Shown piece by piece: positions 1 to 64,000 of a stretch of DNA of 64,000 bases (positions within the stretch are counted from its first letter, which is position 1; each line of letters opens with the position of its first letter). A model generated the notes under the pieces. That model had not been told where the DNA came from. It saw nothing but the letters and a program-made list of their open reading frames with translations, and searched no databases. The stretch is from contig JANLFY010000002.1 in NCBI GenBank assembly GCA_024653485.1, positions 186,001 to 250,000 of the forward strand. The letters run 5' to 3'. Made by a program: the position numbers and the translations under genes. The DNA is from Bacillota bacterium (GTDB lineage Bacteria; Bacillota; SHA-98; UBA4971).

Positions 1-640
1 GATACCTGATCACCGGGCTCACGTCAGGGGCGGTGAAGAGCTAGTCAGCGCGGGGCAGAAGGACTGCACGATCGAGGCGTTGCTCAGTCTGGATTCAGGT
101 GCCGAGACGAGGTGAACCTCACGACGAGGTGGTGGCCGCGACCGACGTCTGTCATCGTGGCCCGCATTCGTCCGAGGCGTGTTGCTGATCACACGAGATT
201 GTCTCAGAGAATGTTTCCCGGGCGCTTTTCTGAGAAGGAACACATCGATCCTCGCCGAATGTACTTTGCTTGGGTCGCGTCATGCTGACGCCTGCCACCA
301 ACAGCCATCATCCGACACCCGACGTCCACGATCGCAATGGTCGCAGTGATGCCGTTGGCTTGGGCTACGGTTCCGAAGCCGGAGAGCAGGGCCGGCTTTC
401 TCCGCCGCGAACTGGGCGAACTGGGACGGCGGCGCCACGTGTCCAGATACCCCGTGAGATGCTCCCCGTGAGATGCTCCCCGTGAGACGCTCAGGGCCGT
501 GGCGAGAGAAGGGAACAGGCGAGACACTGGTAGCGACACCGCCGGGTGGCTGGACCGGTGATGGCCTCGGGCAGGCCGCACGGAACACATCAGGAACTCC
601 AGCGGAAGCAGAAGAAGAGGCAGAGGAAGAGGCACGTGAC
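1..640. other. left-edge stretch without a convincing gene
   Basis: I see no supportable full gene here. A reading frame open from the left edge ends at a TAG at 42-44 on the + strand and could be the last residues of a gene lying outside the window, but it is too short to assign. The remainder has open frames in several phases, as expected from high G+C, without SD-preceded starts or family motifs. A 14-bp triplicate lies inside (451-492). Confidence 0.5.
451..492. repeat. 14-bp tandem repeat, three copies
   Basis: The unit CCCGTGAGATGCTC occurs three times head to tail (451-464, 465-478, 479-492); the third copy has one change (GAC for GAT). It lies about 150 bases upstream of the Spo0E/MEDS gene. 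The unit length is not a multiple of three, which argues against coding here. Confidence 0.9.
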
Positions 641-1501
641 ATGAAAGACGCGACGAGCATTCAGCTTGCCGCACAGATCGAGGAACTCCGCCGAGAACTC
701 AATCGCGCGGTCCAGAGGAATCGTCTGAATCTCCACGTCCCCTCCATCCAGGTGCTGAGCACGAGGCTTGACGGGCTCATCACGGAGTTCATGAGCCGCA
801 GGGAGACGCCCGGTGCCAAGAACCCTCCTCCGTTTCCGCGACCAGCGCCCCTATCTCCTCGACAGGCGTACGGAAACCCTTTGGAGGTCTTTCCAAAGCC
901 CGCAACATCGTGCCGTGCGTGGTTACAAGAGGAGTTTGGAAGATCGAAACTGGACGCGATGCGACTCATTCCCTGGGGGACGCACCTCTGCCAGTTCTAC
1001 TTCAGTCGACAAGACTTGATCGACGTCGTCGTTCCATACTTCAGGGCAGGCCTGGAGAACGACGAATTCTGCATATGGATTGTCGGCGACTCTCTCAGTC
1101 GAACTGGGGCAATGGAGGCCATGGCGGCGGCAGTGCCTGGGTTCGAGTCGCACATTGAGAAGGGTCAGATGGAGATCATCTCGTGCTCAGAGTGGTACGT
1201 GAAGAACGGCGCGTTCAACTCGCAGAGAGTCTTGCGCGGCTGGGCGGCAAAGCTTTGCCGCGCTCTGTCCAGGGGATACGCGGGGATGCGGATCTCAGGA
1301 GAGACGGGTTGGCTGGAACCAAAAGATTGGGCGGCGTTCGCGGCCTACGAGAAGCAAGCGAATGAGCTCATTCGTGGTTGCCGCGTGAAGGCGCTTTGCT
1401 GCTACCCCATTGACAAGTGTGGGCACCGCGAGATAGAGGATGTGCTAAGGGAACATCGACTGGCCTTCATCAAGGACTCAGGCGGATGGCAGCTCGTCTA
1501 A
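641..1501 (+). CDS. Spo0E-like domain fused to a MEDS sensory domain
   Basis: A 286-aa putative signalling protein. Residues about 7-50 resemble Spo0E-family aspartyl-phosphate phosphatases: an amphipathic helix rich in ELR/REL followed by S40-x2-L43-D44-x-L46-I47, the family's SxxLDxLI signature. After a proline-rich linker (about 58-110), the C-terminal half matches the MEDS domain (first described in methanogen/methylotroph DcmR sensors), with a KaiC-like fold: a GTHLCQFY segment near its start, an acidic LENDEFCIWIV strand, and a CCYPI segment near the end. I chose the ATG at 641 because purine-rich SD-like sequence precedes it and the Spo0E domain starts right after; an upstream in-frame start at 473 lies in the repeat region. 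By family, Spo0E domains dephosphorylate Spo0A~P; the MEDS ligand is unknown. Sensor control of sporulation is my inference. Confidence 0.75.
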   Translation: MKDATSIQLAAQIEELRRELNRAVQRNRLNLHVPSIQVLSTRLDGLITEFMSRRETPGAKNPPPFPRPAPLSPRQAYGNPLEVFPKPATSCRAWLQEEFGRSKLDAMRLIPWGTHLCQFYFSRQDLIDVVVPYFRAGLENDEFCIWIVGDSLSRTGAMEAMAAAVPGFESHIEKGQMEIISCSEWYVKNGAFNSQRVLRGWAAKLCRALSRGYAGMRISGETGWLEPKDWAAFAAYEKQANELIRGCRVKALCCYPIDKCGHREIEDVLREHRLAFIKDSGGWQLV

Positions 1502-1570
1502 TGGCCTGGACGAGCTACGCGCCTCGGGACTCTCTGTCGCGGGGCTTCGGGGGCACGCGGTCGCACGCGT

Positions 1571-2944
1571 TCACTCCCCTCGACGCCGCACTACGACGCG
1601 CCTTTTCCACAGCCCGGTCCGGTAGTACACGAAGTTAATCAAGGTCCCCGAGACTGGCCCGGCGACTATGGCGATCCAAACGCCTTTGATGCCGATGCCC
1701 GGGACTCGCGAAAGCAGCGCGGCCATCGGCACCCTCACCAACCACAGCGAGACGAACGTCGAGAGCATGCTGGTGAAAGTGTCCCCGGCCCCGCGAAGCA
1801 CTCCGGAGAGCGTGAACATGAGAGCGTACGGAACGTACGATATGGCCGCGTACCTGAGATACCCCGCGCCTATGGCGATGACGTTCGCGTTCTTCGTGAA
1901 GATGCCTATGAGGCCGGCCGGACCCGCGAGCACGGCGATGGACAACACCGCGGTGATCCCGCCCCCGAGCAGAACCGCCCAGCGCACGGTCTCGGACACC
2001 CTGTCGTCCCTTCCCGCGCCGAGGTTCTGACCGACGAGGGACGTGACCGCGATTCCGCTGCTCATGGCGGGCATGAAGGCGAACTGGTCGAGCCTGAGGC
2101 CCGCGCCGTATCCTGCCATGGCGATGCTTCCAAAGCGATTCACTATCGAGTTGACAGCGAGGCCGCTCAGCGAGACGAAGGTCTGCTGCACCCCTGCAGG
2201 CAGCCCGATTCGGGAGAGGAGGCCGAGGAGAGGGACGTCCAAACGCCACCAGTCGCGCTCAAACTTCAATAGCCCGGACGCCCGGTGCAAGTGAGTGAGG
2301 GCGATGATGGCGGAGAACCCCTGAGCGAGCACTGTGGCAAGCGCCGCGCCTGCGACCTCCATCCTTGGAACCGGGCCTGCGCCAAGGATGAAGATCGGGT
2401 CGAGGATTATGTTCGTCACCGTAGCGTACGCAAGAAAACGCAGGGGGGTCCTCGAGTCACCCAGACCTCTTAGGATGGCGCTTGCCGCGTTGTAGAGGAA
2501 CATACCCACGAGCCCGGACAGGAAGATTCCAAGGTAGTCGGAGGCCGCTTCGAAGACGTCGGGCGGCACGTTTATGAGATGCAGGAGGGCGTCTCTACTC
2601 AACAACCCGGCCACGGACAAGAGGATGCCCACCTCCGTCAGGAATACGAGAGAGTTCGTGACGACGTGACGAACCCGATCCCGCTCTCCGGCTCCGTATA
2701 GCTGCGCCACCAAGACCGTGACCGCCACGGTCAGGCCGAGCACCAGCGAAATCAGGGAGAAGATGATGGGAGCACTCACCGATACCGCGGCCAGCGCCTG
2801 GGGACCCAGGTACCTTCCCACCCAGAAGCTGTCGACAGTGTTATACGCTGCCTGGAGGAAGTTGCCCAGGAGCATCGGCACGGAAAACGCTATGAGGTGT
2901 CGTGGTATGCTGCCCTGAGTGAAATCGGTCACGCCTGAATGCAT
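1571..2944 (-). CDS. MATE-family multidrug/Na+ efflux transporter
   Basis: A 457-aa integral membrane protein with the two-lobe MATE layout: about 12 hydrophobic segments, an N-terminal GSIPRHLIAFSVPMLLGNF segment followed by the typical AYNTVDSFWVGRYLG stretch, and a second lobe beginning near the GLPAGVQQTF segment. Family members export cationic drugs or metabolites in exchange for Na+ or H+. The start at 2944 is preceded on the - strand by AAAGGAG; upstream in-frame Met codons have no SD and would add about 60 arginine/proline-rich residues unlike the family. Length fits the usual 440-470 aa. It is convergent with the Spo0E/MEDS gene and about 350 bases from the next - strand gene, so it is probably transcribed alone. 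Substrate is not predictable. Confidence 0.9.
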   Translation of the reverse strand: MHSGVTDFTQGSIPRHLIAFSVPMLLGNFLQAAYNTVDSFWVGRYLGPQALAAVSVSAPIIFSLISLVLGLTVAVTVLVAQLYGAGERDRVRHVVTNSLVFLTEVGILLSVAGLLSRDALLHLINVPPDVFEAASDYLGIFLSGLVGMFLYNAASAILRGLGDSRTPLRFLAYATVTNIILDPIFILGAGPVPRMEVAGAALATVLAQGFSAIIALTHLHRASGLLKFERDWWRLDVPLLGLLSRIGLPAGVQQTFVSLSGLAVNSIVNRFGSIAMAGYGAGLRLDQFAFMPAMSSGIAVTSLVGQNLGAGRDDRVSETVRWAVLLGGGITAVLSIAVLAGPAGLIGIFTKNANVIAIGAGYLRYAAISYVPYALMFTLSGVLRGAGDTFTSMLSTFVSLWLVRVPMAALLSRVPGIGIKGVWIAIVAGPVSGTLINFVYYRTGLWKRRVVVRRRGE

Positions 2945-3298
2945 TGGCCTGGGAACTCTCCTTTGTGAGTGCGGACGCCCCCGTGGGATGGACAGGCCGA
3001 GAGCCGCCCGGTCGCAGGGAATGCGGGAAAGAGCAACCGGGGGTGGGAATGCTCGAGTTAGAAGGGGGCTCGTTCGAAGAGAATCGTAAGTCTTTGCCAG
3101 AAACGATCCGTCCGCTCGCGCGCTTACCAATCACATGATTATTCTTCCCGAGCGCGCCTTTCCCTGCAACCTTCATAGATCCGAATCGCGGCCGGAATGC
3201 TCGAGCTTCGAGGCCGAGGGGCGGGGCGGGCAGGGCTCATTTCGGGCGCCCCTGCCTGCACGCCATGTGGCATGTGAGGAACATGACACCACCGTCCG
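2945..3298. other. intergenic region between MATE and SDR genes
   Basis: Holds the SD of the MATE gene (AAAGGAG at about 2955-2962, - strand). A modest inverted repeat, GGCAGGG at 3229-3235 with CCCTGCC at 3250-3256, lies just past the SDR stop and could end the TRAP/SDR transcript, but it has no clear T-run. I found no convincing -35/-10 pair and no gene. Confidence 0.4.
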
Positions 3299-4030
3299 CT
3301 AGTCCATGAGGAAGCCCCCATTCACATCGATGATCTCGCCTGTGATGAAGTCCGCTCCTGGAGACAGGAGAAATCTCACCACGGCCGCGACCTCCTCGGG
3401 TTTCCCGAGCCGGCCCAGAGGAATGGCCGCCACGATGCTCTTTCTCTTTTCCTCCGACCACTCAGCGCTCATCTCCGTCGCGATGGCGTGCGGTGCCACG
3501 CCGTTGACGGTCACGCCGTAGGGAGCCATCTCCCTGGCAAAGGTTTTCGTCAGGGCATCGAGGGCTGCCTTGGATGGGCCGTAACCGGGAGCGGACGTGA
3601 TGTCGCCTAACTTGCCGGCGACCGACGAGACGTTCACGATCTTGCCCCTTCTCTGGCGCTTCATGACGTCCGCCACGTGTTTGCAGAAGAGGAAGGCGCC
3701 GCGTACGTTAACGGCGAAGACCGCGTCCCAGTCGGCCGTGTTGATCTCCTCGCTCGTTCGCCGCCTGATGATGCCGGCGTTGTTGACCAAGGCGTCTATT
3801 CTCCCATACGCCGCGCAGATCTTCTGCACGACCCGCAGCACGTCGCTCTCTTCCGCCACGTTGCAGGGCTCGAATGCCACGCGTCCCGGGAGCTCGGCTT
3901 CCAGTGCGCGGCCTCGCTCGACGTTGACGTCGCACGCCACCACGAGATAGCCTTCGTCAGCCAAGGCGAGAGTGATGGCCCGGCCGATGCCGGCAACGCC
4001 TCCTGTGACAATGGCCACACGCTTGTCCAC
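3299..4030 (-). CDS. short-chain dehydrogenase/reductase (SDR)
   Basis: A 243-aa classical SDR, the last gene of the transketolase/TRAP operon. Features: TGGVAGIGRA cofactor loop near residue 9, a DVN acidic residue after the second strand (suggesting NAD rather than NADP), NNAG at about 86-89, a catalytic Ser in NVSSVAG, and Y-x-x-x-K (YGPSK). The C-terminal FITGEIIDVNGG is typical of FabG/gluconate-dehydrogenase-like members. It starts at GTG 4030, preceded by GGAGGTGGG. It lies 33 bases after dctM, so it is probably co-transcribed and oxidises or reduces the imported substrate or an intermediate. The exact substrate cannot be read from sequence. Confidence 0.88.
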   Translation of the reverse strand: MDKRVAIVTGGVAGIGRAITLALADEGYLVVACDVNVERGRALEAELPGRVAFEPCNVAEESDVLRVVQKICAAYGRIDALVNNAGIIRRRTSEEINTADWDAVFAVNVRGAFLFCKHVADVMKRQRRGKIVNVSSVAGKLGDITSAPGYGPSKAALDALTKTFAREMAPYGVTVNGVAPHAIATEMSAEWSEEKRKSIVAAIPLGRLGKPEEVAAVVRFLLSPGADFITGEIIDVNGGFLMD

Positions 4031-4063
4031 GATCCCACCTCCACACCTGGCAAGCTGGTCGAA

Positions 4064-5344
4064 CTAACCGAATATCGCGTTGGGGATGAACGTCACTATT
4101 GGGGGGAAGAGGTACATGGCGATTATGACCAGGAGGATCGCCAGCGCGAACGGCCATCCTTCCTTCACGAAGCTGGTCACCGAACATTCCATGATCGAGC
4201 AGACGGAGTACATCGACAATCCCACCGGCGGGGTGAGCAATCCGAAGGCGCAGGTTATGACCATGAGCACCCCGAAGTAAACCGGATCCACTCCCAGCCG
4301 TTTCACGACAGGCACCAGAATGGCCGTCAGCAGTAGGATTATGACGGTGGAGTCCACGAACATCCCAAGGAACAACAGGAAGACCACGATTATGCCAAGG
4401 ATGATTCTGGGATTGCGGCTGATACCCAGTAGGAGCTGCGACAGCGCCTGTGGCACCATCTCCCAAGTCATGGCGTAGCTGATGAGCGAGGACATGGCGA
4501 TCAGGAACATGACCATGCCAACGTCCAACATGGTGAAACCCACGGCGCGCTTGAATCCTTCCCACGTCATCTCTCGGTACGCTAGTATGCCTACCGCCAT
4601 CGCGTACACAGCCGCCGCCGCTCCCGCCTCTGACGGGACGAGCAGCCCGAAGCGCAACGTTATCAGGAGCAGGAGCGGGAAGAGGATGGCCCAGATTGTG
4701 TGGGCGAACGTCGGCAGGATCTCCCCGAGAGGGGCCATCTTCGGCCTTTCAGGCATATATTTCCTGCGGCGAGCCGTGAACGCCACTGCTGTTGCCAAAG
4801 AGGCTGACATCAGAAGACCTGGCCCTATGCCTCCCGCGAGCAGGCGCCCGATGGAGACTTCCCCGATGGTCCCGTAAAGCACCAGGCCGATGCTGGGCGG
4901 GATGGCGATGGTGATGAGTGCAGAGAAGCCGTGCACGGCCGCGGAATACGCTCGCGAGTAGCCACGGGCTGTCATCGTCGGGCCGAGGATCCGGGCTTCC
5001 ATGGATGCGTCCGCGATTGCCGAGCCGCACACTCCGCCCATGAGCGTGCTCAGCACCACGCTCACCTGCGCCAGGCTGCCGTACATATGTCCCGCCAAGG
5101 TCGTAGCGAACTTCACGAGGCGCTTCGTGATGCCCGTCTCGTTCATCAGATTCCCGGCGAAGATGAACATGGGTATGGCGAGCAGCGCGAAGTTTTGCGT
5201 TTCAGAGAGGACCCGTTGCACTGGCATGGTGAGAGGCAGGCTCGGCTGCTGCAAGAAGAACACGAATCCGGAGATGCCTATCGCGAAGACGACGGGCATC
5301 CCCAGAATCAGCAAGACTGCAAAGACTATCAAAACCCACGTCAT
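4064..5344 (-). CDS. dctM: TRAP transporter large permease (DctM family)
   Basis: A 426-aa protein with about 12 hydrophobic segments, including FALLAIPMFIFAGNLM, GGVCGSAIADAS and LLTPPVGLSMYSVCSI, all hallmarks of the DctM/YiaN large subunit that forms the transport channel of tripartite ATP-independent periplasmic transporters. Import is driven by an ion gradient. The ATG at 5344 has a GGGGGG-type SD. It follows dctQ by 21 bases and precedes the SDR by 33, so dctP-dctQ-dctM-SDR form one - strand transcript. Length is normal for a stand-alone DctM. Substrate unknown; by context a sugar, polyol or sugar acid handled by the upstream transketolase. Confidence 0.95.
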   Translation of the reverse strand: MTWVLIVFAVLLILGMPVVFAIGISGFVFFLQQPSLPLTMPVQRVLSETQNFALLAIPMFIFAGNLMNETGITKRLVKFATTLAGHMYGSLAQVSVVLSTLMGGVCGSAIADASMEARILGPTMTARGYSRAYSAAVHGFSALITIAIPPSIGLVLYGTIGEVSIGRLLAGGIGPGLLMSASLATAVAFTARRRKYMPERPKMAPLGEILPTFAHTIWAILFPLLLLITLRFGLLVPSEAGAAAAVYAMAVGILAYREMTWEGFKRAVGFTMLDVGMVMFLIAMSSLISYAMTWEMVPQALSQLLLGISRNPRIILGIIVVFLLFLGMFVDSTVIILLLTAILVPVVKRLGVDPVYFGVLMVITCAFGLLTPPVGLSMYSVCSIMECSVTSFVKEGWPFALAILLVIIAMYLFPPIVTFIPNAIFG

Positions 5345-5365
5345 GTCTGTCCCCCCTAGACCGCG

Positions 5366-5893
5366 TCAGGCATCGAGAGCCTGGGTCTTGGCGCCCGAGC
5401 TATCGGCCACGGAGTCGAAGCGGTGGCTTCTAGCAATCCGCCCGATCTTGAGCACAGAGGTGATCAGTAGCAGCGTGCAACCTACTGGCACACTCAAGGT
5501 GACCCACGTGTAGCTGAACCCCGGGATGCCTTGGAATGTCCGGAATCTGGTCAGGTAGGACATCCAAACCCCGTATACGATGAGGAACCCGAGGAATGCC
5601 ACGATGATCAAGTGATTCAAGACGGCGATGTACAATTGGATCCTCTTCGGCAGCCGGCTCACGAACAGGTCCACGCTCACGTGACGATCCTTTCTCATGG
5701 CCGCGTCGGCGCTGAAGAACACGGCCCAGGCGAACAGGAAAGTGGCCATGTCCATCCCCCAGGCGAGCGGGTGCCCTAGCCCTCTTGCAACCGCCGCACC
5801 GAAGATGAGGACGAGGATCGCCACCAGCAGGAACCCGGCAACGCTCTCCTCGATCCGGCAAATCCTATCGTAGACGCGTGCTAACGTCCTCAC
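5366..5893 (-). CDS. dctQ: TRAP transporter small permease (DctQ family)
   Basis: A 175-aa protein with four hydrophobic segments and the family segment RKDRHVSVDLFVSRLP between the second and third. It is the small membrane subunit that partners DctM. I prefer the GTG at 5893 over the ATG two codons upstream (5899): GAGGAGGG abuts the ATG, leaving no spacing, but lies about 7 bases before the GTG. Start choice changes only two residues. A strong hairpin (5960-5993) separates it from dctP and probably lowers expression of the permease genes relative to the binding protein. Confidence 0.9.
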   Translation of the reverse strand: MRTLARVYDRICRIEESVAGFLLVAILVLIFGAAVARGLGHPLAWGMDMATFLFAWAVFFSADAAMRKDRHVSVDLFVSRLPKRIQLYIAVLNHLIIVAFLGFLIVYGVWMSYLTRFRTFQGIPGFSYTWVTLSVPVGCTLLLITSVLKIGRIARSHRFDSVADSSGAKTQALDA

Positions 5894-5959
5894 GGACATC
5901 CCTCCTCGGCAGAGCCCTGTAGCATGAGCCGGCGCCTATCTGCGTGGCTGCGTGGCCAG

Positions 5960-5993
5960 CCCCCGATCCGCCGCGAGCGCGGCGGACCGGGGG
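5960..5993 (-). other. intercistronic hairpin between dctP and dctQ
   Basis: Near-perfect inverted repeat: CCCCCG and TCCGCCGCG on the left pair with CGCGGCGGA and CGGGGG on the right, interrupted only by one A/C mismatch, with a tiny loop around 5975-5978. It starts about 50 bases past the dctP stop. No T-run follows, so it is better read as an mRNA stabiliser/attenuator than as a full terminator. Confidence 0.75.
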
Positions 5994-6042
5994 TGACTGC
6001 CGGGTTTGCCAGCAGTTCGACTGTCCGGCTCAAGCCGCCGCT

Positions 6043-7032
6043 TTACTTGCCCAGCTCCTTGTATATGGCGTCTCTCACGGCCACGAGGTTCATCTTCTGG
6101 TACGCGGCCTCGCTTGCCTTCTTGAAGGCATTCACATCTACGTCCTTGAAGATGACCATGCCTTTTTCCTGGACCTGCTTCCTGACCTTGTCCGTGTTCT
6201 GCTGGATGAAGTAGGAGGTCTCGAGGCCCGCCTTGTCGCACTCCTCGACTAGGATCTTCTGGTAGTCCTTCGGAAGCCTGTTGAACCAGTCGGAGCTGAT
6301 CACGATGAAGTTTATGAGCAAGAAATGTCCGGTCTCATTCACGTACTTGAGGACCTCGTACAGGCTCCCATCCATGATGTTGTCATACACCAGTTCCACT
6401 CCGTCAATGGCTCCCTGCTGCAGAGCCGTGTACATCTCTCCGAAGGCCATAGCGGTGGGCGTCGCGCCAAGGGACCTGACACCCTCCTGCCAGATCGGGG
6501 CGGGGGCTGTCCTTATGCGCAACCCCTTCAGATCCTCAGGCCTGCGAATGGGCTTGTTGGTCATGAAGTGGCGGAACCCCTGGACCCACTGGAACGACAG
6601 CACCTGGAAGCCATACTTCTTCGCGAGGTCATCGATCCATTTCTGCACCGTGGGCAGCTTGCTGAGCTTGACCACGTCCTCGATGCTGTCCACGAAGTAA
6701 GGGGCGTTCATCACGGCGATGTCAGGGATGTAGTTGCCCATGCGTGCCGAGTCGGTGTTCTGGCCCACCGGAACGCCCTGGCGGATCTGCTCCAATATGT
6801 CTTCCTCCACACCCAGCTGCGCGCTGTGGAACACAAGGATCTGCAGATCGCCTTTGGTTCGCTCAGCCACTCTCTGTGCCCACTTTTGGAATCCTGCGTG
6901 GTAGGGATGGTTCGGGCCCAGGACGTGGTTGAAGCGGAGAGTGTACGTCGGCTGGTCGGCCCACACTGCCGGCGGGAACAAAGCCACAGCCATCAGCATG
7001 AGCAAGCAGACGATCAGCAATCTTCTCATCAT
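6043..7032 (-). CDS. dctP: TRAP transporter substrate-binding protein (DctP family)
   Basis: A 329-aa exported binding protein. An MMRR n-region and a hydrophobic core are followed by a signal-peptidase site around AVWADQ. The mature part shows DctP hallmarks: FNHVLGPNHPYH near the start, RIRTAPAPIWQEGVRSLG containing the Arg that normally pairs with the ligand carboxylate, and GATPTAMAFGEMYTALQQG with the downstream GxE pattern. The conserved Arg suggests an acidic ligand such as a sugar acid. The start at 7032 has AGGAGG six bases upstream; a longer in-frame start at 7086 would bury the signal peptide. Upstream neighbours are the two transketolase subunits, downstream the DctQ/DctM permease. 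Confidence 0.92.
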   Translation of the reverse strand: MMRRLLIVCLLMLMAVALFPPAVWADQPTYTLRFNHVLGPNHPYHAGFQKWAQRVAERTKGDLQILVFHSAQLGVEEDILEQIRQGVPVGQNTDSARMGNYIPDIAVMNAPYFVDSIEDVVKLSKLPTVQKWIDDLAKKYGFQVLSFQWVQGFRHFMTNKPIRRPEDLKGLRIRTAPAPIWQEGVRSLGATPTAMAFGEMYTALQQGAIDGVELVYDNIMDGSLYEVLKYVNETGHFLLINFIVISSDWFNRLPKDYQKILVEECDKAGLETSYFIQQNTDKVRKQVQEKGMVIFKDVDVNAFKKASEAAYQKMNLVAVRDAIYKELGK

Positions 7033-7164
7033 CGGCAACCTCCTCGCTTGTCTTGCGTGAGTCATTCCTCTCTGTTGACCCAACACCCCCGTCGCACCGC
7101 AACTACGTCTTTCCCGCCACCACCACCTCCCGAAGCGGTTGACTGCTCATTGTCACCATCGATG

Positions 7165-8229
7165 CTACAGTCCGCACCTGCCCACGCCGGCGCGAGCGAG
7201 CCGCTGGAACCCGCTACCGCCACCCCCGCGAGACTTGACCGCCAGGGCGTCAAGGCAAACCTGGACCACGTGATCCGAGGCGAGCCCGTACTTCCGAGCC
7301 AGATCCGCGTCGGCCCCCGACTCACCGAACACGTCTCGGATTCCCACCCTTCTCAAAGTGACAGGACACTTCTCGCCCAGGACTTCGGCGCATGCTCCAC
7401 CCAGACCTCCGATGATGCTGTGGTTCTCGACTGTCACGACCGCTCCCGTTTCAGCAGCCGCTCTTATGATGCCGGCTTCATCGATGGGTTTGAGGCACGA
7501 CACGGCCACCACCCTTGCAGACACGCCTTTCTCCCTCAGCGCCTCGCGAGCGGCCAGCGCGGTGTGGACCATCGTGCCCAAGGCGACTATCGCCACGTCG
7601 TCGCCTTCCGTCAGGGTCCTTGCCTTCATGAACTCGGGGATGCCGTCGAAGTCGCTTGCGTGTTCCGTCCCGGTCGCCTCTGTTTCGCCCCGCCCGTTCG
7701 TGGAGCGGGACAAGACGGGATAAGCGTCGCGGGCTATTCTCAGATACATGGGGCCAGGCGTGTGGGCCGCGTACTTCACCGCGAGCGCCGCCTCCCTCGC
7801 ATCTATGGGCTCTATCACGGTCATGTTTGGGATCGCCCGCATCAACGCGAGATCCTCGATAGCCTGATGCGTCGCTCCGGTCTTGCCAGTGAACAGACCC
7901 GTATAGGCGCCGCACACTTTGACGTTTAGGCGCGGATACGCCACTGATATGCTGACCTGGTCGCACACGCGTTTGCTGGCGAAGACGCAGAAGGTCGTCA
8001 CGAACGGGACGAAGCCCACGCTCGCAAGGCCCGCCGCCACCCCGACCATGTTCTGCTCGGCTATTCCACACTCAATGAAGCGGTTGGGAAACTCCTTCGC
8101 GAACTTCCCGCTCCGGGTTGATTCCGCGAGGTCCGCGTCGAGGACGATGACCCGTTCGTCCTCCTTCCCCAGCTCCACTAGGGCATTGCCGAATGCGTCC
8201 CGCACCGACTCACGGACGCCGATGCTCAT
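7165..8229 (-). CDS. transketolase, C-terminal subunit
   Basis: A 354-aa protein covering the pyrimidine-binding and C-terminal domains of transketolase. It has the FIECGIAEQNMVGVAAGLA segment carrying the catalytic Glu that activates the thiamine diphosphate ring, a GKTGATHQAIEDLALMR segment, and the C-terminal VENHSIIGGLGGA. It transfers two-carbon ketol units together with the N-terminal subunit encoded just upstream; the two genes overlap as ATGA (8226-8229). Split transketolases with a dedicated transporter are usual in catabolic operons and contrast with the single-chain central enzyme. The last ~15 residues are Gly/Arg-rich and probably not conserved. Confidence 0.93.
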   Translation of the reverse strand: MSIGVRESVRDAFGNALVELGKEDERVIVLDADLAESTRSGKFAKEFPNRFIECGIAEQNMVGVAAGLASVGFVPFVTTFCVFASKRVCDQVSISVAYPRLNVKVCGAYTGLFTGKTGATHQAIEDLALMRAIPNMTVIEPIDAREAALAVKYAAHTPGPMYLRIARDAYPVLSRSTNGRGETEATGTEHASDFDGIPEFMKARTLTEGDDVAIVALGTMVHTALAAREALREKGVSARVVAVSCLKPIDEAGIIRAAAETGAVVTVENHSIIGGLGGACAEVLGEKCPVTLRRVGIRDVFGESGADADLARKYGLASDHVVQVCLDALAVKSRGGGGSGFQRLARAGVGRCGL

Positions 8230-9119
8230 CCCTTACCACCCCCCGCGCCTTGCATGGCCGGGTTCGGGACGGACCCTCGCGGTGCTTGGAAGAACCCGAC
8301 CTCCTCCATGGCCAGCTCGAAGTCTTCATCCCCGATCGGTCTGGCGTGCCACTTCGCTTGGCCCTCCATGAACGACACGCCCTTGCCCTTAACGGTGTGC
8401 GCTACGATCACGGTCGGCGCGCCCCTCGTCTCACGGGCCCGATTGAAACCGCTGATGAGCTGCTCGAAATCGTGACCGTCCACTTCCACGACGGACCAGC
8501 CAAACGAGCGCCACTTGTCCGTGTATGGTTCAAGGGGCATCACCTGGGCAACGGGCCCGCATAGCTGTACCTTGTTGTAGTCGACTATCGCCGTGAGATT
8601 GTCGAGACCCCTATTGCCGGCGAACATGGCCGCCTCCCATACCTGGCCCTCCTGGGTCTCGCCGTCTCCGAGGAGGCAGTACACTCGAAACCCCCTGCGG
8701 TCGATCTTGGCCCCGAGAGCCATCCCACAGGCCGCGGAGAGCCCTTGACCCAGCGAACCCGTGGACATGTCCACCCCCGGCGTCTTCGTCATGTCCACAT
8801 GGCCTTGGAGCCTGCTGTCGATTGCGTCGAAGGTGAGCAGCTCATCCACTGGGAAGAAGCCCCTCTCCGCCAGGACGCTGTACAGCGCTGCGCTCGCGTG
8901 CCCCTTCGACAACACGAACCGATCGCGGTCCGGCCAACGAGGCTCAGCAGGTGATACTCGCATTTCGCGAAAGTACAGGGTCACGAGGATCTCGACACAA
9001 GAGAGAGAGCCGCCCGGATGGCCGGCTCCGGACGCGTGGATCATCGACAGGACATGGTGACGGACTCGTCTTGCGACGTCAGGCAATTGCGTGACGGAGA
9101 TGTGTGCGCACTGGTCCAC
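8226..9119 (-). CDS. transketolase, N-terminal subunit
   Basis: A 297-aa thiamine diphosphate-binding half of transketolase. It has GAGHPGGSLS near residue 33, KGHASAALYSVL, STGSLGQGLSAACGMALG, and the GDGETQEGQVWEAAM thiamine-diphosphate/Mg motif (GDG..N-like). I place the start at GTG 9119 because AGGTGGG (9126-9132) lies six bases before it and because a sigma-54 promoter at 9150-9165 predicts a transcript start near 9139. Upstream in-frame ATGs (9143, 9173, 9245) would then be untranscribed, and they add residues before the conserved core. It forms one enzyme with the downstream subunit. Confidence 0.88.
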   Translation of the reverse strand: MDQCAHISVTQLPDVARRVRHHVLSMIHASGAGHPGGSLSCVEILVTLYFREMRVSPAEPRWPDRDRFVLSKGHASAALYSVLAERGFFPVDELLTFDAIDSRLQGHVDMTKTPGVDMSTGSLGQGLSAACGMALGAKIDRRGFRVYCLLGDGETQEGQVWEAAMFAGNRGLDNLTAIVDYNKVQLCGPVAQVMPLEPYTDKWRSFGWSVVEVDGHDFEQLISGFNRARETRGAPTVIVAHTVKGKGVSFMEGQAKWHARPIGDEDFELAMEEVGFFQAPRGSVPNPAMQGAGGGKG

Positions 9120-9149
9120 TTCAACCCACCTCGCCGGTTTCATCCGCCA

Positions 9150-9165
9150 TGCAACCCCTATGCCA
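9150..9165 (-). promoter_or_regulatory. sigma-54 (-24/-12) promoter of the transketolase/TRAP operon
   Basis: On the - strand the sequence TGGCATAGGGGTTGCA matches the sigma-54 consensus TGGCACGN4TTGCW with exact spacing; GG lies at 9164-9163 and GC at 9152-9151. Only the two less conserved positions after TGGCA differ. The predicted start near 9139 leaves a 20-base leader holding the SD of the GTG at 9119. The adjacent upstream gene encodes a sigma-54 activator, as expected. Confidence 0.75.
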
Positions 9166-9243
9166 GCGTCCATCGACCGCCGGGCCTGGGTGTGCGGCGT
9201 GTCACGCAAGCGACGATAAAGGTTCGGAGGACCCCGTTGTGTC

Positions 9244-9283
9244 ACACTGTAGCATTATGGCACATTGCGTGATACACTGTGCC
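9244..9283. promoter_or_regulatory. candidate enhancer (activator-binding) site
   Basis: About 80-130 bases upstream of the - strand sigma-54 promoter lies a dyad GGCACA-N13-TGTGCC (9259-9283). A direct repeat, ACACTGTAGC at 9244-9253 and ACACTGTGCC at 9274-9283, is spaced 30 bases (three helical turns). Position and symmetry suit an upstream activating sequence. It overlaps the last codons of the activator gene. I could not find a second good copy before the aldehyde oxidoreductase promoter, so confidence is low. Confidence 0.35.
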
Positions 9284-11540
9284 GATCCGGGACAATGTTG
9301 TACTTCCTTAGTTTCCTATGCAGCGTGCTGCGGCCGATGGCGAGCATCGCCGCGGCCTGAGACACATTGCCTTTGCAGACGGCAAGCGCTCTTGCTATGG
9401 CGTCCCGTTCTATGACCTCCATGGACCGCAATTCCCCCGGGTCTACTTCCGCGGGTCGCCATGTGTCTATAGGGCGTCCCTGCGCTACGTGGGGCGGCGC
9501 GCCCAAGGGGACCGTCGCGAATGGGGGCTGCGGCGAGTCGGGCCCATCCAGGGTCTGCGGCGACAGCACTTCCGCGGGGAGGCATTCCGCCGTAATGACG
9601 AGATCGCCTGATACGTCTTCACACCGCTCTCCCGCGGATACCATGGCCCTCTCGAGGACGTTCTGGAGCTCGCGCACATTGCCGGGGAACTCGTACTTCG
9701 CGAGGACGTCGAGGGCTTCAGGGCTTACCGTGACTCTCAGGTGCGTCCCGCGGGCTTGCGGACCTCGCTGCCCGCCGGACCCGTACCTGTCGAGGAAGTG
9801 GCGGACGAGGAGGGGGATGTCATCGCGCCTCTGCCGCAAGGGGGGTATGGAGATGTTCACCACGTTCAGGCGATAGTACAGGTCCTCTCGAAACCGGCCC
9901 GCCCTCACTTCTTCCGAGAGGTTGCGGTTGGTGGCGCCTATTATCCGCACGTTTATCGGGATCATCTCCGTGCCGCCGATCCTCATCACCTGATCGTCAG
10001 CGAGCGCGCGCAGGAGCTTCACTTGCATCTCCAGGGGCATGCTCTCCACCTCGTCCAGGAAGAGAGTGCCGCCCTCGGCCAGCTCGAACTTGCCCGGCTT
10101 CCCTCCTCGCCGCGCGCCCGTGAAAGCTCCCTCCTCGTACCCGAACAGTTCGCTTTCGATGAGCTCTGTGGGCACGGCGCCGCAGTTGATTGCGACGAAA
10201 GGCCCGTCCTTCCTAGCGCTCGCGTTGTGAATGGCCTGGGCGAAGAGGTCTTTCCCGGTCCCGCTCTCTCCACAAAGAAGAATCCGCGATTCGGTCCGCG
10301 AGGCGCTCTTCGCTAGCTTCACCGCGTCCAGGAGGGCCGGGCTTTGCCCAACGATGTCGTCGAACGTGAACCTAGCCTGCGCTCCTACCATCCTGCGGAC
10401 CAGGCTCCTAACGCGCTCCATCTTGTCGAAGACCGCGAGGGTGCCTATGGAATCGCCGCTCGCGTCGCGGAGCGTGCGGACGGTGACGAGGCACCTCGTG
10501 GTGCCGTGTCCGGTCCTGATGGAGACCTCGTGTTCCCTGAACTCGCGGTGTTTCGACTGCTTGAGGATCTGGACCACCGAAGGGAAGAGCCCCAGCGCGG
10601 AGTCGATGGGTTTGCCAAGGGCGTCCCCCGGCTCCATTCCGAATATCCGCAGCGCGGCCTCATTTGCCCTCATGATGATTCCGTCGGCCGACACCGCCAC
10701 GAGGCCGTCCCTTATGGAATCGAACACCGTTCCGAGGAACCGGTTCAACGTGCGTATCTCGTGAAGCGAGCGCTCGAGCGCGAGCTCGCGCTCAATCGCT
10801 TCCGACATGCTTGCGACGATGCCGATGGTATGCTTGTGAACGAGCTCCCTTCTGCCCGTCATGTTGAGCACTCCGATTATCTTCCCAGTGTGGTCGTGAA
10901 TGGGCGCCGCTGCACACGTCACCCAATGGATGTGGACGTTGTAGTGCTCCGCCCCCACCACCTGCACCGGTTCGTCCAGCATGAGGGCGAGACCGATGGC
11001 GCACGTGCCCGCGCGCGACTCGTGGCGGCTTGCGCCGGGCGCGAGCCTCACCCGGCTCGTCTCCCGGAGGACTTGGTCGTCTCCGATGCTCCTCAGCAAG
11101 AAACCCTCGCCGTCCGTGATGTCCACGCGGAATCCTGAACCGGCCACAAGCTTATAGAGCGTCCTCATGAAAGACCACGCCGTCGAGATCAGTTGCTCGT
11201 TCGCTGATATGCGCGCTCGGACTTCGTTCTCGTCCGCGAGCTCGAAGCACTTCGTGTCCTCGGGGTCGAGCCCGAGCGCCCGGCACCTTCGCCACGAGTC
11301 GGCGATTATCGGCCTTACCACGGATGAGTCGATCTCTCCGGTCTGCACGAAGGCGCGCCACGCCTCCTCCAACCTCGCGAAATCCGTCTCGCTGGGAGGA
11401 GTGTCAGAGTGGGCGGCGAAGTCAAACGTGCTGGACGGGTTCCGGACGATGGGTTCCGCCACGCGTCTCACCCCCGGAGTCGTCTCGGCTTCAGATGCTT
11501 CAGATCGGGGCAGCCTGTCTGCCCTTCTAAACTTCGGCAT
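9255..11540 (-). CDS. sigma-54-dependent enhancer-binding regulator (AcoR-like, GAF-PAS-AAA-Fis)
   Basis: A 761-aa activator. Domains in order: a Trp-Arg-Arg segment (PIIADSWRRCRALG) and a GAF-like sensory region at about 75-235, with HESRAGTCAIGLAL and NVHIHWVTCAAAPI as in AcoR-type regulators; PAS at about 265-375; AAA+ with Walker A GESGTGKD (about 424-431), GAFTGA (about 471-476, the loop that contacts sigma-54) and Walker B GGTLFLDE; and a C-terminal Fis-type helix-turn-helix (NVSQAAAMLAIGRSTLHRKL). I chose the ATG at 11540 over 11615 because the latter would overlap the divergent sigma-54 promoter at 11599-11614. Both flanking transcription units carry sigma-54 promoters, so it probably activates both; the inducer is unknown. 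Confidence 0.93.
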   Translation of the reverse strand: MPKFRRADRLPRSEASEAETTPGVRRVAEPIVRNPSSTFDFAAHSDTPPSETDFARLEEAWRAFVQTGEIDSSVVRPIIADSWRRCRALGLDPEDTKCFELADENEVRARISANEQLISTAWSFMRTLYKLVAGSGFRVDITDGEGFLLRSIGDDQVLRETSRVRLAPGASRHESRAGTCAIGLALMLDEPVQVVGAEHYNVHIHWVTCAAAPIHDHTGKIIGVLNMTGRRELVHKHTIGIVASMSEAIERELALERSLHEIRTLNRFLGTVFDSIRDGLVAVSADGIIMRANEAALRIFGMEPGDALGKPIDSALGLFPSVVQILKQSKHREFREHEVSIRTGHGTTRCLVTVRTLRDASGDSIGTLAVFDKMERVRSLVRRMVGAQARFTFDDIVGQSPALLDAVKLAKSASRTESRILLCGESGTGKDLFAQAIHNASARKDGPFVAINCGAVPTELIESELFGYEEGAFTGARRGGKPGKFELAEGGTLFLDEVESMPLEMQVKLLRALADDQVMRIGGTEMIPINVRIIGATNRNLSEEVRAGRFREDLYYRLNVVNISIPPLRQRRDDIPLLVRHFLDRYGSGGQRGPQARGTHLRVTVSPEALDVLAKYEFPGNVRELQNVLERAMVSAGERCEDVSGDLVITAECLPAEVLSPQTLDGPDSPQPPFATVPLGAPPHVAQGRPIDTWRPAEVDPGELRSMEVIERDAIARALAVCKGNVSQAAAMLAIGRSTLHRKLRKYNIVPDRHSVSRNVP

Positions 11541-11598
11541 GAGGTCCCGCCATCCTTCTTCGGCGCTCGAGCGCTTGGTTTCCCCCGGCGGGTGCCAC

Positions 11599-11614
11599 GG
11601 GCACGCAACTTGCA
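11599..11614 (+). promoter_or_regulatory. sigma-54 (-24/-12) promoter of the aldehyde oxidoreductase gene
   Basis: The sequence GGGCACGCAACTTGCA matches TGGCACGN4TTGCW at every conserved position except the first T, with correct GG (11600-11601) to GC (11612-11613) spacing. The predicted start near 11625 gives a short leader with AAGGAGG at 11644-11650 before the ATG at 11664. The divergently transcribed neighbour is a sigma-54 activator. Confidence 0.8.
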
Positions 11615-11663
11615 TAGCGGCCTTTCAGACAGATTACCCTCTCAAGGAGGCGCCGACCGTTAC

Positions 11664-13367
11664 ATGGAGACGAGCATTCTCAGGATCGATATGCAGGCCC
11701 GGAGCATGGTGCGCGAGGAGGCCGGCGAGTCCCTTGCGATCCTCGGGGGGCGCGGCCTTACATCTCGCATAGTGCTTGACGAGGTGAGACCCGGCTGCGA
11801 CCCGCTTGGACGCCACAACAAGCTCGTGATTGCTCCCGGACTGGTGGGCGGCACGGCCGCGCCGTGTTCGGGGCGCATCTCGGTGGGCGGGAAGAGCCCT
11901 CTCACGGGCGGCATCAAGGAGAGCAACGCCGGAGGCGTTGCCGGTCATAAGCTGGCCAGGCTCGGCGTGAAGGCCATCGTCTTCGAGAACAAGCCAGCGG
12001 GCGGCGCGGGCCCGTTCGTGTTGGTGCTTACGAAAGATTCAGCGGAGCTCGTCCCCTGCCCGGAGCTCGCTGGCGTCGGGGTATACGAGAGCGTTGCGCG
12101 GTTGAGGAGGAAGTACGGGAAGCGGCCCGGGATCATGGTCATCGGGCCCGCGGGCGAGAACGCACTCACTGCGGCGGGGATATCGGTGACCAACTCGGAA
12201 GGCGAAGCGGGCAGGTACTGCGGTCGCGGAGGAATGGGGGCGTTGATGGGCTCAAAGGGCATCAAGGCGTTGGTAATCGACGATTCGGGGACCCCAGCGC
12301 CGGAAAGCCGCGACAAGAAGAGGTTTCTCGGGGCGGTCCGGGAGATCGTGAGACTCATCCGCGAAACTCCTCAGACCGCGGAAGTGTACCGCAACTGGGG
12401 TACCGCGGCGCTCGTGGCGACGACGAACGCTCTCGGTGGGCTGCCCACGCGGAACTTCAGCACTGGGCGGTTCGAGGGAGCTGACCGCATATCCGCTGTG
12501 GCCCTCCGCGAGCTCATTCTGGCCAGGGGCGGGCTTCCCACTCATTCCTGCATGCCCGGGTGTCCCATCGGTTGCTCCAACCGGGTGCCGAGGGCGGATG
12601 GAAGCGAGCTCGTCAGCCCCCTCGAATACGAGACCATCGGCTTGCTCGGATCCAACTGCGGGATAGACGATCTCGACGCCATCGGCGAGATGAACAGGCT
12701 GTGCAATGACCTGGGTGTAGATACCATCGATATCGGCGGAGCGGTGGGTATAGCTATGGAAGCCGGCCTCTTGCGGTTCGGAGACGCCGCCGGAGCTATC
12801 GAACTCATACGAGAGATCGGAAAGGGCACGGTTCTCGGGAGAGTGATAGGCCATGGCGGCGCGGTGACGGCGAGGGTCCTCGGTGTAAGACGCGTTCCAG
12901 CCGTGAAAGGCCAGATAATGCCGGCGTACGAGCCGCGCGGAATCAAGGGGCTGGGCGTGACGTTCGCGACGTCTCCAATGGGAGCGGACCATACGTCCGG
13001 AAACACCGTGCGCCAGCAGATCGATCACCACAGCCCGGCGGGTCAAACTGAAGCATCCCGGAGCGCCCAGCTTTCCGCCGTGCTGTACGACATGCTGGGG
13101 ATCTGCTTGTTCGTCGGCCCGGCGGTAAGGGACAGGATCGACCTGCTGGCCGACCTCGTTTCCTCCCATCTCGGAATCCCGTGCACTGCCGATGTCCTTC
13201 GCGCGCTCGCGAGACAGACCATCATGACTGAAAGGGAGTTCAACCGGCGCGCGGGTTTCACCAGCGTGCACGATAGACTCCCGGAGCACTTCACGGAGGA
13301 GCGAAATCCCGCCACAGGCACGGTGTTCGACGTCAGCGACGAGGACATGGACACGCTTTGGGAATGA
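11664..13367 (+). CDS. aldehyde:ferredoxin oxidoreductase (AOR family, tungstopterin)
   Basis: A 567-aa member of the tungsten/molybdenum AOR family, which oxidises aldehydes to acids with ferredoxin as electron acceptor. The N-terminal part has the GGRGLTSRI and GLVGGTAAPCSGRISVGGKSP strands of the AOR_N domain. C296-x3-C300-x3-C304 (HSCMPGCPIGCSN) and C481 in DMLGICLF are the expected 4Fe-4S ligands; the first spacing is x3 rather than the x2 of the best-studied enzymes. The ATG at 11664 has AAGGAGG 13 bases upstream, a little far. An in-frame extension to 11409 runs through the promoter and antisense to the regulator, so I reject it. Sigma-54 control suggests inducible aldehyde detoxification or fermentation linked to the transketolase operon. 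Confidence 0.93.
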   Translation: METSILRIDMQARSMVREEAGESLAILGGRGLTSRIVLDEVRPGCDPLGRHNKLVIAPGLVGGTAAPCSGRISVGGKSPLTGGIKESNAGGVAGHKLARLGVKAIVFENKPAGGAGPFVLVLTKDSAELVPCPELAGVGVYESVARLRRKYGKRPGIMVIGPAGENALTAAGISVTNSEGEAGRYCGRGGMGALMGSKGIKALVIDDSGTPAPESRDKKRFLGAVREIVRLIRETPQTAEVYRNWGTAALVATTNALGGLPTRNFSTGRFEGADRISAVALRELILARGGLPTHSCMPGCPIGCSNRVPRADGSELVSPLEYETIGLLGSNCGIDDLDAIGEMNRLCNDLGVDTIDIGGAVGIAMEAGLLRFGDAAGAIELIREIGKGTVLGRVIGHGGAVTARVLGVRRVPAVKGQIMPAYEPRGIKGLGVTFATSPMGADHTSGNTVRQQIDHHSPAGQTEASRSAQLSAVLYDMLGICLFVGPAVRDRIDLLADLVSSHLGIPCTADVLRALARQTIMTEREFNRRAGFTSVHDRLPEHFTEERNPATGTVFDVSDEDMDTLWE

Positions 13368-13380
13368 ATCGGGTCACAAG

Positions 13381-14241
13381 TCACGCGATCGGCGGCCTGT
13401 GGACCGGGATGCTCTGCCTGAGCGCGCCAAGCTCCTCGATAGCTCTATCCGCCTCCCGCCGGATGTGATCGAGGAGAACCGGCGTTGAGACCATGCTGAG
13501 CAGCTGACACATGAGCGCGAGCTCGTGTCCGGCCGCTTTGAAGTCCCTGAGCTCGGTGGTCCTGGCGATGGCTTCGTCGAGGAACCGGGCAACAGTGTTG
13601 AAGGTTTCGGGCTCGGCCTGGGCCATCGACTCGAGATCCATGGCGGTCTGGAACAAGCGAGTGAAGATCCTGTGGAACTCCTGTGATCGCGCTATCAGGC
13701 TTCTCTCGGACGGGTCGAGGAGACGTATTATGAACTCTACGTGCTCCTTCATGATTCGCATCCAGAACACGGCGCGCCGCATGATGGCGAGGAACCGTTG
13801 GCCCTCCCCCTGCGGCAGTCCGGTGACCATCTCCAGGCGGGTTAGGAAGTGGTTCGCCTCGCGGATTAGGTGGTCTATGAGCAACGGAAGTAAGGCGGGG
13901 CTTAGCTGGCACTGAACCATCATCCTCAGGAGCCTGCGTTTGAATTCGACGAGCGCGGCCACTGCGTCCCGTAACGCGTTGATGAGGCTGCGATCGAGCA
14001 TCGTCGCGCGGTTGACCCTCTCTTCCAGCCCGCGCAGGTCCTCTTCGAGCCTCTGAGCTTCCCTTATGAGATCAGGTCGGTCGCAGGGCAGCCCGAGTCG
14101 TATGAACATGGCGTGTTCGCGCATTATCCTGGTCCAGAAACGGACCTCGGCCAAGAGGTGCGAGTCCGCTCCTCCGGGCCATTTCCCCGGAAGACCGCCC
14201 TGGTCTGTCCAGTGCTCAACCTCCGGTCGTTCATCCGTCAT
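13381..14241 (-). CDS. DUF2935 protein (two four-helix repeats)
   Basis: A 286-aa, all-helical protein with two copies of the DUF2935 unit: residues about 25-140 begin with EVRFWTRIMREHAMFIRLG and residues about 150-275 with AVFWMRIMKEHVEFIIRLL. The repeated FWxRIMxEHxxFI carries His/Glu residues that could bind metal, and LIDHLIREANHFL / LLDHIRREADRAI repeat the second helix pair. The family is largely confined to Bacillota; its function is not established. The ATG at 14241 has GGGAGG about 10 bases upstream. It is convergent with the aldehyde oxidoreductase (13 bases apart). Confidence 0.88.
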   Translation of the reverse strand: MTDERPEVEHWTDQGGLPGKWPGGADSHLLAEVRFWTRIMREHAMFIRLGLPCDRPDLIREAQRLEEDLRGLEERVNRATMLDRSLINALRDAVAALVEFKRRLLRMMVQCQLSPALLPLLIDHLIREANHFLTRLEMVTGLPQGEGQRFLAIMRRAVFWMRIMKEHVEFIIRLLDPSERSLIARSQEFHRIFTRLFQTAMDLESMAQAEPETFNTVARFLDEAIARTTELRDFKAAGHELALMCQLLSMVSTPVLLDHIRREADRAIEELGALRQSIPVHRPPIA

Positions 14242-14661
14242 TTCCGCATACCTCCCAGGGAAGTCTGATCATTCCCATCTTATGTGGACTGCTCCCGCGT
14301 TGACACCCGTTCGTACCAAGGCTGGTTTTTTCGTATAATGTGATAACTGCCCGTTTGTCCGCTCCTCAAGGAATTGGGCGTCAGCGTCGATCCGCCGTGG
14401 AGAGCGCCCACAACCCTTGTAATACTTATTTTGGTCAGCTCGGAAGGATTTTGGGAACCTACAGTGAATATAACAACGACCGGAGGATGCGGCCTATTTA
14501 TTTCATATAGTGGAATAATGCGCCCTGTCACGTCCGGCATGTGTGCGCTTCACGTCCATGAGAAGGGGGGATGACTAGGGAAGTCCGAACCTGCCGATTC
14601 TGGTCACCGTGGTTGGACCGAAGGCGTCGCACTGGTACATCTGTGTTGGGAGGTCGATACT
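14242..14661. other. regulatory region upstream of the oligosaccharide ABC operon
   Basis: No gene is supportable here. It is markedly more A+T-rich than its surroundings, as expected of a promoter region. It contains TATAAT at 14334-14339 and a dyad TTATTTC-N7-GGAATAA at 14498-14518 that could be an operator for the ROK repressor encoded downstream. I could not pair the TATAAT with a good -35 box, so no promoter is called. Confidence 0.4.
14498..14518. promoter_or_regulatory. A+T-rich dyad, candidate operator
   Basis: Arms TTATTTC and GGAATAA are complementary in six of seven positions around a 7-base centre. It lies 144 bases before the binding-protein start. ROK repressors bind A+T-rich palindromes, and one is encoded in this operon; the link is inference. 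Confidence 0.3.
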
Positions 14662-15975
14662 GTGTTGACTAGGCTGACCAGATTGGTTGTGTTGGTTGTG
14701 GCGCTTACCTTGACTTTGGCTAGCGGCGTGGTCGCGGCGGACAAGGTCACGATCGAGTACTGGCATGGGTTCACGGGTCCGGATCGTCCACTCATGGAGC
14801 AGCTCATTGCGAAGTTCAACGAGACCCATCCCGACATCGAGGTCAAGGCGCAGGCCATTCCGTGGGGAACGATGTGGCAGCAGATCCCGGCGGCTGTCGC
14901 TGCGGGCAAGGCCCCGGATGTCGCGGTTGCCAACGAGGACGTCATCACGGGCTTCATCGCCCGGGGAGCATTTGCGGAGCTGACTCCGGACATGCTCGCC
15001 ACCGCAGGCATAGACAAGAATAGGTTCTACGCGTCTCTCTGGAACACCGGCAGCTACAAGGGCAAAGACTATGGCGTGCCTGTCCACTCAGTAGCCCTCG
15101 TTCTCTATTACAACACCGACATGTTCAAGAAGGCCGGAGTCGACATCAACAAGGCAATGAGCAGCCGCGAGGAATTCCTGAAGGCGATGCAGAAGCTGAC
15201 CATAGACAAGAACGGTAAACATCCCAATGAGCCAGGTTTCGATCTCAACAACGTCGAACAGTGGGGAACGATGCTGCCGCTTCCGTGGATGGGTGGGTGC
15301 ATCTTCTATTCCTTCCTGCTTCAGAACGGTGGCCGGTTGGTCGACGATGACGCGACGAAGGCGGTGTTCAATTCCCCTGAGGGCGTCGATGCCCTTCAGT
15401 TCCTCGTGGACCTGATCTACAAGTATCACGTTTCGCCTGCCAACGTGACCGAGGACGGGTCCATAGCAGGGTTCCGGCAGGGCAAGGTCGCGACCAACTT
15501 CAACGGAGTCTGGCGCGTGAACGACTACCTCAATCAGGAAGGGCTCAACTTCGCGGTCGCGCCCATTCCGAAGGTGGGTGGCAAGACCTACGCGACCTGG
15601 GGTGGATCGTCTCACCTCGTGATACCGAAGGCACGTCAGGTGGACAAGAAGCGCCAGGAAGCAGCCCTGAAATTCATCGGCTGGATCACCCAGCCTCAGC
15701 AGAACCTCTTCTGGACAGGCGCGGGCGGGCTTCCGACCCAGCCGGTCGTGGCACAGGACAAGTCGTTTGACAATAGCCCCATGAAGCCTGTGTTTGCGTC
15801 GCTCGGCAACGTGTTCGCGACCGCCGGTTTCCCGTGGGTTTCGCAGGTGCGAGGCGCCATGGACGAGGCCGTCTCCTCAGCTATGCTGGGCAAGAAATCG
15901 CCGAAGCAAGCCCTGGATGACGGAGTGAAGCTGGCAGATCAGCAGATCGCCGACGCGATGAAGAACATCCGGTAA
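14662..15975 (+). CDS. sugar ABC transporter substrate-binding protein
   Basis: A 437-aa extracellular solute-binding protein of family 1. The signal peptide (MLTRLTRLVVLVVALT...) ends near VVAADK with no lipobox cysteine. The mature start VTIEYWHGFTGPDRP and the FNETHPDIEVKAQ and AAGKAPDVAVANEDVITGF segments are typical of oligosaccharide binders. It starts at GTG 14662 with GGGAGGT eight bases upstream. It is the first gene of an operon that runs through two permeases, a ROK regulator and glycosidases, so the ligand is probably a galactoside or plant-derived oligosaccharide. No ABC ATPase gene is present in the operon, so a shared MsmK/UgpC-like ATPase from elsewhere is presumably used. Confidence 0.92.
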   Translation: MLTRLTRLVVLVVALTLTLASGVVAADKVTIEYWHGFTGPDRPLMEQLIAKFNETHPDIEVKAQAIPWGTMWQQIPAAVAAGKAPDVAVANEDVITGFIARGAFAELTPDMLATAGIDKNRFYASLWNTGSYKGKDYGVPVHSVALVLYYNTDMFKKAGVDINKAMSSREEFLKAMQKLTIDKNGKHPNEPGFDLNNVEQWGTMLPLPWMGGCIFYSFLLQNGGRLVDDDATKAVFNSPEGVDALQFLVDLIYKYHVSPANVTEDGSIAGFRQGKVATNFNGVWRVNDYLNQEGLNFAVAPIPKVGGKTYATWGGSSHLVIPKARQVDKKRQEAALKFIGWITQPQQNLFWTGAGGLPTQPVVAQDKSFDNSPMKPVFASLGNVFATAGFPWVSQVRGAMDEAVSSAMLGKKSPKQALDDGVKLADQQIADAMKNIR

Positions 15976-15983
15976 GACATGCA

Positions 15984-16017
15984 GGGGCAGGAGAGGAGAT
16001 GGCTCCTCTCCTGCCCC
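15984..16017 (+). other. intercistronic hairpin after the binding-protein gene
   Basis: Perfect 15-bp stem: GGGGCAGGAGAGGAG at 15984-15998 pairs with CTCCTCTCCTGCCCC at 16003-16017 around an ATGG loop, starting 8 bases past the stop. No T-run follows. It probably protects the upstream mRNA and lowers permease expression. It also argues against the ATG at 15979 as permease start. Confidence 0.85.
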
Positions 16018-16068
16018 CATCGAGAAGAGGGTGGATTGCGAGGCCGCGGCGGGCGAGGTGAGTTCTGG

Positions 16069-17040
16069 ATGGACCGCGCCACACGAAATCGCGGGTGGGA
16101 GCGGAACGAGAGGCGTCCTAGGGTATTTCAGTTCAGCGAGAGCAACCCGCTCTCTCCCTATCTGTTTCTCATTCCCCATGCGGCGCTTTTCCTTCTGTTC
16201 ACGGTGTACCCTATTGGTTTTGGGGTTTACGTCAGCCTTCACAGGTGGGATGTGCTGGCCAGCACACAGCCGTTCGTGGGCCTGGAATTCTATCGGAGGT
16301 TGCTCGACCCGAACACCGTACAGTTCCAGTTCTTCTGGAAAACACTGCTCAACACGCTTCTGTTCGTGGCCGTCAGCGTGCCCTTGCTCGTTGGCGGCGC
16401 CCTATCGCTCGCGCTTCTAGTGAATCGGCCCATCTCGGGCCGGGGATTCTTCCGCGCCGTGTTCTTTGCTCCGAACATCTTCGCGGTTTCCGTGGTCGGT
16501 CTGGTTTGGAGGTGGGTGCTCGACAACCAGGCCGGTCTCGTGAACATCGTCCTCGATGAGTATTTGGGCGTGAGGCCTATAAACTTCATCACTGAGCAAC
16601 CGTGGGCGTGGCTCAGCATAATCCTCGCCACCCTCTGGTGGACAGTGGGGTTCAACATGGTGATATACCTGGCTGCCCTGCAGGGCATCCCGAAGACGTA
16701 CTACGAGGCCGCGGAGCTCGACGGCGCATCGACGTGGGCGAAATTCTCGCACATAACGTGGCCTCTGCTGTCTCCCACCACCGTGTTCGTGGTGATCACG
16801 ACTGTGATAGCATCGTTCCAGCTCTTCGGGCAATCCTTGATAATCACCGGAGGTGGGCCCAGCCGCAGTACCCAGAGCGTGATCATGTACATCACCGAGG
16901 AGGGCTTCTCCAATTTCCAGTTCAGCTCTGCTGCAGCGATGGCAATGGTCCTCGGGCTCATCATGATGCTGTTCACGGTGGTGCAGTTCAGGGCCTTGGC
17001 TCGAGACATCGGAATGGGGGCGAAGGGCGATGCAAGGTGA
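16069..17040 (+). CDS. sugar ABC transporter permease (MalF-like)
   Basis: A 323-aa inner-membrane permease with six hydrophobic segments and the EAA loop EAAELDGASTWAKFSHITWP that contacts the ATPase. The first membrane helix (PYLFLIPHAALFLLFTVYP) and the GPSRSTQSVIMYITEEGF segment are typical of the MalF/UgpA class. The ATG at 16069 has GAGGTGA upstream; an in-frame ATG at 15979 would be inside the hairpin and adds a non-family, arginine-rich leader. It overlaps the next permease by 11 bases. Confidence 0.92.
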   Translation: MDRATRNRGWERNERRPRVFQFSESNPLSPYLFLIPHAALFLLFTVYPIGFGVYVSLHRWDVLASTQPFVGLEFYRRLLDPNTVQFQFFWKTLLNTLLFVAVSVPLLVGGALSLALLVNRPISGRGFFRAVFFAPNIFAVSVVGLVWRWVLDNQAGLVNIVLDEYLGVRPINFITEQPWAWLSIILATLWWTVGFNMVIYLAALQGIPKTYYEAAELDGASTWAKFSHITWPLLSPTTVFVVITTVIASFQLFGQSLIITGGGPSRSTQSVIMYITEEGFSNFQFSSAAAMAMVLGLIMMLFTVVQFRALARDIGMGAKGDAR

Positions 17041-17899
17041 GGTGCGCAGCCCAAAGAGGGCATGGGGCATGAAACGCAGGCGGGCCGCCTCACAGGTCGT
17101 GCGATTCGCGGGGCTAGCCATCCTGGCGGCGGCCTTCCTGGCTCCTCTTTATTGGATGATCTCGACGTCCATAAAGCCCGAGTCGGATACGGTAGTCATG
17201 CCTCCTCAGTGGATCCCGACAAGGCCGACGCTGGAGAACTACATCGAGGTGCTCAACTCTCCCGACGCGAGCATCCTCAGGTGGACGTTCAACTCGCTCT
17301 TCACCTCATTCGCATACACTTTCTTTTACCTTCTTCTGAGCATCTTTACCGCGTACCCCCTGGCCCGCCTTCGCTTCAGGGGAAGGGACGCATGGTTCTG
17401 GTTCCTGCTCTCCAGCATGATGATCCCTGGGATCATGTTCCTGATCCCGCACTACATGATGATGATGCAGTTCAATTGGATAGACACTTACCACGCCCTC
17501 ATCTGGCCGGGCATTTCCGGAGTGTTCGGGACTTTCATGCTGAGGCAGTTCTTCCTCACGATCCCGCACGAACTCGAAGACGCCGCGCGAATAGACGGCG
17601 CCAGCAGGCTCGGCATAATCCGGCACGTGATCCTTCCGCTTTCCGTTCCGGCGATCGTAACGCTCGGGGTCTTCAGTTTCATGGGATCCTGGAACAACTA
17701 CGTGTGGCCCTTGTTCGTGGTTCATGGGGACATGCTCACGCTTCCCGTCGGGGTGACCCAGTTCTCGAGCAGGTACATCACGGAATACGGCAAGCTCATG
17801 GCGGGCACGGCTGTGGCGTCGCTGCCCGTTTTGGTCGTATTTGTCTTCGCCCAACGATACTTCGTCGAGGGGCTTACGCTGACCGGACTGAAGGAGTAG
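17030..17899 (+). CDS. sugar ABC transporter permease (MalG-like)
   Basis: A 289-aa partner permease with six hydrophobic segments and the EAA-type loop LEDAARIDGASRLGIIRHV. APLYWMISTSIKP, the TAYPLARLRFRGRD segment and the VTQFSSRYITEYG ending are characteristic of the MalG/UgpE class. The start at 17030 overlaps the upstream permease by 11 bases, with GAAGGGCG before it; ATG 17069 is a possible shorter start. It is followed 54 bases later by the ROK regulator. Confidence 0.92.
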   Translation: MQGEVRSPKRAWGMKRRRAASQVVRFAGLAILAAAFLAPLYWMISTSIKPESDTVVMPPQWIPTRPTLENYIEVLNSPDASILRWTFNSLFTSFAYTFFYLLLSIFTAYPLARLRFRGRDAWFWFLLSSMMIPGIMFLIPHYMMMMQFNWIDTYHALIWPGISGVFGTFMLRQFFLTIPHELEDAARIDGASRLGIIRHVILPLSVPAIVTLGVFSFMGSWNNYVWPLFVVHGDMLTLPVGVTQFSSRYITEYGKLMAGTAVASLPVLVVFVFAQRYFVEGLTLTGLKE

Positions 17900-17953
17900 A
17901 CCGCGCACGTTGGAAGGTTGGGCGGGAGCTAAAACTGAAGCGAGGGGATTGGA

Positions 17954-19198
17954 GTGCGCTCAGTCAATTTCTCGGGCATGCGCAGCATAAACCGGTCGAT
18001 AGTCCTCAACTTGATACGCACTCACGGGTCCATGTCCCGGGCTGAGATTGCGGAGCGCAGCCACCTGGCCACCTCGGCGGTGTCAAACATCGTCTCGGAG
18101 CTGCTCCAGATGGGGCTCATCCGAGAGGGCGAGACGGTAACAGCGGGAAGCGGAAGGCCTGCGACTCTCCTGGAACTGAACACCAAGTCGGTCTTCGCGA
18201 TAGGGGTGAATGTGGGCTTTACGAACATACAAGGTGTCGCCACAGACCTCTCCGGAAAGCTGCTCGAGAGGGCGACGACTCCGACCGGACCGGAGGAAGG
18301 GCCTGAGAGAGTTCTCTCCAGGGTGGCCCGCGTGGCAAAGGAGGTCAGCCTCAGAGCGGGACTACCGTCCGAGAGGATAGGGGGGGTCGGGGTCGGCATA
18401 CCGGGCCTCGTTGATATCGACAGTGGACGATCGGTTTACTCCCCGAACTTGGCCTGGCGCGACGTGGCGGTCCGGGAGTTCCTCGAAGGGGAGCTCTCTC
18501 TGCCCGTCTACGTTGATAACGACGTGAGAGCGGCGACATTGGGGGAAAGCACCTATGGCGCCGGGCAAGGGGCGAGGCATCTCGTGGCGTTGTTCGTGGG
18601 CTCGGCCATAGGCGCCGGGCTCATCCTCGACGGTAGACTGTATTACGGCGCCAGCCACAGCGCCGGCGAGATCGGCCACATTCGGGTGACGGAAGACGGC
18701 CCGCAGTGTTCGTGCGGCAAGTACGGGTGCCTGGAGGCGGTGGCCTCGGGGCGGGCGATAGCGAGAAAGGCCAGTCGTCTCATAAGGATGGGAGCCGCGC
18801 CGGGGCACTTGGAGCGGTTCTTCGACTCGCCGGACAGCGTAACCGCCAAGGACGTGGCGGAGGCCGCAGCGGCAGGCGATTCCGTGGCCGCCCAGATCAT
18901 GGAGGAAGCCGCGAGATACGTGGGTCTGGCCATCTCATTTCTGGTGAACACATACAATCCCGATCGAGTGGTCGTAGGAGGGGGCGTGTCGCGGTCCGGG
19001 GAGCTGCTACTGGGACCCGCGAGGAAGATGGTGGAGCTGCACGCCATGCCGGTGGCCAGGGACAAGGTGGAAATAGTCCCAGGCGGTCTGGGCAGCGACG
19101 CGGGTCCGCTCGGGGCTGCGGCGCTGGTGCTCGATCGGCTGTTTCCGTCCATACAACTGGCCCATTCCGGACTTCTGAACCGGGAACGCGTGGTGTGA
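17954..19198 (+). CDS. ROK-family transcriptional regulator (XylR/NagC type)
   Basis: A 414-aa protein. The N-terminal winged helix (INRSIVLNLIRTHGSMSRA ... TSAVSNIVSELLQMGLI) is followed by a ROK sugar-kinase-like domain with GVGVGIPGLVD, NDVRAATLGE and the zinc-binding CSCGKYGCLE motif, plus SAGEIGH carrying the sugar-contacting Glu-x2-His. Such proteins repress sugar operons and are released by the sugar or its phosphate. It starts at GTG 17954 with GGGGATTGGA before it. Encoded in the middle of the operon, it probably controls its own transcript; the A+T-rich dyad at 14498-14518 is a candidate operator. Confidence 0.92.
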   Translation: MRSVNFSGMRSINRSIVLNLIRTHGSMSRAEIAERSHLATSAVSNIVSELLQMGLIREGETVTAGSGRPATLLELNTKSVFAIGVNVGFTNIQGVATDLSGKLLERATTPTGPEEGPERVLSRVARVAKEVSLRAGLPSERIGGVGVGIPGLVDIDSGRSVYSPNLAWRDVAVREFLEGELSLPVYVDNDVRAATLGESTYGAGQGARHLVALFVGSAIGAGLILDGRLYYGASHSAGEIGHIRVTEDGPQCSCGKYGCLEAVASGRAIARKASRLIRMGAAPGHLERFFDSPDSVTAKDVAEAAAAGDSVAAQIMEEAARYVGLAISFLVNTYNPDRVVVGGGVSRSGELLLGPARKMVELHAMPVARDKVEIVPGGLGSDAGPLGAAALVLDRLFPSIQLAHSGLLNRERVV

Positions 19199-19233
19199 GC
19201 TGCGTGACTCACGAGACTCTCCTGCAGGGTGGG

Positions 19234-20808
19234 ATGAAGAGCATGAGGGAAGCGGTCGGGCGTTGCTTGGACCGTTGCGTGAAGCTGCTGTGGCTTGCGT
19301 CAGCCCTGGCGGTCATCGCGTCACCGGCGACGGCGGCGTCAAGTGCCGGCCGGCCGGAGTGGATCGAGGTGGCTCCGGAGGGCCACTACTTTCAGACGGC
19401 GTCAGGAGCGCCCTTCATCGTGATAGGGCAGAACGACGCCATCACGTGGCCGTACCTGAGCGATCTGCTTGTGGCTGGCGATGTCGGTTCGGTGCGCGGG
19501 TACCTCGAGCGGCTCCGCGAGTCCGGGGTCAACACCATGCGTGTGATGTTCGAATACGCTCAGTTCCAATTCGGGCTGGCCGAGAACCCTCTCGGAGAGT
19601 TCCGCCAGCCGGTCGTGGAGTTCTGGGATCGCTTCATAGAGCTTGCTGAGGAATATGGGATATACCTCATTGTCACTCCGTGGGATCCGTTCTGGATGCA
19701 GAGGGAATGGGACGAGAACCCGTACAACGTCGAGAACGGCGGCATTATGGCTGACATGAAGGGGTTTCTCACCGATCCCGACGCCGTGGCCGCGCAGAAG
19801 CGTCGCTTCGCGTTCATGGTGGACAGGTGGGGCGGCTCGCCTGCGATCCTTGCCTGGGAGCTCATGAACGAGATCGAGCTGTGGTGGGGCGCAAGGCCGC
19901 GTGAGATCGCGGACTGGATCTCAGAGATGGCGCGTTTCATCAGGCAGCGGGAATTGGAGCGATACGGTCGGACCCACCTCCTCACGGCCTCCCTTGCGAC
20001 CCCGTTTCCCGGTCCAGAGCTGGTCGAAGCTGTCCTGGCCCATCCCGACCTGGATTTCGCGACCACGCACCAATACGCCGGCCCGGCCGTGAACGCGCCT
20101 GTGAACACCGTGGACGCCGCTGACGCCGTGGCCCTCGCGACCGCGTACGCGAAGATGCAGCTTCCCGACGGCAGACCTTACCTCGACACTGAGAGCGGGC
20201 CCATCGACGCGTGGATCCCCGACGGGGACTTCGACGCCGAATACTACCACAACATGAGTTGGGCCCACCTCGCAAGCGGTGGCGCGGGCCAGGGGCTGCG
20301 CTGGCCGTACCGGAATCCTCACGTCCTTAGCGACGAGATGCGCGCAGTCCAAGCCGGCATGGCGAGGTTCGTCAAGGCGTTCGATTGGCGCGGCTTTGTT
20401 CCGAGGCCGATAGATCGGTTTGCCGAGGTCAGGAGCGGCACGGGATCGTCGGGGCGCATCAACGTCTATGGCGTCGGCGACGAGCGAAGGATGCTCTTGT
20501 GGCTCCTGGACATGGCACCGGCGAGGCGCGAGAGCGTGACCGCCACGGAAGGGGCGAGGCTCGTCATTCGCTACGCCGACTGGGCCGAGGCGAACGGCGT
20601 GCGGCCGCCCACAGCCTCGGGCTCAACCGCCGACGGAACCGCGGGCTCTGGCGCAACCTCGACGGCGGTGGTCGAGTTCTGGGATACACGCTTGGGCGGC
20701 AAGACGCTCGAGATCTCGCTGACTGTGGAACCCGGCGCCGCCTGGGAGATTCCCTTGCCTCGTTTCGAAGGCGATCTCGCGATTGCCATCTACCTGAAAG
20801 GGGCGTGA
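19234..20808 (+). CDS. secreted glycoside hydrolase, GH5-like (clan A TIM barrel)
   Basis: A 524-aa exported enzyme. The signal peptide (hydrophobic core VKLLWLASALAVIASPATA) is followed by a TIM barrel resembling GH5 endo-mannanases/cellulases. E213 in WELMNEIE is the expected acid/base and E320 in YLDTESGP the expected nucleophile; the C-terminal ~100 residues look like a beta-sandwich after a Ser/Thr/Gly-rich linker (about 460-475). The start at 19234 has GGGTGGG just upstream; ATG 19243 is an alternative. A longer in-frame extension runs antiphase through the ROK gene and is rejected. It probably trims a polysaccharide outside the cell for import by the ABC system; the exact family is not certain. 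Confidence 0.8.
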   Translation: MKSMREAVGRCLDRCVKLLWLASALAVIASPATAASSAGRPEWIEVAPEGHYFQTASGAPFIVIGQNDAITWPYLSDLLVAGDVGSVRGYLERLRESGVNTMRVMFEYAQFQFGLAENPLGEFRQPVVEFWDRFIELAEEYGIYLIVTPWDPFWMQREWDENPYNVENGGIMADMKGFLTDPDAVAAQKRRFAFMVDRWGGSPAILAWELMNEIELWWGARPREIADWISEMARFIRQRELERYGRTHLLTASLATPFPGPELVEAVLAHPDLDFATTHQYAGPAVNAPVNTVDAADAVALATAYAKMQLPDGRPYLDTESGPIDAWIPDGDFDAEYYHNMSWAHLASGGAGQGLRWPYRNPHVLSDEMRAVQAGMARFVKAFDWRGFVPRPIDRFAEVRSGTGSSGRINVYGVGDERRMLLWLLDMAPARRESVTATEGARLVIRYADWAEANGVRPPTASGSTADGTAGSGATSTAVVEFWDTRLGGKTLEISLTVEPGAAWEIPLPRFEGDLAIAIYLKGA

Positions 20809-20812
20809 TTCG

Positions 20813-22126
20813 GTGGGAGCGGACTCCTTGGACATGGTCGAGTCCACAGCCCATTTCTTCTGGGCCACAGGCATTGAGGACACGTTCGTCGCCCAGGTGG
20901 AACCAGGCCGAAGGCGTCTAGATCTATACGAGCTGCAGCATCACTACGATATGTGGAAGGAAGACTTGGACCTCGTGGGAGAACTCGGTGTGAAGGTCAT
21001 GCGTTACGGGGTCCCCTGGTACCTGGTCAATCCTTCGCCCGGCCTGTACGACTGGAGCTTCACGGACAGGGTCCTGGAGTACATGACCAGAGAAAAGGGC
21101 GTTTCCCCAATAGTCGACCTGGTGCACTACGGCTGCCCGTTGTGGCTCCAAGGGGAGTTCGTCAATCCTGACTACCCGAAACGCGTCGCGGATTACGCCG
21201 CTGCGTTCGCCGAGCGCTACAAGCCCCTCGGGGTGCGCTGCTTCACGCCCCTAAACGAGCCATACGTGAACGCCGAGTATTGCGGGCTCATCGGGAGATG
21301 GCCTCCGCGGCTATCCGGGGAAGAGGGTTTCGTAAGGCTGTGCGAGCGGCTCGGCCGGGGCATAATCGCAACGGTTGAGGCGCTCAAGGCGGTGACTCCT
21401 GAAGCGGTGATGGTTCACGTGGAGGCCACCGGGCTCGCCTTATCGGAGGATCCCAGCCTCCGGCAGGCGCTTGAGCCGTTGAACGAAAGGCGCTTCGTTG
21501 TGCTCGAGTTGATTCAGGGGAGAGTGGGGCCCGACCATGTCCTTCGCGACTGGCTGGTGGACAAAGGGCTGGACGATGACGACCTCGCGTGGTTCTCAGA
21601 GCACGCGCTCCGCCTCGACGTTCTAGGGCTCAACTACTATCCCGAGCTCAGCGTGCGCCGGTTCTTCGAGCGAGGAGGGCGCTTGGAGTCAGAGCCCTGG
21701 TGGGGCGGGGCCGAGTGCCTGAAACGGCTCATAAGAGAGCACTGGCGGCGATACCGGCGGCCTGTGTTCCTGACCGAGACGAGCACGAACGAAAAGGCCG
21801 GCGACAGGGTCGCTTGGCTGCGTGAATCGGTGTCCGCCGTCAGGGAGCTGCGACAGGAGGGTATCCCCGTCATAGGCTACACGTGGTGGCCGCTTTACGA
21901 CCTAGTCAACTGGGACTATCGGGAGGGCGCCGGTCCAGCCGAGGACTACATAGAGCCGATGGGATTGTGGAGCCTGGAGCCGCGAGACGGGGGCCGCCTT
22001 CTGAGAAAGCCTACGCGAGCGGTTGCCGTCTATCAAGAGTTGATATCCTCGAGCCCGGTCGGCGAGATCGGAGAGGATCCGTGTTCACCCAAGAAGATGA
22101 CGTCGGGGAGGACGCAGTATAAGTGA
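20813..22126 (+). CDS. cytoplasmic glycoside hydrolase, GH1-like
   Basis: A 437-aa TIM-barrel glycosidase without a signal peptide. TPLNEPYVNAEY carries the acid/base E149 and VFLTETSTN the nucleophile E322, in the order and spacing of family 1 beta-glycosidases, although the motifs diverge from the canonical TFNEP and ITENG. It starts at GTG 20813, four bases after the previous stop, with AAAGGGG upstream. The stop overlaps the start of the GH2 gene (TGATG). It probably splits imported oligosaccharides; a beta-galactosidase or beta-glucosidase role is inference from the galTK neighbours. Confidence 0.78.
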   Translation: MGADSLDMVESTAHFFWATGIEDTFVAQVEPGRRRLDLYELQHHYDMWKEDLDLVGELGVKVMRYGVPWYLVNPSPGLYDWSFTDRVLEYMTREKGVSPIVDLVHYGCPLWLQGEFVNPDYPKRVADYAAAFAERYKPLGVRCFTPLNEPYVNAEYCGLIGRWPPRLSGEEGFVRLCERLGRGIIATVEALKAVTPEAVMVHVEATGLALSEDPSLRQALEPLNERRFVVLELIQGRVGPDHVLRDWLVDKGLDDDDLAWFSEHALRLDVLGLNYYPELSVRRFFERGGRLESEPWWGGAECLKRLIREHWRRYRRPVFLTETSTNEKAGDRVAWLRESVSAVRELRQEGIPVIGYTWWPLYDLVNWDYREGAGPAEDYIEPMGLWSLEPRDGGRLLRKPTRAVAVYQELISSSPVGEIGEDPCSPKKMTSGRTQYK

Positions 22127-23904
22127 TGGGCTCTGTACGTGGCGAGTATCCGCGTCCCGATCTCCTTCGGGAGCGGTGGCTAAACCTGAATGGGACGTGG
22201 CGGTTTGACTTCGACGACGATGACGTGGGACTTGGCCAGAGGTGGTTCGACAATCCCGCTATCCTCAAGAAGGCGATCCAGGTTCCCTTCGCATACCAGG
22301 CGAAGGCGTCCGGCATCGGCGACACGACGCACCATCCCGTGGTCTGGTACGCCAGGGAAGTGACCATTCCTGAATCCTGGCGGGGGAAGAGAGTCCGGCT
22401 CAATTTCGGAGCTGTGGACTACGAGGCGACCGTTTGGGTGAACGGAGTCCCGGCAGGCTTCCACCAGGGGGGATACGTGCCGTTCGGCTTGGACGTCACT
22501 CCGATGCTCCGCGACGGCTCCAACTGGATAGTGGTTCGCGCTGTGGACCAGATCCGGACGGACCAACCGCGCGGAAAGCAAACCGCTCGGACAGGGCCGT
22601 GGGCATGTTGGTACACGGCGGTGACCGGGATATGGCAGGCCGTCTGGATGGAACCGGTCGACCCGGTGCACATCCTCGACGTCCGTCTCGTGCCTGACAT
22701 CGACGCTGAGCGCTTGTCCATCGGCGTGACCTTGAGCCAGGCGACAGAAGGACTCGTCTTGGAGGCGGTGGCGACGGAGGAGGGAAGAGAGGTCGCGCGG
22801 GCGGAAGTGACCGTGGCGCCTGCTTACAAGCGATGGAGCGACCTCTGGCCTGAGCCTTTCGTCGCCCTCAGCCTGCCTGTGCCTGGGTGTCGGCTGTGGT
22901 CGCCCGAGAACCCGTTCGTCTATGACCTGGCCCTCAAACTCAGGTCGGGCGTAAGGGCCGTCGACGACGTCAGGACCTACTTCGGCATGAGGAAGGTCGA
23001 AGCACGGGACGGGGAGGTATACCTCAACAACCGGCCGTACTACCAGCGCCTCGTGTTGGATCAGGGATACTGGCCGGAGGGGCTGTATACGGCGCCGTCG
23101 GCAGAGGCCATTCGCCGAGACGTGGAGCTCACCAAAGCCATGGGTTTCAACGGCGCCCGCAAACACCAGAAGATCGAGGACCCGTACTACTCTTACTACT
23201 GCGACAAGCTGGGGCTCTTAACGTGGGTTGAGATGCCGTCGTGTTACGCGTACAATGAGTGGGGAGCGGAAAGGCTCAGGAGGGAGTGGGCCGAAGTCGT
23301 GCTGCGACACAGGAACCACCCTTCAGTGATAGCGTGGGTTCTGATGAACGAAAGCTGGGGCGCGGACGAGTTCCGACAAGGATCGTGTGCCGGAGCCGTG
23401 GCCCAGGTGATGTCCCTGTACCATCAGACATACGCGCTCGACGGAACCCGCCTGGTCGTGGACAACGATGGGTGGCAACACGCCAAGACCGACATGCTGA
23501 CCATACATGAATACACTCAGTCCGCGGAAGACCTGAGGAGAAGGCTTTCGGGGTTCTTCGCCGATCGAGGAGCTGCCGTGTTCAGCCACGGATTTCCCGC
23601 GGTCCTGCCGGGGTTTGAGGGGGGCGGCGTACCCGTGCTAATCACGGAGTTTGGGGGAACCAAGGTCGCGCGCCCCGGATCCGCCTCCGCCGGGTGGGGG
23701 TACGGCGAGGAGGTAGCGGGGTCTGACGAGCTCTTGGCGAGGATCGGGTCTCTCGTCGATGCCATCCTGGAGTTTCCCGGTGTGGCCGGATACTGCTACA
23801 CCCAGCTCACAGACGTGGAGCAGGAGGTCAACGGGCTCCTCACCCACGATCGTGACCCGAAGGCTCCCCTTGCGAAGCTGCGCGAGGTATTCAGAGGTAG
23901 GTAG
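22126..23904 (+). CDS. glycoside hydrolase family 2 (beta-galactosidase/glucuronidase-like)
   Basis: A 592-aa cytoplasmic enzyme with the GH2 order: N-terminal jelly-roll sugar-binding domain (LNLNGTWRFDF, VWVNGVPAGFHQGGYVPF), Ig-like domain, then TIM barrel. E409 in VLMNESWG is the acid/base and E508 in LITEFGG the nucleophile. RNHPSVIAWVLMNE is a family signature. ATG 22126 overlaps the stop of the GH1 gene; GTG 22123 is an equivalent choice. GGGAGG lies about 15 bases upstream. It is short for beta-galactosidase but normal for the group that includes beta-glucuronidase and beta-mannosidase-like enzymes. Galactose release would feed GalK/GalT. Confidence 0.9.
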   Translation: MGSVRGEYPRPDLLRERWLNLNGTWRFDFDDDDVGLGQRWFDNPAILKKAIQVPFAYQAKASGIGDTTHHPVVWYAREVTIPESWRGKRVRLNFGAVDYEATVWVNGVPAGFHQGGYVPFGLDVTPMLRDGSNWIVVRAVDQIRTDQPRGKQTARTGPWACWYTAVTGIWQAVWMEPVDPVHILDVRLVPDIDAERLSIGVTLSQATEGLVLEAVATEEGREVARAEVTVAPAYKRWSDLWPEPFVALSLPVPGCRLWSPENPFVYDLALKLRSGVRAVDDVRTYFGMRKVEARDGEVYLNNRPYYQRLVLDQGYWPEGLYTAPSAEAIRRDVELTKAMGFNGARKHQKIEDPYYSYYCDKLGLLTWVEMPSCYAYNEWGAERLRREWAEVVLRHRNHPSVIAWVLMNESWGADEFRQGSCAGAVAQVMSLYHQTYALDGTRLVVDNDGWQHAKTDMLTIHEYTQSAEDLRRRLSGFFADRGAAVFSHGFPAVLPGFEGGGVPVLITEFGGTKVARPGSASAGWGYGEEVAGSDELLARIGSLVDAILEFPGVAGYCYTQLTDVEQEVNGLLTHDRDPKAPLAKLREVFRGR

Positions 23905-23939
23905 GAGCGGTTCGAGGTGGGTAGGCGCGGTTCGAGGTG
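23900..23939. repeat. 20-bp tandem duplication
   Basis: GGTAGGAGCGGTTCGAGGTG is repeated head to tail with one change (23900-23919, 23920-23939). It begins in the last codons of the GH2 gene and continues into the gap before the next gene. Confidence 0.9.
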
Positions 23940-23995
23940 CGGTCGTGGGTATTGCCCGAGGCGTGGCTGGAGGCAAGGTTTGGGGGAGGGTGGCT

Positions 23996-24553
23996 GTGAA
24001 TAGACGCTCATTAACGTTGAGGCCGGTTCCGTGGTCGGCCGAGATCGTTCGGGTCCTGGAGGGGCGAGGACTCATCAAGCCCTTCCGGCCGACTGAAAGG
24101 GCTCTCAAAGCTCCGGTGGGACAGAATGTCGTGGACCCTGTGTACGTGTCGGACGAACGATACGGTCCCCATAAACTCATCGCCGTCGGGGTGAACATGG
24201 ATAGGGTAAGGCTGGGAGTCCACCCGGACAACGAGGAGATATTCCTTCCGAGCGTGCCGAGCGGGACCAAGCCTTGCTATTACGTTGTGTCCCTTCTCCC
24301 CGAAGGTGAGCTTCGCGAGAAGGACAGGCAGGGCCTTCTCACGGCGGATGATTTCGTCTGCGTGAAGATGCTTCCCGCGTGGCCTGGCGTCGAGGCGTTC
24401 ACGGTCCTGGCGGGGACCGTTCACTGCGAGGTCGCCGCGCCCGGAGGAGGCGAGGTCCCCTACATATTCGTGACTGAGCCCAGGGATCTCCCCATAACGT
24501 GGATAGACTTGGAGCATGATGTGTCGGTGGAGGGAGATGGCGCGGTTCCATGA
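23996..24553 (+). CDS. unknown protein, possibly cupin-like
   Basis: A 185-aa soluble protein I do not recognise. The C-terminal half alternates short beta-like strands (KPCYYVVSLLPE, AFTVLAGTVHCEVAAPGGG, YIFVTEP), which suggests a cupin-type beta-barrel, but no His-rich metal motif is visible. It starts at GTG 23996 with GGGGGAGGG seven bases upstream; the frame is open further left, but that part is the repeat-containing gap. The stop overlaps the start of the next small gene (ATGA). Position between glycosidases and galT suggests a role in sugar handling, which is inference only. Confidence 0.7.
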   Translation: MNRRSLTLRPVPWSAEIVRVLEGRGLIKPFRPTERALKAPVGQNVVDPVYVSDERYGPHKLIAVGVNMDRVRLGVHPDNEEIFLPSVPSGTKPCYYVVSLLPEGELREKDRQGLLTADDFVCVKMLPAWPGVEAFTVLAGTVHCEVAAPGGGEVPYIFVTEPRDLPITWIDLEHDVSVEGDGAVP

Positions 24554-24786
24554 AGCCCGGGAAGGACAGGGAACAACGCACTGCAGGTGTTGACGCATGT
24601 CTTGGTGGGTCTAGCGCCTTGACGGAGCCTCGCTTCACGGTCAAGGAGCGCATCGTCAAGGACGACGGAAGATACCTTGTCTTCTACTGGTTTGGCGCGC
24701 GAGTCCCAGGCGGAGAGGCCCGGAATGGGAGACTAGACGATGGCGAGGGCGCGAAGACGCCCACGCCCGAAGAAGGGAGAGCGTAA
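24550..24786 (+). CDS. small unknown protein before galT
   Basis: A 78-aa protein with a compact core (LTEPRFTVKERIVKDDGRYL then VFYWF) flanked by low-complexity ends. It overlaps the preceding stop by 4 bases and ends one base before the galT start, so it is translationally coupled. The core looks like a genuine folded element rather than a random frame. The overlap with an alternative longer galT frame weakens the call slightly. Function unknown. Confidence 0.6.
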   Translation: MKPGKDREQRTAGVDACLGGSSALTEPRFTVKERIVKDDGRYLVFYWFGARVPGGEARNGRLDDGEGAKTPTPEEGRA

Positions 24787-24787
24787 G

Positions 24788-25818
24788 TTGTCCGAGCTTC
24801 GTTGGAATCCAGTGCTCGGTGAGTGGGTGGTGACCGCAACCCACAGACAGGACAGGACCTACCACCCGCCAGCCGATTACTGCCCGCTGTGCCCCACGCG
24901 ACCAGGGGCGTTTCCGACGGAGGTGCCCTCCGAAGACTACGAGATCGTAGTGTTCGAGAACAGATTCCCGTCCTTTCGGCGCGTTCCCCCAGAGCCGGCC
25001 GTCGCAGGCAGCGAGCTGTACCCGGTGAGGCCTGCGCGGGGGATATGCGAGGTAGTGCTGTATTCGCCCAACCACCTCGGGTCCCTCGCTACCGCCGACG
25101 TCTCTGAGGTAGCGAACCTAGTGGACGTGTGGGCGGATCGATATTCCGAGCTGGGTTCGTTGGACTACATCGATTACGTCCTGATATTCGAGAACAGGGG
25201 AGAGGCGGTTGGGGTCACGTTGGACCATCCCCACGGCCAGATCTACGCGTTCCCCTTCATCCCGCCCAAGCCTGCCGTGGAATTAGAGAACGCGGCAAGA
25301 CACAAGGCCGCGACCGGTCGGTGCCTGTTCTGCGATATCCTCCGTGCTGAACTCGACGATGGCCGCCGCGTGGTAGTCGACAACGAGGGCTGGGTGGCGG
25401 TCGTGCCGTTCTTCGCGCGGTATCCGTATGAGATCCACATCCTGCCGAAGCGCCACGCACAGAGCCTGCCGGAGCTCAGCTCGACTGAGCGGCGGGGGAT
25501 GGCTGAGATCCTGAAGGTCGTCTTGCAGAAATACGACAACCTGTTCAGCAAGCCTCTTCCGTACATCATGGTCATGCACCAGGCTCCGACCGACGGAAAG
25601 CGTTACGACCACTATCACTTCCACATCGAGTTCTACCCGCCCAACCGCACGGCGACCAAGCTGAAATACCTTGCCGGGTGCGAGTCCGGAGCCGGCACGT
25701 TCATAAACGATACGCTTCCCGAGGAGAAAGCGGCCGAGCTCCGGTCGGTTCAGCCGGTGGCAGGCGGCCCTGGCGTGCCTTCCGACCCGGCGGGTGAAGG
25801 AGGAGGCAACAAGACACG

Positions 25819-25822
<4 letters not shown>
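24788..25822 (+). CDS. galT: galactose-1-phosphate uridylyltransferase
   Basis: A 344-aa Leloir-pathway enzyme that exchanges galactose-1-phosphate with UDP-glucose. It begins LSELRWNPVLGEWVVTATHR, the standard GalT N-terminus, then CPLC (zinc), FENRFPSF, and the HIT-type active site HPHGQ with nucleophile H149 (first His H147). YDHYHFHIEF near the C-terminus is also conserved. I chose TTG 24788 because it gives the canonical N-terminus and has GGGAGA upstream; ATG 24740 adds 16 Arg/Lys-rich residues. The stop overlaps the galK start. No UDP-galactose epimerase gene is in the window. Confidence 0.96.
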
Positions 25823-27168
<1,346 letters not shown>

Positions 27169-27235
27169 TTGGAGCTGGCGAGGAGGACGCTTCCTCTCAT
27201 TCTGAAGAACTCGCAAAGAAAAGCGCTGAAGCGTG

Positions 27236-27266
27236 TTGACCCTAACGTAACGTGAGGGCTTAAGAT
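27236..27266 (+). promoter_or_regulatory. MerR-type promoter with 19-bp spacer and operator palindrome
   Basis: TTGACC (27236-27241) and TAAGAT (27261-27266) are separated by exactly 19 bases, the overlong spacer that MerR-family proteins untwist. The spacer region carries the palindrome CCCTAACGTAACGTGAGGG (27240-27258; eight of nine arm pairs match). It lies directly before the MerR-like gene, so it is probably autoregulated. Confidence 0.75.
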
Positions 27267-27286
27267 GACAGTGCGGAGGGGTTCGG

Positions 27287-28036
27287 TTGACGTACACGGT
27301 CAAAGCCGTCTCGGAGATCGCGGGCGTGAGCGTCCGCACTCTGCATCACTACGACCACATCGGCTTGCTTAGGCCCGCTCAAAGAGGCTTCTCGGGGTAT
27401 CGACTCTATACAGAAGAAGACCTCGAGCGGCTTCAGCAAGTTCTCTTCTTCCGGGAGCTGGGGTTCGGCCTTCATGAGATCAAGGAGATCATCGACCGCC
27501 CGGACTTCGATAGGAGGAAGGCCCTGCTGAAACACAAGGAGCTCCTGCTGGAGCGCAGAGAGCGGCTCACGCGGCTGGTCCAGCTGGTCGACCGAACCCT
27601 CGAGGCGATGGAGGAGGGCGTTGAGATGGACGAAAGAGAGATGTTCGAAGGGTTCGACCAAGAGCGCCTCGAGGAGGAAGCCCGGCAGCGTTGGGGTGGA
27701 ACCGAGGAGTTCGAGGAGTCCATCCGGAGGACTCGAAGCTATACGAAGGTGGATTGGGCGGCGATTCAAGAGGAAGGCAAAGAGGTTCTTCAGGGAATAG
27801 CGTCGCTGACGGACAGGGCACCTTCGGATCCGGAGGTCCAGCAGTGGATCGGCAGGCACCACAAACATATCAACGATCGTTTCTACAGGTGCTCGCTCAA
27901 GGTCTACAGAGGGCTGGGAGACCTATACGTGGAGGACGAGAGGTTCAAGGCGTTCTTCGAGAGGATAAAGCCCGGGATGGCATGGTTCATGAGAGACGCC
28001 ATGCACGCGTATTGTGACCGCCTGGAAGGCGAGTAA
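27287..28036 (+). CDS. MerR-family regulator with TipAS-like effector domain
   Basis: A 249-aa activator/repressor. An N-terminal winged helix (VKAVSEIAGVSVRTLHHYDH, IGLLRP, GYRLYTEEDLERLQQ) and a long dimerisation helix to about residue 105 are followed by a helical domain of TipAS type (VDWAAIQEEGKEV, FYRCSLKVYRGLGDLYVEDERF). TipA-like proteins respond to thiopeptides or other ligands. It starts at TTG 27287 with GGAGGGG upstream. It has its own promoter and is followed by a terminator, so it is a separate unit; its target may be only itself or the operon upstream. Confidence 0.9.
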   Translation: MTYTVKAVSEIAGVSVRTLHHYDHIGLLRPAQRGFSGYRLYTEEDLERLQQVLFFRELGFGLHEIKEIIDRPDFDRRKALLKHKELLLERRERLTRLVQLVDRTLEAMEEGVEMDEREMFEGFDQERLEEEARQRWGGTEEFEESIRRTRSYTKVDWAAIQEEGKEVLQGIASLTDRAPSDPEVQQWIGRHHKHINDRFYRCSLKVYRGLGDLYVEDERFKAFFERIKPGMAWFMRDAMHAYCDRLEGE

Positions 28037-28062
28037 TGGCATTCGCGTACGCGTGGCCGTTT

Positions 28063-28112
28063 CGCACCGCTAACCTCGGCTTGTCCGCGGCTAGCGGTGC
28101 GGTTTTGTCTTC
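28063..28112 (+). terminator. Rho-independent terminator after the MerR-like gene
   Basis: CGCACCGCTA (28063-28072) pairs perfectly with TAGCGGTGCG (28092-28101), with further pairing inside (CCTCGG/CCGCGG), and is followed by GTTTTGTCTT. It lies between convergent genes. Confidence 0.85.
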
Positions 28113-28148
28113 CTAGAGCCGGGATGCGCCCCTTCCGTCGGGAACATC

Positions 28149-28574
28149 CTACCGGCCTGCGGTTGTCAACGCGTTCTCTATTGCCTTCAGTATCACCTTG
28201 CTACTATAGGTGGCCCCGGCGACCGTGTCCACGTCCAAGGACTGAGCGTCTACGACTCTTCCGGGTATTGCTTCTGCCGCAGCTCCCCGGCCATGTCGGT
28301 GTTCGACGAGCTCGATCTCTGATATCCTGTGATCCCTTACGGTCACTTTCACCCGAGCGCTCACCGGAAACATGCTGTAACTTCCGTAGTACGTGCCGTC
28401 AGCCACTCGGGACATGTCCACGTCCGCCATAGGCAGACTCTTGAGCTGCTCCAGATTTGCCTCCGTGGTCCTGATGAACGACCTTAGACCGATAGCAACG
28501 ACGCACGCCACACCGACCACGCCAGTCAAGACGGCGAGCACCATCCTGCGTCTTCTCTTGTTCACATTGTCCAT
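28149..28574 (-). CDS. membrane-anchored FMN-binding domain protein
   Basis: A 141-aa protein: N-terminal membrane anchor (residues about 12-30) and an extracytoplasmic FMN-binding domain of the NqrC/RnfG type (DGTYYGSYSMF, ISEIELVEHRHGRG, QSLDVDTVAGATYSSKVILKAIENAL). The GATYSS motif is where flavin is bound covalently through Thr/Ser in relatives. GGAGGTG precedes the ATG at 28574. It lies 52 bases after the flavodoxin-like gene on the same strand, so both probably belong to one redox unit. Redox partner unknown. Confidence 0.88.
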   Translation of the reverse strand: MDNVNKRRRRMVLAVLTGVVGVACVVAIGLRSFIRTTEANLEQLKSLPMADVDMSRVADGTYYGSYSMFPVSARVKVTVRDHRISEIELVEHRHGRGAAAEAIPGRVVDAQSLDVDTVAGATYSSKVILKAIENALTTAGR

Positions 28575-28626
28575 AAAGGGTTCACCTCCCTGTCCGACGC
28601 CTCCGCAACTTACCAGGTCATGGGAA

Positions 28627-29115
28627 TCACCAGGTCCTCACGAGACTCTTTGCCCAAGCTGCCGCCCGTTCCAGCTCACCGTCTTTCAATGGGCCTTCGC
28701 TGTCCTTCACGAAAAACCCTTCGGGTGGAGCCGCAAGCGCGCCACCCTTCTTCTCGAGCCTATCCGCGATGGGCTTCGCGGCGTATCCGAACAGCCTGAC
28801 CATGACGTTGAGAAAGCGTGAGCGCACGTCGGCCGCGGAGATCCTGGTGTCGAAGGCAGCCACCTTGACACCTTTCAGGCCTCCCGGTGGGATGCTGTCA
28901 AGAAAGTCCGTGACCGGCTTTGTCGGCCGGAAAGCCCGCGTGGGTGAACCGACGATCAGTAATCTCAATCCGTTCAAGTGTTCTGGCCTGACCTCGCTCG
29001 CACGAAGCGTTTCCGTGTCGGCCGGCGAGCCTATGGCCTTGCCCATCGCTCGAGCCACCTGCTCAGTATTCCCGAAAACCGAGTCGAACACTATCAGGGT
29101 TCTTGCTGCTGTCAT
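28627..29115 (-). CDS. flavodoxin-domain protein
   Basis: A 162-aa flavodoxin-like electron carrier or FMN reductase. The phosphate-binding loop VFDSVFGNTEQVA opens the protein, LLIVGSPTRAFRPTKPV forms the second flavin loop, and VAAFDTRI the third strand. ATG 29115 is preceded by AAGAGGAGG; ATG 29172 upstream has no SD. The FMN-binding gene follows. No electron donor is encoded nearby. Confidence 0.85.
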   Translation of the reverse strand: MTAARTLIVFDSVFGNTEQVARAMGKAIGSPADTETLRASEVRPEHLNGLRLLIVGSPTRAFRPTKPVTDFLDSIPPGGLKGVKVAAFDTRISAADVRSRFLNVMVRLFGYAAKPIADRLEKKGGALAAPPEGFFVKDSEGPLKDGELERAAAWAKSLVRTW

Positions 29116-29347
29116 TCGGGGATGCCTCCTCTTACGAGCTCCCGAGTAGTGAGCCCAGACCTCGTCCTTCATCGAGACTCACCCGAAGTCGTACATTCAT
29201 TATTGCCAGCGTATCACCTTCCGACGGTTGAAGATTTCCCGGGAGCGTTCACACCCGGGAGGTTGCGGCCGCTGCTGCGACGGCGGGTTCCGCTGTCGAG
29301 TCCGGATATCAGCTCGCACTCACCGCCAGGAATTCCGCGAGGAGGAT

Positions 29348-29377
29348 TGTCATCCGTAAGAGAGAAAGATTATACTA
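29348..29377 (+). promoter_or_regulatory. sigma-70-type promoter for the GntR regulator
   Basis: TTGTCA (29348-29353), an 18-base spacer and TATACT (29372-29377) in the direction of the regulator gene, giving a leader of about 250 bases. Confidence 0.55.
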
Positions 29378-29412
29378 ACAAAGAGCCTTCGTTGTGTCGA
29401 AGGGCGTTTTCC

Positions 29413-29424
29413 TGCCAATTGGCA
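29413..29424. promoter_or_regulatory. perfect 12-bp palindrome, candidate operator
   Basis: TGCCAATTGGCA is fully self-complementary and lies about 30 bases past the predicted transcript start. AATTGG-containing palindromes are common operators of FadR-type regulators such as PdhR, so autoregulation by the downstream gene is plausible but unproven. Confidence 0.4.
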
Positions 29425-29497
29425 TGGCCTCTCGTGAGCGTCTGGCAGGCGCGGCGTCGTGGACGCGGCGCGTGGCCGTGAAGAGACGCACAAGCAA

Positions 29498-29541
29498 GAT
29501 GCGGCTGAGATGCGGCTGAGATTCGGCTTGGATGCGGCAGG
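29498..29541. repeat. 11-bp tandem repeat, four copies
   Basis: GATGCGGCTGA occurs twice exactly (29498-29508, 29509-29519) and twice degenerate (29520-29530, 29531-29541) in the leader of the GntR gene. Confidence 0.85.
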
Positions 29542-29633
29542 GATAGACGTGGGGCAGGCGACCTGAACAGCTCTCAAGCAGCTCTGCCTTCGAAGAGGCT
29601 TCATCCTACAGTAGAGTGGTGCGGGTGAAGAGA

Positions 29634-30482
29634 ATGGTCGGTCTCGATTTGAAGCCGGTTGAGACGGTGAGCACGTCGACTCAGATTATCGAGCAGTTCG
29701 TGGAGATGATTCGAACTGCAAGGCTCAAACCCGGGAACTGCCTTCCCTCTGAAACGAGCCTGGCCAAGAGCCTTGGCACGAGCCGCGCGACGATCAGAGA
29801 GGCATTGAGCGGCCTAAAGGTCCTGGGGCTTCTGGAATCCATCCCAGGCAAGGGCAACTTCGTCAAGAAGCCCAGCATGGACTATCAACTCGAAGGCATC
29901 GTCGATACGATCAGGAGCCGGATGAGTTTCCTGGAGGCACTCGAAGCCAGAAGGGCGATAGAGGGTGAGGTCTGCTACCTGGCGGCGAAGAGGCGCACCG
30001 ATTCCGCGCTTCGGGAAATAGAGGATACCCTGAAGAAGTGCAAAGACGTAAAGTCCGTGGACGAGTTCATCGATGCTGACTACGGATTTCACCTGGCCTT
30101 GGCAAAGGCGTCTGACAATCGCCTTTTCATCCAGTTCATCAAAGAGGCCTTGCTGAAGTTGGGGCAGCCGTATTACAATGCCATAAGGCTGGCCGAAGCG
30201 GCGGACGATCCCTCATCTGTGAAGAGGCTCTTCGGGAAGTCTTACGACGACCACGAGGCGATCTACAAAGCGATCCTGGAAGGAGACTCTGCGGCGGCTC
30301 GTAAGAGTATGATCAGTCATCTCCAGGCGGCCAGGCAGAAGTTCACGGAGTACTGCGAAATCGTAGAGCCCGATGACCTTCAGCCCGGGCTTGAGGACGA
30401 AGACCGTTCAGACTGCGGGGATTGCGGTGCGCGCGAGCGCCCCGTGGCTGTGTCGGGGGAAGCAGCCCGTCCGACGACGTAG
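29634..30482 (+). CDS. GntR/FadR-family regulator (FCD domain)
   Basis: A 282-aa regulator. The N-terminal winged helix (LKPGNCLPSETSLAKSLG, SRATIREALSGLKVLGLLE) is followed by an all-helical FCD domain with the expected Asp and His metal/ligand residues (DADYGFHLALAKAS, SYDDHEAIYKAI, MISHLQ). FCD regulators sense small carboxylates or sugar acids. I take ATG 29634 with GGGTGAAGAG before it; GTG 29616/29619 are alternatives. The C-terminal ~35 residues are Asp/Arg-rich and non-family. It is transcribed toward the catabolic operon at 30883-40864 and probably represses it via the repeated TGTCWGACAG sites. Confidence 0.9.
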   Translation: MVGLDLKPVETVSTSTQIIEQFVEMIRTARLKPGNCLPSETSLAKSLGTSRATIREALSGLKVLGLLESIPGKGNFVKKPSMDYQLEGIVDTIRSRMSFLEALEARRAIEGEVCYLAAKRRTDSALREIEDTLKKCKDVKSVDEFIDADYGFHLALAKASDNRLFIQFIKEALLKLGQPYYNAIRLAEAADDPSSVKRLFGKSYDDHEAIYKAILEGDSAAARKSMISHLQAARQKFTEYCEIVEPDDLQPGLEDEDRSDCGDCGARERPVAVSGEAARPTT

Positions 30483-30520
30483 CGCGTGTCCCCTAGGGGA
30501 GCGCTGTCAGCCGGTATGGC

Positions 30521-30538
30521 TGTCTGACAGCTTGACAG
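30521..30538. promoter_or_regulatory. candidate GntR operator, copy 1
   Basis: TGTCTGACAGCTTGACAG, with core palindrome TGTCTGACA. It overlaps the -35 box at 30532-30537, and its left part completes an 8-bp inverted repeat with 30503-30510. It fits the GT-N3-AC core known for FadR-type operators. Confidence 0.5.
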
Positions 30539-30560
30539 GTTGGCAGGGTTGGTTTATCAT
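30532..30560 (+). promoter_or_regulatory. sigma-70-type promoter TTGACA-17-TATCAT
   Basis: TTGACA at 30532-30537, a 17-base spacer, and TATCAT at 30555-30560. The -35 lies in the operator candidate, so a bound repressor would block polymerase. It drives the Tm-1-like to cupin operon. Confidence 0.75.
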
Positions 30561-30678
30561 GTGTGTGCTGGCTCTTTCATGGGTTCGTTCGCAGGCTGGG
30601 ATACCCCGGCCGTCCTACTCGAGCTGTCAGCGAGGGGCGCGCGACATCCACGTGAGACGGGTAATTCTTTAGTACAAA

Positions 30679-30696
30679 TGTCAGACAGCAAGACAG
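30679..30696. promoter_or_regulatory. candidate GntR operator, copy 2
   Basis: TGTCAGACAGCAAGACAG, identical to copy 1 at 15 of 18 positions and same orientation, about 110 bases downstream of the promoter. Two sites flanking a promoter would allow looping. Confidence 0.45.
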
Positions 30697-30882
30697 TAAG
30701 ACGAATTCGTCTTCGTCTATGATGGCCGGTCGCGTCGGCCGCTTCTCTCCAGAAGAAACGTCGCTGGTGCTCACAAGTCGCGTTCACCAGTCGCGGTGGT
30801 TGTCTCGTGCGAACCTGGCAGTGTTCCAAGTAACCTCCATATTGAGTCTACGCAGAAACTGAGGAGGTCTGACCTGATCGTA

Positions 30883-32163
30883 ATGGTCCCGACGATTCTC
30901 ATCATCGCGACTCTGGATACCAAGGAAATCGAGGCTGACTACCTGAAAGCGGCGATAGAGGGAAACGGGTTCCGCACGCTTGTGATGGACACGGGCATTC
31001 TCTCGCCTCCTCGGAGAATCAAGCCGGACATTCCAAGAGAAGAAGTAGCCATTGCGGGCGGCATGACCATCGACGGGCTGTTGGCGACCGGCAACAAGGG
31101 CAAGTGCATAGAGGTTATGATCAATGGAGCGAAGAAGGTAGCTCAGCAGTGGTATGCCGACGGGAGATTCGCCGGGGTGATCGCGATCGGCGGTTCCCAG
31201 GGCACAAACATTGCCACGGCCGTGATGCAGAATCTGCCGTTCGGCGTGCCCAAGCTGATGGTTTCCACGGTGGCTTGTGGCACTGCCACCTTCGGACCGT
31301 TCGTCGGAACCAAGGATGTGGCCATCATGCACTCAGTGGTCGACGTGCAAGGGATAAACGGTCTGACCAGGCGGGTGTTCATGAACGCGGCCGGCGCGAT
31401 CTGCGGAATGGTAAGGAGTGCCGCGGGCCAGCTCGGACGCGAGCGGCGTAGAAGGACCGTCGCCATGTCGATGTTGGGGACGACGACTCCTGGAGCCCTG
31501 CGGGCGCGCGCGCTTCTCGAAGAGAGAGATTTCGAGGTGGTGGCCTTCCACCAGAACGGGACGGGAGGGATCGCCATGGAGGACCTGATCAGGGAGGGGT
31601 TCTTCGATGGCGTTCTGGACATCAACCTCCATGAAGTGGCGGACCGATACGTCGGAGGACTCCATGGGGCGATCAGGGATTACAGGCTGGAGTCAGCGTG
31701 CCAAGCTGGCTTACCACAGGTCATCGCTCCAGGGAGCATTGAGTATACGGTGCAGGGCCCGGCAAGCACGCTCACACCTGAGATGAAGCGGAGGAAGTAC
31801 ATAGTCCACAATCCCACTCTGACCCTGGTCCGACTCTCCCACGATGAAATGGCCGAAGTCGCGAGGCTGCTGGCGAGCAAGATCAACCAAGCCAGAGGAC
31901 CGGTGAGAGTGTTTCTGCCGCTCAAAGGGTTCTCCTACCCCAACCGCGAGGGGCACGAGCTGTGGGATCCCGAAGGCAACCAGATCTTCCTCGAGACCTT
32001 CAAGAACGAGATTTCCCCCTCCATCCCGGTGGAGGAGGTGAATGCCCACATCAATGACGGACAGTTCATCGACCTGGTCGTAGGGAGTTTCCTCGAGATG
32101 ATGTCACACTGCGACGGTGCCGAGGACGATCTCAGAATCCAAATGGGAAGGTGCGCGCGATGA
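30883..32163 (+). CDS. Tm-1-like (UPF0261) ATP-binding protein
   Basis: A 426-aa protein of the UPF0261/Tm-1 family, named after tomato mosaic resistance protein Tm-1, whose relatives are common in bacterial catabolic operons with unclear function. It has ILIIATLDTKEIEADYLK at the N-terminus, GVIAIGGSQGTNIAT, STVACGTATFGPFVGTKDV, MSMLGTTTPGALRARALLE opening the second half, and QVIAPGSIEYTV. The ATG at 30883 is my choice; GAGGAGG is 15 bases upstream, longer than usual, so a non-ATG start slightly upstream is possible. It is the first gene of the operon and overlaps the next by ATGA. Confidence 0.85.
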   Translation: MVPTILIIATLDTKEIEADYLKAAIEGNGFRTLVMDTGILSPPRRIKPDIPREEVAIAGGMTIDGLLATGNKGKCIEVMINGAKKVAQQWYADGRFAGVIAIGGSQGTNIATAVMQNLPFGVPKLMVSTVACGTATFGPFVGTKDVAIMHSVVDVQGINGLTRRVFMNAAGAICGMVRSAAGQLGRERRRRTVAMSMLGTTTPGALRARALLEERDFEVVAFHQNGTGGIAMEDLIREGFFDGVLDINLHEVADRYVGGLHGAIRDYRLESACQAGLPQVIAPGSIEYTVQGPASTLTPEMKRRKYIVHNPTLTLVRLSHDEMAEVARLLASKINQARGPVRVFLPLKGFSYPNREGHELWDPEGNQIFLETFKNEISPSIPVEEVNAHINDGQFIDLVVGSFLEMMSHCDGAEDDLRIQMGRCAR

Positions 32164-33059
32164 CCAACACAATCAAGGAGAAGCTGTCGGGGGTCTTCAC
32201 CCCGATGGTGACCCCATTCAAGAACGATGAGATCCTCTATGAAGGGATAGTTGAGAACGTCAAGAGGATGAACAAGACTGGTCTTCGGGGATACTTCGTC
32301 CTGGGGACCAACGGAGAGTTCAGGTCGCTGTCGGTCGAGGAAAGACTCGCGGTTCTGAAGACGGTGATCGAAAACGCCGCTGACGACAAGGTGATCATGG
32401 CCGGAACGAGCGCGGAGAGCACCAAGGAGACCATCGACATCACCCGGGAGGCGGCCAAGCTCGGAGCGTCCATGGTCAGCTTGCTGATGCCCCACTTCTT
32501 CCGGAAACATCTCGACGACAACGCGTTGGCGGACTACGTAATCAGGGTGGCCGATGCTTCGCCAGTGCCAGTACTTCTCTACAACAACCCGTCGGTGGCC
32601 GCCGATGTGTTGATAAGCCCGGATGTGGTCAGGAAAGTGGCCGAACACCCCAATGTGGTAGGCATGAAAGACAGCTCCAAAGGCAACTTCAAAGCCTATC
32701 TCCAAGCGGCGGGCGGGAAGGAGTTCTACGTCTTGGCCGGGTCCGCCGGGTTCTTCCTCGACTTGCTGCAGGAAGGCGGAACGGGGGGCGTCCTCTCACT
32801 GGCCAACGTCTTCCCCGAAGAGTGCGTCAAGCTCTACGCCGCCTTCAGGGAAGGACGTCTCGATGAAGCCAGGAAGCTCAATGAGAGGATCGTTGAGTTG
32901 AACAAGAGGGTCTCAGGCTTCGGCGGAGTTGCCGCCGTCAAGAGCGCAATGGAGCTGGCTGGTTATGTCGGTGGAGACCCCAGGCACCCGCTGAGACCGT
33001 TGACGCAGGAGCAAAAACGGACTCTGGAGGCAAGCATCAGGGAACTGGGGTTCATCTAA
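32160..33059 (+). CDS. dihydrodipicolinate synthase/N-acetylneuraminate lyase family aldolase
   Basis: A 299-aa TIM-barrel class I aldolase. GVFTPMVTPFKNDE, GTNGEF (the GxxGE carboxylate site), PVPVLLYNNP with the catalytic Tyr, and VVGMKDSS with the Schiff-base Lys are all present. Family members cleave or form pyruvate-containing keto acids such as 2-keto-3-deoxy sugar acids. ATG 32160 overlaps the previous stop and has GGAAGG upstream. In this operon it would be the carbon-cleaving step. Confidence 0.92.
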   Translation: MTNTIKEKLSGVFTPMVTPFKNDEILYEGIVENVKRMNKTGLRGYFVLGTNGEFRSLSVEERLAVLKTVIENAADDKVIMAGTSAESTKETIDITREAAKLGASMVSLLMPHFFRKHLDDNALADYVIRVADASPVPVLLYNNPSVAADVLISPDVVRKVAEHPNVVGMKDSSKGNFKAYLQAAGGKEFYVLAGSAGFFLDLLQEGGTGGVLSLANVFPEECVKLYAAFREGRLDEARKLNERIVELNKRVSGFGGVAAVKSAMELAGYVGGDPRHPLRPLTQEQKRTLEASIRELGFI

Positions 33060-33095
33060 CAGCACAAGGCAAGAGGACAAGGGAGGAAACTTGAG

Positions 33096-33959
33096 ATGCC
33101 GCGGAAGGAAACCTGGAACATCTACGAAAAGGGCTACGACGAGGTAGCCGAGTACTTGAAGCAAAACGACGTCATCATGATCCCGATGGGCTCCACCGAG
33201 AAGCACGGCGCCCACTGCCCGCTCGGGACGGACAGCCTGACGACCATGGGAGTCGTCCAGGTGGCGGCGAAGATAGCCAAGACCTGCTACACCCCCTTGA
33301 TTCCCGTCGGCTACTCTCCGCACCACATGGGCGAGGTCAATCAGGGGACTGGAACGCTGACGTTCTCGGGAGACACCTACCGACGCATAGTGTACGAGCT
33401 CGCGATGAGCACGATATATCACGGGTTCAACAAGATAGTCTTCGTCACACACCATGGCAGCAACTCCAAGGTCGTCGACGACGTGCTGCGTAGACTCAGA
33501 TACGAGACAGGTTGCTTCGTTTGCTGGTACAAGACCCCGACCGAGCGGACTTACTCCCTCATAGGTGAAATCGTTGAGGGACCGCCGGAAGAAACTCCTG
33601 GATGGCACGCCGGAGAAATCGAAACCAGCACCGCGTGGGCGGCCGATGAGGGCACCGTCGACATGAGCAAGGCCAAGCCTGACCGGACCCATGCCCCGCG
33701 ATGGATGGGCCCTGCCTTCACGAAGCATGACGGCTCGGGGTTCGTGACCTTCATGGGCGCGGAGAACATCTGGGTTCCCATGGAACACCACGAGTATTCC
33801 GATACGGCCACAATCGGCAATCCGTTGAGGGCGAGCAAGGAAAAGGGCGAGAAGTACTTCCAGATCGCCGGCGAGGCTCTGGCGAAGTTCCTGGAGGAAG
33901 TGAAGAAGTTCGACATCGTCGTCCCGCTCGAGAAGCGTCTCTTCACTAATAGGGCCTAG
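33096..33959 (+). CDS. creatininase-family amidohydrolase
   Basis: A 287-aa metal-dependent hydrolase of the creatininase fold. MGSTEKHGAHCPLGTDS carries the Glu, His and Asp metal ligands, FVTHHGSN replaces the NHGGN loop, and PGWHAGEIETS the C-terminal His/Glu. Relatives open lactam or formamide rings (creatininase, ArfB, MftE). GGAGGAAAC precedes the ATG. Its presence suggests that the catabolised compound contains, or passes through, an amide, lactam or lactone. Confidence 0.9.
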   Translation: MPRKETWNIYEKGYDEVAEYLKQNDVIMIPMGSTEKHGAHCPLGTDSLTTMGVVQVAAKIAKTCYTPLIPVGYSPHHMGEVNQGTGTLTFSGDTYRRIVYELAMSTIYHGFNKIVFVTHHGSNSKVVDDVLRRLRYETGCFVCWYKTPTERTYSLIGEIVEGPPEETPGWHAGEIETSTAWAADEGTVDMSKAKPDRTHAPRWMGPAFTKHDGSGFVTFMGAENIWVPMEHHEYSDTATIGNPLRASKEKGEKYFQIAGEALAKFLEEVKKFDIVVPLEKRLFTNRA

Positions 33960-34058
33960 TCAAGAGGGCCTGGTCGCCGACAGTGTCCGGGCCATAGCGG
34001 AGCCGAAGGGGACACGTCACGCTGGCACACATTACGTGAAGGTCGAGGAGCGTAGCAC

Positions 34059-34832
34059 ATGGGAAGACTGCAAGATCGGGTGGCATTGGTGACAGGCGCA
34101 GCCCAGGGCATGGGATTCGCCATCGCCAGATGTCTATTGAGAGAGGGCGCCAAGGTCCTCATCAACGACGTTAACCCCGATACCATTCAGCGGGCCGTAG
34201 AGGAGTTGAACAGGGAATTCCCAGGTCGTGTTCTTGGGAAGAAAGCCGATGTGACCAACAAGGCGGAGGTCCAGAACATGATCGAGGAGCTCTGCCGGGA
34301 GTGGGGAACCATCGACATCCTGGTCAACAACGCCGGCGGCGCCCTTCATACACCGTACAAACTGGAAGAGATAGAAGAGAAGCACTGGGATCTGGTCCTC
34401 AACGTGAACCTGAAGGGGACCTTCTTCACCTGCCAGTGCGCTATTCCCATAATGGCCAAAGCCGGTAAGGGTGCCATCGTGAACATGGCCGCGCTCGCTG
34501 GCCATTGGCGGGCGTCGTTGGCTGGTGTGCAGTACACGGCCGCCAAGGCGGGCGTGGAAGGGCTGACGCGCCAGCTCGCGTACGATTGGGGCCCCAAGGG
34601 AATCAGGGTGAACGCTGTCGCTCCCACGGTGACCATCACGGGCGACAGAGTCAAGTCGCTGTGGGATGACAAGACGGAAGAGGAAAAGAACAGGATCATC
34701 TCCCAGATCCCCCTCAGGCGGCTGAGTACGCCGGAGGAAATCGGTAACGCAGTGGTGTTCTTGGCCTCCGACGAAGCCAGCTACATCACCGGCATCACCC
34801 TGGATGTATGCGGCGGACGATACCTGAGGTGA
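34059..34832 (+). CDS. short-chain dehydrogenase/reductase
   Basis: A 257-aa SDR resembling gluconate 5-dehydrogenase/FabG proteins: TGAAQGMGFAIA loop, NDVN after strand 2 (NAD preference), NNAGG, catalytic Ser in NMAALAGHW (here Ala-Ala-Leu-Ala, so the usual Ser is displaced), Y-T-A-A-K, and DEASYITGITLDVCGG. The apparent absence of Ser at its normal site is worth checking. GAGGAGCG precedes ATG 34059. It is 99 bases after the creatininase-like gene in the same operon. Confidence 0.88.
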   Translation: MGRLQDRVALVTGAAQGMGFAIARCLLREGAKVLINDVNPDTIQRAVEELNREFPGRVLGKKADVTNKAEVQNMIEELCREWGTIDILVNNAGGALHTPYKLEEIEEKHWDLVLNVNLKGTFFTCQCAIPIMAKAGKGAIVNMAALAGHWRASLAGVQYTAAKAGVEGLTRQLAYDWGPKGIRVNAVAPTVTITGDRVKSLWDDKTEEEKNRIISQIPLRRLSTPEEIGNAVVFLASDEASYITGITLDVCGGRYLR

Positions 34833-35084
34833 TGAGGCTGCGCTTTGCGGTCGCCCATTTCAGGGCGTCGCAAGAGCTTGGGGCATCCTCGGCAGTTGTT
34901 TGAGAAGCGAGATCTCAAAAGCCGCCCTCCGCGTAACGTCACGCGTTCCATGGCCCACCAAGGCCTGGAAGCCGTCATGCAAGTGGGAGCAGCAGGGGCG
35001 ATACCACACGAGCAGGACGCTTTTTGCCGGGGATGCCCCGAACCTGTGGAGGTCTCTTTGACGGACTTGGGATTGCCTCGTGGT

Positions 35085-35108
35085 GAGGTATACAGAGAGG
35101 TATACAGA
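35085..35108. repeat. 12-bp direct tandem repeat
   Basis: GAGGTATACAGA occurs twice head to tail (35085-35096, 35097-35108), ending just before the SD of the next gene. The rest of the 290-base gap (34833-35123) shows nothing I can name. Confidence 0.85.
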
Positions 35109-35123
35109 TAAGAGGGATAGAAA

Positions 35124-36134
35124 ATGGATCTGAAGAACGGCTACGTACTGCTTCCTCAGCCCATCGAGGACGAAGCGCGAAAGTTGCTGGAGGATGAAGG
35201 GCTGGACATAGTGGTGGCCCCGGATCCAAGTCCAGCCACCGTAGCGCCACTTATGAGAGGCGCGCGGGCGATCATCCTGCGGACCGGGATCGTTTTGGAT
35301 AGGGAACTGCTGGAGGCGAGCGACGACCTGTGGACCATATCCAGAACGGGCGGAGGCGTGGATAACGTAGACCTCAAGGCTGCCACGGAAAAGGGGATTA
35401 TCGTCACCTCAAGCCTCGGCGTGAACGCAAGCACCGTCGCCGAGCACACCATCTCGTTGATCTTGGCTCTCTTCAAACAGTTGTTCCTGATGGATAGAGA
35501 GGTTCGAAAGAACAACTTCAAGATTCGGTACAAGAACTACCCTCAAGATGTTCTCGGAAAGAGGCTCGGGATAGTAGGATTCGGCAGAATCGGGCAGATT
35601 CTGGCCGGCTATTTTCATCCTCTGTCGAAGACCAAGGTCCTAGCGTATGATCCCCTGCTGACTGAGGAAGTCAAGAATAGCTTCGCTGACACAGTCGACT
35701 TCGTGGGCCTGGAGGAACTCCTGCGAGCTTCCGACGTCGTGTCCATTCACGTTCCTCTGAACAAGTATACGCGGAACATGATCGGCTGGGAACAACTGAG
35801 TCTGATGAAGCGAGAGGCCTATCTCGTGAACGTCTCCCGCGGTGGGGTCGTGAACGAGCAGGACCTCATACGGGCGCTGAAAGAAGGGGTCATCAGAGGG
35901 GCCGGGCTGGACGTATTCGAGAACGAACCCATCGAGGCCGGCAATCCTCTGCTGGAGATGGACAATGTGATCCTCACCCCTCATACTGCTGCCTTGACCG
36001 AGGAGTGCGTGGTAAGGATGGCCACCGAAGCCGTCAAGCGGGTGATCGACCTCTTCAACGGGTACGAGCCGGCCATGATCGCCAATCCCGAGGTCCTGCG
36101 GTTTGAGAGATGGCAGCATCTCAAGAAAAGATGA
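35124..36134 (+). CDS. D-isomer-specific 2-hydroxyacid dehydrogenase
   Basis: A 336-aa NAD-dependent dehydrogenase of the phosphoglycerate dehydrogenase type. RTGGGVDNVDLKAATEKG, GKRLGIVGFGRIGQ (GxGxxG), VSIHVPLNKYTRNMIG, VNVSRGGVVNEQDL with the substrate Arg, NEPIE and the catalytic His in LTPHTAALTEE are present. AGAGGGA precedes ATG 35124. It would oxidise a D-2-hydroxy acid or reduce a 2-keto acid in the pathway; no ACT domain is present, so it is not the serine-biosynthesis type. Confidence 0.92.
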   Translation: MDLKNGYVLLPQPIEDEARKLLEDEGLDIVVAPDPSPATVAPLMRGARAIILRTGIVLDRELLEASDDLWTISRTGGGVDNVDLKAATEKGIIVTSSLGVNASTVAEHTISLILALFKQLFLMDREVRKNNFKIRYKNYPQDVLGKRLGIVGFGRIGQILAGYFHPLSKTKVLAYDPLLTEEVKNSFADTVDFVGLEELLRASDVVSIHVPLNKYTRNMIGWEQLSLMKREAYLVNVSRGGVVNEQDLIRALKEGVIRGAGLDVFENEPIEAGNPLLEMDNVILTPHTAALTEECVVRMATEAVKRVIDLFNGYEPAMIANPEVLRFERWQHLKKR

Positions 36135-36152
36135 GAGAAAGAGGGAAAAGAC

Positions 36153-37229
36153 ATGGACATCCCCAGGAGAATGCGCGCCGCTCATCTGGTCGCCCGCGGG
36201 CGTATTGAGGTTCTTGAAACCGACGTCCCGGTCCCCGGCCCCGATCAAGTGTTGCTTCGGGTGGAGGCCTGCGGGATATGCGGCACCGATGTCGAGATAA
36301 GGGATCATGGCATGCCCGGAGAGCCACCGCTCCCTTTCATCATGGGCCATGAATACGCCGGTGTCGTGGCCCAGGTCGGCTCGACGGTGGACGAATTCGC
36401 GGTCGGAGACAGGGTTGCGGTGGAGGTTCACAAGGGATGCGGTCGCTGCCACAACTGCATCATGGGGCAATACACCGCTTGCCTGAACTTCGGCAATCGC
36501 AAGAAGGGACATGCCGCCAACGGCATGACCGCGAACGGCGGCTTCGCTGAGTATGCGCTTAACCACGTGAATACCCTCTACAAGATCCCCGATGAGATAT
36601 CCTTCGAAGAGGCGGCTCTGATCACGACTGCTGGATCGGCTTTCTATGCCATCGATGCCATGGGTGGCTACATTGCCGGTGATACCGTGGCGGTGATCGG
36701 CCCCGGTCCCATCGGCCTAGCCCTCGTTCAGGCGGCAAAGGCGCTCGGAGCGGCAAGGGTGATCCTCACAGGCACGCGCAAAGGCAGGCTCGAATTGGGC
36801 AAGAGTATGGGTGCAGATTGCGTCGTCGACATAAGCGAAGGACAGGACCCGGTCAAAGTCGTGAAAGGGCTGACAAACGGGGCGGGCGCGGACGTCGTGT
36901 TTGACGCGGCCGGGGTTTCGTCTTCACTCGAGTCGGCCCTTGACATGGTCAGGCCCGGCGGCGCCATTGTCTTGGTGGCCTTCTACAAGGGCCCTGTCAC
37001 TGTGAACATTTCCAAGGCGGTCGTTCGTAACGTGAATCTGTACACCGTGCGAGGCGAGGGACGGCGCAACGTGAGGCGCGCTCTTTCCATGGCCGCTCAG
37101 AAGAAAATGGACCTCAAGCCACTCATCACTCACCGGTTCGCGCTCAATGACATCAATGAGGCCTTCGAGACGTACACGAAGCGGATAGACAATGCTATCA
37201 AGGTCATCGTTCATCCGCAGCAGCAGTAG
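36153..37229 (+). CDS. zinc-dependent alcohol dehydrogenase (MDR superfamily)
   Basis: A 358-aa medium-chain dehydrogenase like threonine or sorbitol dehydrogenase. ACGICGTDVE and GHEYAGVVAQVG give the catalytic zinc ligands; CGRCHNCIMGQYTAC is the four-Cys structural zinc site; VAVIGPGPIGLALVQAAK the NAD loop. SD GAGGGAAAAG before ATG 36153, 18 bases after the previous stop. It probably oxidises a polyol or hydroxy acid imported by the TAXI transporter. Confidence 0.92.
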   Translation: MDIPRRMRAAHLVARGRIEVLETDVPVPGPDQVLLRVEACGICGTDVEIRDHGMPGEPPLPFIMGHEYAGVVAQVGSTVDEFAVGDRVAVEVHKGCGRCHNCIMGQYTACLNFGNRKKGHAANGMTANGGFAEYALNHVNTLYKIPDEISFEEAALITTAGSAFYAIDAMGGYIAGDTVAVIGPGPIGLALVQAAKALGAARVILTGTRKGRLELGKSMGADCVVDISEGQDPVKVVKGLTNGAGADVVFDAAGVSSSLESALDMVRPGGAIVLVAFYKGPVTVNISKAVVRNVNLYTVRGEGRRNVRRALSMAAQKKMDLKPLITHRFALNDINEAFETYTKRIDNAIKVIVHPQQQ

Positions 37230-37388
37230 ATGAGCGGTGGATGAGCCGTAGATGAACGATAGACGCAGCTCAGGTGCCACTAGTTCTACGTCTCGTGAGT
37301 CTGCGATATGCGAGGGGGTGGCAGGCCAAAGAGTTCTCCGGTCTCTTGTCCCTGGAAAAAGAACTACGTACAAGGAGGTAAGTGGGAG

Positions 37389-38342
37389 ATGAGAGGTCGT
37401 TATCTGGTTGCTGCAGTACTTATCGTGACGATGGCGCTTTGTCTCTCCACCGGAACGGTCGGTGCCGTGCAGAGATTTGCCTACAGCGCAAGCAATCCCG
37501 GCGGCACCTGGTACACGATGATCGGAGGATTGGTGAAGCTACTCAACGAGAAACTCCCGGCCGATATCAGAGTCGATATGATAGCAAGCGGCGGTTCAGT
37601 CCTGAATACGCGGCGGTTGGCAACGGGGGAAGCCGCCCTCACGATGTCGTACTCCTCTCACCTGTGGGAGTGCTGGAATGGAAAAGGGATCATGGAGGGG
37701 CGGCCGAGCGACGCTCCTCGGATCATGTTTGAGATTTACCGAAGCGACCATTATTTCGTGACCTTGGCCAACAAGGGGATCAAGACTCTGGAGGATCTCG
37801 AGGGCAAGCGGGTGGTCCTCGGTTCGCCCGGTTCTGGCACGAGCGACAACTCTAGGCTCACTTTCAGGACGCTCGGCATCAAGGTCATCGAATCCGAATT
37901 AGCGTTCGACGAGGCCGCCCGAGCGTTGCAGGACGGGAAGGTGGACGCCATAGGGATGAGCGGGTCTCCGGCAGCCGGCATAGTTGAGCTGGCAGCCACG
38001 AGAGACATCTACGTCATTCCCTTCACCGATGAGCAGTTGGACAAGATCGTGGCGCAAGCTCCCTTCTTCTCCAAAGGGTTCATGAAGGCGAACACGTACA
38101 AGGGACAGACCAAGGACGTGCCTTGCTTCATGTTCAGCGTATATCAGGTCGCGCACAAGTCCGTGCCCGACGACGTGGTGTATCAGATGATGAAGATCAT
38201 CTTCAGCCCGGAGGGCAGAAGCTACCTGGCGGACGTGCATCCGCAGTGGAAACCCATGGGCAACGATCCGCAGGCGGTTAAGATGCTTGGTATACCCTAT
38301 CATCCTGGCGCGGAGCGCTTCTGGAAGGAACAGCAGAAGTAA
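37389..38342 (+). CDS. TAXI-type TRAP transporter solute receptor
   Basis: A 317-aa exported binding protein of the TAXI family. Signal peptide MRGRYLVAAVLIVTMALCLS ends near TVGAVQ; the mature protein begins with NPGGTWYTMIGGLVKLL, followed by VDMIASGGSVLNTRRLATGEA and VVLGSPGSGTSDNSR. AGGAGGT lies nine bases before ATG 37389; an in-frame GTG-type extension to 37308 lacks an SD. The partner permease follows after a hairpin. Ligand unknown; known TAXI ligands include glutamate and 2-oxoglutarate-like acids. Confidence 0.9.
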   Translation: MRGRYLVAAVLIVTMALCLSTGTVGAVQRFAYSASNPGGTWYTMIGGLVKLLNEKLPADIRVDMIASGGSVLNTRRLATGEAALTMSYSSHLWECWNGKGIMEGRPSDAPRIMFEIYRSDHYFVTLANKGIKTLEDLEGKRVVLGSPGSGTSDNSRLTFRTLGIKVIESELAFDEAARALQDGKVDAIGMSGSPAAGIVELAATRDIYVIPFTDEQLDKIVAQAPFFSKGFMKANTYKGQTKDVPCFMFSVYQVAHKSVPDDVVYQMMKIIFSPEGRSYLADVHPQWKPMGNDPQAVKMLGIPYHPGAERFWKEQQK

Positions 38343-38351
38343 CAGCTCTCA

Positions 38352-38388
38352 GGGGAGCAGGGATTCCCTCCCTGTTCCCCTTCTTTCT
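38352..38388 (+). terminator. hairpin plus T-run between TAXI receptor and permease genes
   Basis: GGGGAGCAGGG (38352-38362) pairs with CCCTGTTCCCC (38370-38380), one mismatch, followed by TTCTTTCT. It starts 9 bases past the receptor stop and looks like a leaky terminator that sets receptor:permease ratio. Confidence 0.7.
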
Positions 38389-38480
38389 ACCCTGTGGATC
38401 AGGAGAGCAGTGCTGCAAACGATCGTCTGAAGCAGAGCTCACGGTTGTGTCGCGTACGGGTGGACGAAGGAGGCACGGAA

Positions 38481-40355
38481 ATGCGTCAACTTGGCAGTAC
38501 CACTAAGCTGCTCGTCAAGCTCATTGCTATAGCTTTTTCCGCTTTCTATTGTTATACGGCCGGGTTCGGGATTATATCCAGTGAGACTCACCTTGGGATC
38601 TACCTTCTGGTCACGTTCCTCCTAGTCATGCTCTTGTATCCCGCCTCCAAGAGATGGCCCCGGAGCAGACTACTGTACGCGCTGGACGCTATCCTGATCG
38701 TCCTGGCATGCGCGTCCGTCATCTACTGGATGGTCGAGTACAGGGAGTACGCGGCCATGAGGGCCGGCTGGACGAACCAATGGGATCTCATCTTCGGTCT
38801 AGTCGCGATCGTGATCTCGTTGGAAGTGACCCGCCGGGCCATGGGCAACGTTCTGCCCATCATCGGCTTGATAATGCTCGTTCTGACCTACTTTGGGCCA
38901 TATTTGCCCGGCATATTTAGGCATGGCGGTATACGCCTGTCCTCAATGGTTGAGTACTTCTACTACACCAGCGGGATCTTCGGGACGATCGTGTCCACGT
39001 TCGCCACATACATCGTCCCCTTCCTGATTTTCGGATCCTTCCTGAAAGCCTCTGGCGCTGGTGATTTCTTCATCGATTTGGCCAGTTCCCTTACGGGACA
39101 CGTGCCCGGGGGACCGGCCTTGATCGCTGTCGCCGGCAGCGCGGTTTTCGGCAGCATCTCCGGGAGTGGAGTGGCCAACGTCGTCGCTACCGGGACTTTC
39201 ACAATTCCGATGATGAAGAAGGTGGGCTATACCGCGGAGTTCGCCGGAGCGGTCGAGGCCGCGGCTTCCTCGGGCGGTCAGCTTCTGCCTCCGATCATGG
39301 GCGCAGCCGCCTTCATCCTGGCGACCCTTACCGAACAGCCCTACTCTACGATTGTCTTGATCAGCTTCACGCCGGCCTTGATCTACTACTTTTCCCTAGC
39401 CTTGATGGTGTACTTCAGAGCGCGGCGGAGACAGTTGAGTGGTCTGAGCCGTTCGGAACTCCCGGCATTCTCCCAGGTGATGAGGAAGGGCTGGTACTAC
39501 ATATTCACCATAGTGACCGTCGTTGTCGTCATCGCCTTGGGTTACTCCGCAGCCGCGACGGCTTTCTGGGGCTCGGCGTTCGTCGTGGTGTGCAGCATGT
39601 TCCGCAAGGACACCAGGTTCACACTTAAGAAGCTCCTTGCGGCCCTGGAGGACGCCGGGAGAAGTTCGCTGAGCGTCGGCGCGACCGCGGGAACCCTCGG
39701 GATCGTGATGGCGAGTCTGACTCTGTCGGGTCTTGGAGTGAAGCTTTCGAGCCTGATCCTGTCTGTTGGACAAGGCAATCTCTTCCTGACGGTGGTCTTG
39801 ACGGCGCTCATCGCGACCATCATCGGCATGGGCCTGCCGACGACTGCTTCCTACATCATCATGTCGATTCTGGCGGCTCCTTCTCTGATCCAGCTCGGGG
39901 TGAACCACGTATACGCGCACATGGTGTGTATGTGGTTTTCAGTGATATCCAATATCACGCCTCCTGTGTGCGTGGCCGCGTTCGCAGCCGCCAGCATTTC
40001 CGGGGGTAATCCGATGAAAACGGGCTTCCATGCGGTTCCTCTCGGGATCTACATGTATCTCTTGCCGTTCCTCTTCATCTACCGTCCGCAAGTCTTCGTC
40101 TATGGACACCCGTTCCTCAGCGGACTGGAGATCGTGATCACCTTGGCGATTGCCACGGTCGCCTTCGCGGCGGGATTCCAAGGATGGCTATTCCGTAATC
40201 TGCGCGCTTGGGAGCGGGCGGTGTATTTTGCGGCGGCCCCTCTGATGATCCACACCGGTTTGGTGACTGACCTCATCGGGGCTGCCATTATCTTGGTCAT
40301 GAGCCTGTACGTCCTCGCGAGTTCAAAGAGGGTCGGCAGGGCGGTTGCTGCGTAG
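38481..40355 (+). CDS. TRAP transporter fused permease (DctQM fusion)
   Basis: A 624-aa membrane protein with four N-terminal DctQ-like helices followed by a DctM domain, the architecture usual for TAXI systems. Key segments: FGSISGSGVANVVATGTFTIPMM, AAASSGGQLLPPIMGAAAFI, GMGLPTTASYIIMSI, and NITPPVCVAAFAAASISGG. AAGGAGG lies eight bases before ATG 38481; an in-frame upstream start at 38394 would overlap the intercistronic terminator region. It imports the unknown substrate of the operon using an ion gradient. Confidence 0.93.
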   Translation: MRQLGSTTKLLVKLIAIAFSAFYCYTAGFGIISSETHLGIYLLVTFLLVMLLYPASKRWPRSRLLYALDAILIVLACASVIYWMVEYREYAAMRAGWTNQWDLIFGLVAIVISLEVTRRAMGNVLPIIGLIMLVLTYFGPYLPGIFRHGGIRLSSMVEYFYYTSGIFGTIVSTFATYIVPFLIFGSFLKASGAGDFFIDLASSLTGHVPGGPALIAVAGSAVFGSISGSGVANVVATGTFTIPMMKKVGYTAEFAGAVEAAASSGGQLLPPIMGAAAFILATLTEQPYSTIVLISFTPALIYYFSLALMVYFRARRRQLSGLSRSELPAFSQVMRKGWYYIFTIVTVVVVIALGYSAAATAFWGSAFVVVCSMFRKDTRFTLKKLLAALEDAGRSSLSVGATAGTLGIVMASLTLSGLGVKLSSLILSVGQGNLFLTVVLTALIATIIGMGLPTTASYIIMSILAAPSLIQLGVNHVYAHMVCMWFSVISNITPPVCVAAFAAASISGGNPMKTGFHAVPLGIYMYLLPFLFIYRPQVFVYGHPFLSGLEIVITLAIATVAFAAGFQGWLFRNLRAWERAVYFAAAPLMIHTGLVTDLIGAAIILVMSLYVLASSKRVGRAVAA

Positions 40356-40522
40356 AGTCATCTGTGTGGGGCCAACAGGGTGGCTACGCCGTAAGTGAGC
40401 AAGGCCACGGTCGGAGGGAGCGGAGCGGTGTGGCTGGAGGCGAGCTGGCGGTCGCAGGTTAGCTGCAGGACCCGGGTGGAACGGACCGGTTGGAACACGC
40501 CAATGACAAAGGGGGTACCGAG

Positions 40523-40864
40523 ATGAAGACTGTAACCCTTGAAGAGCTGCCTCTCGTGAAGATCGAAAACCGCAAGGGTCTCTATCACCGAAACATAATC
40601 GACAAGAGCGTAGGAGCCAAGAACTTCACTCTTCACTTCGCCAGGATGGAAGAAGGAGGGTTCGGCGTCGCGCACAGCCATGCCGTCCCTGAGCACTTCC
40701 TGCTGGTGGTCTCGGGAGAACTCGAAGTGCGAAACGACAAGGAAGCGCACAGAGTCCCCGCTGGGACGGGCATCCTGATCTATCCGGGTGAGGTTCACGA
40801 GGTGACCAACGTCAACAAAGGACCGACGGAGTACTTCGTGATATACAGCCCCCCGAACGAGTAG
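40523..40864 (+). CDS. small cupin-domain protein
   Basis: A 113-aa single-domain cupin. AHSHAVPEHFLLVVSGE gives the HxH...E metal-ligand motif and YPGEVHEVTN the second-motif His. Such proteins serve as sugar isomerases, lactonases or dioxygenases. AAGGGGG precedes ATG 40523. It is the last gene of the catabolic operon, 168 bases after the permease. Confidence 0.88.
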   Translation: MKTVTLEELPLVKIENRKGLYHRNIIDKSVGAKNFTLHFARMEEGGFGVAHSHAVPEHFLLVVSGELEVRNDKEAHRVPAGTGILIYPGEVHEVTNVNKGPTEYFVIYSPPNE

Positions 40865-41537
40865 CGAGTGAGTGAACAGGGGTCACTCCCGGCCGGTGCC
40901 GGAGCTGCGGTGGCTGCGGTGGCTGCGGCGGCTGTGGCGGCTGTGGCGGCGTTGATTGCGAGGGTCGCGTGGGTCGCGCTGTGGGTGATGGGTGACGCCG
41001 CGAGCGGTCCGCTGGGCGGCGTGGCGTAGGTGGGCCGGTGGCGCTGACGGTGTTGGCGGCACCGGCCCACAAGTCCCACCGGGCAATCCCGAGGGCGGCC
41101 TTGGAGGAAACCCGACGGCACGGCCGGCAGCTACGTGCTCGGGACTGTGCCCTGCTCGAGACGCCGTTGCCTTCACGGCCTCCGCTTGTGAGGAGCGAGA
41201 GATATCGTTATCATTGTCAATGTCCGCGCAGACCTGGCTCTTCTTCGCGTGCATCACCCATAACCCGGGCACATCGGTGCTAACGTGAGCGCGACCGTCT
41301 CTCCTCCATATGCCTCTATACGTGCATACTTCTGACCCTCACCATGCCAGCGGCCCCTGCGGGTTTGAACCGGAAGGCCTAGACAGGTAATGCTTAGGTG
41401 CACCAAACTTGACGAAGAGACACATCTTCTCAGACCGCTCAAATGATGACACCATTGCAGGTTGGCGACAGAGATGTGCCTCGCCCGGCGACAGAAGTAT
41501 CTCACATCCATTGACACCGACGAGTCCCAGGAGTATC
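40865..41537. other. long gap with GC-rich 9-bp repeat and orphan Fur-like site
   Basis: No gene is supportable. It contains five copies of a 9-bp repeat (40904-40948) and an A+T-rich motif on the - strand, TGACAATGATAACGATATC (about 41201-41221), that resembles a Fur box but is not upstream of any recognisable gene. Frames that span it are Arg/His- or Pro-rich and have no SD. Confidence 0.45.
40904..40948. repeat. 9-bp tandem repeat, five copies
   Basis: Units GCTGCGGTG (two), GCTGCGGCG (one) and GCTGTGGCG (two) follow each other without a gap, just downstream of the cupin gene. Confidence 0.85.
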
Positions 41538-42764
41538 ATGAAGACGAGTTTTTTGCATAGTGATAAAAGGGGTGCGTTGGATCCGATGCCGGGCCAAAGA
41601 CGCTCTCTTTCCAGCACCAGGTTCATAAGGTCGTTCAACGTGGTTTCAGCGCTCCAGACGTTGTATCGCGAAGGCGCGTGCTCGAAGTCGAGGATCTCCC
41701 AGATTACGAGCATGAGCCCGGCGACCGTGACGAGAATCATTTCAGAGCTAGTTGAACAGGGAGTTGTAAGTGAGTACAAGGTCGCGGAATCTACCGGCGG
41801 ACGAAAGCCTGTCATTTTCAGACTGAACTACGACAAGCTCTACGTCGTCGGCATTCAGCTGGTCCGGGATGGTGTCGCCCTCGGGTTGTGCGATCTCAAA
41901 GGAAGGATCCTCGCCAAGAGGAAGTTCCGGCCGTATTCGCTCGAGCCCAAGAGCCTCATCGCCGAACTCTCGAGGGAGTTCGAACTTCTTTTGGGTATGA
42001 ACGGTGTGAACCGAGAGCACATTCTCGGGAGTGGGCTTGCCATATCCGGCATAGTCAGTTCGGAGAGCGGTACGCTCGTCCGTTCAGTGAACCTTGGATG
42101 GAGCGATGTGCGGATATCCGAGGTGCTCGAAAGCGCTTTGGGGTTTCCGGTCGTCGTCGAGAACGACGCCAATGCGGCAGCCCTCGCCGAGCTGTGGTTC
42201 GGCTGTGCGCGGGACGTATCGAGCTTCATGTATCTGAAGACGGATACCGGCGTAGGGGCGGGTATTGTCTGCGGTGGGAGTCTCATGGCAGGCCCGCGCG
42301 GGATGGCCGGTGAGATCGGGCATGCTCCTGTAGTCAGGGACGGACGTGAGTGCGTGTGCGGCCAGCGCGGATGCCTGGAGACATACATGTACGCCCAAGG
42401 ACTGCTAAGACGATACGAGACCGAGACAGGAGTGCACCTAGAGGAGCCGCGCGACTTCTTCACGCTCATCACGTCGGGTGACGAGGCAGCCCGGCGGATG
42501 ATGGACGAGGCGGCTGAGGCGCTCGGGGTGATGGCGTCGGTTGCAGCCACGATGCTGGATCTCGACCTCATCGTAGTTGGAGGGCTCTGGGGGGAGCTTG
42601 GGGAGCGGTTCTGCGACCCGGTGGAGAAGCGCTGCAACGAGATAATGGAGCGGACCGGGTTGGGGAAGACGCTCAAAGTGCGAGGATCGGCGCTGGGGGA
42701 GGACTCCGACATACGCGGAGCGGTTGGCATCGTGATCGATAAGTGGTTCACCCCTCGGATATAG
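41538..42764 (+). CDS. ROK-family transcriptional regulator
   Basis: A 408-aa ROK repressor. Winged helix (FNVVSALQTLYREGACSKSR, ITSMSPATVTRIISELVEQG), GRKP turn, then ROK kinase-like domain with NDANAAALAELWFG, GVGAGIVCGG, GMAGEIGHAPV and the zinc motif CVCGQRGCLE. ATG 41538 has AGGAG five bases upstream; the upstream frame to 41409 is not family-like. By context it controls the GH3/ABC amino-sugar locus downstream, as NagC-type ROK proteins do. The ligand is probably a sugar or amino-sugar phosphate. Confidence 0.92.
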   Translation: MKTSFLHSDKRGALDPMPGQRRSLSSTRFIRSFNVVSALQTLYREGACSKSRISQITSMSPATVTRIISELVEQGVVSEYKVAESTGGRKPVIFRLNYDKLYVVGIQLVRDGVALGLCDLKGRILAKRKFRPYSLEPKSLIAELSREFELLLGMNGVNREHILGSGLAISGIVSSESGTLVRSVNLGWSDVRISEVLESALGFPVVVENDANAAALAELWFGCARDVSSFMYLKTDTGVGAGIVCGGSLMAGPRGMAGEIGHAPVVRDGRECVCGQRGCLETYMYAQGLLRRYETETGVHLEEPRDFFTLITSGDEAARRMMDEAAEALGVMASVAATMLDLDLIVVGGLWGELGERFCDPVEKRCNEIMERTGLGKTLKVRGSALGEDSDIRGAVGIVIDKWFTPRI

Positions 42765-43238
42765 TCGAAGTGCACATGCAGGGCTCGCAGGGATGAAGCA
42801 CAAGAAAGCGCTTGCCTGGCGGGTCTTCTTGGAACGATCGAGATCGGCGGGACTCCGGGCGGCCACCGCGGCGAGGAGACGACAATGCAGACAGTGAGCG
42901 ATGAAATGCGCCAACTTTTTTGCAGTCAGCATAGAAGTTTCCACCCACGCTTTCGGGTGCACAGCCGAAACCCCGTGTCCCTGCGACGCCCTATGTGTCC
43001 GCCATCCCGCGTGCAGCCGGCGACCCGCGCTCATCTCCTATGCGGCGCGTGCGTCCTGTCCCGTGTCTGTTTCGCGTCCCGTGCGTAGCCGCCATCCCGT
43101 GCCGAAGCGCCGTTTCCTGTGCATCACGTGCGCCACGCCTCCGCGCACGTTCAGCGACAACACAGGATTATCGTCATGTCCGAAGGGTTTGTGTGACTCG
43201 TCATCCCGAGATAGAAGAGCAAACAAAGGAGCGGGCCA
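42765..43238. other. gap upstream of the GH3/ABC locus
   Basis: No gene is supportable. A cre-like 14-mer lies at 42803-42816 (described separately). Around 43000-43110 the words CATCCCGTG and CGTGCG recur irregularly. I found no convincing -35/-10 pair. Confidence 0.4.
42803..42816. promoter_or_regulatory. cre-like catabolite-control site
   Basis: AGAAAGCGCTTGCC matches the canonical CcpA site TGAAAGCGCTTTCA at 11 of 14 positions, including the central AAGCGCTT. It is 420 bases before the GH3 gene and just past the ROK gene. Whether this organism has CcpA cannot be seen here. Confidence 0.35.
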
Positions 43239-44897
43239 ATGACACAGCGTGTGGAGTCACTCATCGGACAGCTTTTCATCACTGGCCTTCCGGGGCCTGT
43301 CGTAGACCCCGCTTTCGAGGCGCACTACTCACGCTGTCCGTCTGGCGGATTCATCTTGTTCGGCCGGAACGTGCGCGACTCGGCCCAGGTGCGTGGGCTG
43401 ACCGGTGCGCTTGCCGACCTGGCGTCGCGGCGCTATCAGGATTGCGGCCCGCCCATGATCGCCATCGATCAAGAGGGAGGAAGCCTGTCTCCGCTGAGAA
43501 GGCTCGTCTCGTCGCTCCCGGGCAACATGGGGCTTGCAGCCACGGGAGATCCCGAGGCCGCCCGTTTGGCGGGGTACGTGACCGGGCGGGATCTCCTGTC
43601 TCTCGGCATCAACACAAACCTCGCTCCGGTTCTCGACCTTGCTCGCGAGCCTCTGAATCCCGCCGTCGGCACTCGCTCTTTCGGCGACGATCCGAAGAAA
43701 GTCGCGGAGCTCGGAGCGGCCTACGCCGATGGGCTTCTTAGGTCCGGGGTGCGCTTTGTCGCAAAGCACTTTCCGGGCCATGGGACCGTCTCCGAAGACT
43801 CCCATCTCTCTCTGCCGGAATGCCGGATGTCCAAAGACGTCCTCCTGGCACAGGACGCCGTCCCGTTCATAGAAGTGGCCTCTATTCCCAAAGCCGCCTT
43901 GATGGTGGCCCACGTCAGGATCATGGACATTGACCCACGTCTGCCCGCCTCGCTATCACACCGCTTGGTGACGGGGCTACTCAGGAAACATCTAGGCTTC
44001 GACGGCGTCGTGCTCACCGATTGTCTCGAGATGGGCGGGGTTCGAGAGGTGAGCTCCGTTCCCGAAGCTGCGGTGATGGCGATAGAGGCTGGCTGCGACA
44101 TGGTTCTCATCAGCCACACGCCTGAGCTTCAGGAGGCGGCCTTCGAAGCGATGCGCGACGCTGTTCTCTCCGGAAGGCTTGACATCGAGAGGGTGGAGCG
44201 ATCGGTGGCAAGGATACACGACTGGAAGCAGGGGCTCGCTGCCACGGTCGGGGCGCCTACCGCGCCTCTCGCCACCCTGTTGCCGCGAGATGCCCGAAGC
44301 CGGTTCCTGGACGGCCTCGGTGAGCGGGTGGTCACGTTCGTGGACGGAGACGTCCCGGGCTCATGGACGTTCGAACCGACACCGGTGGTGCTCGTGACCC
44401 CGTCCATGGACCGCATCACCTTGGCCGAGGACTCGGTCGACGCGTCGCTCCTCCTCCAAGCGCTCGAGTCCGTCGGCATCACGTGTGAGAGGGTGCATTG
44501 CTCAATGGATCCGGATCCTCGGGAGATCGAGGAGGTCGTCGCGCGCGTGATGGGCTCCTGGAGAGCCATGGCTCGGGGGGCTCGTCATGCAAAGACGCCG
44601 GAGTCGCACACGGCCGCGGCCACGGGGGAGGCGATTCGTCCGAGAGTTGCTTTCGTGGTGAGAAACGGTGGGAAAGCTCCAGGCCAGGCGGCGCTGGCGC
44701 GAGCTTTGGAGGCCATTGCGAGCCTGCTGCTGGTAGGCATCAGGGATCCTCGCGAAGTGCGCATGCTGCAAGCGGTACTTTCAAGGCGAGCTCCCGCCGT
44801 GTTCACCTACAGCACCGAAAACATCGTCCTCAATGCACTCGCGCGGGTGATGGCCGGCAAAGCAAGTCCCAAGGGGGTGGTGCCTGTCAAGATGTGA
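43239..44897 (+). CDS. nagZ: beta-N-acetylhexosaminidase, GH3 (NagZ-like)
   Basis: A 552-aa GH3 enzyme. IAIDQEGG, the His-Asp dyad segment KHFPGHGTVSEDSHLSLPE and nucleophile D261 in VVLTDCLEM define the NagZ/GH3 N-acetylglucosaminidase type, where the loop His is the acid/base. The C-terminal ~200 residues form a second Rossmann-like domain as in Bacillus-type two-domain enzymes. No signal peptide, so it acts inside the cell on imported GlcNAc-containing oligosaccharides or muropeptides. AAAGGAG precedes ATG 43239. Downstream is an ABC importer. Confidence 0.92.
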   Translation: MTQRVESLIGQLFITGLPGPVVDPAFEAHYSRCPSGGFILFGRNVRDSAQVRGLTGALADLASRRYQDCGPPMIAIDQEGGSLSPLRRLVSSLPGNMGLAATGDPEAARLAGYVTGRDLLSLGINTNLAPVLDLAREPLNPAVGTRSFGDDPKKVAELGAAYADGLLRSGVRFVAKHFPGHGTVSEDSHLSLPECRMSKDVLLAQDAVPFIEVASIPKAALMVAHVRIMDIDPRLPASLSHRLVTGLLRKHLGFDGVVLTDCLEMGGVREVSSVPEAAVMAIEAGCDMVLISHTPELQEAAFEAMRDAVLSGRLDIERVERSVARIHDWKQGLAATVGAPTAPLATLLPRDARSRFLDGLGERVVTFVDGDVPGSWTFEPTPVVLVTPSMDRITLAEDSVDASLLLQALESVGITCERVHCSMDPDPREIEEVVARVMGSWRAMARGARHAKTPESHTAAATGEAIRPRVAFVVRNGGKAPGQAALARALEAIASLLLVGIRDPREVRMLQAVLSRRAPAVFTYSTENIVLNALARVMAGKASPKGVVPVKM

Positions 44898-45004
44898 ACG
44901 AATGATGCTCTCCACAGGTTTTCGGGGCCGTCGGGGGAGTCGGACGAGTTGCCACGGTTCGAAAGTCTGGTACTGCAAGGCATACAAGGCAAGGAGGGAA
45001 CGAC

Positions 45005-46339
45005 ATGTTCTCCGGCAAGCGGAAGACACTTGTGATGTTGGTCTGTGTCTTGGTGGCCTGTGCCGTCACGGGCGGGCTCGGAGGCAACGTGAGCGTAGCG
45101 GCGGACAAACCCATCGTCTTGAGGGTCCTCAACTATATGGATGCAACGAGCCCTTCCGCGTACCGTGAGATCACGGAGGTTTGGGAGGCTTTCGAGAAGA
45201 ACAACCCAGATATCAAGATCGAACGCGAAGACCTCTTCAACGAGCCGTTCCATCAGAAGACAGAGGCGTATGCAGCTGCGGGACAGCTGCCCGATGTGAT
45301 GTACATGTGGCCGGGGGGAAGGTCGAGCACTCTCCATACCAAGCGTTTGGTGAAGGATCTCGCGCCTCTTCTCGGAGAAATGAGGAAGGAGTTCTCAGAG
45401 GCGGCGCTCGTGCCCCAGGCCGGCGGATATCTCGCCGAACTGCCTATCGGCGTTACCGCGACTCACGTGCTATATGTCAACGCCAAGATGCTCCGCGAGA
45501 TGGGACTCGCGCTTCCCAAGACCTATGATGAGCTGAAGGCGATGGTTCCGAAGTTGAAAGCCGCCGGCAAGGACGTCATTCTCATGGGAGCCCAGGACGA
45601 TTGGGTGATGCAATCCTGCTTCTTCAGCATGATCGCCGGCCGGCTGTGCGGCGACAAGTTCATTGACGACGTGTTGGCGGGGAAGGCCAAGTTCACTGAC
45701 GCTCCGTTCGTGAAAGCGCTCAAGTTCTACGAGTCGCTCTACGCGGACGGAGTCCTCAGCAGGAAGATCCTGCAAACGCCGTACAACGAGGTGAACGGCC
45801 TGTTCGCCTCGGGCAAGGCTCCGTTCATGATCGACGGCGACTGGAAGGTGAGCAACTTCCTCACCGATCCCTCTACCGGCAGGGCCCTCATCCCGCCCGC
45901 GGAACAGAGGGACTACGTCATGACGGTGTTCCCGCAGATACCTGGCGAGATCAACCACAGCACCACGTCCTCTGTCCCGGGCGTGGGGTTCGGGATGAAC
46001 GCCGAGATCCCGGCCGGGTCTGAGAAGGAGAAAGCCGCATGGAAGCTCATAATGTGGCTCACGTCTCCTGAGGTCCAAAGGATCCGCCTCGAGACCGGAG
46101 CGGCGTTCCCGTCGAGGAAGGGTGTGACCAGCGACAAGCTGGAGCCTCTGGCTCAGGAGCGGGCCCAGTTCTACGGGAGGTTCAGCGGCACGTATGTGCT
46201 GGACAACGCGTTGCACGCACAGGTGTACGGCCCGCTGAACGTGGGTCTCCAGGAGATCGGGCTTGGGATCTCCACTCCGGAGCAGGTGGCGGCGAAGGTG
46301 CAAAGAGCCCTTGAAAGCTGGAGGGCAACGCAGAAGTAA
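45005..46339 (+). CDS. sugar ABC transporter substrate-binding protein
   Basis: A 444-aa family 1 solute-binding protein. Signal peptide with core TLVMLVCVLVACAVTGG, cleavage near SVAADK. VLRVLNYMDATSPSAYREI, EKNNPDIKIEREDLF, AAAGQLPDVMYMWPGG and GVGFGMNAEIPAGSEKEKA are typical. AAGGAGG precedes ATG 45005. By context it binds amino-sugar oligosaccharides. A hairpin (46379-46425) follows. Confidence 0.92.
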   Translation: MFSGKRKTLVMLVCVLVACAVTGGLGGNVSVAADKPIVLRVLNYMDATSPSAYREITEVWEAFEKNNPDIKIEREDLFNEPFHQKTEAYAAAGQLPDVMYMWPGGRSSTLHTKRLVKDLAPLLGEMRKEFSEAALVPQAGGYLAELPIGVTATHVLYVNAKMLREMGLALPKTYDELKAMVPKLKAAGKDVILMGAQDDWVMQSCFFSMIAGRLCGDKFIDDVLAGKAKFTDAPFVKALKFYESLYADGVLSRKILQTPYNEVNGLFASGKAPFMIDGDWKVSNFLTDPSTGRALIPPAEQRDYVMTVFPQIPGEINHSTTSSVPGVGFGMNAEIPAGSEKEKAAWKLIMWLTSPEVQRIRLETGAAFPSRKGVTSDKLEPLAQERAQFYGRFSGTYVLDNALHAQVYGPLNVGLQEIGLGISTPEQVAAKVQRALESWRATQK

Positions 46340-46378
46340 CCGTTGGGGATGAGCGAGTGGATTCGTCGTCGGAGAGGG

Positions 46379-46425
46379 CCGGCGGGGTGGGCCTCGATGC
46401 GTAGACTACGAGGCTGCCCCGTCGG
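46379..46425 (+). other. intercistronic hairpin after the binding-protein gene
   Basis: CCGGCGGGG (46379-46387) pairs with CCCCGTCGG (46417-46425), one mismatch, and inside it GCCTCG (46391-46396) pairs with CGAGGC (46409-46414). No T-run. It starts 40 bases past the stop and about 200 before the permease start. Confidence 0.75.
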
Positions 46426-46624
46426 CGGCTCGGCGCGGCCCGTCGGTACGGGGTCGGTACGGGAGGCAACAGGTTTCCGCGGCGCTCAGACCGGGTAGCG
46501 CGCGCACCGTCGCGAACCCTCTGGTTTACATGCGGGTCTGCAGGATAGGCTACCATGCGTGTGACGTGAGCTCGACTTGAGCCTGCAAGCTGGTCGACCA
46601 TGTGGAGGCATGTGGAGGAAGCCT

Positions 46625-47560
46625 ATGATAAGGCAGAGACAGCCTATGATAGGGCAGGGGAAGTGGAAAGTGGCAGAAGAGCGCCGCGCGTACCTCGTGC
46701 TGGTGCTGCCGGCCGTCATAGTGTACTGGCTGGTCATGACCTTCCCAACGGTGTTCTCGGTGGCGTTGAGTCTCACCGATTACAACGGTGGGCGTCTCTT
46801 CAGCAGCGCCAATCCGGTCCATTTCGTCGGACTTGCTCACTACACGAGGATGTTCTCCGACCCGTACTTTTGGATCGCGCTGAAGAACAACTTCTTGATC
46901 GTCTTCATCTCTGTCTTCGGGCAGATCCCTCTCGGTTTCGTGCTCGCTTACATCCTGTTCAGGAAGCTCGTGAGAATGCCAGGCTTCTTTCAGACGATGA
47001 TATACCTTCCATGCACCATATCCACGATAGTCGTCGGCATCCTCTGGCAGTCGTTCTTCTCGCCGTACGGGCCGTTTTCAGAGTTCATGCAGGCGGTTAG
47101 GCCAGGGTGGGAGAACACTCTGTTCATAAACCCGAGGACTGCCATGCTGCCTGTGCTTTTCGTGATGCTGTGGATGTACACAGGGACCTACCTTATCATT
47201 TTCCTGGCGAACCTGCAGAAGATCGAGCCTCACATCATAGAAGCCGCGCGGATCGACGGCGCGTCCGAAGGCCAGGTGCTGCGATACGTTATACTGCCGT
47301 CTCTGTCCGGGGTCGTCGTGACCTCGGCTATCCTTGCCATATCAGGCTCGCTGCAGAGCTTCAACCTGATCTTCGCCATGACCGGCGGCAACCCCGCAAG
47401 ACGGACGTCCGTGCTCTCTCTTTACATGTATGACAACGCGTTCCGTGGCGCGCCGGACTATCCGCTGGCCAACGCCATATCGACGTTCATGGTGATCATC
47501 AGTTTTGCCCTGATCTTGGTCACGAAGACGATCGAGGGACGGTTTGGGGGTCGGGAATGA
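46625..47560 (+). CDS. sugar ABC transporter permease
   Basis: A 311-aa permease with six hydrophobic segments and EAA loop IIEAARIDGASEGQVLRYVI. The first helix (YLVLVLPAVIVYWLVMTFP) and NPARRTSVLSLYMYDNAF are typical of the MalF/UgpA class. I choose ATG 46625, six bases after GGAGG; ATGs at 46577 and 46610 are in frame but less well placed. The AGCCTATGAT word is repeated around the start. It overlaps the next gene by ATGA. Confidence 0.9.
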   Translation: MIRQRQPMIGQGKWKVAEERRAYLVLVLPAVIVYWLVMTFPTVFSVALSLTDYNGGRLFSSANPVHFVGLAHYTRMFSDPYFWIALKNNFLIVFISVFGQIPLGFVLAYILFRKLVRMPGFFQTMIYLPCTISTIVVGILWQSFFSPYGPFSEFMQAVRPGWENTLFINPRTAMLPVLFVMLWMYTGTYLIIFLANLQKIEPHIIEAARIDGASEGQVLRYVILPSLSGVVVTSAILAISGSLQSFNLIFAMTGGNPARRTSVLSLYMYDNAFRGAPDYPLANAISTFMVIISFALILVTKTIEGRFGGRE

Positions 47561-48426
47561 TGTGGGAGCCGTGCGCCGTGCCGAAGAGGCTTGTGGGGAG
47601 AGAGATTGGGCTCGCGGGCCGGATCCTGGTCTATCTCGTGTTGGTGGCGTTCACCGCGATGACGACGTACCCGATTATCTGGCTCGTGTTGAACTCATTC
47701 AAGACTACTCAGGAGTTCCAGGTGAACAGGCTTGGACTGCCACAGCACTGGACCGTCGCGAACTATCCAAATGCCTGGCGTATCGGCGACTTTGGCGGGC
47801 TATTCCTCAACAGCTTGCTCTACACCAGCGTATCCACGGGGGCGATAGTAGTCATTTCGCTGGCGGCGTCATTTGCTTTCGCCAAACTCAGGTCTCGCGC
47901 GACGCCGTTCCTCTACGGCAGCTTCGTCATTGGGATTCTGCTGACGTTGCAATCCATAATGGTGCCGCTCTTCTTGATGGCCAGTGCCACGCATCTATAC
48001 AACACTCGCCTTGGGGTCCTGATCCCGTATGTGGGAATAGGGCTTCCGTTGGGCGTGTACCTGTGCACGGAGTACATCAAGAGCATCCCCGACTCGATAA
48101 TCGAGTCTGCCAGGATCGATGGCGCCAGTTATCTTAGGATCTTCGCCTCGATAGTCATGCCCATGGCGAGGCCCGTTGCGACTACACTTGCGATACTCAG
48201 CGTCACGAGCGTGTGGAACGAGTTCATGCTCATAAACATCCTCGTATCAAAGAACTCCCTGAAGTCGCTTCCCGTGGGGATCCTGAAGTTCTCCGGCACG
48301 CTGTCGTCCGATTACGGAAAGCAGTTTGCCGCCCTTGTCATCGGGATGCTTCCGATGCTTGCCTTTTACCTCATCTTTCGCAACCACATCACCAAGGGCG
48401 TGTCTGCAGGGGCGGTCAAAGGGTGA
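47557..48426 (+). CDS. sugar ABC transporter permease
   Basis: A 289-aa MalG-class permease: six hydrophobic segments, a periplasmic-loop segment NSFKTTQEFQVNRLGLPQ, EAA loop IIESARIDGASYLRIFASIV, and a VGILKFSGTLSSDYG ending. The start overlaps the stop of the partner permease. As in the first sugar locus, no ATPase gene is encoded alongside. Confidence 0.92.
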   Translation: MMWEPCAVPKRLVGREIGLAGRILVYLVLVAFTAMTTYPIIWLVLNSFKTTQEFQVNRLGLPQHWTVANYPNAWRIGDFGGLFLNSLLYTSVSTGAIVVISLAASFAFAKLRSRATPFLYGSFVIGILLTLQSIMVPLFLMASATHLYNTRLGVLIPYVGIGLPLGVYLCTEYIKSIPDSIIESARIDGASYLRIFASIVMPMARPVATTLAILSVTSVWNEFMLINILVSKNSLKSLPVGILKFSGTLSSDYGKQFAALVIGMLPMLAFYLIFRNHITKGVSAGAVKG

Positions 48427-48812
48427 AGGAGGGCCTTGAGAAGCGTTGCCGAAAGCGTTCCTGAAAGCGTTGCCGACTCCGTGCGCGACCTCGGCGACTC
48501 GCGCTTGGACGAAGAGCCATGCCTTTGGCTGCGTGTCACGTCACCCGGGGACTCAAAAAACGCAGGAACGAGTGGCATTATGATATCCGGAGTGTAGCTC
48601 GGTGGAAGCTCCTTGACTCTCATATCCACCGCGAATTCGGGGTGGAACGCGTCTTGTGGGGCATTCTGGCGCGTCCGGCGCGGTTGAATACAAAGAACTA
48701 GGGTTGGAATGCCAAGGGCCAGAGGCGAGTGTTGTATATTCCGGGTCGTTGACGTCTATTTGGTAGAGAGGTGGTTACCTACCCAGACTTGAATTGAGGG
48801 AGGAAGGCACCA
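48427..48812. other. gap between ABC permease and beta-barrel-like gene
   Basis: No gene is supportable. It begins with a 12-bp triplicate (48441-48476); the last 120 bases are more A+T-rich and should hold the promoter of the next gene, but I see only weak matches (TTGTAT...TCTATT around 48730-48765). Confidence 0.4.
48441..48476. repeat. 12-bp tandem repeat, three copies
   Basis: AAGCGTTGCCGA, AAGCGTTCCTGA, AAGCGTTGCCGA follow one another directly after the permease stop. Confidence 0.85.
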
Positions 48813-49955
48813 ATGAGAAAACTGGTATCCCTGGCATTCTTATTCGCTCTTCTATTGACCGTTACCACAACGGCAAGCGCGAACGCTTTCAGTTTCAACC
48901 TCACGTTCTGGTCCCCCTCGACTAGTGGCGTGGACGAGGTAGGCGCGATAGTGTACGGATGCCTCCATGACGACGCTACGGCTTCCTATAGCCGCCACGA
49001 TACGACATACTGGCTAAGGCCCCGAGCAGGGGTGGGAAGCCTCCAACCCATCCTCTCAGGTTCTATGCGCATGGGTTCCGACTGGGGCATATGCGGTTCC
49101 TACTGGTCTCACTCCGGAGAAGGTGTGATAGGCCCGGTTGTGCTCGCTGGGCCGTGGACTGACGAGGATGACCACTATGGTATGGTGATCAGCACGGACC
49201 CCAGGTACATCGTGGAAGGCTTCTCGGGAGGTGAGGATATCTCGGTGTCAGTCTGGAACTGGGACCATTATGACTACGATCTCGAGGAATGGGTCGGGAA
49301 ATCCCTTGGGCTTTTCTTCGAGAGCTCCAAGAACGTCAGCCTCTCCTCGCTGGACCTTGGCGTTGAGCGGGAAATGGCGCTCTCCCACGATACTACATTT
49401 GCGGGTTTCGTCGGGATAAAGAGAGGGACCTGGTCAGCGGACAGCGATCTTACCGCAGCAGACCTCGGAGGCACGTATGATACCTACCCGGAGGATTACG
49501 AGTTCAACTGGCAGCGGATCGTCAAGGCCGTTAATGCAACCATGTTCGGCCCCGCTGTATCTGTATCCGGCCACCTTCGCAAGGGGAACCTCGGGGTCGG
49601 GGCCAAAGTGGGATACGCGTACCTCCCCTGGGGAAACGCCACGCAGACGGTGGACCGCACGAGCGCAAGAGATACGTACGCTGAGGGAAGCCTCATATCT
49701 AGAGAGGCTGGCGAGGCGTACTCATTCGAGCACGTGTTCTCGCCTTCAACGCAGGTTCTAGATCTCGAAGCCACGGTGACCTACAGGGTGACCGAGAATC
49801 TACTCGCGGCGGTGGGGCTCAAGAAGTCAACGTGGTATGAACTCCCGGCCATCCTCCATCTTGATGAGGTCTTCTGGAATTATGAGGCGTCTGCAGGCTC
49901 AACATCAACCGTATCGGTGGAAGGCATCACCGTCGGCTTGGTGTATTCCTTCTAG
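48813..49955 (+). CDS. secreted protein with outer-membrane beta-barrel features
   Basis: A 380-aa exported protein I do not recognise. Signal peptide MRKLVSLAFLFALLLTVTT... with cleavage after ASANA. The mature protein is rich in aromatic residues, Gly, Ser and Thr and in alternating hydrophobic/polar strands. It ends SVEGITVGLVYSF: Phe at the last position with hydrophobic or aromatic residues at -3, -5, -7 and -9, the signature recognised by the BAM outer-membrane insertion machinery. It has no sorting signal for a Gram-positive wall. SD GGGAGGAAGG before ATG 48813. If correct, the organism has an outer membrane. It is a single-gene unit. Confidence 0.7.
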   Translation: MRKLVSLAFLFALLLTVTTTASANAFSFNLTFWSPSTSGVDEVGAIVYGCLHDDATASYSRHDTTYWLRPRAGVGSLQPILSGSMRMGSDWGICGSYWSHSGEGVIGPVVLAGPWTDEDDHYGMVISTDPRYIVEGFSGGEDISVSVWNWDHYDYDLEEWVGKSLGLFFESSKNVSLSSLDLGVEREMALSHDTTFAGFVGIKRGTWSADSDLTAADLGGTYDTYPEDYEFNWQRIVKAVNATMFGPAVSVSGHLRKGNLGVGAKVGYAYLPWGNATQTVDRTSARDTYAEGSLISREAGEAYSFEHVFSPSTQVLDLEATVTYRVTENLLAAVGLKKSTWYELPAILHLDEVFWNYEASAGSTSTVSVEGITVGLVYSF

Positions 49956-50299
49956 CGGGCGGGCGAGCTACATACTCTCGGCGGTAACAACAGTGTGAAG
50001 GCTCCCGTTCGAGGCAACCCGACAGGATCTATGGACTCGGGCAAGGGGCGGGGTGTGAGACAGCACCCGCCCCTTCTGCGCGAGGATGTCAGTCCCGCCA
50101 GATCAAGCGCCGACGCCGGCGACGCCACGTTGCACCCCGCTTGCCTGCGAAGCCACGCGATAGCGAGTCGCAAAGCATCACTCCCTAGCGTGTTGAGCCT
50201 GACCGCAACCCAATCGAGGTATTCCACGTCGTCCAGTGGGAGCTTGAAAGAAACGCGCACTAGTGGCTGAGGACGGAGAGAAGAGATGTCGCCAATCAT
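49952..50299 (-). pseudogene. possible ribbon-helix-helix gene or remnant
   Basis: On the - strand a frame opening at ATG 50299 contains VRVSFKLPLDDVEYLDWVA then a turn and LGSDALRLAIAWLRRQ, which fits a ribbon-helix-helix (CopG/Arc-like) DNA-binding unit: beta strand with alternating residues, helix, turn, S-x-A-L-R-x-A-I helix. No good SD precedes the ATG, and the frame then runs through a strong inverted repeat (50043-50075) with Cys/Pro/Arg-rich residues, so the original stop may be lost. I treat it as a decayed or uncertain gene. Confidence 0.35.
50043..50075. other. hairpin between convergent units
   Basis: AAGGGGCGGGGTG pairs with CACCCGCCCCTT (12 pairs, one bulged G) around an 8-base loop. 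It lies about 90 bases past the beta-barrel-like gene. No T-run on either side, so termination is uncertain. Confidence 0.6.
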
Positions 50300-50659
50300 G
50301 AGTTGGTTCTTCGTCAACTTTGGTGTACACTCGTTGTGCCGCACTAAGTCGATGTGGAACGGCCGGGCCTCGGCGATGCGGGGTCGGCGACGCGGCATTA
50401 GCAGCCGACGACCGCGGCGAAGAGCGGACTCGTCCACGCCGGGGACTCCGGGTGCCACGGTCACTTCGCTTTCACGCCTGGCGACCCGTGGAAGCACGGT
50501 GGCACTCGGGCGAACACGCACGTAGTGGGCGATCCTTGCGCCAGCGGTGCTGTTGGGCCCATGCACAAGCATTCGCAGCAGTCGTGTCAAGCGCTCCGTA
50601 CGCTGGGCGGGGCGTCTTGCCAGCAGGCCGAGTGGCTCAGAGAAGGTCCACTTAAAGAC

Positions 50660-50735
50660 TGGTGAGCCATCCGGGACTCGAACCCGGGACACCCGGATTA
50701 AAAGTCCGGTGCTCTACCAACTGAGCTAATGGCCC
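50660..50735 (-). tRNA. tRNA-Lys (anticodon TTT), CCA encoded
   Basis: The - strand forms a complete cloverleaf. Acceptor GGGCCAT pairs with ATGGCTC, D-arm GCTC/GAGC, anticodon arm CCGGA-CTTTTAA-TCCGG with anticodon TTT, and T-arm CCGGG-TTCGAGT-CCCGG, followed by A and the encoded CCA. The length is 76 with CCA. Confidence 0.97.
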
Positions 50736-50798
50736 ACCTCAAGAATCGTGCTATACAATTCGCGTGATAGCGCGCGGACGCCCGTGCGACACATTACA

Positions 50799-50827
50799 AT
50801 ACTACCACAACCAAGCTGTGCTATCAA
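50799..50827 (-). promoter_or_regulatory. sigma-70-type promoter for tRNA-Lys
   Basis: On the - strand TTGATA (50827-50822), a 17-base spacer and TAGTAT (50804-50799) point toward the tRNA, giving a leader of about 57 bases. Confidence 0.6.
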
Positions 50828-51397
50828 GGGCAGACCGCTGCCAGTACGTGTCAGGAACCGCGTGGCGGTCCCGCTCGGTTTGAGAGTCGCACTCCTAGGT
50901 AGTCGGGTCACCCGGTACGAAGCATACTGGTTCCGTGGTCCCGTCGGTCCCGTCGCGTGTGGTTTGCAGCAGGCTGCAATGGGATCGGGAGCGCGTAGCG
51001 ATTCTTGCGGCGGGGAAACGGTCGTGATGTCAGGGCCTCGGGCCAGCCCACTCCAGCCCACCGCCCACTGCCAATCGATACAGACGGTCTTTGCTATAAT
51101 GATGGTAGCGACGTGAGAAAACCTTCGCGCCGCCTAAATGGTGGGCTGCCACTAGCCGTCATGGCACCGGGACGGCAACAACGACCGGAAAGTTCTTGTG
51201 ACCAAGGGCGATGTCCCGCGGCGAAGTCCGGAGCGATTCTTGGAGGCCGGGGCTCCCAGCGTGTTGCGGCTTCTCATAGATACCGAAGCTCGAACTCAGA
51301 AACAGCGTCCGGTTTGAACGGTATACACGTGGAGTGCGCTCACAGTGCGCCTAGGCATCGTTTGGACATCGGCATTGGTTATCCATAGGCGTGTATC
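50828..51397. other. gap upstream of the P1 peptidase
   Basis: No gene is supportable. An extended -10 element, TGCTATAAT (51092-51100), reads toward the peptidase gene; there is no good -35, and the implied leader is about 290 bases. I see no known riboswitch pattern in the leader. Confidence 0.4.
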
Positions 51398-52984
51398 TTG
51401 ACAGGCTCCCGAAGGGAGGCGAGGAGAATCACACACAAGGCTAGGCCAAGGGCGAGAGACATAGGGATCGACATCGGGGTGCTCCTCCCCGGGAAATTCA
51501 ATGCCATCACGGACGTGGCGGGAGTCGGCGTCGGTCACGTTACATTGACCGGCGGCGAGGGGAAACTGGTCCCGGGCAAAGGGCCGGTCCGCACTGGCGT
51601 CACTGTTGTATCGCCACACGAGGACAACTTGTTCGAGGAGAAGGTGCCGGCCGCTGCGTTCGCGCTCAATGCGTTCGGCAAGGCAATCGGGCTGGAGCAA
51701 CTCAACGAGCTCGGAAACTTGGAAGCGCCCATAGCCCTCACCAACACTTTGAATGCGCCCCTCGTGGCGGACGCGCTCATCGAGTGGGCTATTTCGCGGA
51801 ACCCTGACATCGGGATTTCCACGAGCACAGTCAACCCCGTAGTGGGCGAGGTGAATGACGGCTATCTGAACGACATCCAGGGGCGCCATGTTCACAGGGA
51901 GCATGTCTTTGCGGCAATAGACCTCGCAGTGGAAAACGCGCGTGGCGCAACAGGGAAGACGACAGGGAGGATGGTAGGAGAAGAGACGGCAGAAGGGGCG
52001 GCATCCGAAGCCCACTGGGCGGCGCAGGGGGCGGACAAGACAGCACGACGGACAGCGCCGGGGACGGACGGGATGGGAGCGGCGGTGCGAACAGAGGAGA
52101 CAGCGCCCGCAGTCGCATCGGCGCGGGAGCGAGTGGGCGATACCCAGGCGGATGGCGCGGCCGGGGCTTGTGTCGCTGAGGGCTCCGTGGGAGCGGGGAC
52201 GGGCGCGTGCTGCATGGGCTGGAAGGGCGGCATCGGCACGTCATCACGGGTGCTGCCCGAGGCGCGGGGTGGATACACGCTCGGTGCTTTGGTCCTCACG
52301 AATTTCGGCGGAATACTCACTGTGAACGGCGCTCCTGTTGGACGCGAACTCGGACGGTACGCCTTCAGCGGCGACTTCCCTTACGGGCCTCAGCCCGGCC
52401 CTCGGAGGCAGACTGAGGAGACGCGCCGGCTAGACGGAGAGGGGCCTTCTGCTGACATCCAGCACTTGGGCGGCTCTGTGATAGTGGTGCTTGCAACCGA
52501 CGCGCCGCTTGACCATAGACAACTCGAGCGCCTCGCGAAAAGGGCGGGCCTGGGTCTTGCGCGCACGGGGTTTTTCAGCAGCAACGGCTCTGGTGACTTC
52601 TTCATCGCCTTCTCGACCGCTCGGCGCATTCCCCACCGGGCGCCGTTAGCACAGGATCTAACGGTGTTGAGCAACGACGCCATGTCCGCGTTGTTCTTGG
52701 CAGCCGTCGAGGCCACCGAGGAAGCGGTCGTAAACTCCATACTTCGAGCTACGACGGTTGTAGGGCGAGACGGGCACGTCGCGGAGGCTATTGACATCGA
52801 TGATGTCGTCGCTGTCCTAAAAAAGTACAATGCCCTCGGCTGGCACAGAAGACTCCCACCGTGGGGGCACCAAAGAACGATCAGGTTCAGACCCTGGAGA
52901 TGTCATACGCGGGCGGCGATCTGTCGATGGTCGTCTTACTGCCGAAGCCAGAGTGTGGGACCGGCAAACTCGAGGTCGCGTTGA
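51398..52984 (+). CDS. P1-family (DmpA-type) aminopeptidase with insert and run-on tail
   Basis: An N-terminal-nucleophile hydrolase, 528 aa as read. GKFNAITDVAGVGVGHVTL opens the family core. GWKGGIGTSSR, GALVLTNFGG, and GGSVIVVLATDAPL with predicted self-cleavage between G359 and S360 are present, then GFFSSNGSGDFFIAFST. About 80 residues (181-262) of Ala/Gly/Thr/Glu-rich low complexity interrupt the chain before GAGTGACCMGWKGG; relatives lack this. The family core ends near VLKKYNALGW; the last ~45 Arg/Trp-rich residues read in the wrong frame through a serpin remnant, so the original stop is probably lost. The TTG at 51398 has no clear SD, so the start is unsure. Confidence 0.8.
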   Translation: MTGSRREARRITHKARPRARDIGIDIGVLLPGKFNAITDVAGVGVGHVTLTGGEGKLVPGKGPVRTGVTVVSPHEDNLFEEKVPAAAFALNAFGKAIGLEQLNELGNLEAPIALTNTLNAPLVADALIEWAISRNPDIGISTSTVNPVVGEVNDGYLNDIQGRHVHREHVFAAIDLAVENARGATGKTTGRMVGEETAEGAASEAHWAAQGADKTARRTAPGTDGMGAAVRTEETAPAVASARERVGDTQADGAAGACVAEGSVGAGTGACCMGWKGGIGTSSRVLPEARGGYTLGALVLTNFGGILTVNGAPVGRELGRYAFSGDFPYGPQPGPRRQTEETRRLDGEGPSADIQHLGGSVIVVLATDAPLDHRQLERLAKRAGLGLARTGFFSSNGSGDFFIAFSTARRIPHRAPLAQDLTVLSNDAMSALFLAAVEATEEAVVNSILRATTVVGRDGHVAEAIDIDDVVAVLKKYNALGWHRRLPPWGHQRTIRFRPWRCHTRAAICRWSSYCRSQSVGPANSRSR

Positions 52985-53004
52985 GCACCGAGCTTGTCCG
53001 GTCC
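52861..53004 (+). pseudogene. serpin gene remnant
   Basis: In the frame starting at 52861 the translation DQVQTLEMSYAGGDLSMVVL followed by LPKPE...LEVALSTEL matches the serpin core segment (vqvLelPYagdeLSMvvLLP). This internal piece of about 45 residues stands alone: there is no reactive-centre loop downstream and no N-terminal half upstream. It overlaps the tail of the P1 peptidase in another frame. It is best read as the leftover of a deletion or recombination joining two genes. Confidence 0.65.
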
Positions 53005-53121
53005 CATCTCGCCGCTTCAACCTGGGAACGGGAACAGGCTCCCCGGCGGCATTGGCTCGAACGGTGTGGTCGGGCGGGGTGAGGGTCAGAGTGAGGGTGA
53101 GGATGGGAGCGAGGATGGGGG

Positions 53122-53865
53122 CTAGGACGGGTGCGAGGGTGGCGGAAAGGGCGGGGGCGAGGGCAGGCGGCCAGGCGCGCTCTGCCAGTGTAGCGGCACG
53201 TACGCTTCCGTCGCAAGCCGCAGGCGTCTCTCCACGTCAGGCCAGTTTACCACGTTCCACCACGCCTTGATGTAATCGGCACGTCGGTTCTGGTAGTCCA
53301 GATAGTAGGCATGCTCCCAGACGTCCACCACCAGGACGGGTATCGTGCCCCACTGCGTCAAGTCCTCGTGCCTCCACGCTGTCAGGATCTCGAGCCGTCC
53401 CCACTGGGGCTGCCAGACGAGCACGCCCCACCCGGAACCTTCGACGTCCAGGGCTGCCCGGGAAAACTGTTCACGAAATGTCCGTACGCTCCCGAAATAT
53501 GCTACGATGCGGTCTCGTACGAGCCCTGTGGGATCGCCGCCGCCTGACGGACTCATGTTGGTCCAGTAAATACTGTGTAGTACGTGCCCCGAGCCATTGA
53601 ATGCAAGCTCTCGTTCCCAGTATCGGACCAGAGAGAAATCCATCCGAGCTCTCTCGTCCACGAGCGCTAGCTCGGCGGTGTTAAGCCCCTCGACGTAGCC
53701 GGCATGGTGCCGGTCGTGATGGATCCGAAGCTGAGCCTCGCTGATGTAGGGTTCAAGCGCGTTGTACGCGTACGGAAGCGGCGGAAGCCGGTGTCCGCCT
53801 GGAGGCACACTCGGAATCCCTCCCCAGGCTTCAGTCTCCGGTCGATTGTCGTCCCGGATCATCAT
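53122..53865 (-). CDS. superoxide dismutase (Fe/Mn type)
   Basis: A 247-aa Fe/Mn superoxide dismutase converting superoxide to peroxide and oxygen. Metal ligands are visible in IHHDRHHAGYVEGLN (first His), GHVLHSIYW (second His) and DVWEHAYYLDYQNRRADYI (Asp and third His). ATG 53865, followed by a second ATG, has AAGGGGTG before it; longer in-frame starts to 54090 are not family-like. About 35 residues precede the LPPLPYAYNALEP start of the conserved domain, and the C-terminus carries a Pro-rich tail, so it is longer than the usual ~205 aa. No signal peptide. Confidence 0.93.
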   Translation of the reverse strand: MMIRDDNRPETEAWGGIPSVPPGGHRLPPLPYAYNALEPYISEAQLRIHHDRHHAGYVEGLNTAELALVDERARMDFSLVRYWERELAFNGSGHVLHSIYWTNMSPSGGGDPTGLVRDRIVAYFGSVRTFREQFSRAALDVEGSGWGVLVWQPQWGRLEILTAWRHEDLTQWGTIPVLVVDVWEHAYYLDYQNRRADYIKAWWNVVNWPDVERRLRLATEAYVPLHWQSAPGRLPSPPPFPPPSHPS

Positions 53866-54252
53866 CGTCACCCCTTGTGCCGGGTCCTCGCATTGCCTGA
53901 ACAGCCGGCGTCGCTGGGCGGGCCGATGTTTTCGTGCCACGCGGCTGTGCATGGTGTCCGTGAGACTGTCGAACTCCTTCAGCAGATGCCGGTTTGAGTC
54001 TCGCACACTTATCTTATGCGGCCGCTCGGGTTGTGGCCGCGGAAGGATTCTGTCTAGTGGTGTCGAATCCAGAAGTGCCGCGCCGGTCACAGTCCCAGCC
54101 AGTCTCAGCTGGTCCCTGGGGGGCCACGAGGCTCAGCGGGTCGGCCGGATAGCGCCGGCCGGGTATCAGGGTGGCTCAAGACCAAGTGGCAGAGTGGCTC
54201 ATAGGAGGCGTGGCGGTAAGTCAGCAAGATTCGAGGAGGGTGAGGTCGGCAC
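53866..54252. other. divergent region between superoxide dismutase and small genes
   Basis: No gene. It contains a 7-bp hairpin CGGCCGG-ATAGCG-CCGGCCG (54142-54161). Promoters for the two divergent units must lie here, but I see no convincing boxes. Confidence 0.4.
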
Positions 54253-54564
54253 ATGGACATCAGAGAAGAACGTGCAGCGATGGACGAAAGACGGCTGGCT
54301 GCGCTGGAGACGCTGTCGTCGGTGGTGAGATGGCTCAAAGAAACGAAGCCGTCCGAGATATTCTACGTCGAGGGAGAGGGCAAGGGGAAGACGCCCGCTC
54401 CCACCATGAGCGACGAGCATCTCAGGGTGATCTGGCAGCGGTGGGTCGCCAAGGCAAGCGATGTGATGGAGAGAAGCGCCATGATCCCTGACCTGCTTCT
54501 GTCGGACCTCGAGCGCCTGTTCAAGGAAACGAAGAAGGATGCCCAGGAGACAAGAGCATCTTAG
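54253..54564 (+). CDS. small helical protein of unknown function
   Basis: A 103-aa, charged, mainly helical protein (LAALETLSSVVRWLKETKPS, then DLLLSDLERLFKETKKDA). I do not recognise it. GAGGAGGGTGAGG precedes ATG 54253. It overlaps the next small gene by 26 bases, suggesting co-translation of a pair. Confidence 0.6.
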   Translation: MDIREERAAMDERRLAALETLSSVVRWLKETKPSEIFYVEGEGKGKTPAPTMSDEHLRVIWQRWVAKASDVMERSAMIPDLLLSDLERLFKETKKDAQETRAS

Positions 54565-54835
54565 GGCAGCCGCCGTCCTCCTGGGGCACGCGGACCCACT
54601 CGTCCATAAGCTCATGGACCAGTCAATAGAAAGGCTCGGGCCGCGGCACAGGTACGTCACACATAACATGGAGTACCTGCGCGCCATCCGCCAGCTATTC
54701 GGCGACGAGGCTGCGCTTGAGGCTACCCTCCATCTCCTTCAGGACTGGGGGGTCATAAGCGAAGAGGATTACGCGTTTGGCGTGGCGAGGCGCGCTCGGC
54801 AACCGGTTACGCGTCGCGGTGGCAAGAGAGCATGA
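54539..54835 (+). CDS. small unknown protein
   Basis: A 98-aa protein whose middle (DPLVHKLMDQSIERLGPRHR, then LRAIRQLFGDEAALEATLHL) looks like a genuine helical fold. The ATG at 54539 lies inside the previous gene with AAGG abutting it, so the start is uncertain. It is 19 bases before the creatininase-like gene. Function unknown. Confidence 0.55.
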   Translation: MPRRQEHLRAAAVLLGHADPLVHKLMDQSIERLGPRHRYVTHNMEYLRAIRQLFGDEAALEATLHLLQDWGVISEEDYAFGVARRARQPVTRRGGKRA

Positions 54836-54854
54836 CGGGCGGAGGTGGAGCGAG

Positions 54855-55835
54855 ATGACGAGTTCTGGCGAGCCGATGACGGGTTCCAGCGAGGCGAGAC
54901 CGCGAGCGCTCGAGTATGCGGAGCTGAGGCTACCCGACCTGCAGGCGCTTGACCGAGCTACGACGGTGTTCCTCGTGAGCGTTAGCCCCATCGAGGTCCA
55001 TGGACCCCATCTTCCTGTGGGCACCGACGTGTTCGTCTCCGAGGAGCTTCTACGCCGCTATGCGGCCGCGCTTGCCGACCGCCACCCTGAGCTGACCTTC
55101 GTGAAGCTGCCGCCGCTCCACTGCGGGTCCGACGCGCTCCCCGTCCCGGGGTCGCTCTCGGTCCCGGCGCCGCACTTGGAGGGCGTGCTCGTCGCGTATG
55201 GCCGCGGCCTTGCGAAGCAGGGGTTCCGCTACCTCTTCGTGGCGGACAACCACGGCGGCCCGCGCCACCAGATGGCCGTCGAGGCGGCGGCTCGCACGCT
55301 GTGGCGCGGGCACAACTTCTATCTCATAGATCCTTTCGGCGTGGACTATCGGCTCATGGTGCAGCACGACCCGGATTTCCTTCGACGCACCGGTCTGGGC
55401 CCCGGGGCGTGCGGGGACGATGCCGACAACCATGCGGGCACCAACGAGACCTCGCTCATGCTCGCGTGCGACCCGGCGCGCGTGTCAACCGACTTTCACG
55501 AAGTCCCGCCGTCTCGTTTACCGCAGCGCCGCACAGGAGCGGTGGCGCTGGTGGCCGGTCTCGGCCGTGTGCTCCGGGCCCTGGGCGGGCGCGTCATCGG
55601 CAGCGACCTTGAGCATCTCGCGAACACCCTCGCCTGGGTCGGGGACCCAGCGATGAAGCCCTACATGGGTGACCCTGGCAGGGCAAGCGCGGGGGCTGGC
55701 GAGGCCATGCTATCCGCTCGCGTCGCACTCGGCGTGGACCTTTTCGAACGTGCTCTCGCGAGCGCCGGGCGCGCGCCTGTGCACATCACGCCCATGCTGT
55801 GGGGCGTGCGCTTCCTGCGCCGCCTGCCGGAGTAG
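54855..55835 (+). CDS. creatininase-family amidohydrolase
   Basis: A 326-aa creatininase-fold hydrolase, distinct from the one at 33096. SPIEVHGPHLPVGTDV provides the metal ligands Glu, His and Asp; VADNHGGPRHQMAVE the NHGG loop; NHAGTNETSLML the later His/Glu. GGAGGTGGAGCGAG precedes ATG 54855; the frame is open to 54777, but that is the C-terminal part of the previous gene. Substrate unknown: relatives act on creatinine, formamides and peptide-like maturation substrates. Confidence 0.9.
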   Translation: MTSSGEPMTGSSEARPRALEYAELRLPDLQALDRATTVFLVSVSPIEVHGPHLPVGTDVFVSEELLRRYAAALADRHPELTFVKLPPLHCGSDALPVPGSLSVPAPHLEGVLVAYGRGLAKQGFRYLFVADNHGGPRHQMAVEAAARTLWRGHNFYLIDPFGVDYRLMVQHDPDFLRRTGLGPGACGDDADNHAGTNETSLMLACDPARVSTDFHEVPPSRLPQRRTGAVALVAGLGRVLRALGGRVIGSDLEHLANTLAWVGDPAMKPYMGDPGRASAGAGEAMLSARVALGVDLFERALASAGRAPVHITPMLWGVRFLRRLPE

Positions 55836-56405
55836 AATCACCGCCGACGGGGTGTCATTGGCTGCAACACCCATGGCGACCGACGATGCCAGCGATCCTT
55901 CCTTCCCCTCGGGTAGCATCACCAGTGCTGAGTGAGGGCGCGTTAGTTTTCGCCCCTCTTCCAGCAGTTGCCGCTTTGCCGGTGTTGCACTCTCTCGTCG
56001 AGTCACCGGCAACCCCTCTCGAAAGTCGGGAGCACTTCTGCGCCCTCACTTAGGGCATCATCAGCTTCGGCGCCTGCCCTCCTGCGTCTAGCCCTGACAA
56101 AGCGTTCAGATACATGATGCTACCCCGTCTGAGCCCCGTGCAGCCTCGCGCACAGCGCCGCGCGCCGTCGGAACAGCGCGCCTCGCCTCGCCTCGTTGCG
56201 GCGGCTCGCGTTGTCGCGCCGTTTAGTCGCATCACGCCGCGTCACGTGGCGCAAGGTCGCGTCGCGTCAATGTCGCGAGAGTGCGCTATTATGACGGGTG
56301 CAGCGGACGGGGCGGGTCCGTGCGCAGACTCGCATCCAGACTCGCGTCCAAACTCAGAAGGGCGCTCCCTGCCGCTGACACCTTTCTGCAAGGGGGTCGG
56401 TCGAG
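55836..56405. other. gap with nested inverted repeats
   Basis: No gene is supportable. A structured segment at 55931-56050 is listed separately. Between 56130 and 56290 the word GCGTCGCG and variants recur irregularly. Confidence 0.4.
55931..56050. repeat. nested inverted repeats, possible structured RNA or small mobile element
   Basis: Outer arms AGTGAGGGCGC (55931-55941) and GCGCCCTCACT (56040-56050) are perfect 11-bp complements; inner arms TTGCCGGTG (55976-55984) and CACCGGCAA (56004-56012) are perfect 9-bp complements. The 120-base unit could fold as one long hairpin with an inner stem. No flanking direct repeat is visible. Confidence 0.6.
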
Positions 56406-57242
56406 ATGCGGAACACGAGTCCCATGGAAGAGAACCTGAGGTTCAACCGGACATGCCGCGAGGCAGCCGCTTACAAGAAGGCGGTGGAGAAGATCGTGGG
56501 CGACCTCTGGGACATCATAGAGTTCGAGGACCCGCACTGCCCACGCAGGGCGCTCATCACCCGGAGCGGGAAAGTGATAACCGTGAGGGAGAAGTTCCGC
56601 CGTCGGAATTACCAGGACATCCTTGTGGAAACGAAGAGGCTTGATGGGGGCGAAGGATGGGTATGGGACCGCGAAACCCAGGGGCTCCTCTACACGATGG
56701 TGCCGGCGGAGATAACCTACTTTATCCCGATGGACCTTCTCGCTAAGGCCACCCTGGTAACCATGCTCCGGAACCCCGCTTGCCGTGGCGGAGCGGTAGC
56801 GAGGTCAGAAGACGACGACATGTGTTTGCTGGCCGCGGAAGCCGATGCGTTCGAATTTGTCGAGGAACCTCATCTGCCAGGCCTGCGGGCCGGCCTTGTG
56901 CCGATTCCCCTGGCGCAGATCATTGGGCAGGACGGGGTACAGGTGGTAGGCTGTCGGGGGCTGCTTGCGGAGATACAGGTGGCAGCAGGTCGGGTCCCAG
57001 TTAGGGACCCGGACCTGCCCTTCTGCAGGCCCCGCTCAGCGCGCAGCCCGGCTTGCTCCATTCCACTCGACCGTCGTCCGTCCCGCTTCGGTTCGCTCCG
57101 CTCAGCCTCGCCCCATCCGTTTGCTACATCATGCATTCAGTCCAGAAGACAGGCAAGCGGACAGACGTTGGGCACGGCATGGCCGATCAAGCTCGTTCTG
57201 TTCCATTCGCCGCGCGTTCGTGGCGCGGTGTGGCGCACATGA
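56406..57242 (+). CDS. unknown protein, possibly nuclease-fold
   Basis: A 278-aa frame whose first ~205 residues look genuine. NYQDILVETKR followed by GWVWDRETQGLLYTMVPAEI and TYFIPMDLL resembles a group of phage/bacterial proteins with a PD-(D/E)XK-like core (D, then ExK, then a Trp-rich strand and YF/LP strand); this is pattern-level only. GGGGGT precedes ATG 56406. The last ~70 residues are Arg/Pro/Ser-rich and begin at a strong hairpin (56985-57018), so the native stop may have been lost. It is the gene before the ubiquitin-like cluster; whether it belongs to it is open. Confidence 0.6.
   Translation: MRNTSPMEENLRFNRTCREAAAYKKAVEKIVGDLWDIIEFEDPHCPRRALITRSGKVITVREKFRRRNYQDILVETKRLDGGEGWVWDRETQGLLYTMVPAEITYFIPMDLLAKATLVTMLRNPACRGGAVARSEDDDMCLLAAEADAFEFVEEPHLPGLRAGLVPIPLAQIIGQDGVQVVGCRGLLAEIQVAAGRVPVRDPDLPFCRPRSARSPACSIPLDRRPSRFGSLRSASPHPFATSCIQSRRQASGQTLGTAWPIKLVLFHSPRVRGAVWRT
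56985..57018 (+). other. strong hairpin inside the 3' part of the preceding frame
   Basis: GCAGGTC-GGGTCCC pairs with GGGACCC-g-GACCTGC around an AGTTA loop: 14 pairs, one bulge. It has the form of a terminator stem but no T-run. Confidence 0.65.
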
Positions 57243-57328
57243 CGTGACGCACAGTGATATGCCGTGCCCCGCCGTGACGCGACCTGGCGCGACACGACTC
57301 CGTGTCGCGGCCATGGTGTATTGTTCAC

Positions 57329-57357
57329 TTGCAGAGCCCACTGTTTACCTTTAGAGT
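57329..57357 (+). promoter_or_regulatory. possible promoter of the ubiquitin-like cluster
   Basis: TTGCAG (57329-57334), a 17-base spacer and TAGAGT (57352-57357) lie 134 bases before the protease start. Four of six positions match at each box. Confidence 0.4.
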
Positions 57358-57490
57358 CCCGCAGAGCCTGCGGGATGTCTCAGAGAGTTGCAAAGTGCTG
57401 CAGGGCGTCTCAGGACAGGACGTCTCAGGCCTTCCGCGAGCGCAAGTCGTCGCGGGTCGTCACAAGTCACCCGTGCGGAGGTGTGTGGCA

Positions 57491-58927
57491 ATGAACTTCA
57501 GGCGAGCAGTTGGTGTCCCAGACAGCAGAGCCGGATCTACCGGGGCGCCGTCGCTCAGGGGCCTGCTGGTGGCGGCGGTGGTCTTTCCCGTTATCGCGAT
57601 AGGCTGGATGAGCTGGGACGTGGCCCCGGTCCCGGTCCCGGTCCCGTCGTCTGCCGCGGCTGCGGCGGCGCCTGCACCCGGCGGCACGGCGCCGATGTGG
57701 CGATTCGTGGCGCGCCAGGTGGGCCCCACGGTGGTTGAGGTCCGCACTGACACGGGCATAGGCGCTGGATTCTTCATAAACCCTAACGGCTACGTCCTCA
57801 CCGCGGGCCATGTGGTAGCGGGTGCCCGGCATATCCGGGTGGTGCTCGCCGACGGAAGGACGGCGGCCGCCGAGGTCGTGGGAGCGTCGGACGTGCCGGA
57901 TGTGGCACTCATAAAGACCGACGCCGTGAACGTGCCCGTGGCGCGCCTGGGAAACTCGGATGCCCTTGAGCCGGGGGACCCGGTGCTGGTATTCGGAAGC
58001 CCGTTCGGATTGGACCACAGTCTCACGCAGGGTATAGTGAGCGGGCCGATCCGAGAGATCGGTGAGGCCCGTTACATACAGACAGACGCGAGCGTCAACA
58101 AGGGGACGAGTGGCGGCCCGCTGGTGAACTCCTCCGGCGAGGTCGTGGGGATCGTCGTTCGCTTGGCGAGGCAGGCGAGCGGCTTTGGGTTTGCGGTCCC
58201 GGTGGCAGACGTCGTTCCGCTGCTCGAGGCTTATGCTGTCAGGGCATCATGGACCCTGGATGGTCCGGGCACGGTCGCGCGACAGGCTGTTCCAAAAGGT
58301 GCGCCATCGGTTCTGATGATGGATGCGCCTCGCAATGTCCCTGGCAATGCTGCGGCCGACGTGATCATCGAGGCTCTCAGGTGGGCTGTGGTAGCGGCGG
58401 CACTCGTGGCCGTCGGCGGCTTTGCGCTGGTCGTGCTGGGGCGGATGAGGGCAAGAAGGCGGGCGACGACGCGTACGGGCGCGGCCGGCGCCCGTGGCGA
58501 GCGGGGCGAGCGCACCGGACGCGCACCCGTTGAGAGGAGGCGAGCATCTGGCGAATCGGACGAAGTCGAGGTGCGTCTCACTCGTCCCGCCAGCGTCACT
58601 CGTCCCGCTAGTCCCGGTCCTCTCGCCAGTTCCATCCGGTCACCCGCATCTGGGTCCGGGCCTGGGTCCGGCTCAGGGTCCGGCTGCGGTTCGGGGTCTA
58701 GTTCCGGGTCTGGGCCCGGGCCGGGGCTCGCGTCCGCGCCAGCGCCTGTGCCCGCGACCGAGGCGGCGGCTACGACCGAGGCGGCGTCCACGTCCGAGGC
58801 CGCGCCTGCCGCATCAGAGGACGACATCGAGATCGTCGTAATAAGAGGAGGTTTACACCGTGGGGAAGATCAATGTGAAGATCATGGACGCTACAGGGAG
58901 CAAGGAACAGGAGGCGACCGTTCCTGA
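57491..58927 (+). CDS. membrane-anchored trypsin-like serine protease
   Basis: A 478-aa HtrA/Do-type trypsin-fold protease. One membrane helix lies near residues 22-40, a short Pro/Ala-rich linker follows, then the protease domain with H107 (LTAGHVV), D137 (DVALI) and S207 (KGTSGGPL). No PDZ domain. A second helix lies near 298-320 (WAVVAAALVAVGGFALVVLG), followed by about 150 low-complexity residues including a Gly-Ser-rich stretch and an Ala/Thr/Glu-rich end. GGAGGTG lies eight bases before ATG 57491. With two helices the protease domain faces outward. Its end overlaps the ubiquitin-like gene by 68 bases in another frame, so the two are translationally linked. Confidence 0.85.
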   Translation: MNFRRAVGVPDSRAGSTGAPSLRGLLVAAVVFPVIAIGWMSWDVAPVPVPVPSSAAAAAAPAPGGTAPMWRFVARQVGPTVVEVRTDTGIGAGFFINPNGYVLTAGHVVAGARHIRVVLADGRTAAAEVVGASDVPDVALIKTDAVNVPVARLGNSDALEPGDPVLVFGSPFGLDHSLTQGIVSGPIREIGEARYIQTDASVNKGTSGGPLVNSSGEVVGIVVRLARQASGFGFAVPVADVVPLLEAYAVRASWTLDGPGTVARQAVPKGAPSVLMMDAPRNVPGNAAADVIIEALRWAVVAAALVAVGGFALVVLGRMRARRRATTRTGAAGARGERGERTGRAPVERRRASGESDEVEVRLTRPASVTRPASPGPLASSIRSPASGSGPGSGSGSGCGSGSSSGSGPGPGLASAPAPVPATEAAATTEAASTSEAAPAASEDDIEIVVIRGGLHRGEDQCEDHGRYREQGTGGDRS

Positions 58928-59129
58928 CGACACTCCTGTCCGCAGGATCATAGCGAAGCTGGTGGAGATGATGAACTTGCCCGCGACAGGCCCCGACGGC
59001 CAGCCCATAAGCTACAAATTCCATCACAAGGCCTCGGGCAGGCAGCTCGCTGACGAGGACACGCTTGCCGGTGCGGGAGTTAAGGACGGCGACGTGGTGA
59101 GGCTGCAGCCGGAGATCACAGCCGGCTAG
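58860..59129 (+). CDS. ubiquitin-like beta-grasp protein
   Basis: An 89-aa ubiquitin-like protein. Pattern: beta hairpin (INVKIMDATGSKEQEATVP), helix (TPVRRIIAKLVEMMNL), strand SYKFHH, then RQLADEDTLAGAGVKDGDVV, the classical ubiquitin-fold TL...GVxDGDvv segment, closest in style to YukD/EsaB-type domains. The C-terminus is RLQPEITAG, ending in a single exposed Gly rather than Gly-Gly. It starts at GTG 58860 with AGGAGGT seven bases upstream. The E1-like and JAB genes follow, so the exposed Gly is the likely site of adenylation and conjugation; target unknown. Confidence 0.88.
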   Translation: MGKINVKIMDATGSKEQEATVPDDTPVRRIIAKLVEMMNLPATGPDGQPISYKFHHKASGRQLADEDTLAGAGVKDGDVVRLQPEITAG

Positions 59130-59164
59130 CAAGGCCGCCGTCCGGAGGGAGGCGACACTAAGCG

Positions 59165-59183
59165 CCGGGTGTCGAGCACCCGG
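59165..59183 (+). other. hairpin 1 between ubiquitin-like and E1-like genes
   Basis: CCGGGTG-TCGAG-CACCCGG, a perfect 7-bp stem with a 5-base loop, 36 bases past the stop of the ubiquitin-like gene. Confidence 0.7.
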
Positions 59184-59208
59184 TACCGGCTGCCTGGCGG
59201 TAGGGGTT

Positions 59209-59249
59209 GCCGGGCGGTAGGGCGGCGAGACGCCGACCCGCCGCCCGGC
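59209..59249 (+). other. hairpin 2 between ubiquitin-like and E1-like genes
   Basis: GCCGGGCGG (59209-59217) pairs with CCGCCCGGC (59241-59249); inside, GGG pairs with CCC and GGCG with CGCC around a 3-base loop. No T-run. Together with hairpin 1 it may keep expression of the ubiquitin-like protein above that of the enzymes. Confidence 0.75.
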
Positions 59250-59359
59250 GGTGCCGCCGGTCGCGAACCATGTCACGACGTGATGATGCGGCGATGCCGG
59301 AGCGCTCACGCTACCGGGCGAGGTAGAGAGAATCCGAGAGGGGGAAAGGGGGGATTACT

Positions 59360-60556
59360 GTGGTGCCAAATACGCCGCCGCTCGTGGTGGACCTGGACGC
59401 GCCCGAGGATAGATATAGCCGCCTGCGTCTCATCCCGTGGTGGGACCAAGAGAAGCTCAGGCGGGCCAGGGTGATGGTGGTGGGCGCGGGCGCGCTCGGG
59501 AACGAACTGTTGAAAAGCCTGGCCCTGCTCGGGGTGGGGCACGTCCTCATTGTGGATCTAGACCGCATCGAAAACTCGAACCTTTCGCGTTCGGTCCTGT
59601 ACCGGGCAGAGGACGAGGGGGAGTTCAAGGCCGAGGTTGCGGCGAGGCGCGTGCGGGACATAAACCCCGACGTGCAGGCGAAGGCTGTGGTCGGCAACGT
59701 CATCACCGATATCGGCCTAGGCGTCTTCCGCGCAATGGATGTGGTGCTCGGGGGGCTGGACAACCGGGAGGCGAGGGTCGCGATAAACCAGAGCTGCTGG
59801 CGCACGGGCACGCCGTGGGTGGATGGAGCCATCGAGGTGCTCATCGGCGTTGCCAAGGTGTTCGTCCCGCCCGACGGCCCGTGCTACGAGTGTACCATGG
59901 GAGAGACCGATTACCGGCTGCTCAATCTGAGGAAGTCCTGCACCTTGCTGAGCCGTGGCGAGATGCTGGCAGGGAAGGTCCCCACCACGCCCACGACGGC
60001 CTCGGTGATCGCCGGTATCCAGGTGCAGGAGGCTGTGAAGCTGATTCACGGCCGGCCGGACCTACCCATCTTATCCGGCCGGGGGTTCGTATACAACGGT
60101 CTCACGTACGATTCCTATGTGGTCTCCTACGCGAGACGGAGCGACTGTCCGGCTCACGATAGCTTCGGCGAGGTTCTGACAACGCCGCTCTCCGCACACG
60201 AAACGACCCTCGGCCAGGCGCTCAGCCTCGCCCGAGAACTGCTCGGCCGGGACGCGGTCCTCGAGTTCTCGAGGGAACTGATCACAGGGTTTACGTGTGA
60301 GCGGTGCGGGACCTCGGCGCGGCGCATAGACCAACTCGGACGGCTTACGGAGAGCGACGCGCGCTGCCCGGGCTGCGGCGGGATGCGACAGCCCGAGTTC
60401 ACCCACTCGATACAGGGTAATGAGCCGTACCTCGATATGACGCTCAAGGATGCGGGAATCCCTCCTTTCGATATCCTGACCGCCCGGGACGGTCTCAAAA
60501 TGGTTCACTTCGAGCTGGGAGGGGACCGAGAGGAGACACTGGGAGGCCCGGGATGA
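59360..60556 (+). CDS. E1-like (ThiF/MoeB family) ubiquitin-activating enzyme
   Basis: A 398-aa adenylating enzyme. VMVVGAGALGNELLKSLALL is the nucleotide loop, IVDLDRIENSNLSRSVLY carries the acidic and Arg residues for ATP, and C175-x2-C178 is the first zinc pair. C194 in RKSCTLLSRGE, before VPTTPTTASVIAGIQVQEAV, is the likely catalytic Cys that forms the thioester. The C-terminal third adds a second zinc ribbon (C313-x2-C316, C336-x2-C339) and a FDILTARDG...HFELGGD tail not found in ThiF or MoeB. It starts at GTG 59360 with GGGGAAAGGGGGG upstream and overlaps the JAB gene by ATGA. It should activate the C-terminal Gly of the neighbouring ubiquitin-like protein. Confidence 0.9.
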   Translation: MVPNTPPLVVDLDAPEDRYSRLRLIPWWDQEKLRRARVMVVGAGALGNELLKSLALLGVGHVLIVDLDRIENSNLSRSVLYRAEDEGEFKAEVAARRVRDINPDVQAKAVVGNVITDIGLGVFRAMDVVLGGLDNREARVAINQSCWRTGTPWVDGAIEVLIGVAKVFVPPDGPCYECTMGETDYRLLNLRKSCTLLSRGEMLAGKVPTTPTTASVIAGIQVQEAVKLIHGRPDLPILSGRGFVYNGLTYDSYVVSYARRSDCPAHDSFGEVLTTPLSAHETTLGQALSLARELLGRDAVLEFSRELITGFTCERCGTSARRIDQLGRLTESDARCPGCGGMRQPEFTHSIQGNEPYLDMTLKDAGIPPFDILTARDGLKMVHFELGGDREETLGGPG

Positions 60557-61611
60557 CACGGACGAGCGGGGTGAGCGACGTGGTCATCATCGTGAGCGAG
60601 CAGGCTTTCAGATTCATGGAGCAGTTTGCCAGGGGCGATACCTCGCGTGAGCGGGGCGGGGTGCTGGTCGGCCGGCATTCGAACGACGTCTCGTCGCTGC
60701 TATGGGCAGCGTGGGGCGAGAGCGGTAGCTGCCATGTAGACGCAGACGCAGATAGAGATGTAGATGCGGACACAAACACAGGTGCTGGCCCGGACAGAGA
60801 CGCAGACACAGACACAGACGCAGGCGTAGGCACCGATGCAGACGTCGGCGATGCCGGTGGGTGCGCGACGGAAGGCGGCATCGGCTCCGCAGCAGGCCCT
60901 GCGAAGGCCTGCCCCGCTGCGTGGAGCGACACGGGGGCGTCGAGGCGGGCCGAGGCGGACGCTGGTATGTCGCGTCAACCAGGCATCCTCGTGGCGGCAG
61001 CCATAGAGGCGCGATTCAGCGAGGCCAAGAGAGCAAGCCTGACGTTTACCCACGAGACGTGGCGATATATCTACGAGGTCATGGAACAACGGTATCCGGG
61101 ACAAAAGATCGTAGGGTGGTTCCACACCCACCCGGGGTTTGGGGTGTTCCTGTCTGGCCACGACATGTTCATCCAGAAGCATTTCTTCGACCAGCCGTGG
61201 CAGGTGGCGTACGTCATCGACCCTGTGGCCCAGTCGCGGGGGTTCTTCCGATGGCAAGGCGGAGAGGTGGTCTCGTGTGAGGACTTCCTCATTCTCGGCG
61301 GGGACGGAACGCTTGCGACGTTTAGATGCAAGGTCAGGGCTAGGGCCAGGGGGGATGTAGAGGGCGCGATCATGCCCAGGCCTTGGTCTCGGCCCGCGCC
61401 TGCGCCCTGGGCTGGCGAGCTCGTGCAGGCTCCTTCCGGCTCCCGTACCCTTGATGGTTCCAGGACTGCCCCGCGTACAGCTCCGTTACCGGTCACGGGA
61501 GACGCTAACGCCGGAGGACGGCCGTCAGGCCCGCAGGAGCGCTCCTGCTCCAGGCGGGACGTGGATTACTTACAGCGAGAGGGGCCTTCAGGCCAGGGCG
61601 GAAGCCGTTAG
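60553..61611 (+). CDS. JAMM/JAB isopeptidase with Asp-rich insert
   Basis: A 352-aa metalloprotease of the JAB/MPN+ type. E33 in SRERGGVLVG and H191-x-H193-P...S201-x2-D204 (HTHPGFGVFLSGHD) form the complete JAMM zinc site, so it is predicted active. Relatives remove ubiquitin or process its precursor. Residues about 59-140 are a low-complexity insert rich in Asp, Ala, Thr and Gly, encoded by imperfect GACGCAGAC/GACACAGAC repeats; the C-terminal ~90 residues are also Pro/Ser/Arg-rich. The catalytic fold resumes at ILVAAAIEARFSEAKRASLT. The start overlaps the E1-like stop. The ubiquitin-like protein already ends in Gly, so de-conjugation seems more likely than maturation. Confidence 0.9.
   Translation: MTRTSGVSDVVIIVSEQAFRFMEQFARGDTSRERGGVLVGRHSNDVSSLLWAAWGESGSCHVDADADRDVDADTNTGAGPDRDADTDTDAGVGTDADVGDAGGCATEGGIGSAAGPAKACPAAWSDTGASRRAEADAGMSRQPGILVAAAIEARFSEAKRASLTFTHETWRYIYEVMEQRYPGQKIVGWFHTHPGFGVFLSGHDMFIQKHFFDQPWQVAYVIDPVAQSRGFFRWQGGEVVSCEDFLILGGDGTLATFRCKVRARARGDVEGAIMPRPWSRPAPAPWAGELVQAPSGSRTLDGSRTAPRTAPLPVTGDANAGGRPSGPQERSCSRRDVDYLQREGPSGQGGSR
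60735..60855 (+). repeat. Asp/Ala-coding low-complexity repeat within the JAB gene
   Basis: Imperfect 6/9-base units such as GACGCA, GACACA and GATGCA run for about 120 bases, keeping the reading frame. It is coded as DADAD, DADTDTDAG and similar. It looks like in-frame slippage expansion. Confidence 0.75.
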
Positions 61612-61626
61612 CAGGGCGGGTCGCGC

Positions 61627-62094
61627 GTGGCCATCCCGGAGAGCGGGCGAATCGTGGATTACCGCGCGTCTGGCCCGACGCGGCGAGCCCAGGGGCAGCC
61701 CGATGTGCTCCGCCCGAGCCGGCGAGGATGTGTTGGGGGCGCCCGTTACCCGGATCCAGTGCCGGGGCGACTGATAGCTATAGCCATCTGGCTTGTCTTG
61801 GTCGCGGCGCTCGTCTGGTTTCTCCGTTGCCCGCCGGCTGGGCGGTCGGAGCGACCGAGGCTGCGGGAGCAACCTGGGGGAAGTGGGCCATCAGGGCAAG
61901 ATGGGGTCGCTGTCGCAGACAACCTGTCTATCGAGATGGGCTACCGGGTCCAGCCAGGCGACACTCTATGGGGGATCAGTGCTTACTACTACGGAACGGG
62001 CACTCGGTATCGGGAACTAGCATTGAGGAATGGGCTATCCGATCCGGACCGCATCTACTACGGAACAGTGCTGATCGTGCCTCTTTCGGAGTGA
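61627..62094 (+). CDS. membrane-anchored LysM protein
   Basis: A 155-aa protein. A cytoplasmic Arg-rich N-terminus and a membrane helix (about 49-67, RLIAIAIWLVLVAALVWFL) are followed by a linker and a C-terminal LysM domain (YRVQPGDTLWGISAYYYG ... GTVLIVPL), which binds peptidoglycan or chitin-type GlcNAc chains. It starts at GTG 61627, 15 bases after the JAB stop, with AGGGCGGG upstream, so it belongs to the same operon. It could tether the system to the cell wall; this is inference. Confidence 0.8.
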   Translation: MAIPESGRIVDYRASGPTRRAQGQPDVLRPSRRGCVGGARYPDPVPGRLIAIAIWLVLVAALVWFLRCPPAGRSERPRLREQPGGSGPSGQDGVAVADNLSIEMGYRVQPGDTLWGISAYYYGTGTRYRELALRNGLSDPDRIYYGTVLIVPLSE

Positions 62095-62220
62095 GGGATG
62101 CCCTGCAACCCTATAACCCCACTGAACGAGCACAGGAAAGGCCTGATATCAGGCTCCGGCCCTGGCACAGGACGACTTCGGCCTTGCCATGGTGCGGGGG
62201 TGAGACGCTTCGCAAGGCGG

Positions 62221-62252
62221 ACGGCCCCGGGGACTTTCTAGACCGGGGCCGT
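62221..62252. terminator. hairpin between convergent LysM and RING-like genes
   Basis: ACGGCCCCGG pairs perfectly with CCGGGGCCGT around a 12-base loop. It lies between two convergent stops, which suits a bidirectional terminator, though neither side has a clear T-run. Confidence 0.5.
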
Positions 62253-62293
62253 CAGTCATGCCTCATCCTGACGATACCTCACTTCAATGTCCT

Positions 62294-62716
62294 TCAAGCC
62301 CGCGCCCGGCACCCGTAGAGGGCGCAGCCGTGGTTATCCTGCCAGCAGTCAGCATGATAGACCCGCCCGCAACCCGGGCACTCAACAACTTGCGCCGACC
62401 TGCCTAACGTGGTGGTGCAGTACGGGCAAACTTTGCCCACCTCGGACGGCCTGGCCACTCTCGGGCGCCCGGCGCCAGGCTGGACTGGCACGTTCCTACC
62501 CCTTGAATGTGCCGGGGCGAGAAGAGGGGACCGCCAAGGTGGTTGAGGACACGAGCGTGAGGTCGGCGATGTCCCCGGGTCTGACCACGCACCAGACAGC
62601 GCCAGCCCGATGAATAGGCCGATCAATGCCCCCACAGGTCCGGCTATCGCTCCGCCGATTACGAGCAGAATTAGCGGTAGGAAGCATCCTCCGCATCCGT
62701 TGTCAGTTTTGGCCAT
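62294..62716 (-). CDS. membrane protein with C-terminal prokaryotic RING/PHD-type zinc finger
   Basis: A 140-aa protein. A glycine-zipper-type membrane segment (about 12-42: LPLILLVIGGAIAGPVGALI and following) is followed by a Pro/Ser/Arg linker and a binuclear zinc finger with ligands C97, C100, C113, C116, H121, C124, C131 and C136 (CPYC, CPGC, VYHADCW, GCALYGC). The C4-H-C3 order fits the RING/PHD treble-clef group, in particular the predicted prokaryotic RING families. AGGAG precedes ATG 62716. It is convergent with the ubiquitin-like operon. A RING beside E1, ubiquitin-like and JAB genes suggests an E3-like role; that is inference. Confidence 0.75.
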   Translation of the reverse strand: MAKTDNGCGGCFLPLILLVIGGAIAGPVGALIGLFIGLALSGAWSDPGTSPTSRSCPQPPWRSPLLAPAHSRGRNVPVQPGAGRPRVARPSEVGKVCPYCTTTLGRSAQVVECPGCGRVYHADCWQDNHGCALYGCRARA

Positions 62717-63136
62717 TCTTCTCCTGAGCCTCCTTCAGTAAGGAAAGGTAACTAGCACCAGCGCCTGCGCTCTCATTGATGTTGGCAGCGAAGGTCGACA
62801 TCGATGACAGCCTAGGAGCGCGCTACTGCGCTTGACCCTGCGATGATGCCACCCTGAAGTCGCCACGAAGGGCCTCGCGCGTTCCGGTTCTGTATAGATT
62901 GTAAACGCATGGCGCGACATTCGCCGACCGCACGCTGGCGTCCCGGTCCTGTACGCAGGTCCCCCGAACCGTTTGCATGCGGCCACATTGTCAAACCGGG
63001 TATTGGCACTCGGACCATCCGATGGTAAGATGGAGGTGTCTCCACGCAGCAGAATCGTCTTGCGCAATGGACTTGCACTTTCGCGGCAACTCCTGGACAG
63101 AACACATTTCACGCCCGCTCAGGAGGGTGACGCGGC
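62717..63136. other. divergent promoter region
   Basis: No gene is supportable. It contains the SD of the RING-like gene, a good + strand promoter (63003-63031) and the SD of the following gene (GGAGGG at about 63122-63127). Confidence 0.5.
63003..63031 (+). promoter_or_regulatory. sigma-70-type promoter TTGGCA-17-TAAGAT
   Basis: TTGGCA (63003-63008), exactly 17 bases, TAAGAT (63026-63031); predicted start about 100 bases before ATG 63137. Confidence 0.7.
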
Positions 63137-64000
63137 ATGGACGATTTCCTAGCCCATCCCCGGGAGTGGCCCGGGTCGCGCTTTGAGTTCCTTCGTCCGC
63201 TGTATCCTGATAAGCGTCCACTTGCGTGCCCCATTCACTCCTCCCGCGACGTGAGGCTGGCGCTGGAAGAGCTTTTCCGTAGCTTTCGAGTGCGAGGTCC
63301 CGGGGACAACGCGGGCGAGAGGTCCAGGCAGAGTGCCATAATCGGCGCCATCATCGGGTTACTTCTTGGGCTGTCACCCATGGGGCCTCTCTTCGGCGTG
63401 ATAGGGATGGCGATAGGCATTGCCTTAGGAGTAGCGTCAGGCCTTGGAGTCCAAGAGGCCGCGCAGCTGTTCGTCAACAGGCACGCGGCCGCACTCAAAG
63501 CGGTGGAGCGGGGTGACTACACCCATGCCATCGCTATCTACCGGAAATGCTTCGAGGAGCTGTTCGAGGGAGGAAAGGACGAGCTTTTCCTTCACTACCT
63601 TCGCAAGCTCGGCGGCGAGGACGTAGACAAGGAAGGACGGATGCTCGGCGCTGCATACCTTGCAGCATGCGGCTTGCTCAACCAGGTGCAGGCTTGGAGT
63701 CCTGGTGCGCACGGCCAGCTGAGGCGGCAAGCGCTCGAAGACTACCGCAGGAGCCTCGAGTACTGCCCTTCCAACCAGGCCGTCCTCCAGACCTACATCA
63801 GCCTTCTGGACTTGCGCGACCCGGGCGACGTGTCGAACGCCATCAGAGCTCTCGAGACCTCCCTGCGCCATCTGGAGGAGACCACACCCGATGACGGCCG
63901 GGAGGCGCCATGGTGGAACGAGGAGCTAATTGGAATATTCGAGCTCTGGGCTAAGGTGCAGCCACATGACACCGAGAACCTCCGCCGCCTTGCAAACTGT
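63137..64000 (+). CDS. membrane protein with helical (TPR-like) repeats, truncated by the window edge
   Basis: The frame is open to the right edge (288 codons seen). After a ~65-residue N-terminal region, residues 67-105 are a double glycine-zipper membrane segment (SAIIGAIIGLLLGLSP, then GPLFGVIGMAIGIALG) similar in style to that of the RING-like protein. It is followed by helical repeats of TPR type (ALKAVERGDYTHAIAIYRKC, ALEDYRRSLEYCPSNQAVLQ, NAIRALETSL). GGAGGGTG precedes ATG 63137. Shared glycine-zipper helices suggest it may pack with the RING-like protein in the membrane. What lies at its C-terminus is outside the window. Confidence 0.75.
   Translation, partial: MDDFLAHPREWPGSRFEFLRPLYPDKRPLACPIHSSRDVRLALEELFRSFRVRGPGDNAGERSRQSAIIGAIIGLLLGLSPMGPLFGVIGMAIGIALGVASGLGVQEAAQLFVNRHAAALKAVERGDYTHAIAIYRKCFEELFEGGKDELFLHYLRKLGGEDVDKEGRMLGAAYLAACGLLNQVQAWSPGAHGQLRRQALEDYRRSLEYCPSNQAVLQTYISLLDLRDPGDVSNAIRALETSLRHLEETTPDDGREAPWWNEELIGIFELWAKVQPHDTENLRRLANC

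Follow-up and report, generated by a model that had tools for sequence, protein, structure and literature searches.

It is probable that the stretch of DNA analysed here, a window of 64,000 nucleotides from a member of the Bacillota, carries one copy of a widespread and complete bacterial system for conjugation of a ubiquitin-like protein (Ubl), with E1, E2 and RING components, predicted from sequence to be tethered to the cytoplasmic membrane. To our knowledge, full E1-E2-RING cascades are few outside eukaryotes. Amongst the evidence is that the neighbourhoods of 80 homologous E1 genes, from Bacillota, Armatimonadota, Planctomycetota and other phyla, show a recurring set comprising a protease, a YukD-type Ubl, an E1, a JAB isopeptidase and a Prok-RING finger; named strains with the system include Anoxynatronum buryatiense, Clostridium weizhouense and Massiliimalia massiliensis. 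Over the 36 loci with adequate flanks, the Ubl and the JAB are always present (36/36 each), accompanied by the RING in 35/36, the E2 in 32/36, the protease in 29/36 and an FHA protein in 28/36, and relatives include RING-protease and E2-FHA fusions. The set is not unique to this genome and, because it is maintained next to homologous E1s in different phyla, the arrangement of the genes is not due to chance. The literature searched yielded no experimental study of this system, and a sequence search found no solved structure of it.

The locus opens with the gene for a trypsin-like protease (57491-58927, + strand; Trypsin_2, 1.3e-31), followed on the same strand by those for the Ubl (58860-59129; Pfam YukD, 2.6e-14), an E1-like activating enzyme (59360-60556; ThiF, 1.3e-55) and a JAB/JAMM isopeptidase (60553-61611; JAB, 5e-7). 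An earlier note on this DNA, whose observations are confirmed in part and whose interpretation is partly supported, had described five tightly ordered + strand genes with overlaps between protease and Ubl and between E1 and JAB, and a convergent C4HC3 zinc finger. Both overlaps are present, the finger is found as a membrane C4HC3 RING-type protein (62294-62716, - strand; Prok-RING_1, 1.7e-8), and all five + strand reading frames exist, but the last of them, encoding a LysM protein, is not a separate gene. The JAB frame stops at a TAG (61609-61611, +) that falls within a small tandem duplication (QGGSR*QGGSR), and resumes in the same frame with a transmembrane (TM) helix and a LysM domain (61627-62094, +; LysM, 2e-12). 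Since the frame is shared, the interruption is a single TAG and, in 17 of 36 related JABs, a LysM forms the C-terminal end of the same polypeptide, the putative ‘LysM gene’ is read as the C-terminal half of a JAB-TM-LysM protein cut by one in-frame stop. A TPR gene that had also been counted as a member overlaps a downstream DUF697 gene and adjoins two dynamin genes; it and the dynamins are rejected as parts of the system, having no homologues at the other loci, and the TPR gene is more likely part of the dynamin module next to it.

The residues on which conjugation chemistry would depend are retained. The Ubl is a single YukD-type beta-grasp domain of 89 residues ending exactly in PEITAG, as do 75 of 75 homologues. 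The E1 (398 residues, one adenylation domain) has, invariant among its homologues, C194, a CxxC...CxxH arrangement and a C-terminal Cys4. In the JAB, which has the motif HTHPGFGVFLSGHD and a low-complexity Asp-rich insertion, the catalytic residues E33, H191, H193, S201 and D204 are invariant in 36 homologues; a further Prok-JAB match in the same genome (C3:148737) proved to be the housekeeping RadC gene. The eight zinc-ligand columns of the RING finger are kept in 30 homologues. A point against the RING reading is that the C4HC3 pattern is also that of PHD fingers, which supply its weak PDB sequence matches; the best match is Prok-RING_1, and a finger of this family adjoins Ubl, E1 and JAB in 35/36 full loci, all four being present in the window. 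Family assignment places the 89-residue protein amongst Ubls and the zinc finger in the Prok-RING family, not with unrelated folds.

Several components are predicted to be membrane proteins. The architecture of the protease appears to be a TM helix, an extracytoplasmic trypsin domain, a second TM helix and a basic cytosolic tail; one helix on each side of the trypsin domain is found in 31/46 proteases, mostly with basic residues next. This topology disfavours a role for the protease as a cytosolic deconjugating enzyme. The trypsin domain and predicted outward orientation are shared with the envelope proteases DegS and HtrA, and degP/DegS models match the protein, although its scores fall well short of the cut-offs for DegS and HtrA and it differs from them in having a cytosolic tail with a short shared motif. 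One or two helices follow the JAB domain in 77/109 JABs, and helices follow the finger in 82/95 RINGs, whereas those of the window RING are N-terminal. Synteny and predicted topology thus support the membrane link proposed in the earlier note, whose membrane or envelope target is conjectural.

The free ends of the protease, E2 and JAB repeatedly carry a short acidic-hydrophobic motif, D-phi-[DE]-[IL]-x-phi, and this recurrence is a new observation. The motif is present in the protease tail of every unfused homologue in the Bacillota/Armatimonadota branch (35/35; 1.0 expected by shuffling), in the E2 tail in 15/23 (0.5 expected) and at the JAB N-terminus in 30/80 (3.9 expected), against a background of 4/711, motif and topology having been found and counted on the same set of loci. 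For the E2 it was counted in the tail, which the UBC profile already covers, and in the E2-FHA linker, where it is present in 23/24. The window protease has it as EDDIEIVVI (58817-58843); it is absent from the N-terminus of the window JAB and from RING-fused proteases (0/9). The Planctomycetota branch lacks it too, so that it cannot be indispensable for the family as a whole. Having acids around a hydrophobic core, the motif looks like a SUMO-interacting motif (SIM) and is a candidate SIM.

The locus appears to be best explained by a conjugation cascade linked to the envelope, in which the RING ligase sits in the membrane and the JAB is anchored to the cell wall. What the analysis shows is the gene content, its conservation, the catalytic residues, the recurrence of the motif and the predicted topology; as regards activity, the partner of the motif, the direction of signalling and the targets, we infer the following scheme. 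The Ubl would carry a C-terminal AG, either from synthesis or after trimming, be adenylated by the E1 and held on C194, and then be taken over by the E2 (HPN and catalytic cysteine); the membrane RING protein would steer transfer to membrane-proximal targets, and the membrane JAB, with LysM as its wall anchor, would trim and remove the Ubl. The HtrA-like protease would face outward, its cytosolic tail bearing the SIM-like motif common to the E2 tail and the JAB N-terminus. Because these three share the motif, a single partner probably brings them together, the SUMO-like Ubl being the likeliest, and this would couple envelope stress to conjugation. More tentatively, it is possible that the system is SUMO-like and that one motif, found on the outward-facing protease, on the E2 and the E2-FHA linker and on the JAB, collects the enzymes of conjugation and deconjugation at the membrane; a signal sensed outside, at the envelope, would then be converted into protein tagging within the cell. 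If the system is active, Ubl tagging would be an envelope function in bacteria, and there would be a testable model for how RING ligases in the membrane, docking by SIM-like motifs and removal by JAMM enzymes were joined, the motif making the cooperation of the parts a simple question of binding and mutation. The system spans several phyla, with eukaryote-like E1 and E2 sequences.

No E2 was found within the window. The E2 of this genome (C2:279105-279629, +; UQ_con, 8.2e-7) lies on the same contig 32-33 kb beyond the cluster, at the far edge of an island of ~37.8 kb that is absent from sister genomes, with dynamin and type III CRISPR genes in between. It is 58% identical to the E2 of another locus (G247), has the HPN and the cysteine, and ends in the short motif (DSDVDIVLR). 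The profile of the E2 family matches eukaryotic UBC enzymes at 1.6e-11, with H161-P162-N163 and C169 invariant. The 3' end of the protease gene is also altered: it runs on into the Ubl gene (58860), and TAATAA stands one base out of phase immediately 5' of the Ubl ribosome-binding site AGAGGAGG. Because of this, and because the proteases of relatives stop directly after the same tail motif, the overlap seems to reflect a lost stop codon in the protease gene. The split of the window copy, the JAB/LysM stop, this altered end and the lack of the motif at the JAB N-terminus count against the envelope-linked cascade. The split within the island and the JAB/LysM stop suggest that the window copy may be partly decayed. 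A stronger version, in which the locus, from a family that is functional, was broken when acquired and has ceased to work in its present host, is possible but rather doubtful: the displaced E2, the TAG in JAB-LysM, the protease 3' end and failure to find an FHA gene speak for it, but catalytic residues are kept in E1, Ubl, E2, RING and JAB core, and the E2 end still bears its motif.

Bil and type II CBASS employ E1/E2/JAB parts. Given these shared parts and the shared Ubl, the system might be an anti-phage defence that tags phage or own proteins upon infection. The island, which holds type III CRISPR-Cas, a CRISPR array and LeoA/LeoBC-like dynamins, is consistent with this, as is a WYL-WCX pair adjoining the E2 both here and at a second locus (L039), in that WYL regulation is frequent amongst Bub operons (PMC13373217), themselves conjugation operons. 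Even so, a defensive role is unlikely. Neither CRISPR nor dynamins recur beside the other loci examined, none of the viral contigs searched held a relative, the protease and LysM parts indicate the envelope, and phylum changes in the E1 tree are the minimum number needed, unlike those of rampantly exchanged defence genes. We know of no Bub operon with the RING, LysM-JAB and HtrA set seen here. BilABCD has Ubl, E2, E1 and JAB in common with the window system, but BilA has two Ubl domains and BilD is a pseudodimeric E1 (PMC11354881); with one Ubl domain (89 aa), a ~400-aa E1 with one adenylation domain and, in addition, RING, protease, FHA and membrane anchors, the present system falls outside Bil, and the PADLOC BilD model matches weakly. 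Type II CBASS has a cGAS-like CD-NTase and an E1-E2 fusion, whereas here E1 and E2 are separate and no CD-NTase occurs among the recurrent neighbours.

That the Ubl is never conjugated, being part of a YukD module that is structural or tied to type VII secretion, is very unlikely. The Ubl does belong to Pfam YukD and weakly matches EccD, and a published report describes classical YukD as unconjugated (PMC1779556). However, YukD lies beside an EssC/FtsK ATPase and WXG100, neither of which occurs among the window ORFs or the recurrent neighbours examined, and YueB is likewise missing from those neighbours; PEITAG is invariant, and E1, E2 with HPN and Cys, JAB and RING are all adjacent across loci. 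It is highly improbable that E1 and Ubl perform sulfur transfer like MoeB/MoaD or ThiF/ThiS, with JAB and protease outside conjugation: the adenylation domain has the ThiF fold and the top fold matches of the E1 AF2 model (pLDDT 89.4) include ThiF/MoeB, but the E1 profile is nearest UBA7/UBA1/UBA3 (5e-42 to 1e-36, versus 1e-27 to 1e-25 for ThiF/MoeB), nearly all full loci have E2 and RING, and the genome encodes a separate ThiF/MoeB-like protein.

Burroughs, Jaffe, Iyer and Aravind reportedly predicted by computation, in 2011, bacterial neighbourhoods of RING, E1, E2, JAB and YukD-like Ubl (Prok-RING_1, PF14446). The component set is the same and the RING family is the one named there, and the window locus is very likely a member of this kind; the E2 with catalytic cysteine of Prok-RING systems is found here too, but 32-33 kb away. 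Beside it, the present analysis places the SIM-like motif, the stop that divides JAB-TM-LysM, the topology predicted for the protease, the splitting of the cluster within the island and the synteny counts across phyla. In the archaeon Caldiarchaeum subterraneum, an operon holds Ub, E1, E2, RING and an Rpn11-like JAB together (PMC11354881), and its ubiquitin is the closest solved fold to the AF2 model of the window Ubl (pLDDT 91.5; SUMO1 is the other best match). The finger there is RING-H2, whereas that of the window is C4HC3, and no HtrA protease or LysM is reported for it in PMC11354881. A search of plasmids returned one match of 38%, in Crinalium, plus weaker ones.

The six reading frames proposed in the earlier note hold in both position and family: a trypsin-like protease (57491-58927; Trypsin_2), Ubl (58860-59129; YukD), E1 (59360-60556; ThiF), JAB (60553-61611) and LysM (61627-62094) on the plus strand, and a RING (62294-62716; Prok-RING_1) on the minus strand. 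Ubl, JAB, RING and E2 are without a named family in NCBIfam, where the sole fits for the protease and E1 are distant HtrA/DegS and ThiF/MoeB models, respectively. Judged by sequence, the window system belongs to the bacterial RING/E1/E2/JAB/YukD-like systems that Burroughs and colleagues reportedly predicted in 2011, and all the membership features that can be read from sequence were found.

No E2 is encoded within the 64-kb window; one lies on the same contig at 279105-279629 (window-equivalent 93105-93629), with the HPN motif, the catalytic cysteine, a UQ_con match (8.2e-7) and 58% identity to the E2 of another genome, G247. Its neighbours are a pair of WYL-WCX regulators and a membrane protein similar to one next to the G247 cluster, which runs E2, protease, FHA, WYL, WYL, membrane protein. 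In sister genomes, the creatininase gene (ending at window position 55835) and the right-hand gene (window-equivalent 93771) are near each other with a glycosidase between them; here, the glycosidase is an 84-bp remnant (window-equivalent 93638-93721), nine bases past the E2 stop. Thus, approximately 37.8 kb has been inserted, comprising the window cluster, TPR and DUF697 genes, a pair of dynamins, a type III (Cmr) CRISPR-Cas system and its array, regulators and the E2. None of the other twelve genomes of the family has the window E1; at most they contain a ThiF/MoeB-like match. Sister genome G012 has something else inserted at this site, a cluster of sugar-transport and glycosidase genes (C65:31536-46451; L140), and so the site may be an insertion hot spot. 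The dynamin-like GTPase pair (minus strand; fetched stretch L002:11686-15664, window-equivalent 65686-69664) is similar to LeoA/LeoBC and adjoins the DUF697 and TPR genes. The CRISPR-Cas system (L002:16618 to L129; contig 256618-270469) includes a CARF-type protein and an array (repeat-like 'FQFPMGIRRSCY' reading frames), and is followed by cas4/cas1-like and cas2-like genes.

E1 residues C194, C175, C263, H266 and C313/C316/C336/C339 are unchanged in 37 homologues. Its profile scores better against the eukaryotic enzymes UBA7, UBA1 and UBA3 than against ThiF or MoeB, and its structure model (pLDDT 89.4, confident) best matches the UBA3 NEDD8 E1 chain, then ThiF. For the Ubl model (pLDDT 91.5), the nearest folds are C. 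subterraneum ubiquitin and SUMO1; PEITAG occurs in all 75 Ubl homologues and is the exact C-terminal end in 23, the window Ubl among them. The E2 profile matches eukaryotic UBC enzymes (1.6e-11). The JAMM residues of JAB are intact; an Asp-rich low-complexity insertion (DADADRDVDADTNT...) within its domain (window 60700-60990) was not seen by eye in relatives. The eight ligand columns of the RING are conserved; its C4HC3 pattern is shared with PHD fingers, to which its weak matches in the PDB belong.

Searching named genomes with a two-E1 profile gave 173 related stretches, of which the best 80 were fetched, and profiles iterated inside these loci gave a steady gene set. Among these loci, those from Clostridia usually have an E2-FHA fusion, and those of the Planctomycetota branch a protease-RING fusion. 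The E1 tree tracks phylum boundaries, with no more changes than the minimum, a pattern that does not resemble defence genes passed around freely. In several Armatimonadota and Gelria loci (L048, L053, L054, L062, L071, L076), the protease is immediately preceded by a second E2-like protein of more divergent sequence, and an RDD-like membrane protein with zinc ribbons recurs beside the cluster in 13 loci, mostly Planctomycetota (L108:13916-14734 and similar).

A short motif, D-phi-[DE]-[IL]-x-phi, defined on the same loci in which it was counted, ends all 35 unfused proteases of the Bacillota/Armatimonadota branch (shuffling predicts 1.0) and 15 of 23 E2s (0.5 expected), and lies ahead of the domain in 30 of 80 JABs (3.9 expected), compared with 4 of 711 background tails; L061, which is one contig with the G247 locus (L039), was excluded. 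A variant is found in 23 of 24 E2-FHA linkers. Proteases separate from the RING carry the motif, whereas all nine RING-fused proteases lack it. In the window genome, it reads EDDIEIVVI in the protease and DSDVDIVLR at the E2 C-terminal end. The simplest guess is a SIM-like docking role, because the Ubl fold is SUMO-like.

Hydropathy predicts one helix on each side of the trypsin domain in 31 of 46 proteases, with basic residues mostly next, which would place the domain outside and the tail inside. Helices lie C-terminal to the finger in 82 of 95 RINGs (before it, by eye, in the window RING), and one or two follow the domain in 77 of 109 JABs; LysM being outside, JAB is predicted to be tied to the cell wall. 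Going by this layout, the system may work like the eukaryotic membrane RING pathway.

LysM was taken in the earlier note to be a separate gene, but it shares one frame with JAB, split by a single TAG (61609-61611) that falls within a short tandem duplication; in relatives, JAB-TM-LysM is one polypeptide, and LysM is present on 17 of 36 related JABs. The protease/Ubl overlap exists because the protease frame overruns its tail motif. Homologues stop directly after that motif, and immediately ahead of the Ubl ribosome-binding site there is a TAATAA, out of phase by one base. Each of these two features may be a genuine lesion or an error of assembly. The window copy of the cluster is in two pieces and may have decayed in part, while the family overall looks functional.
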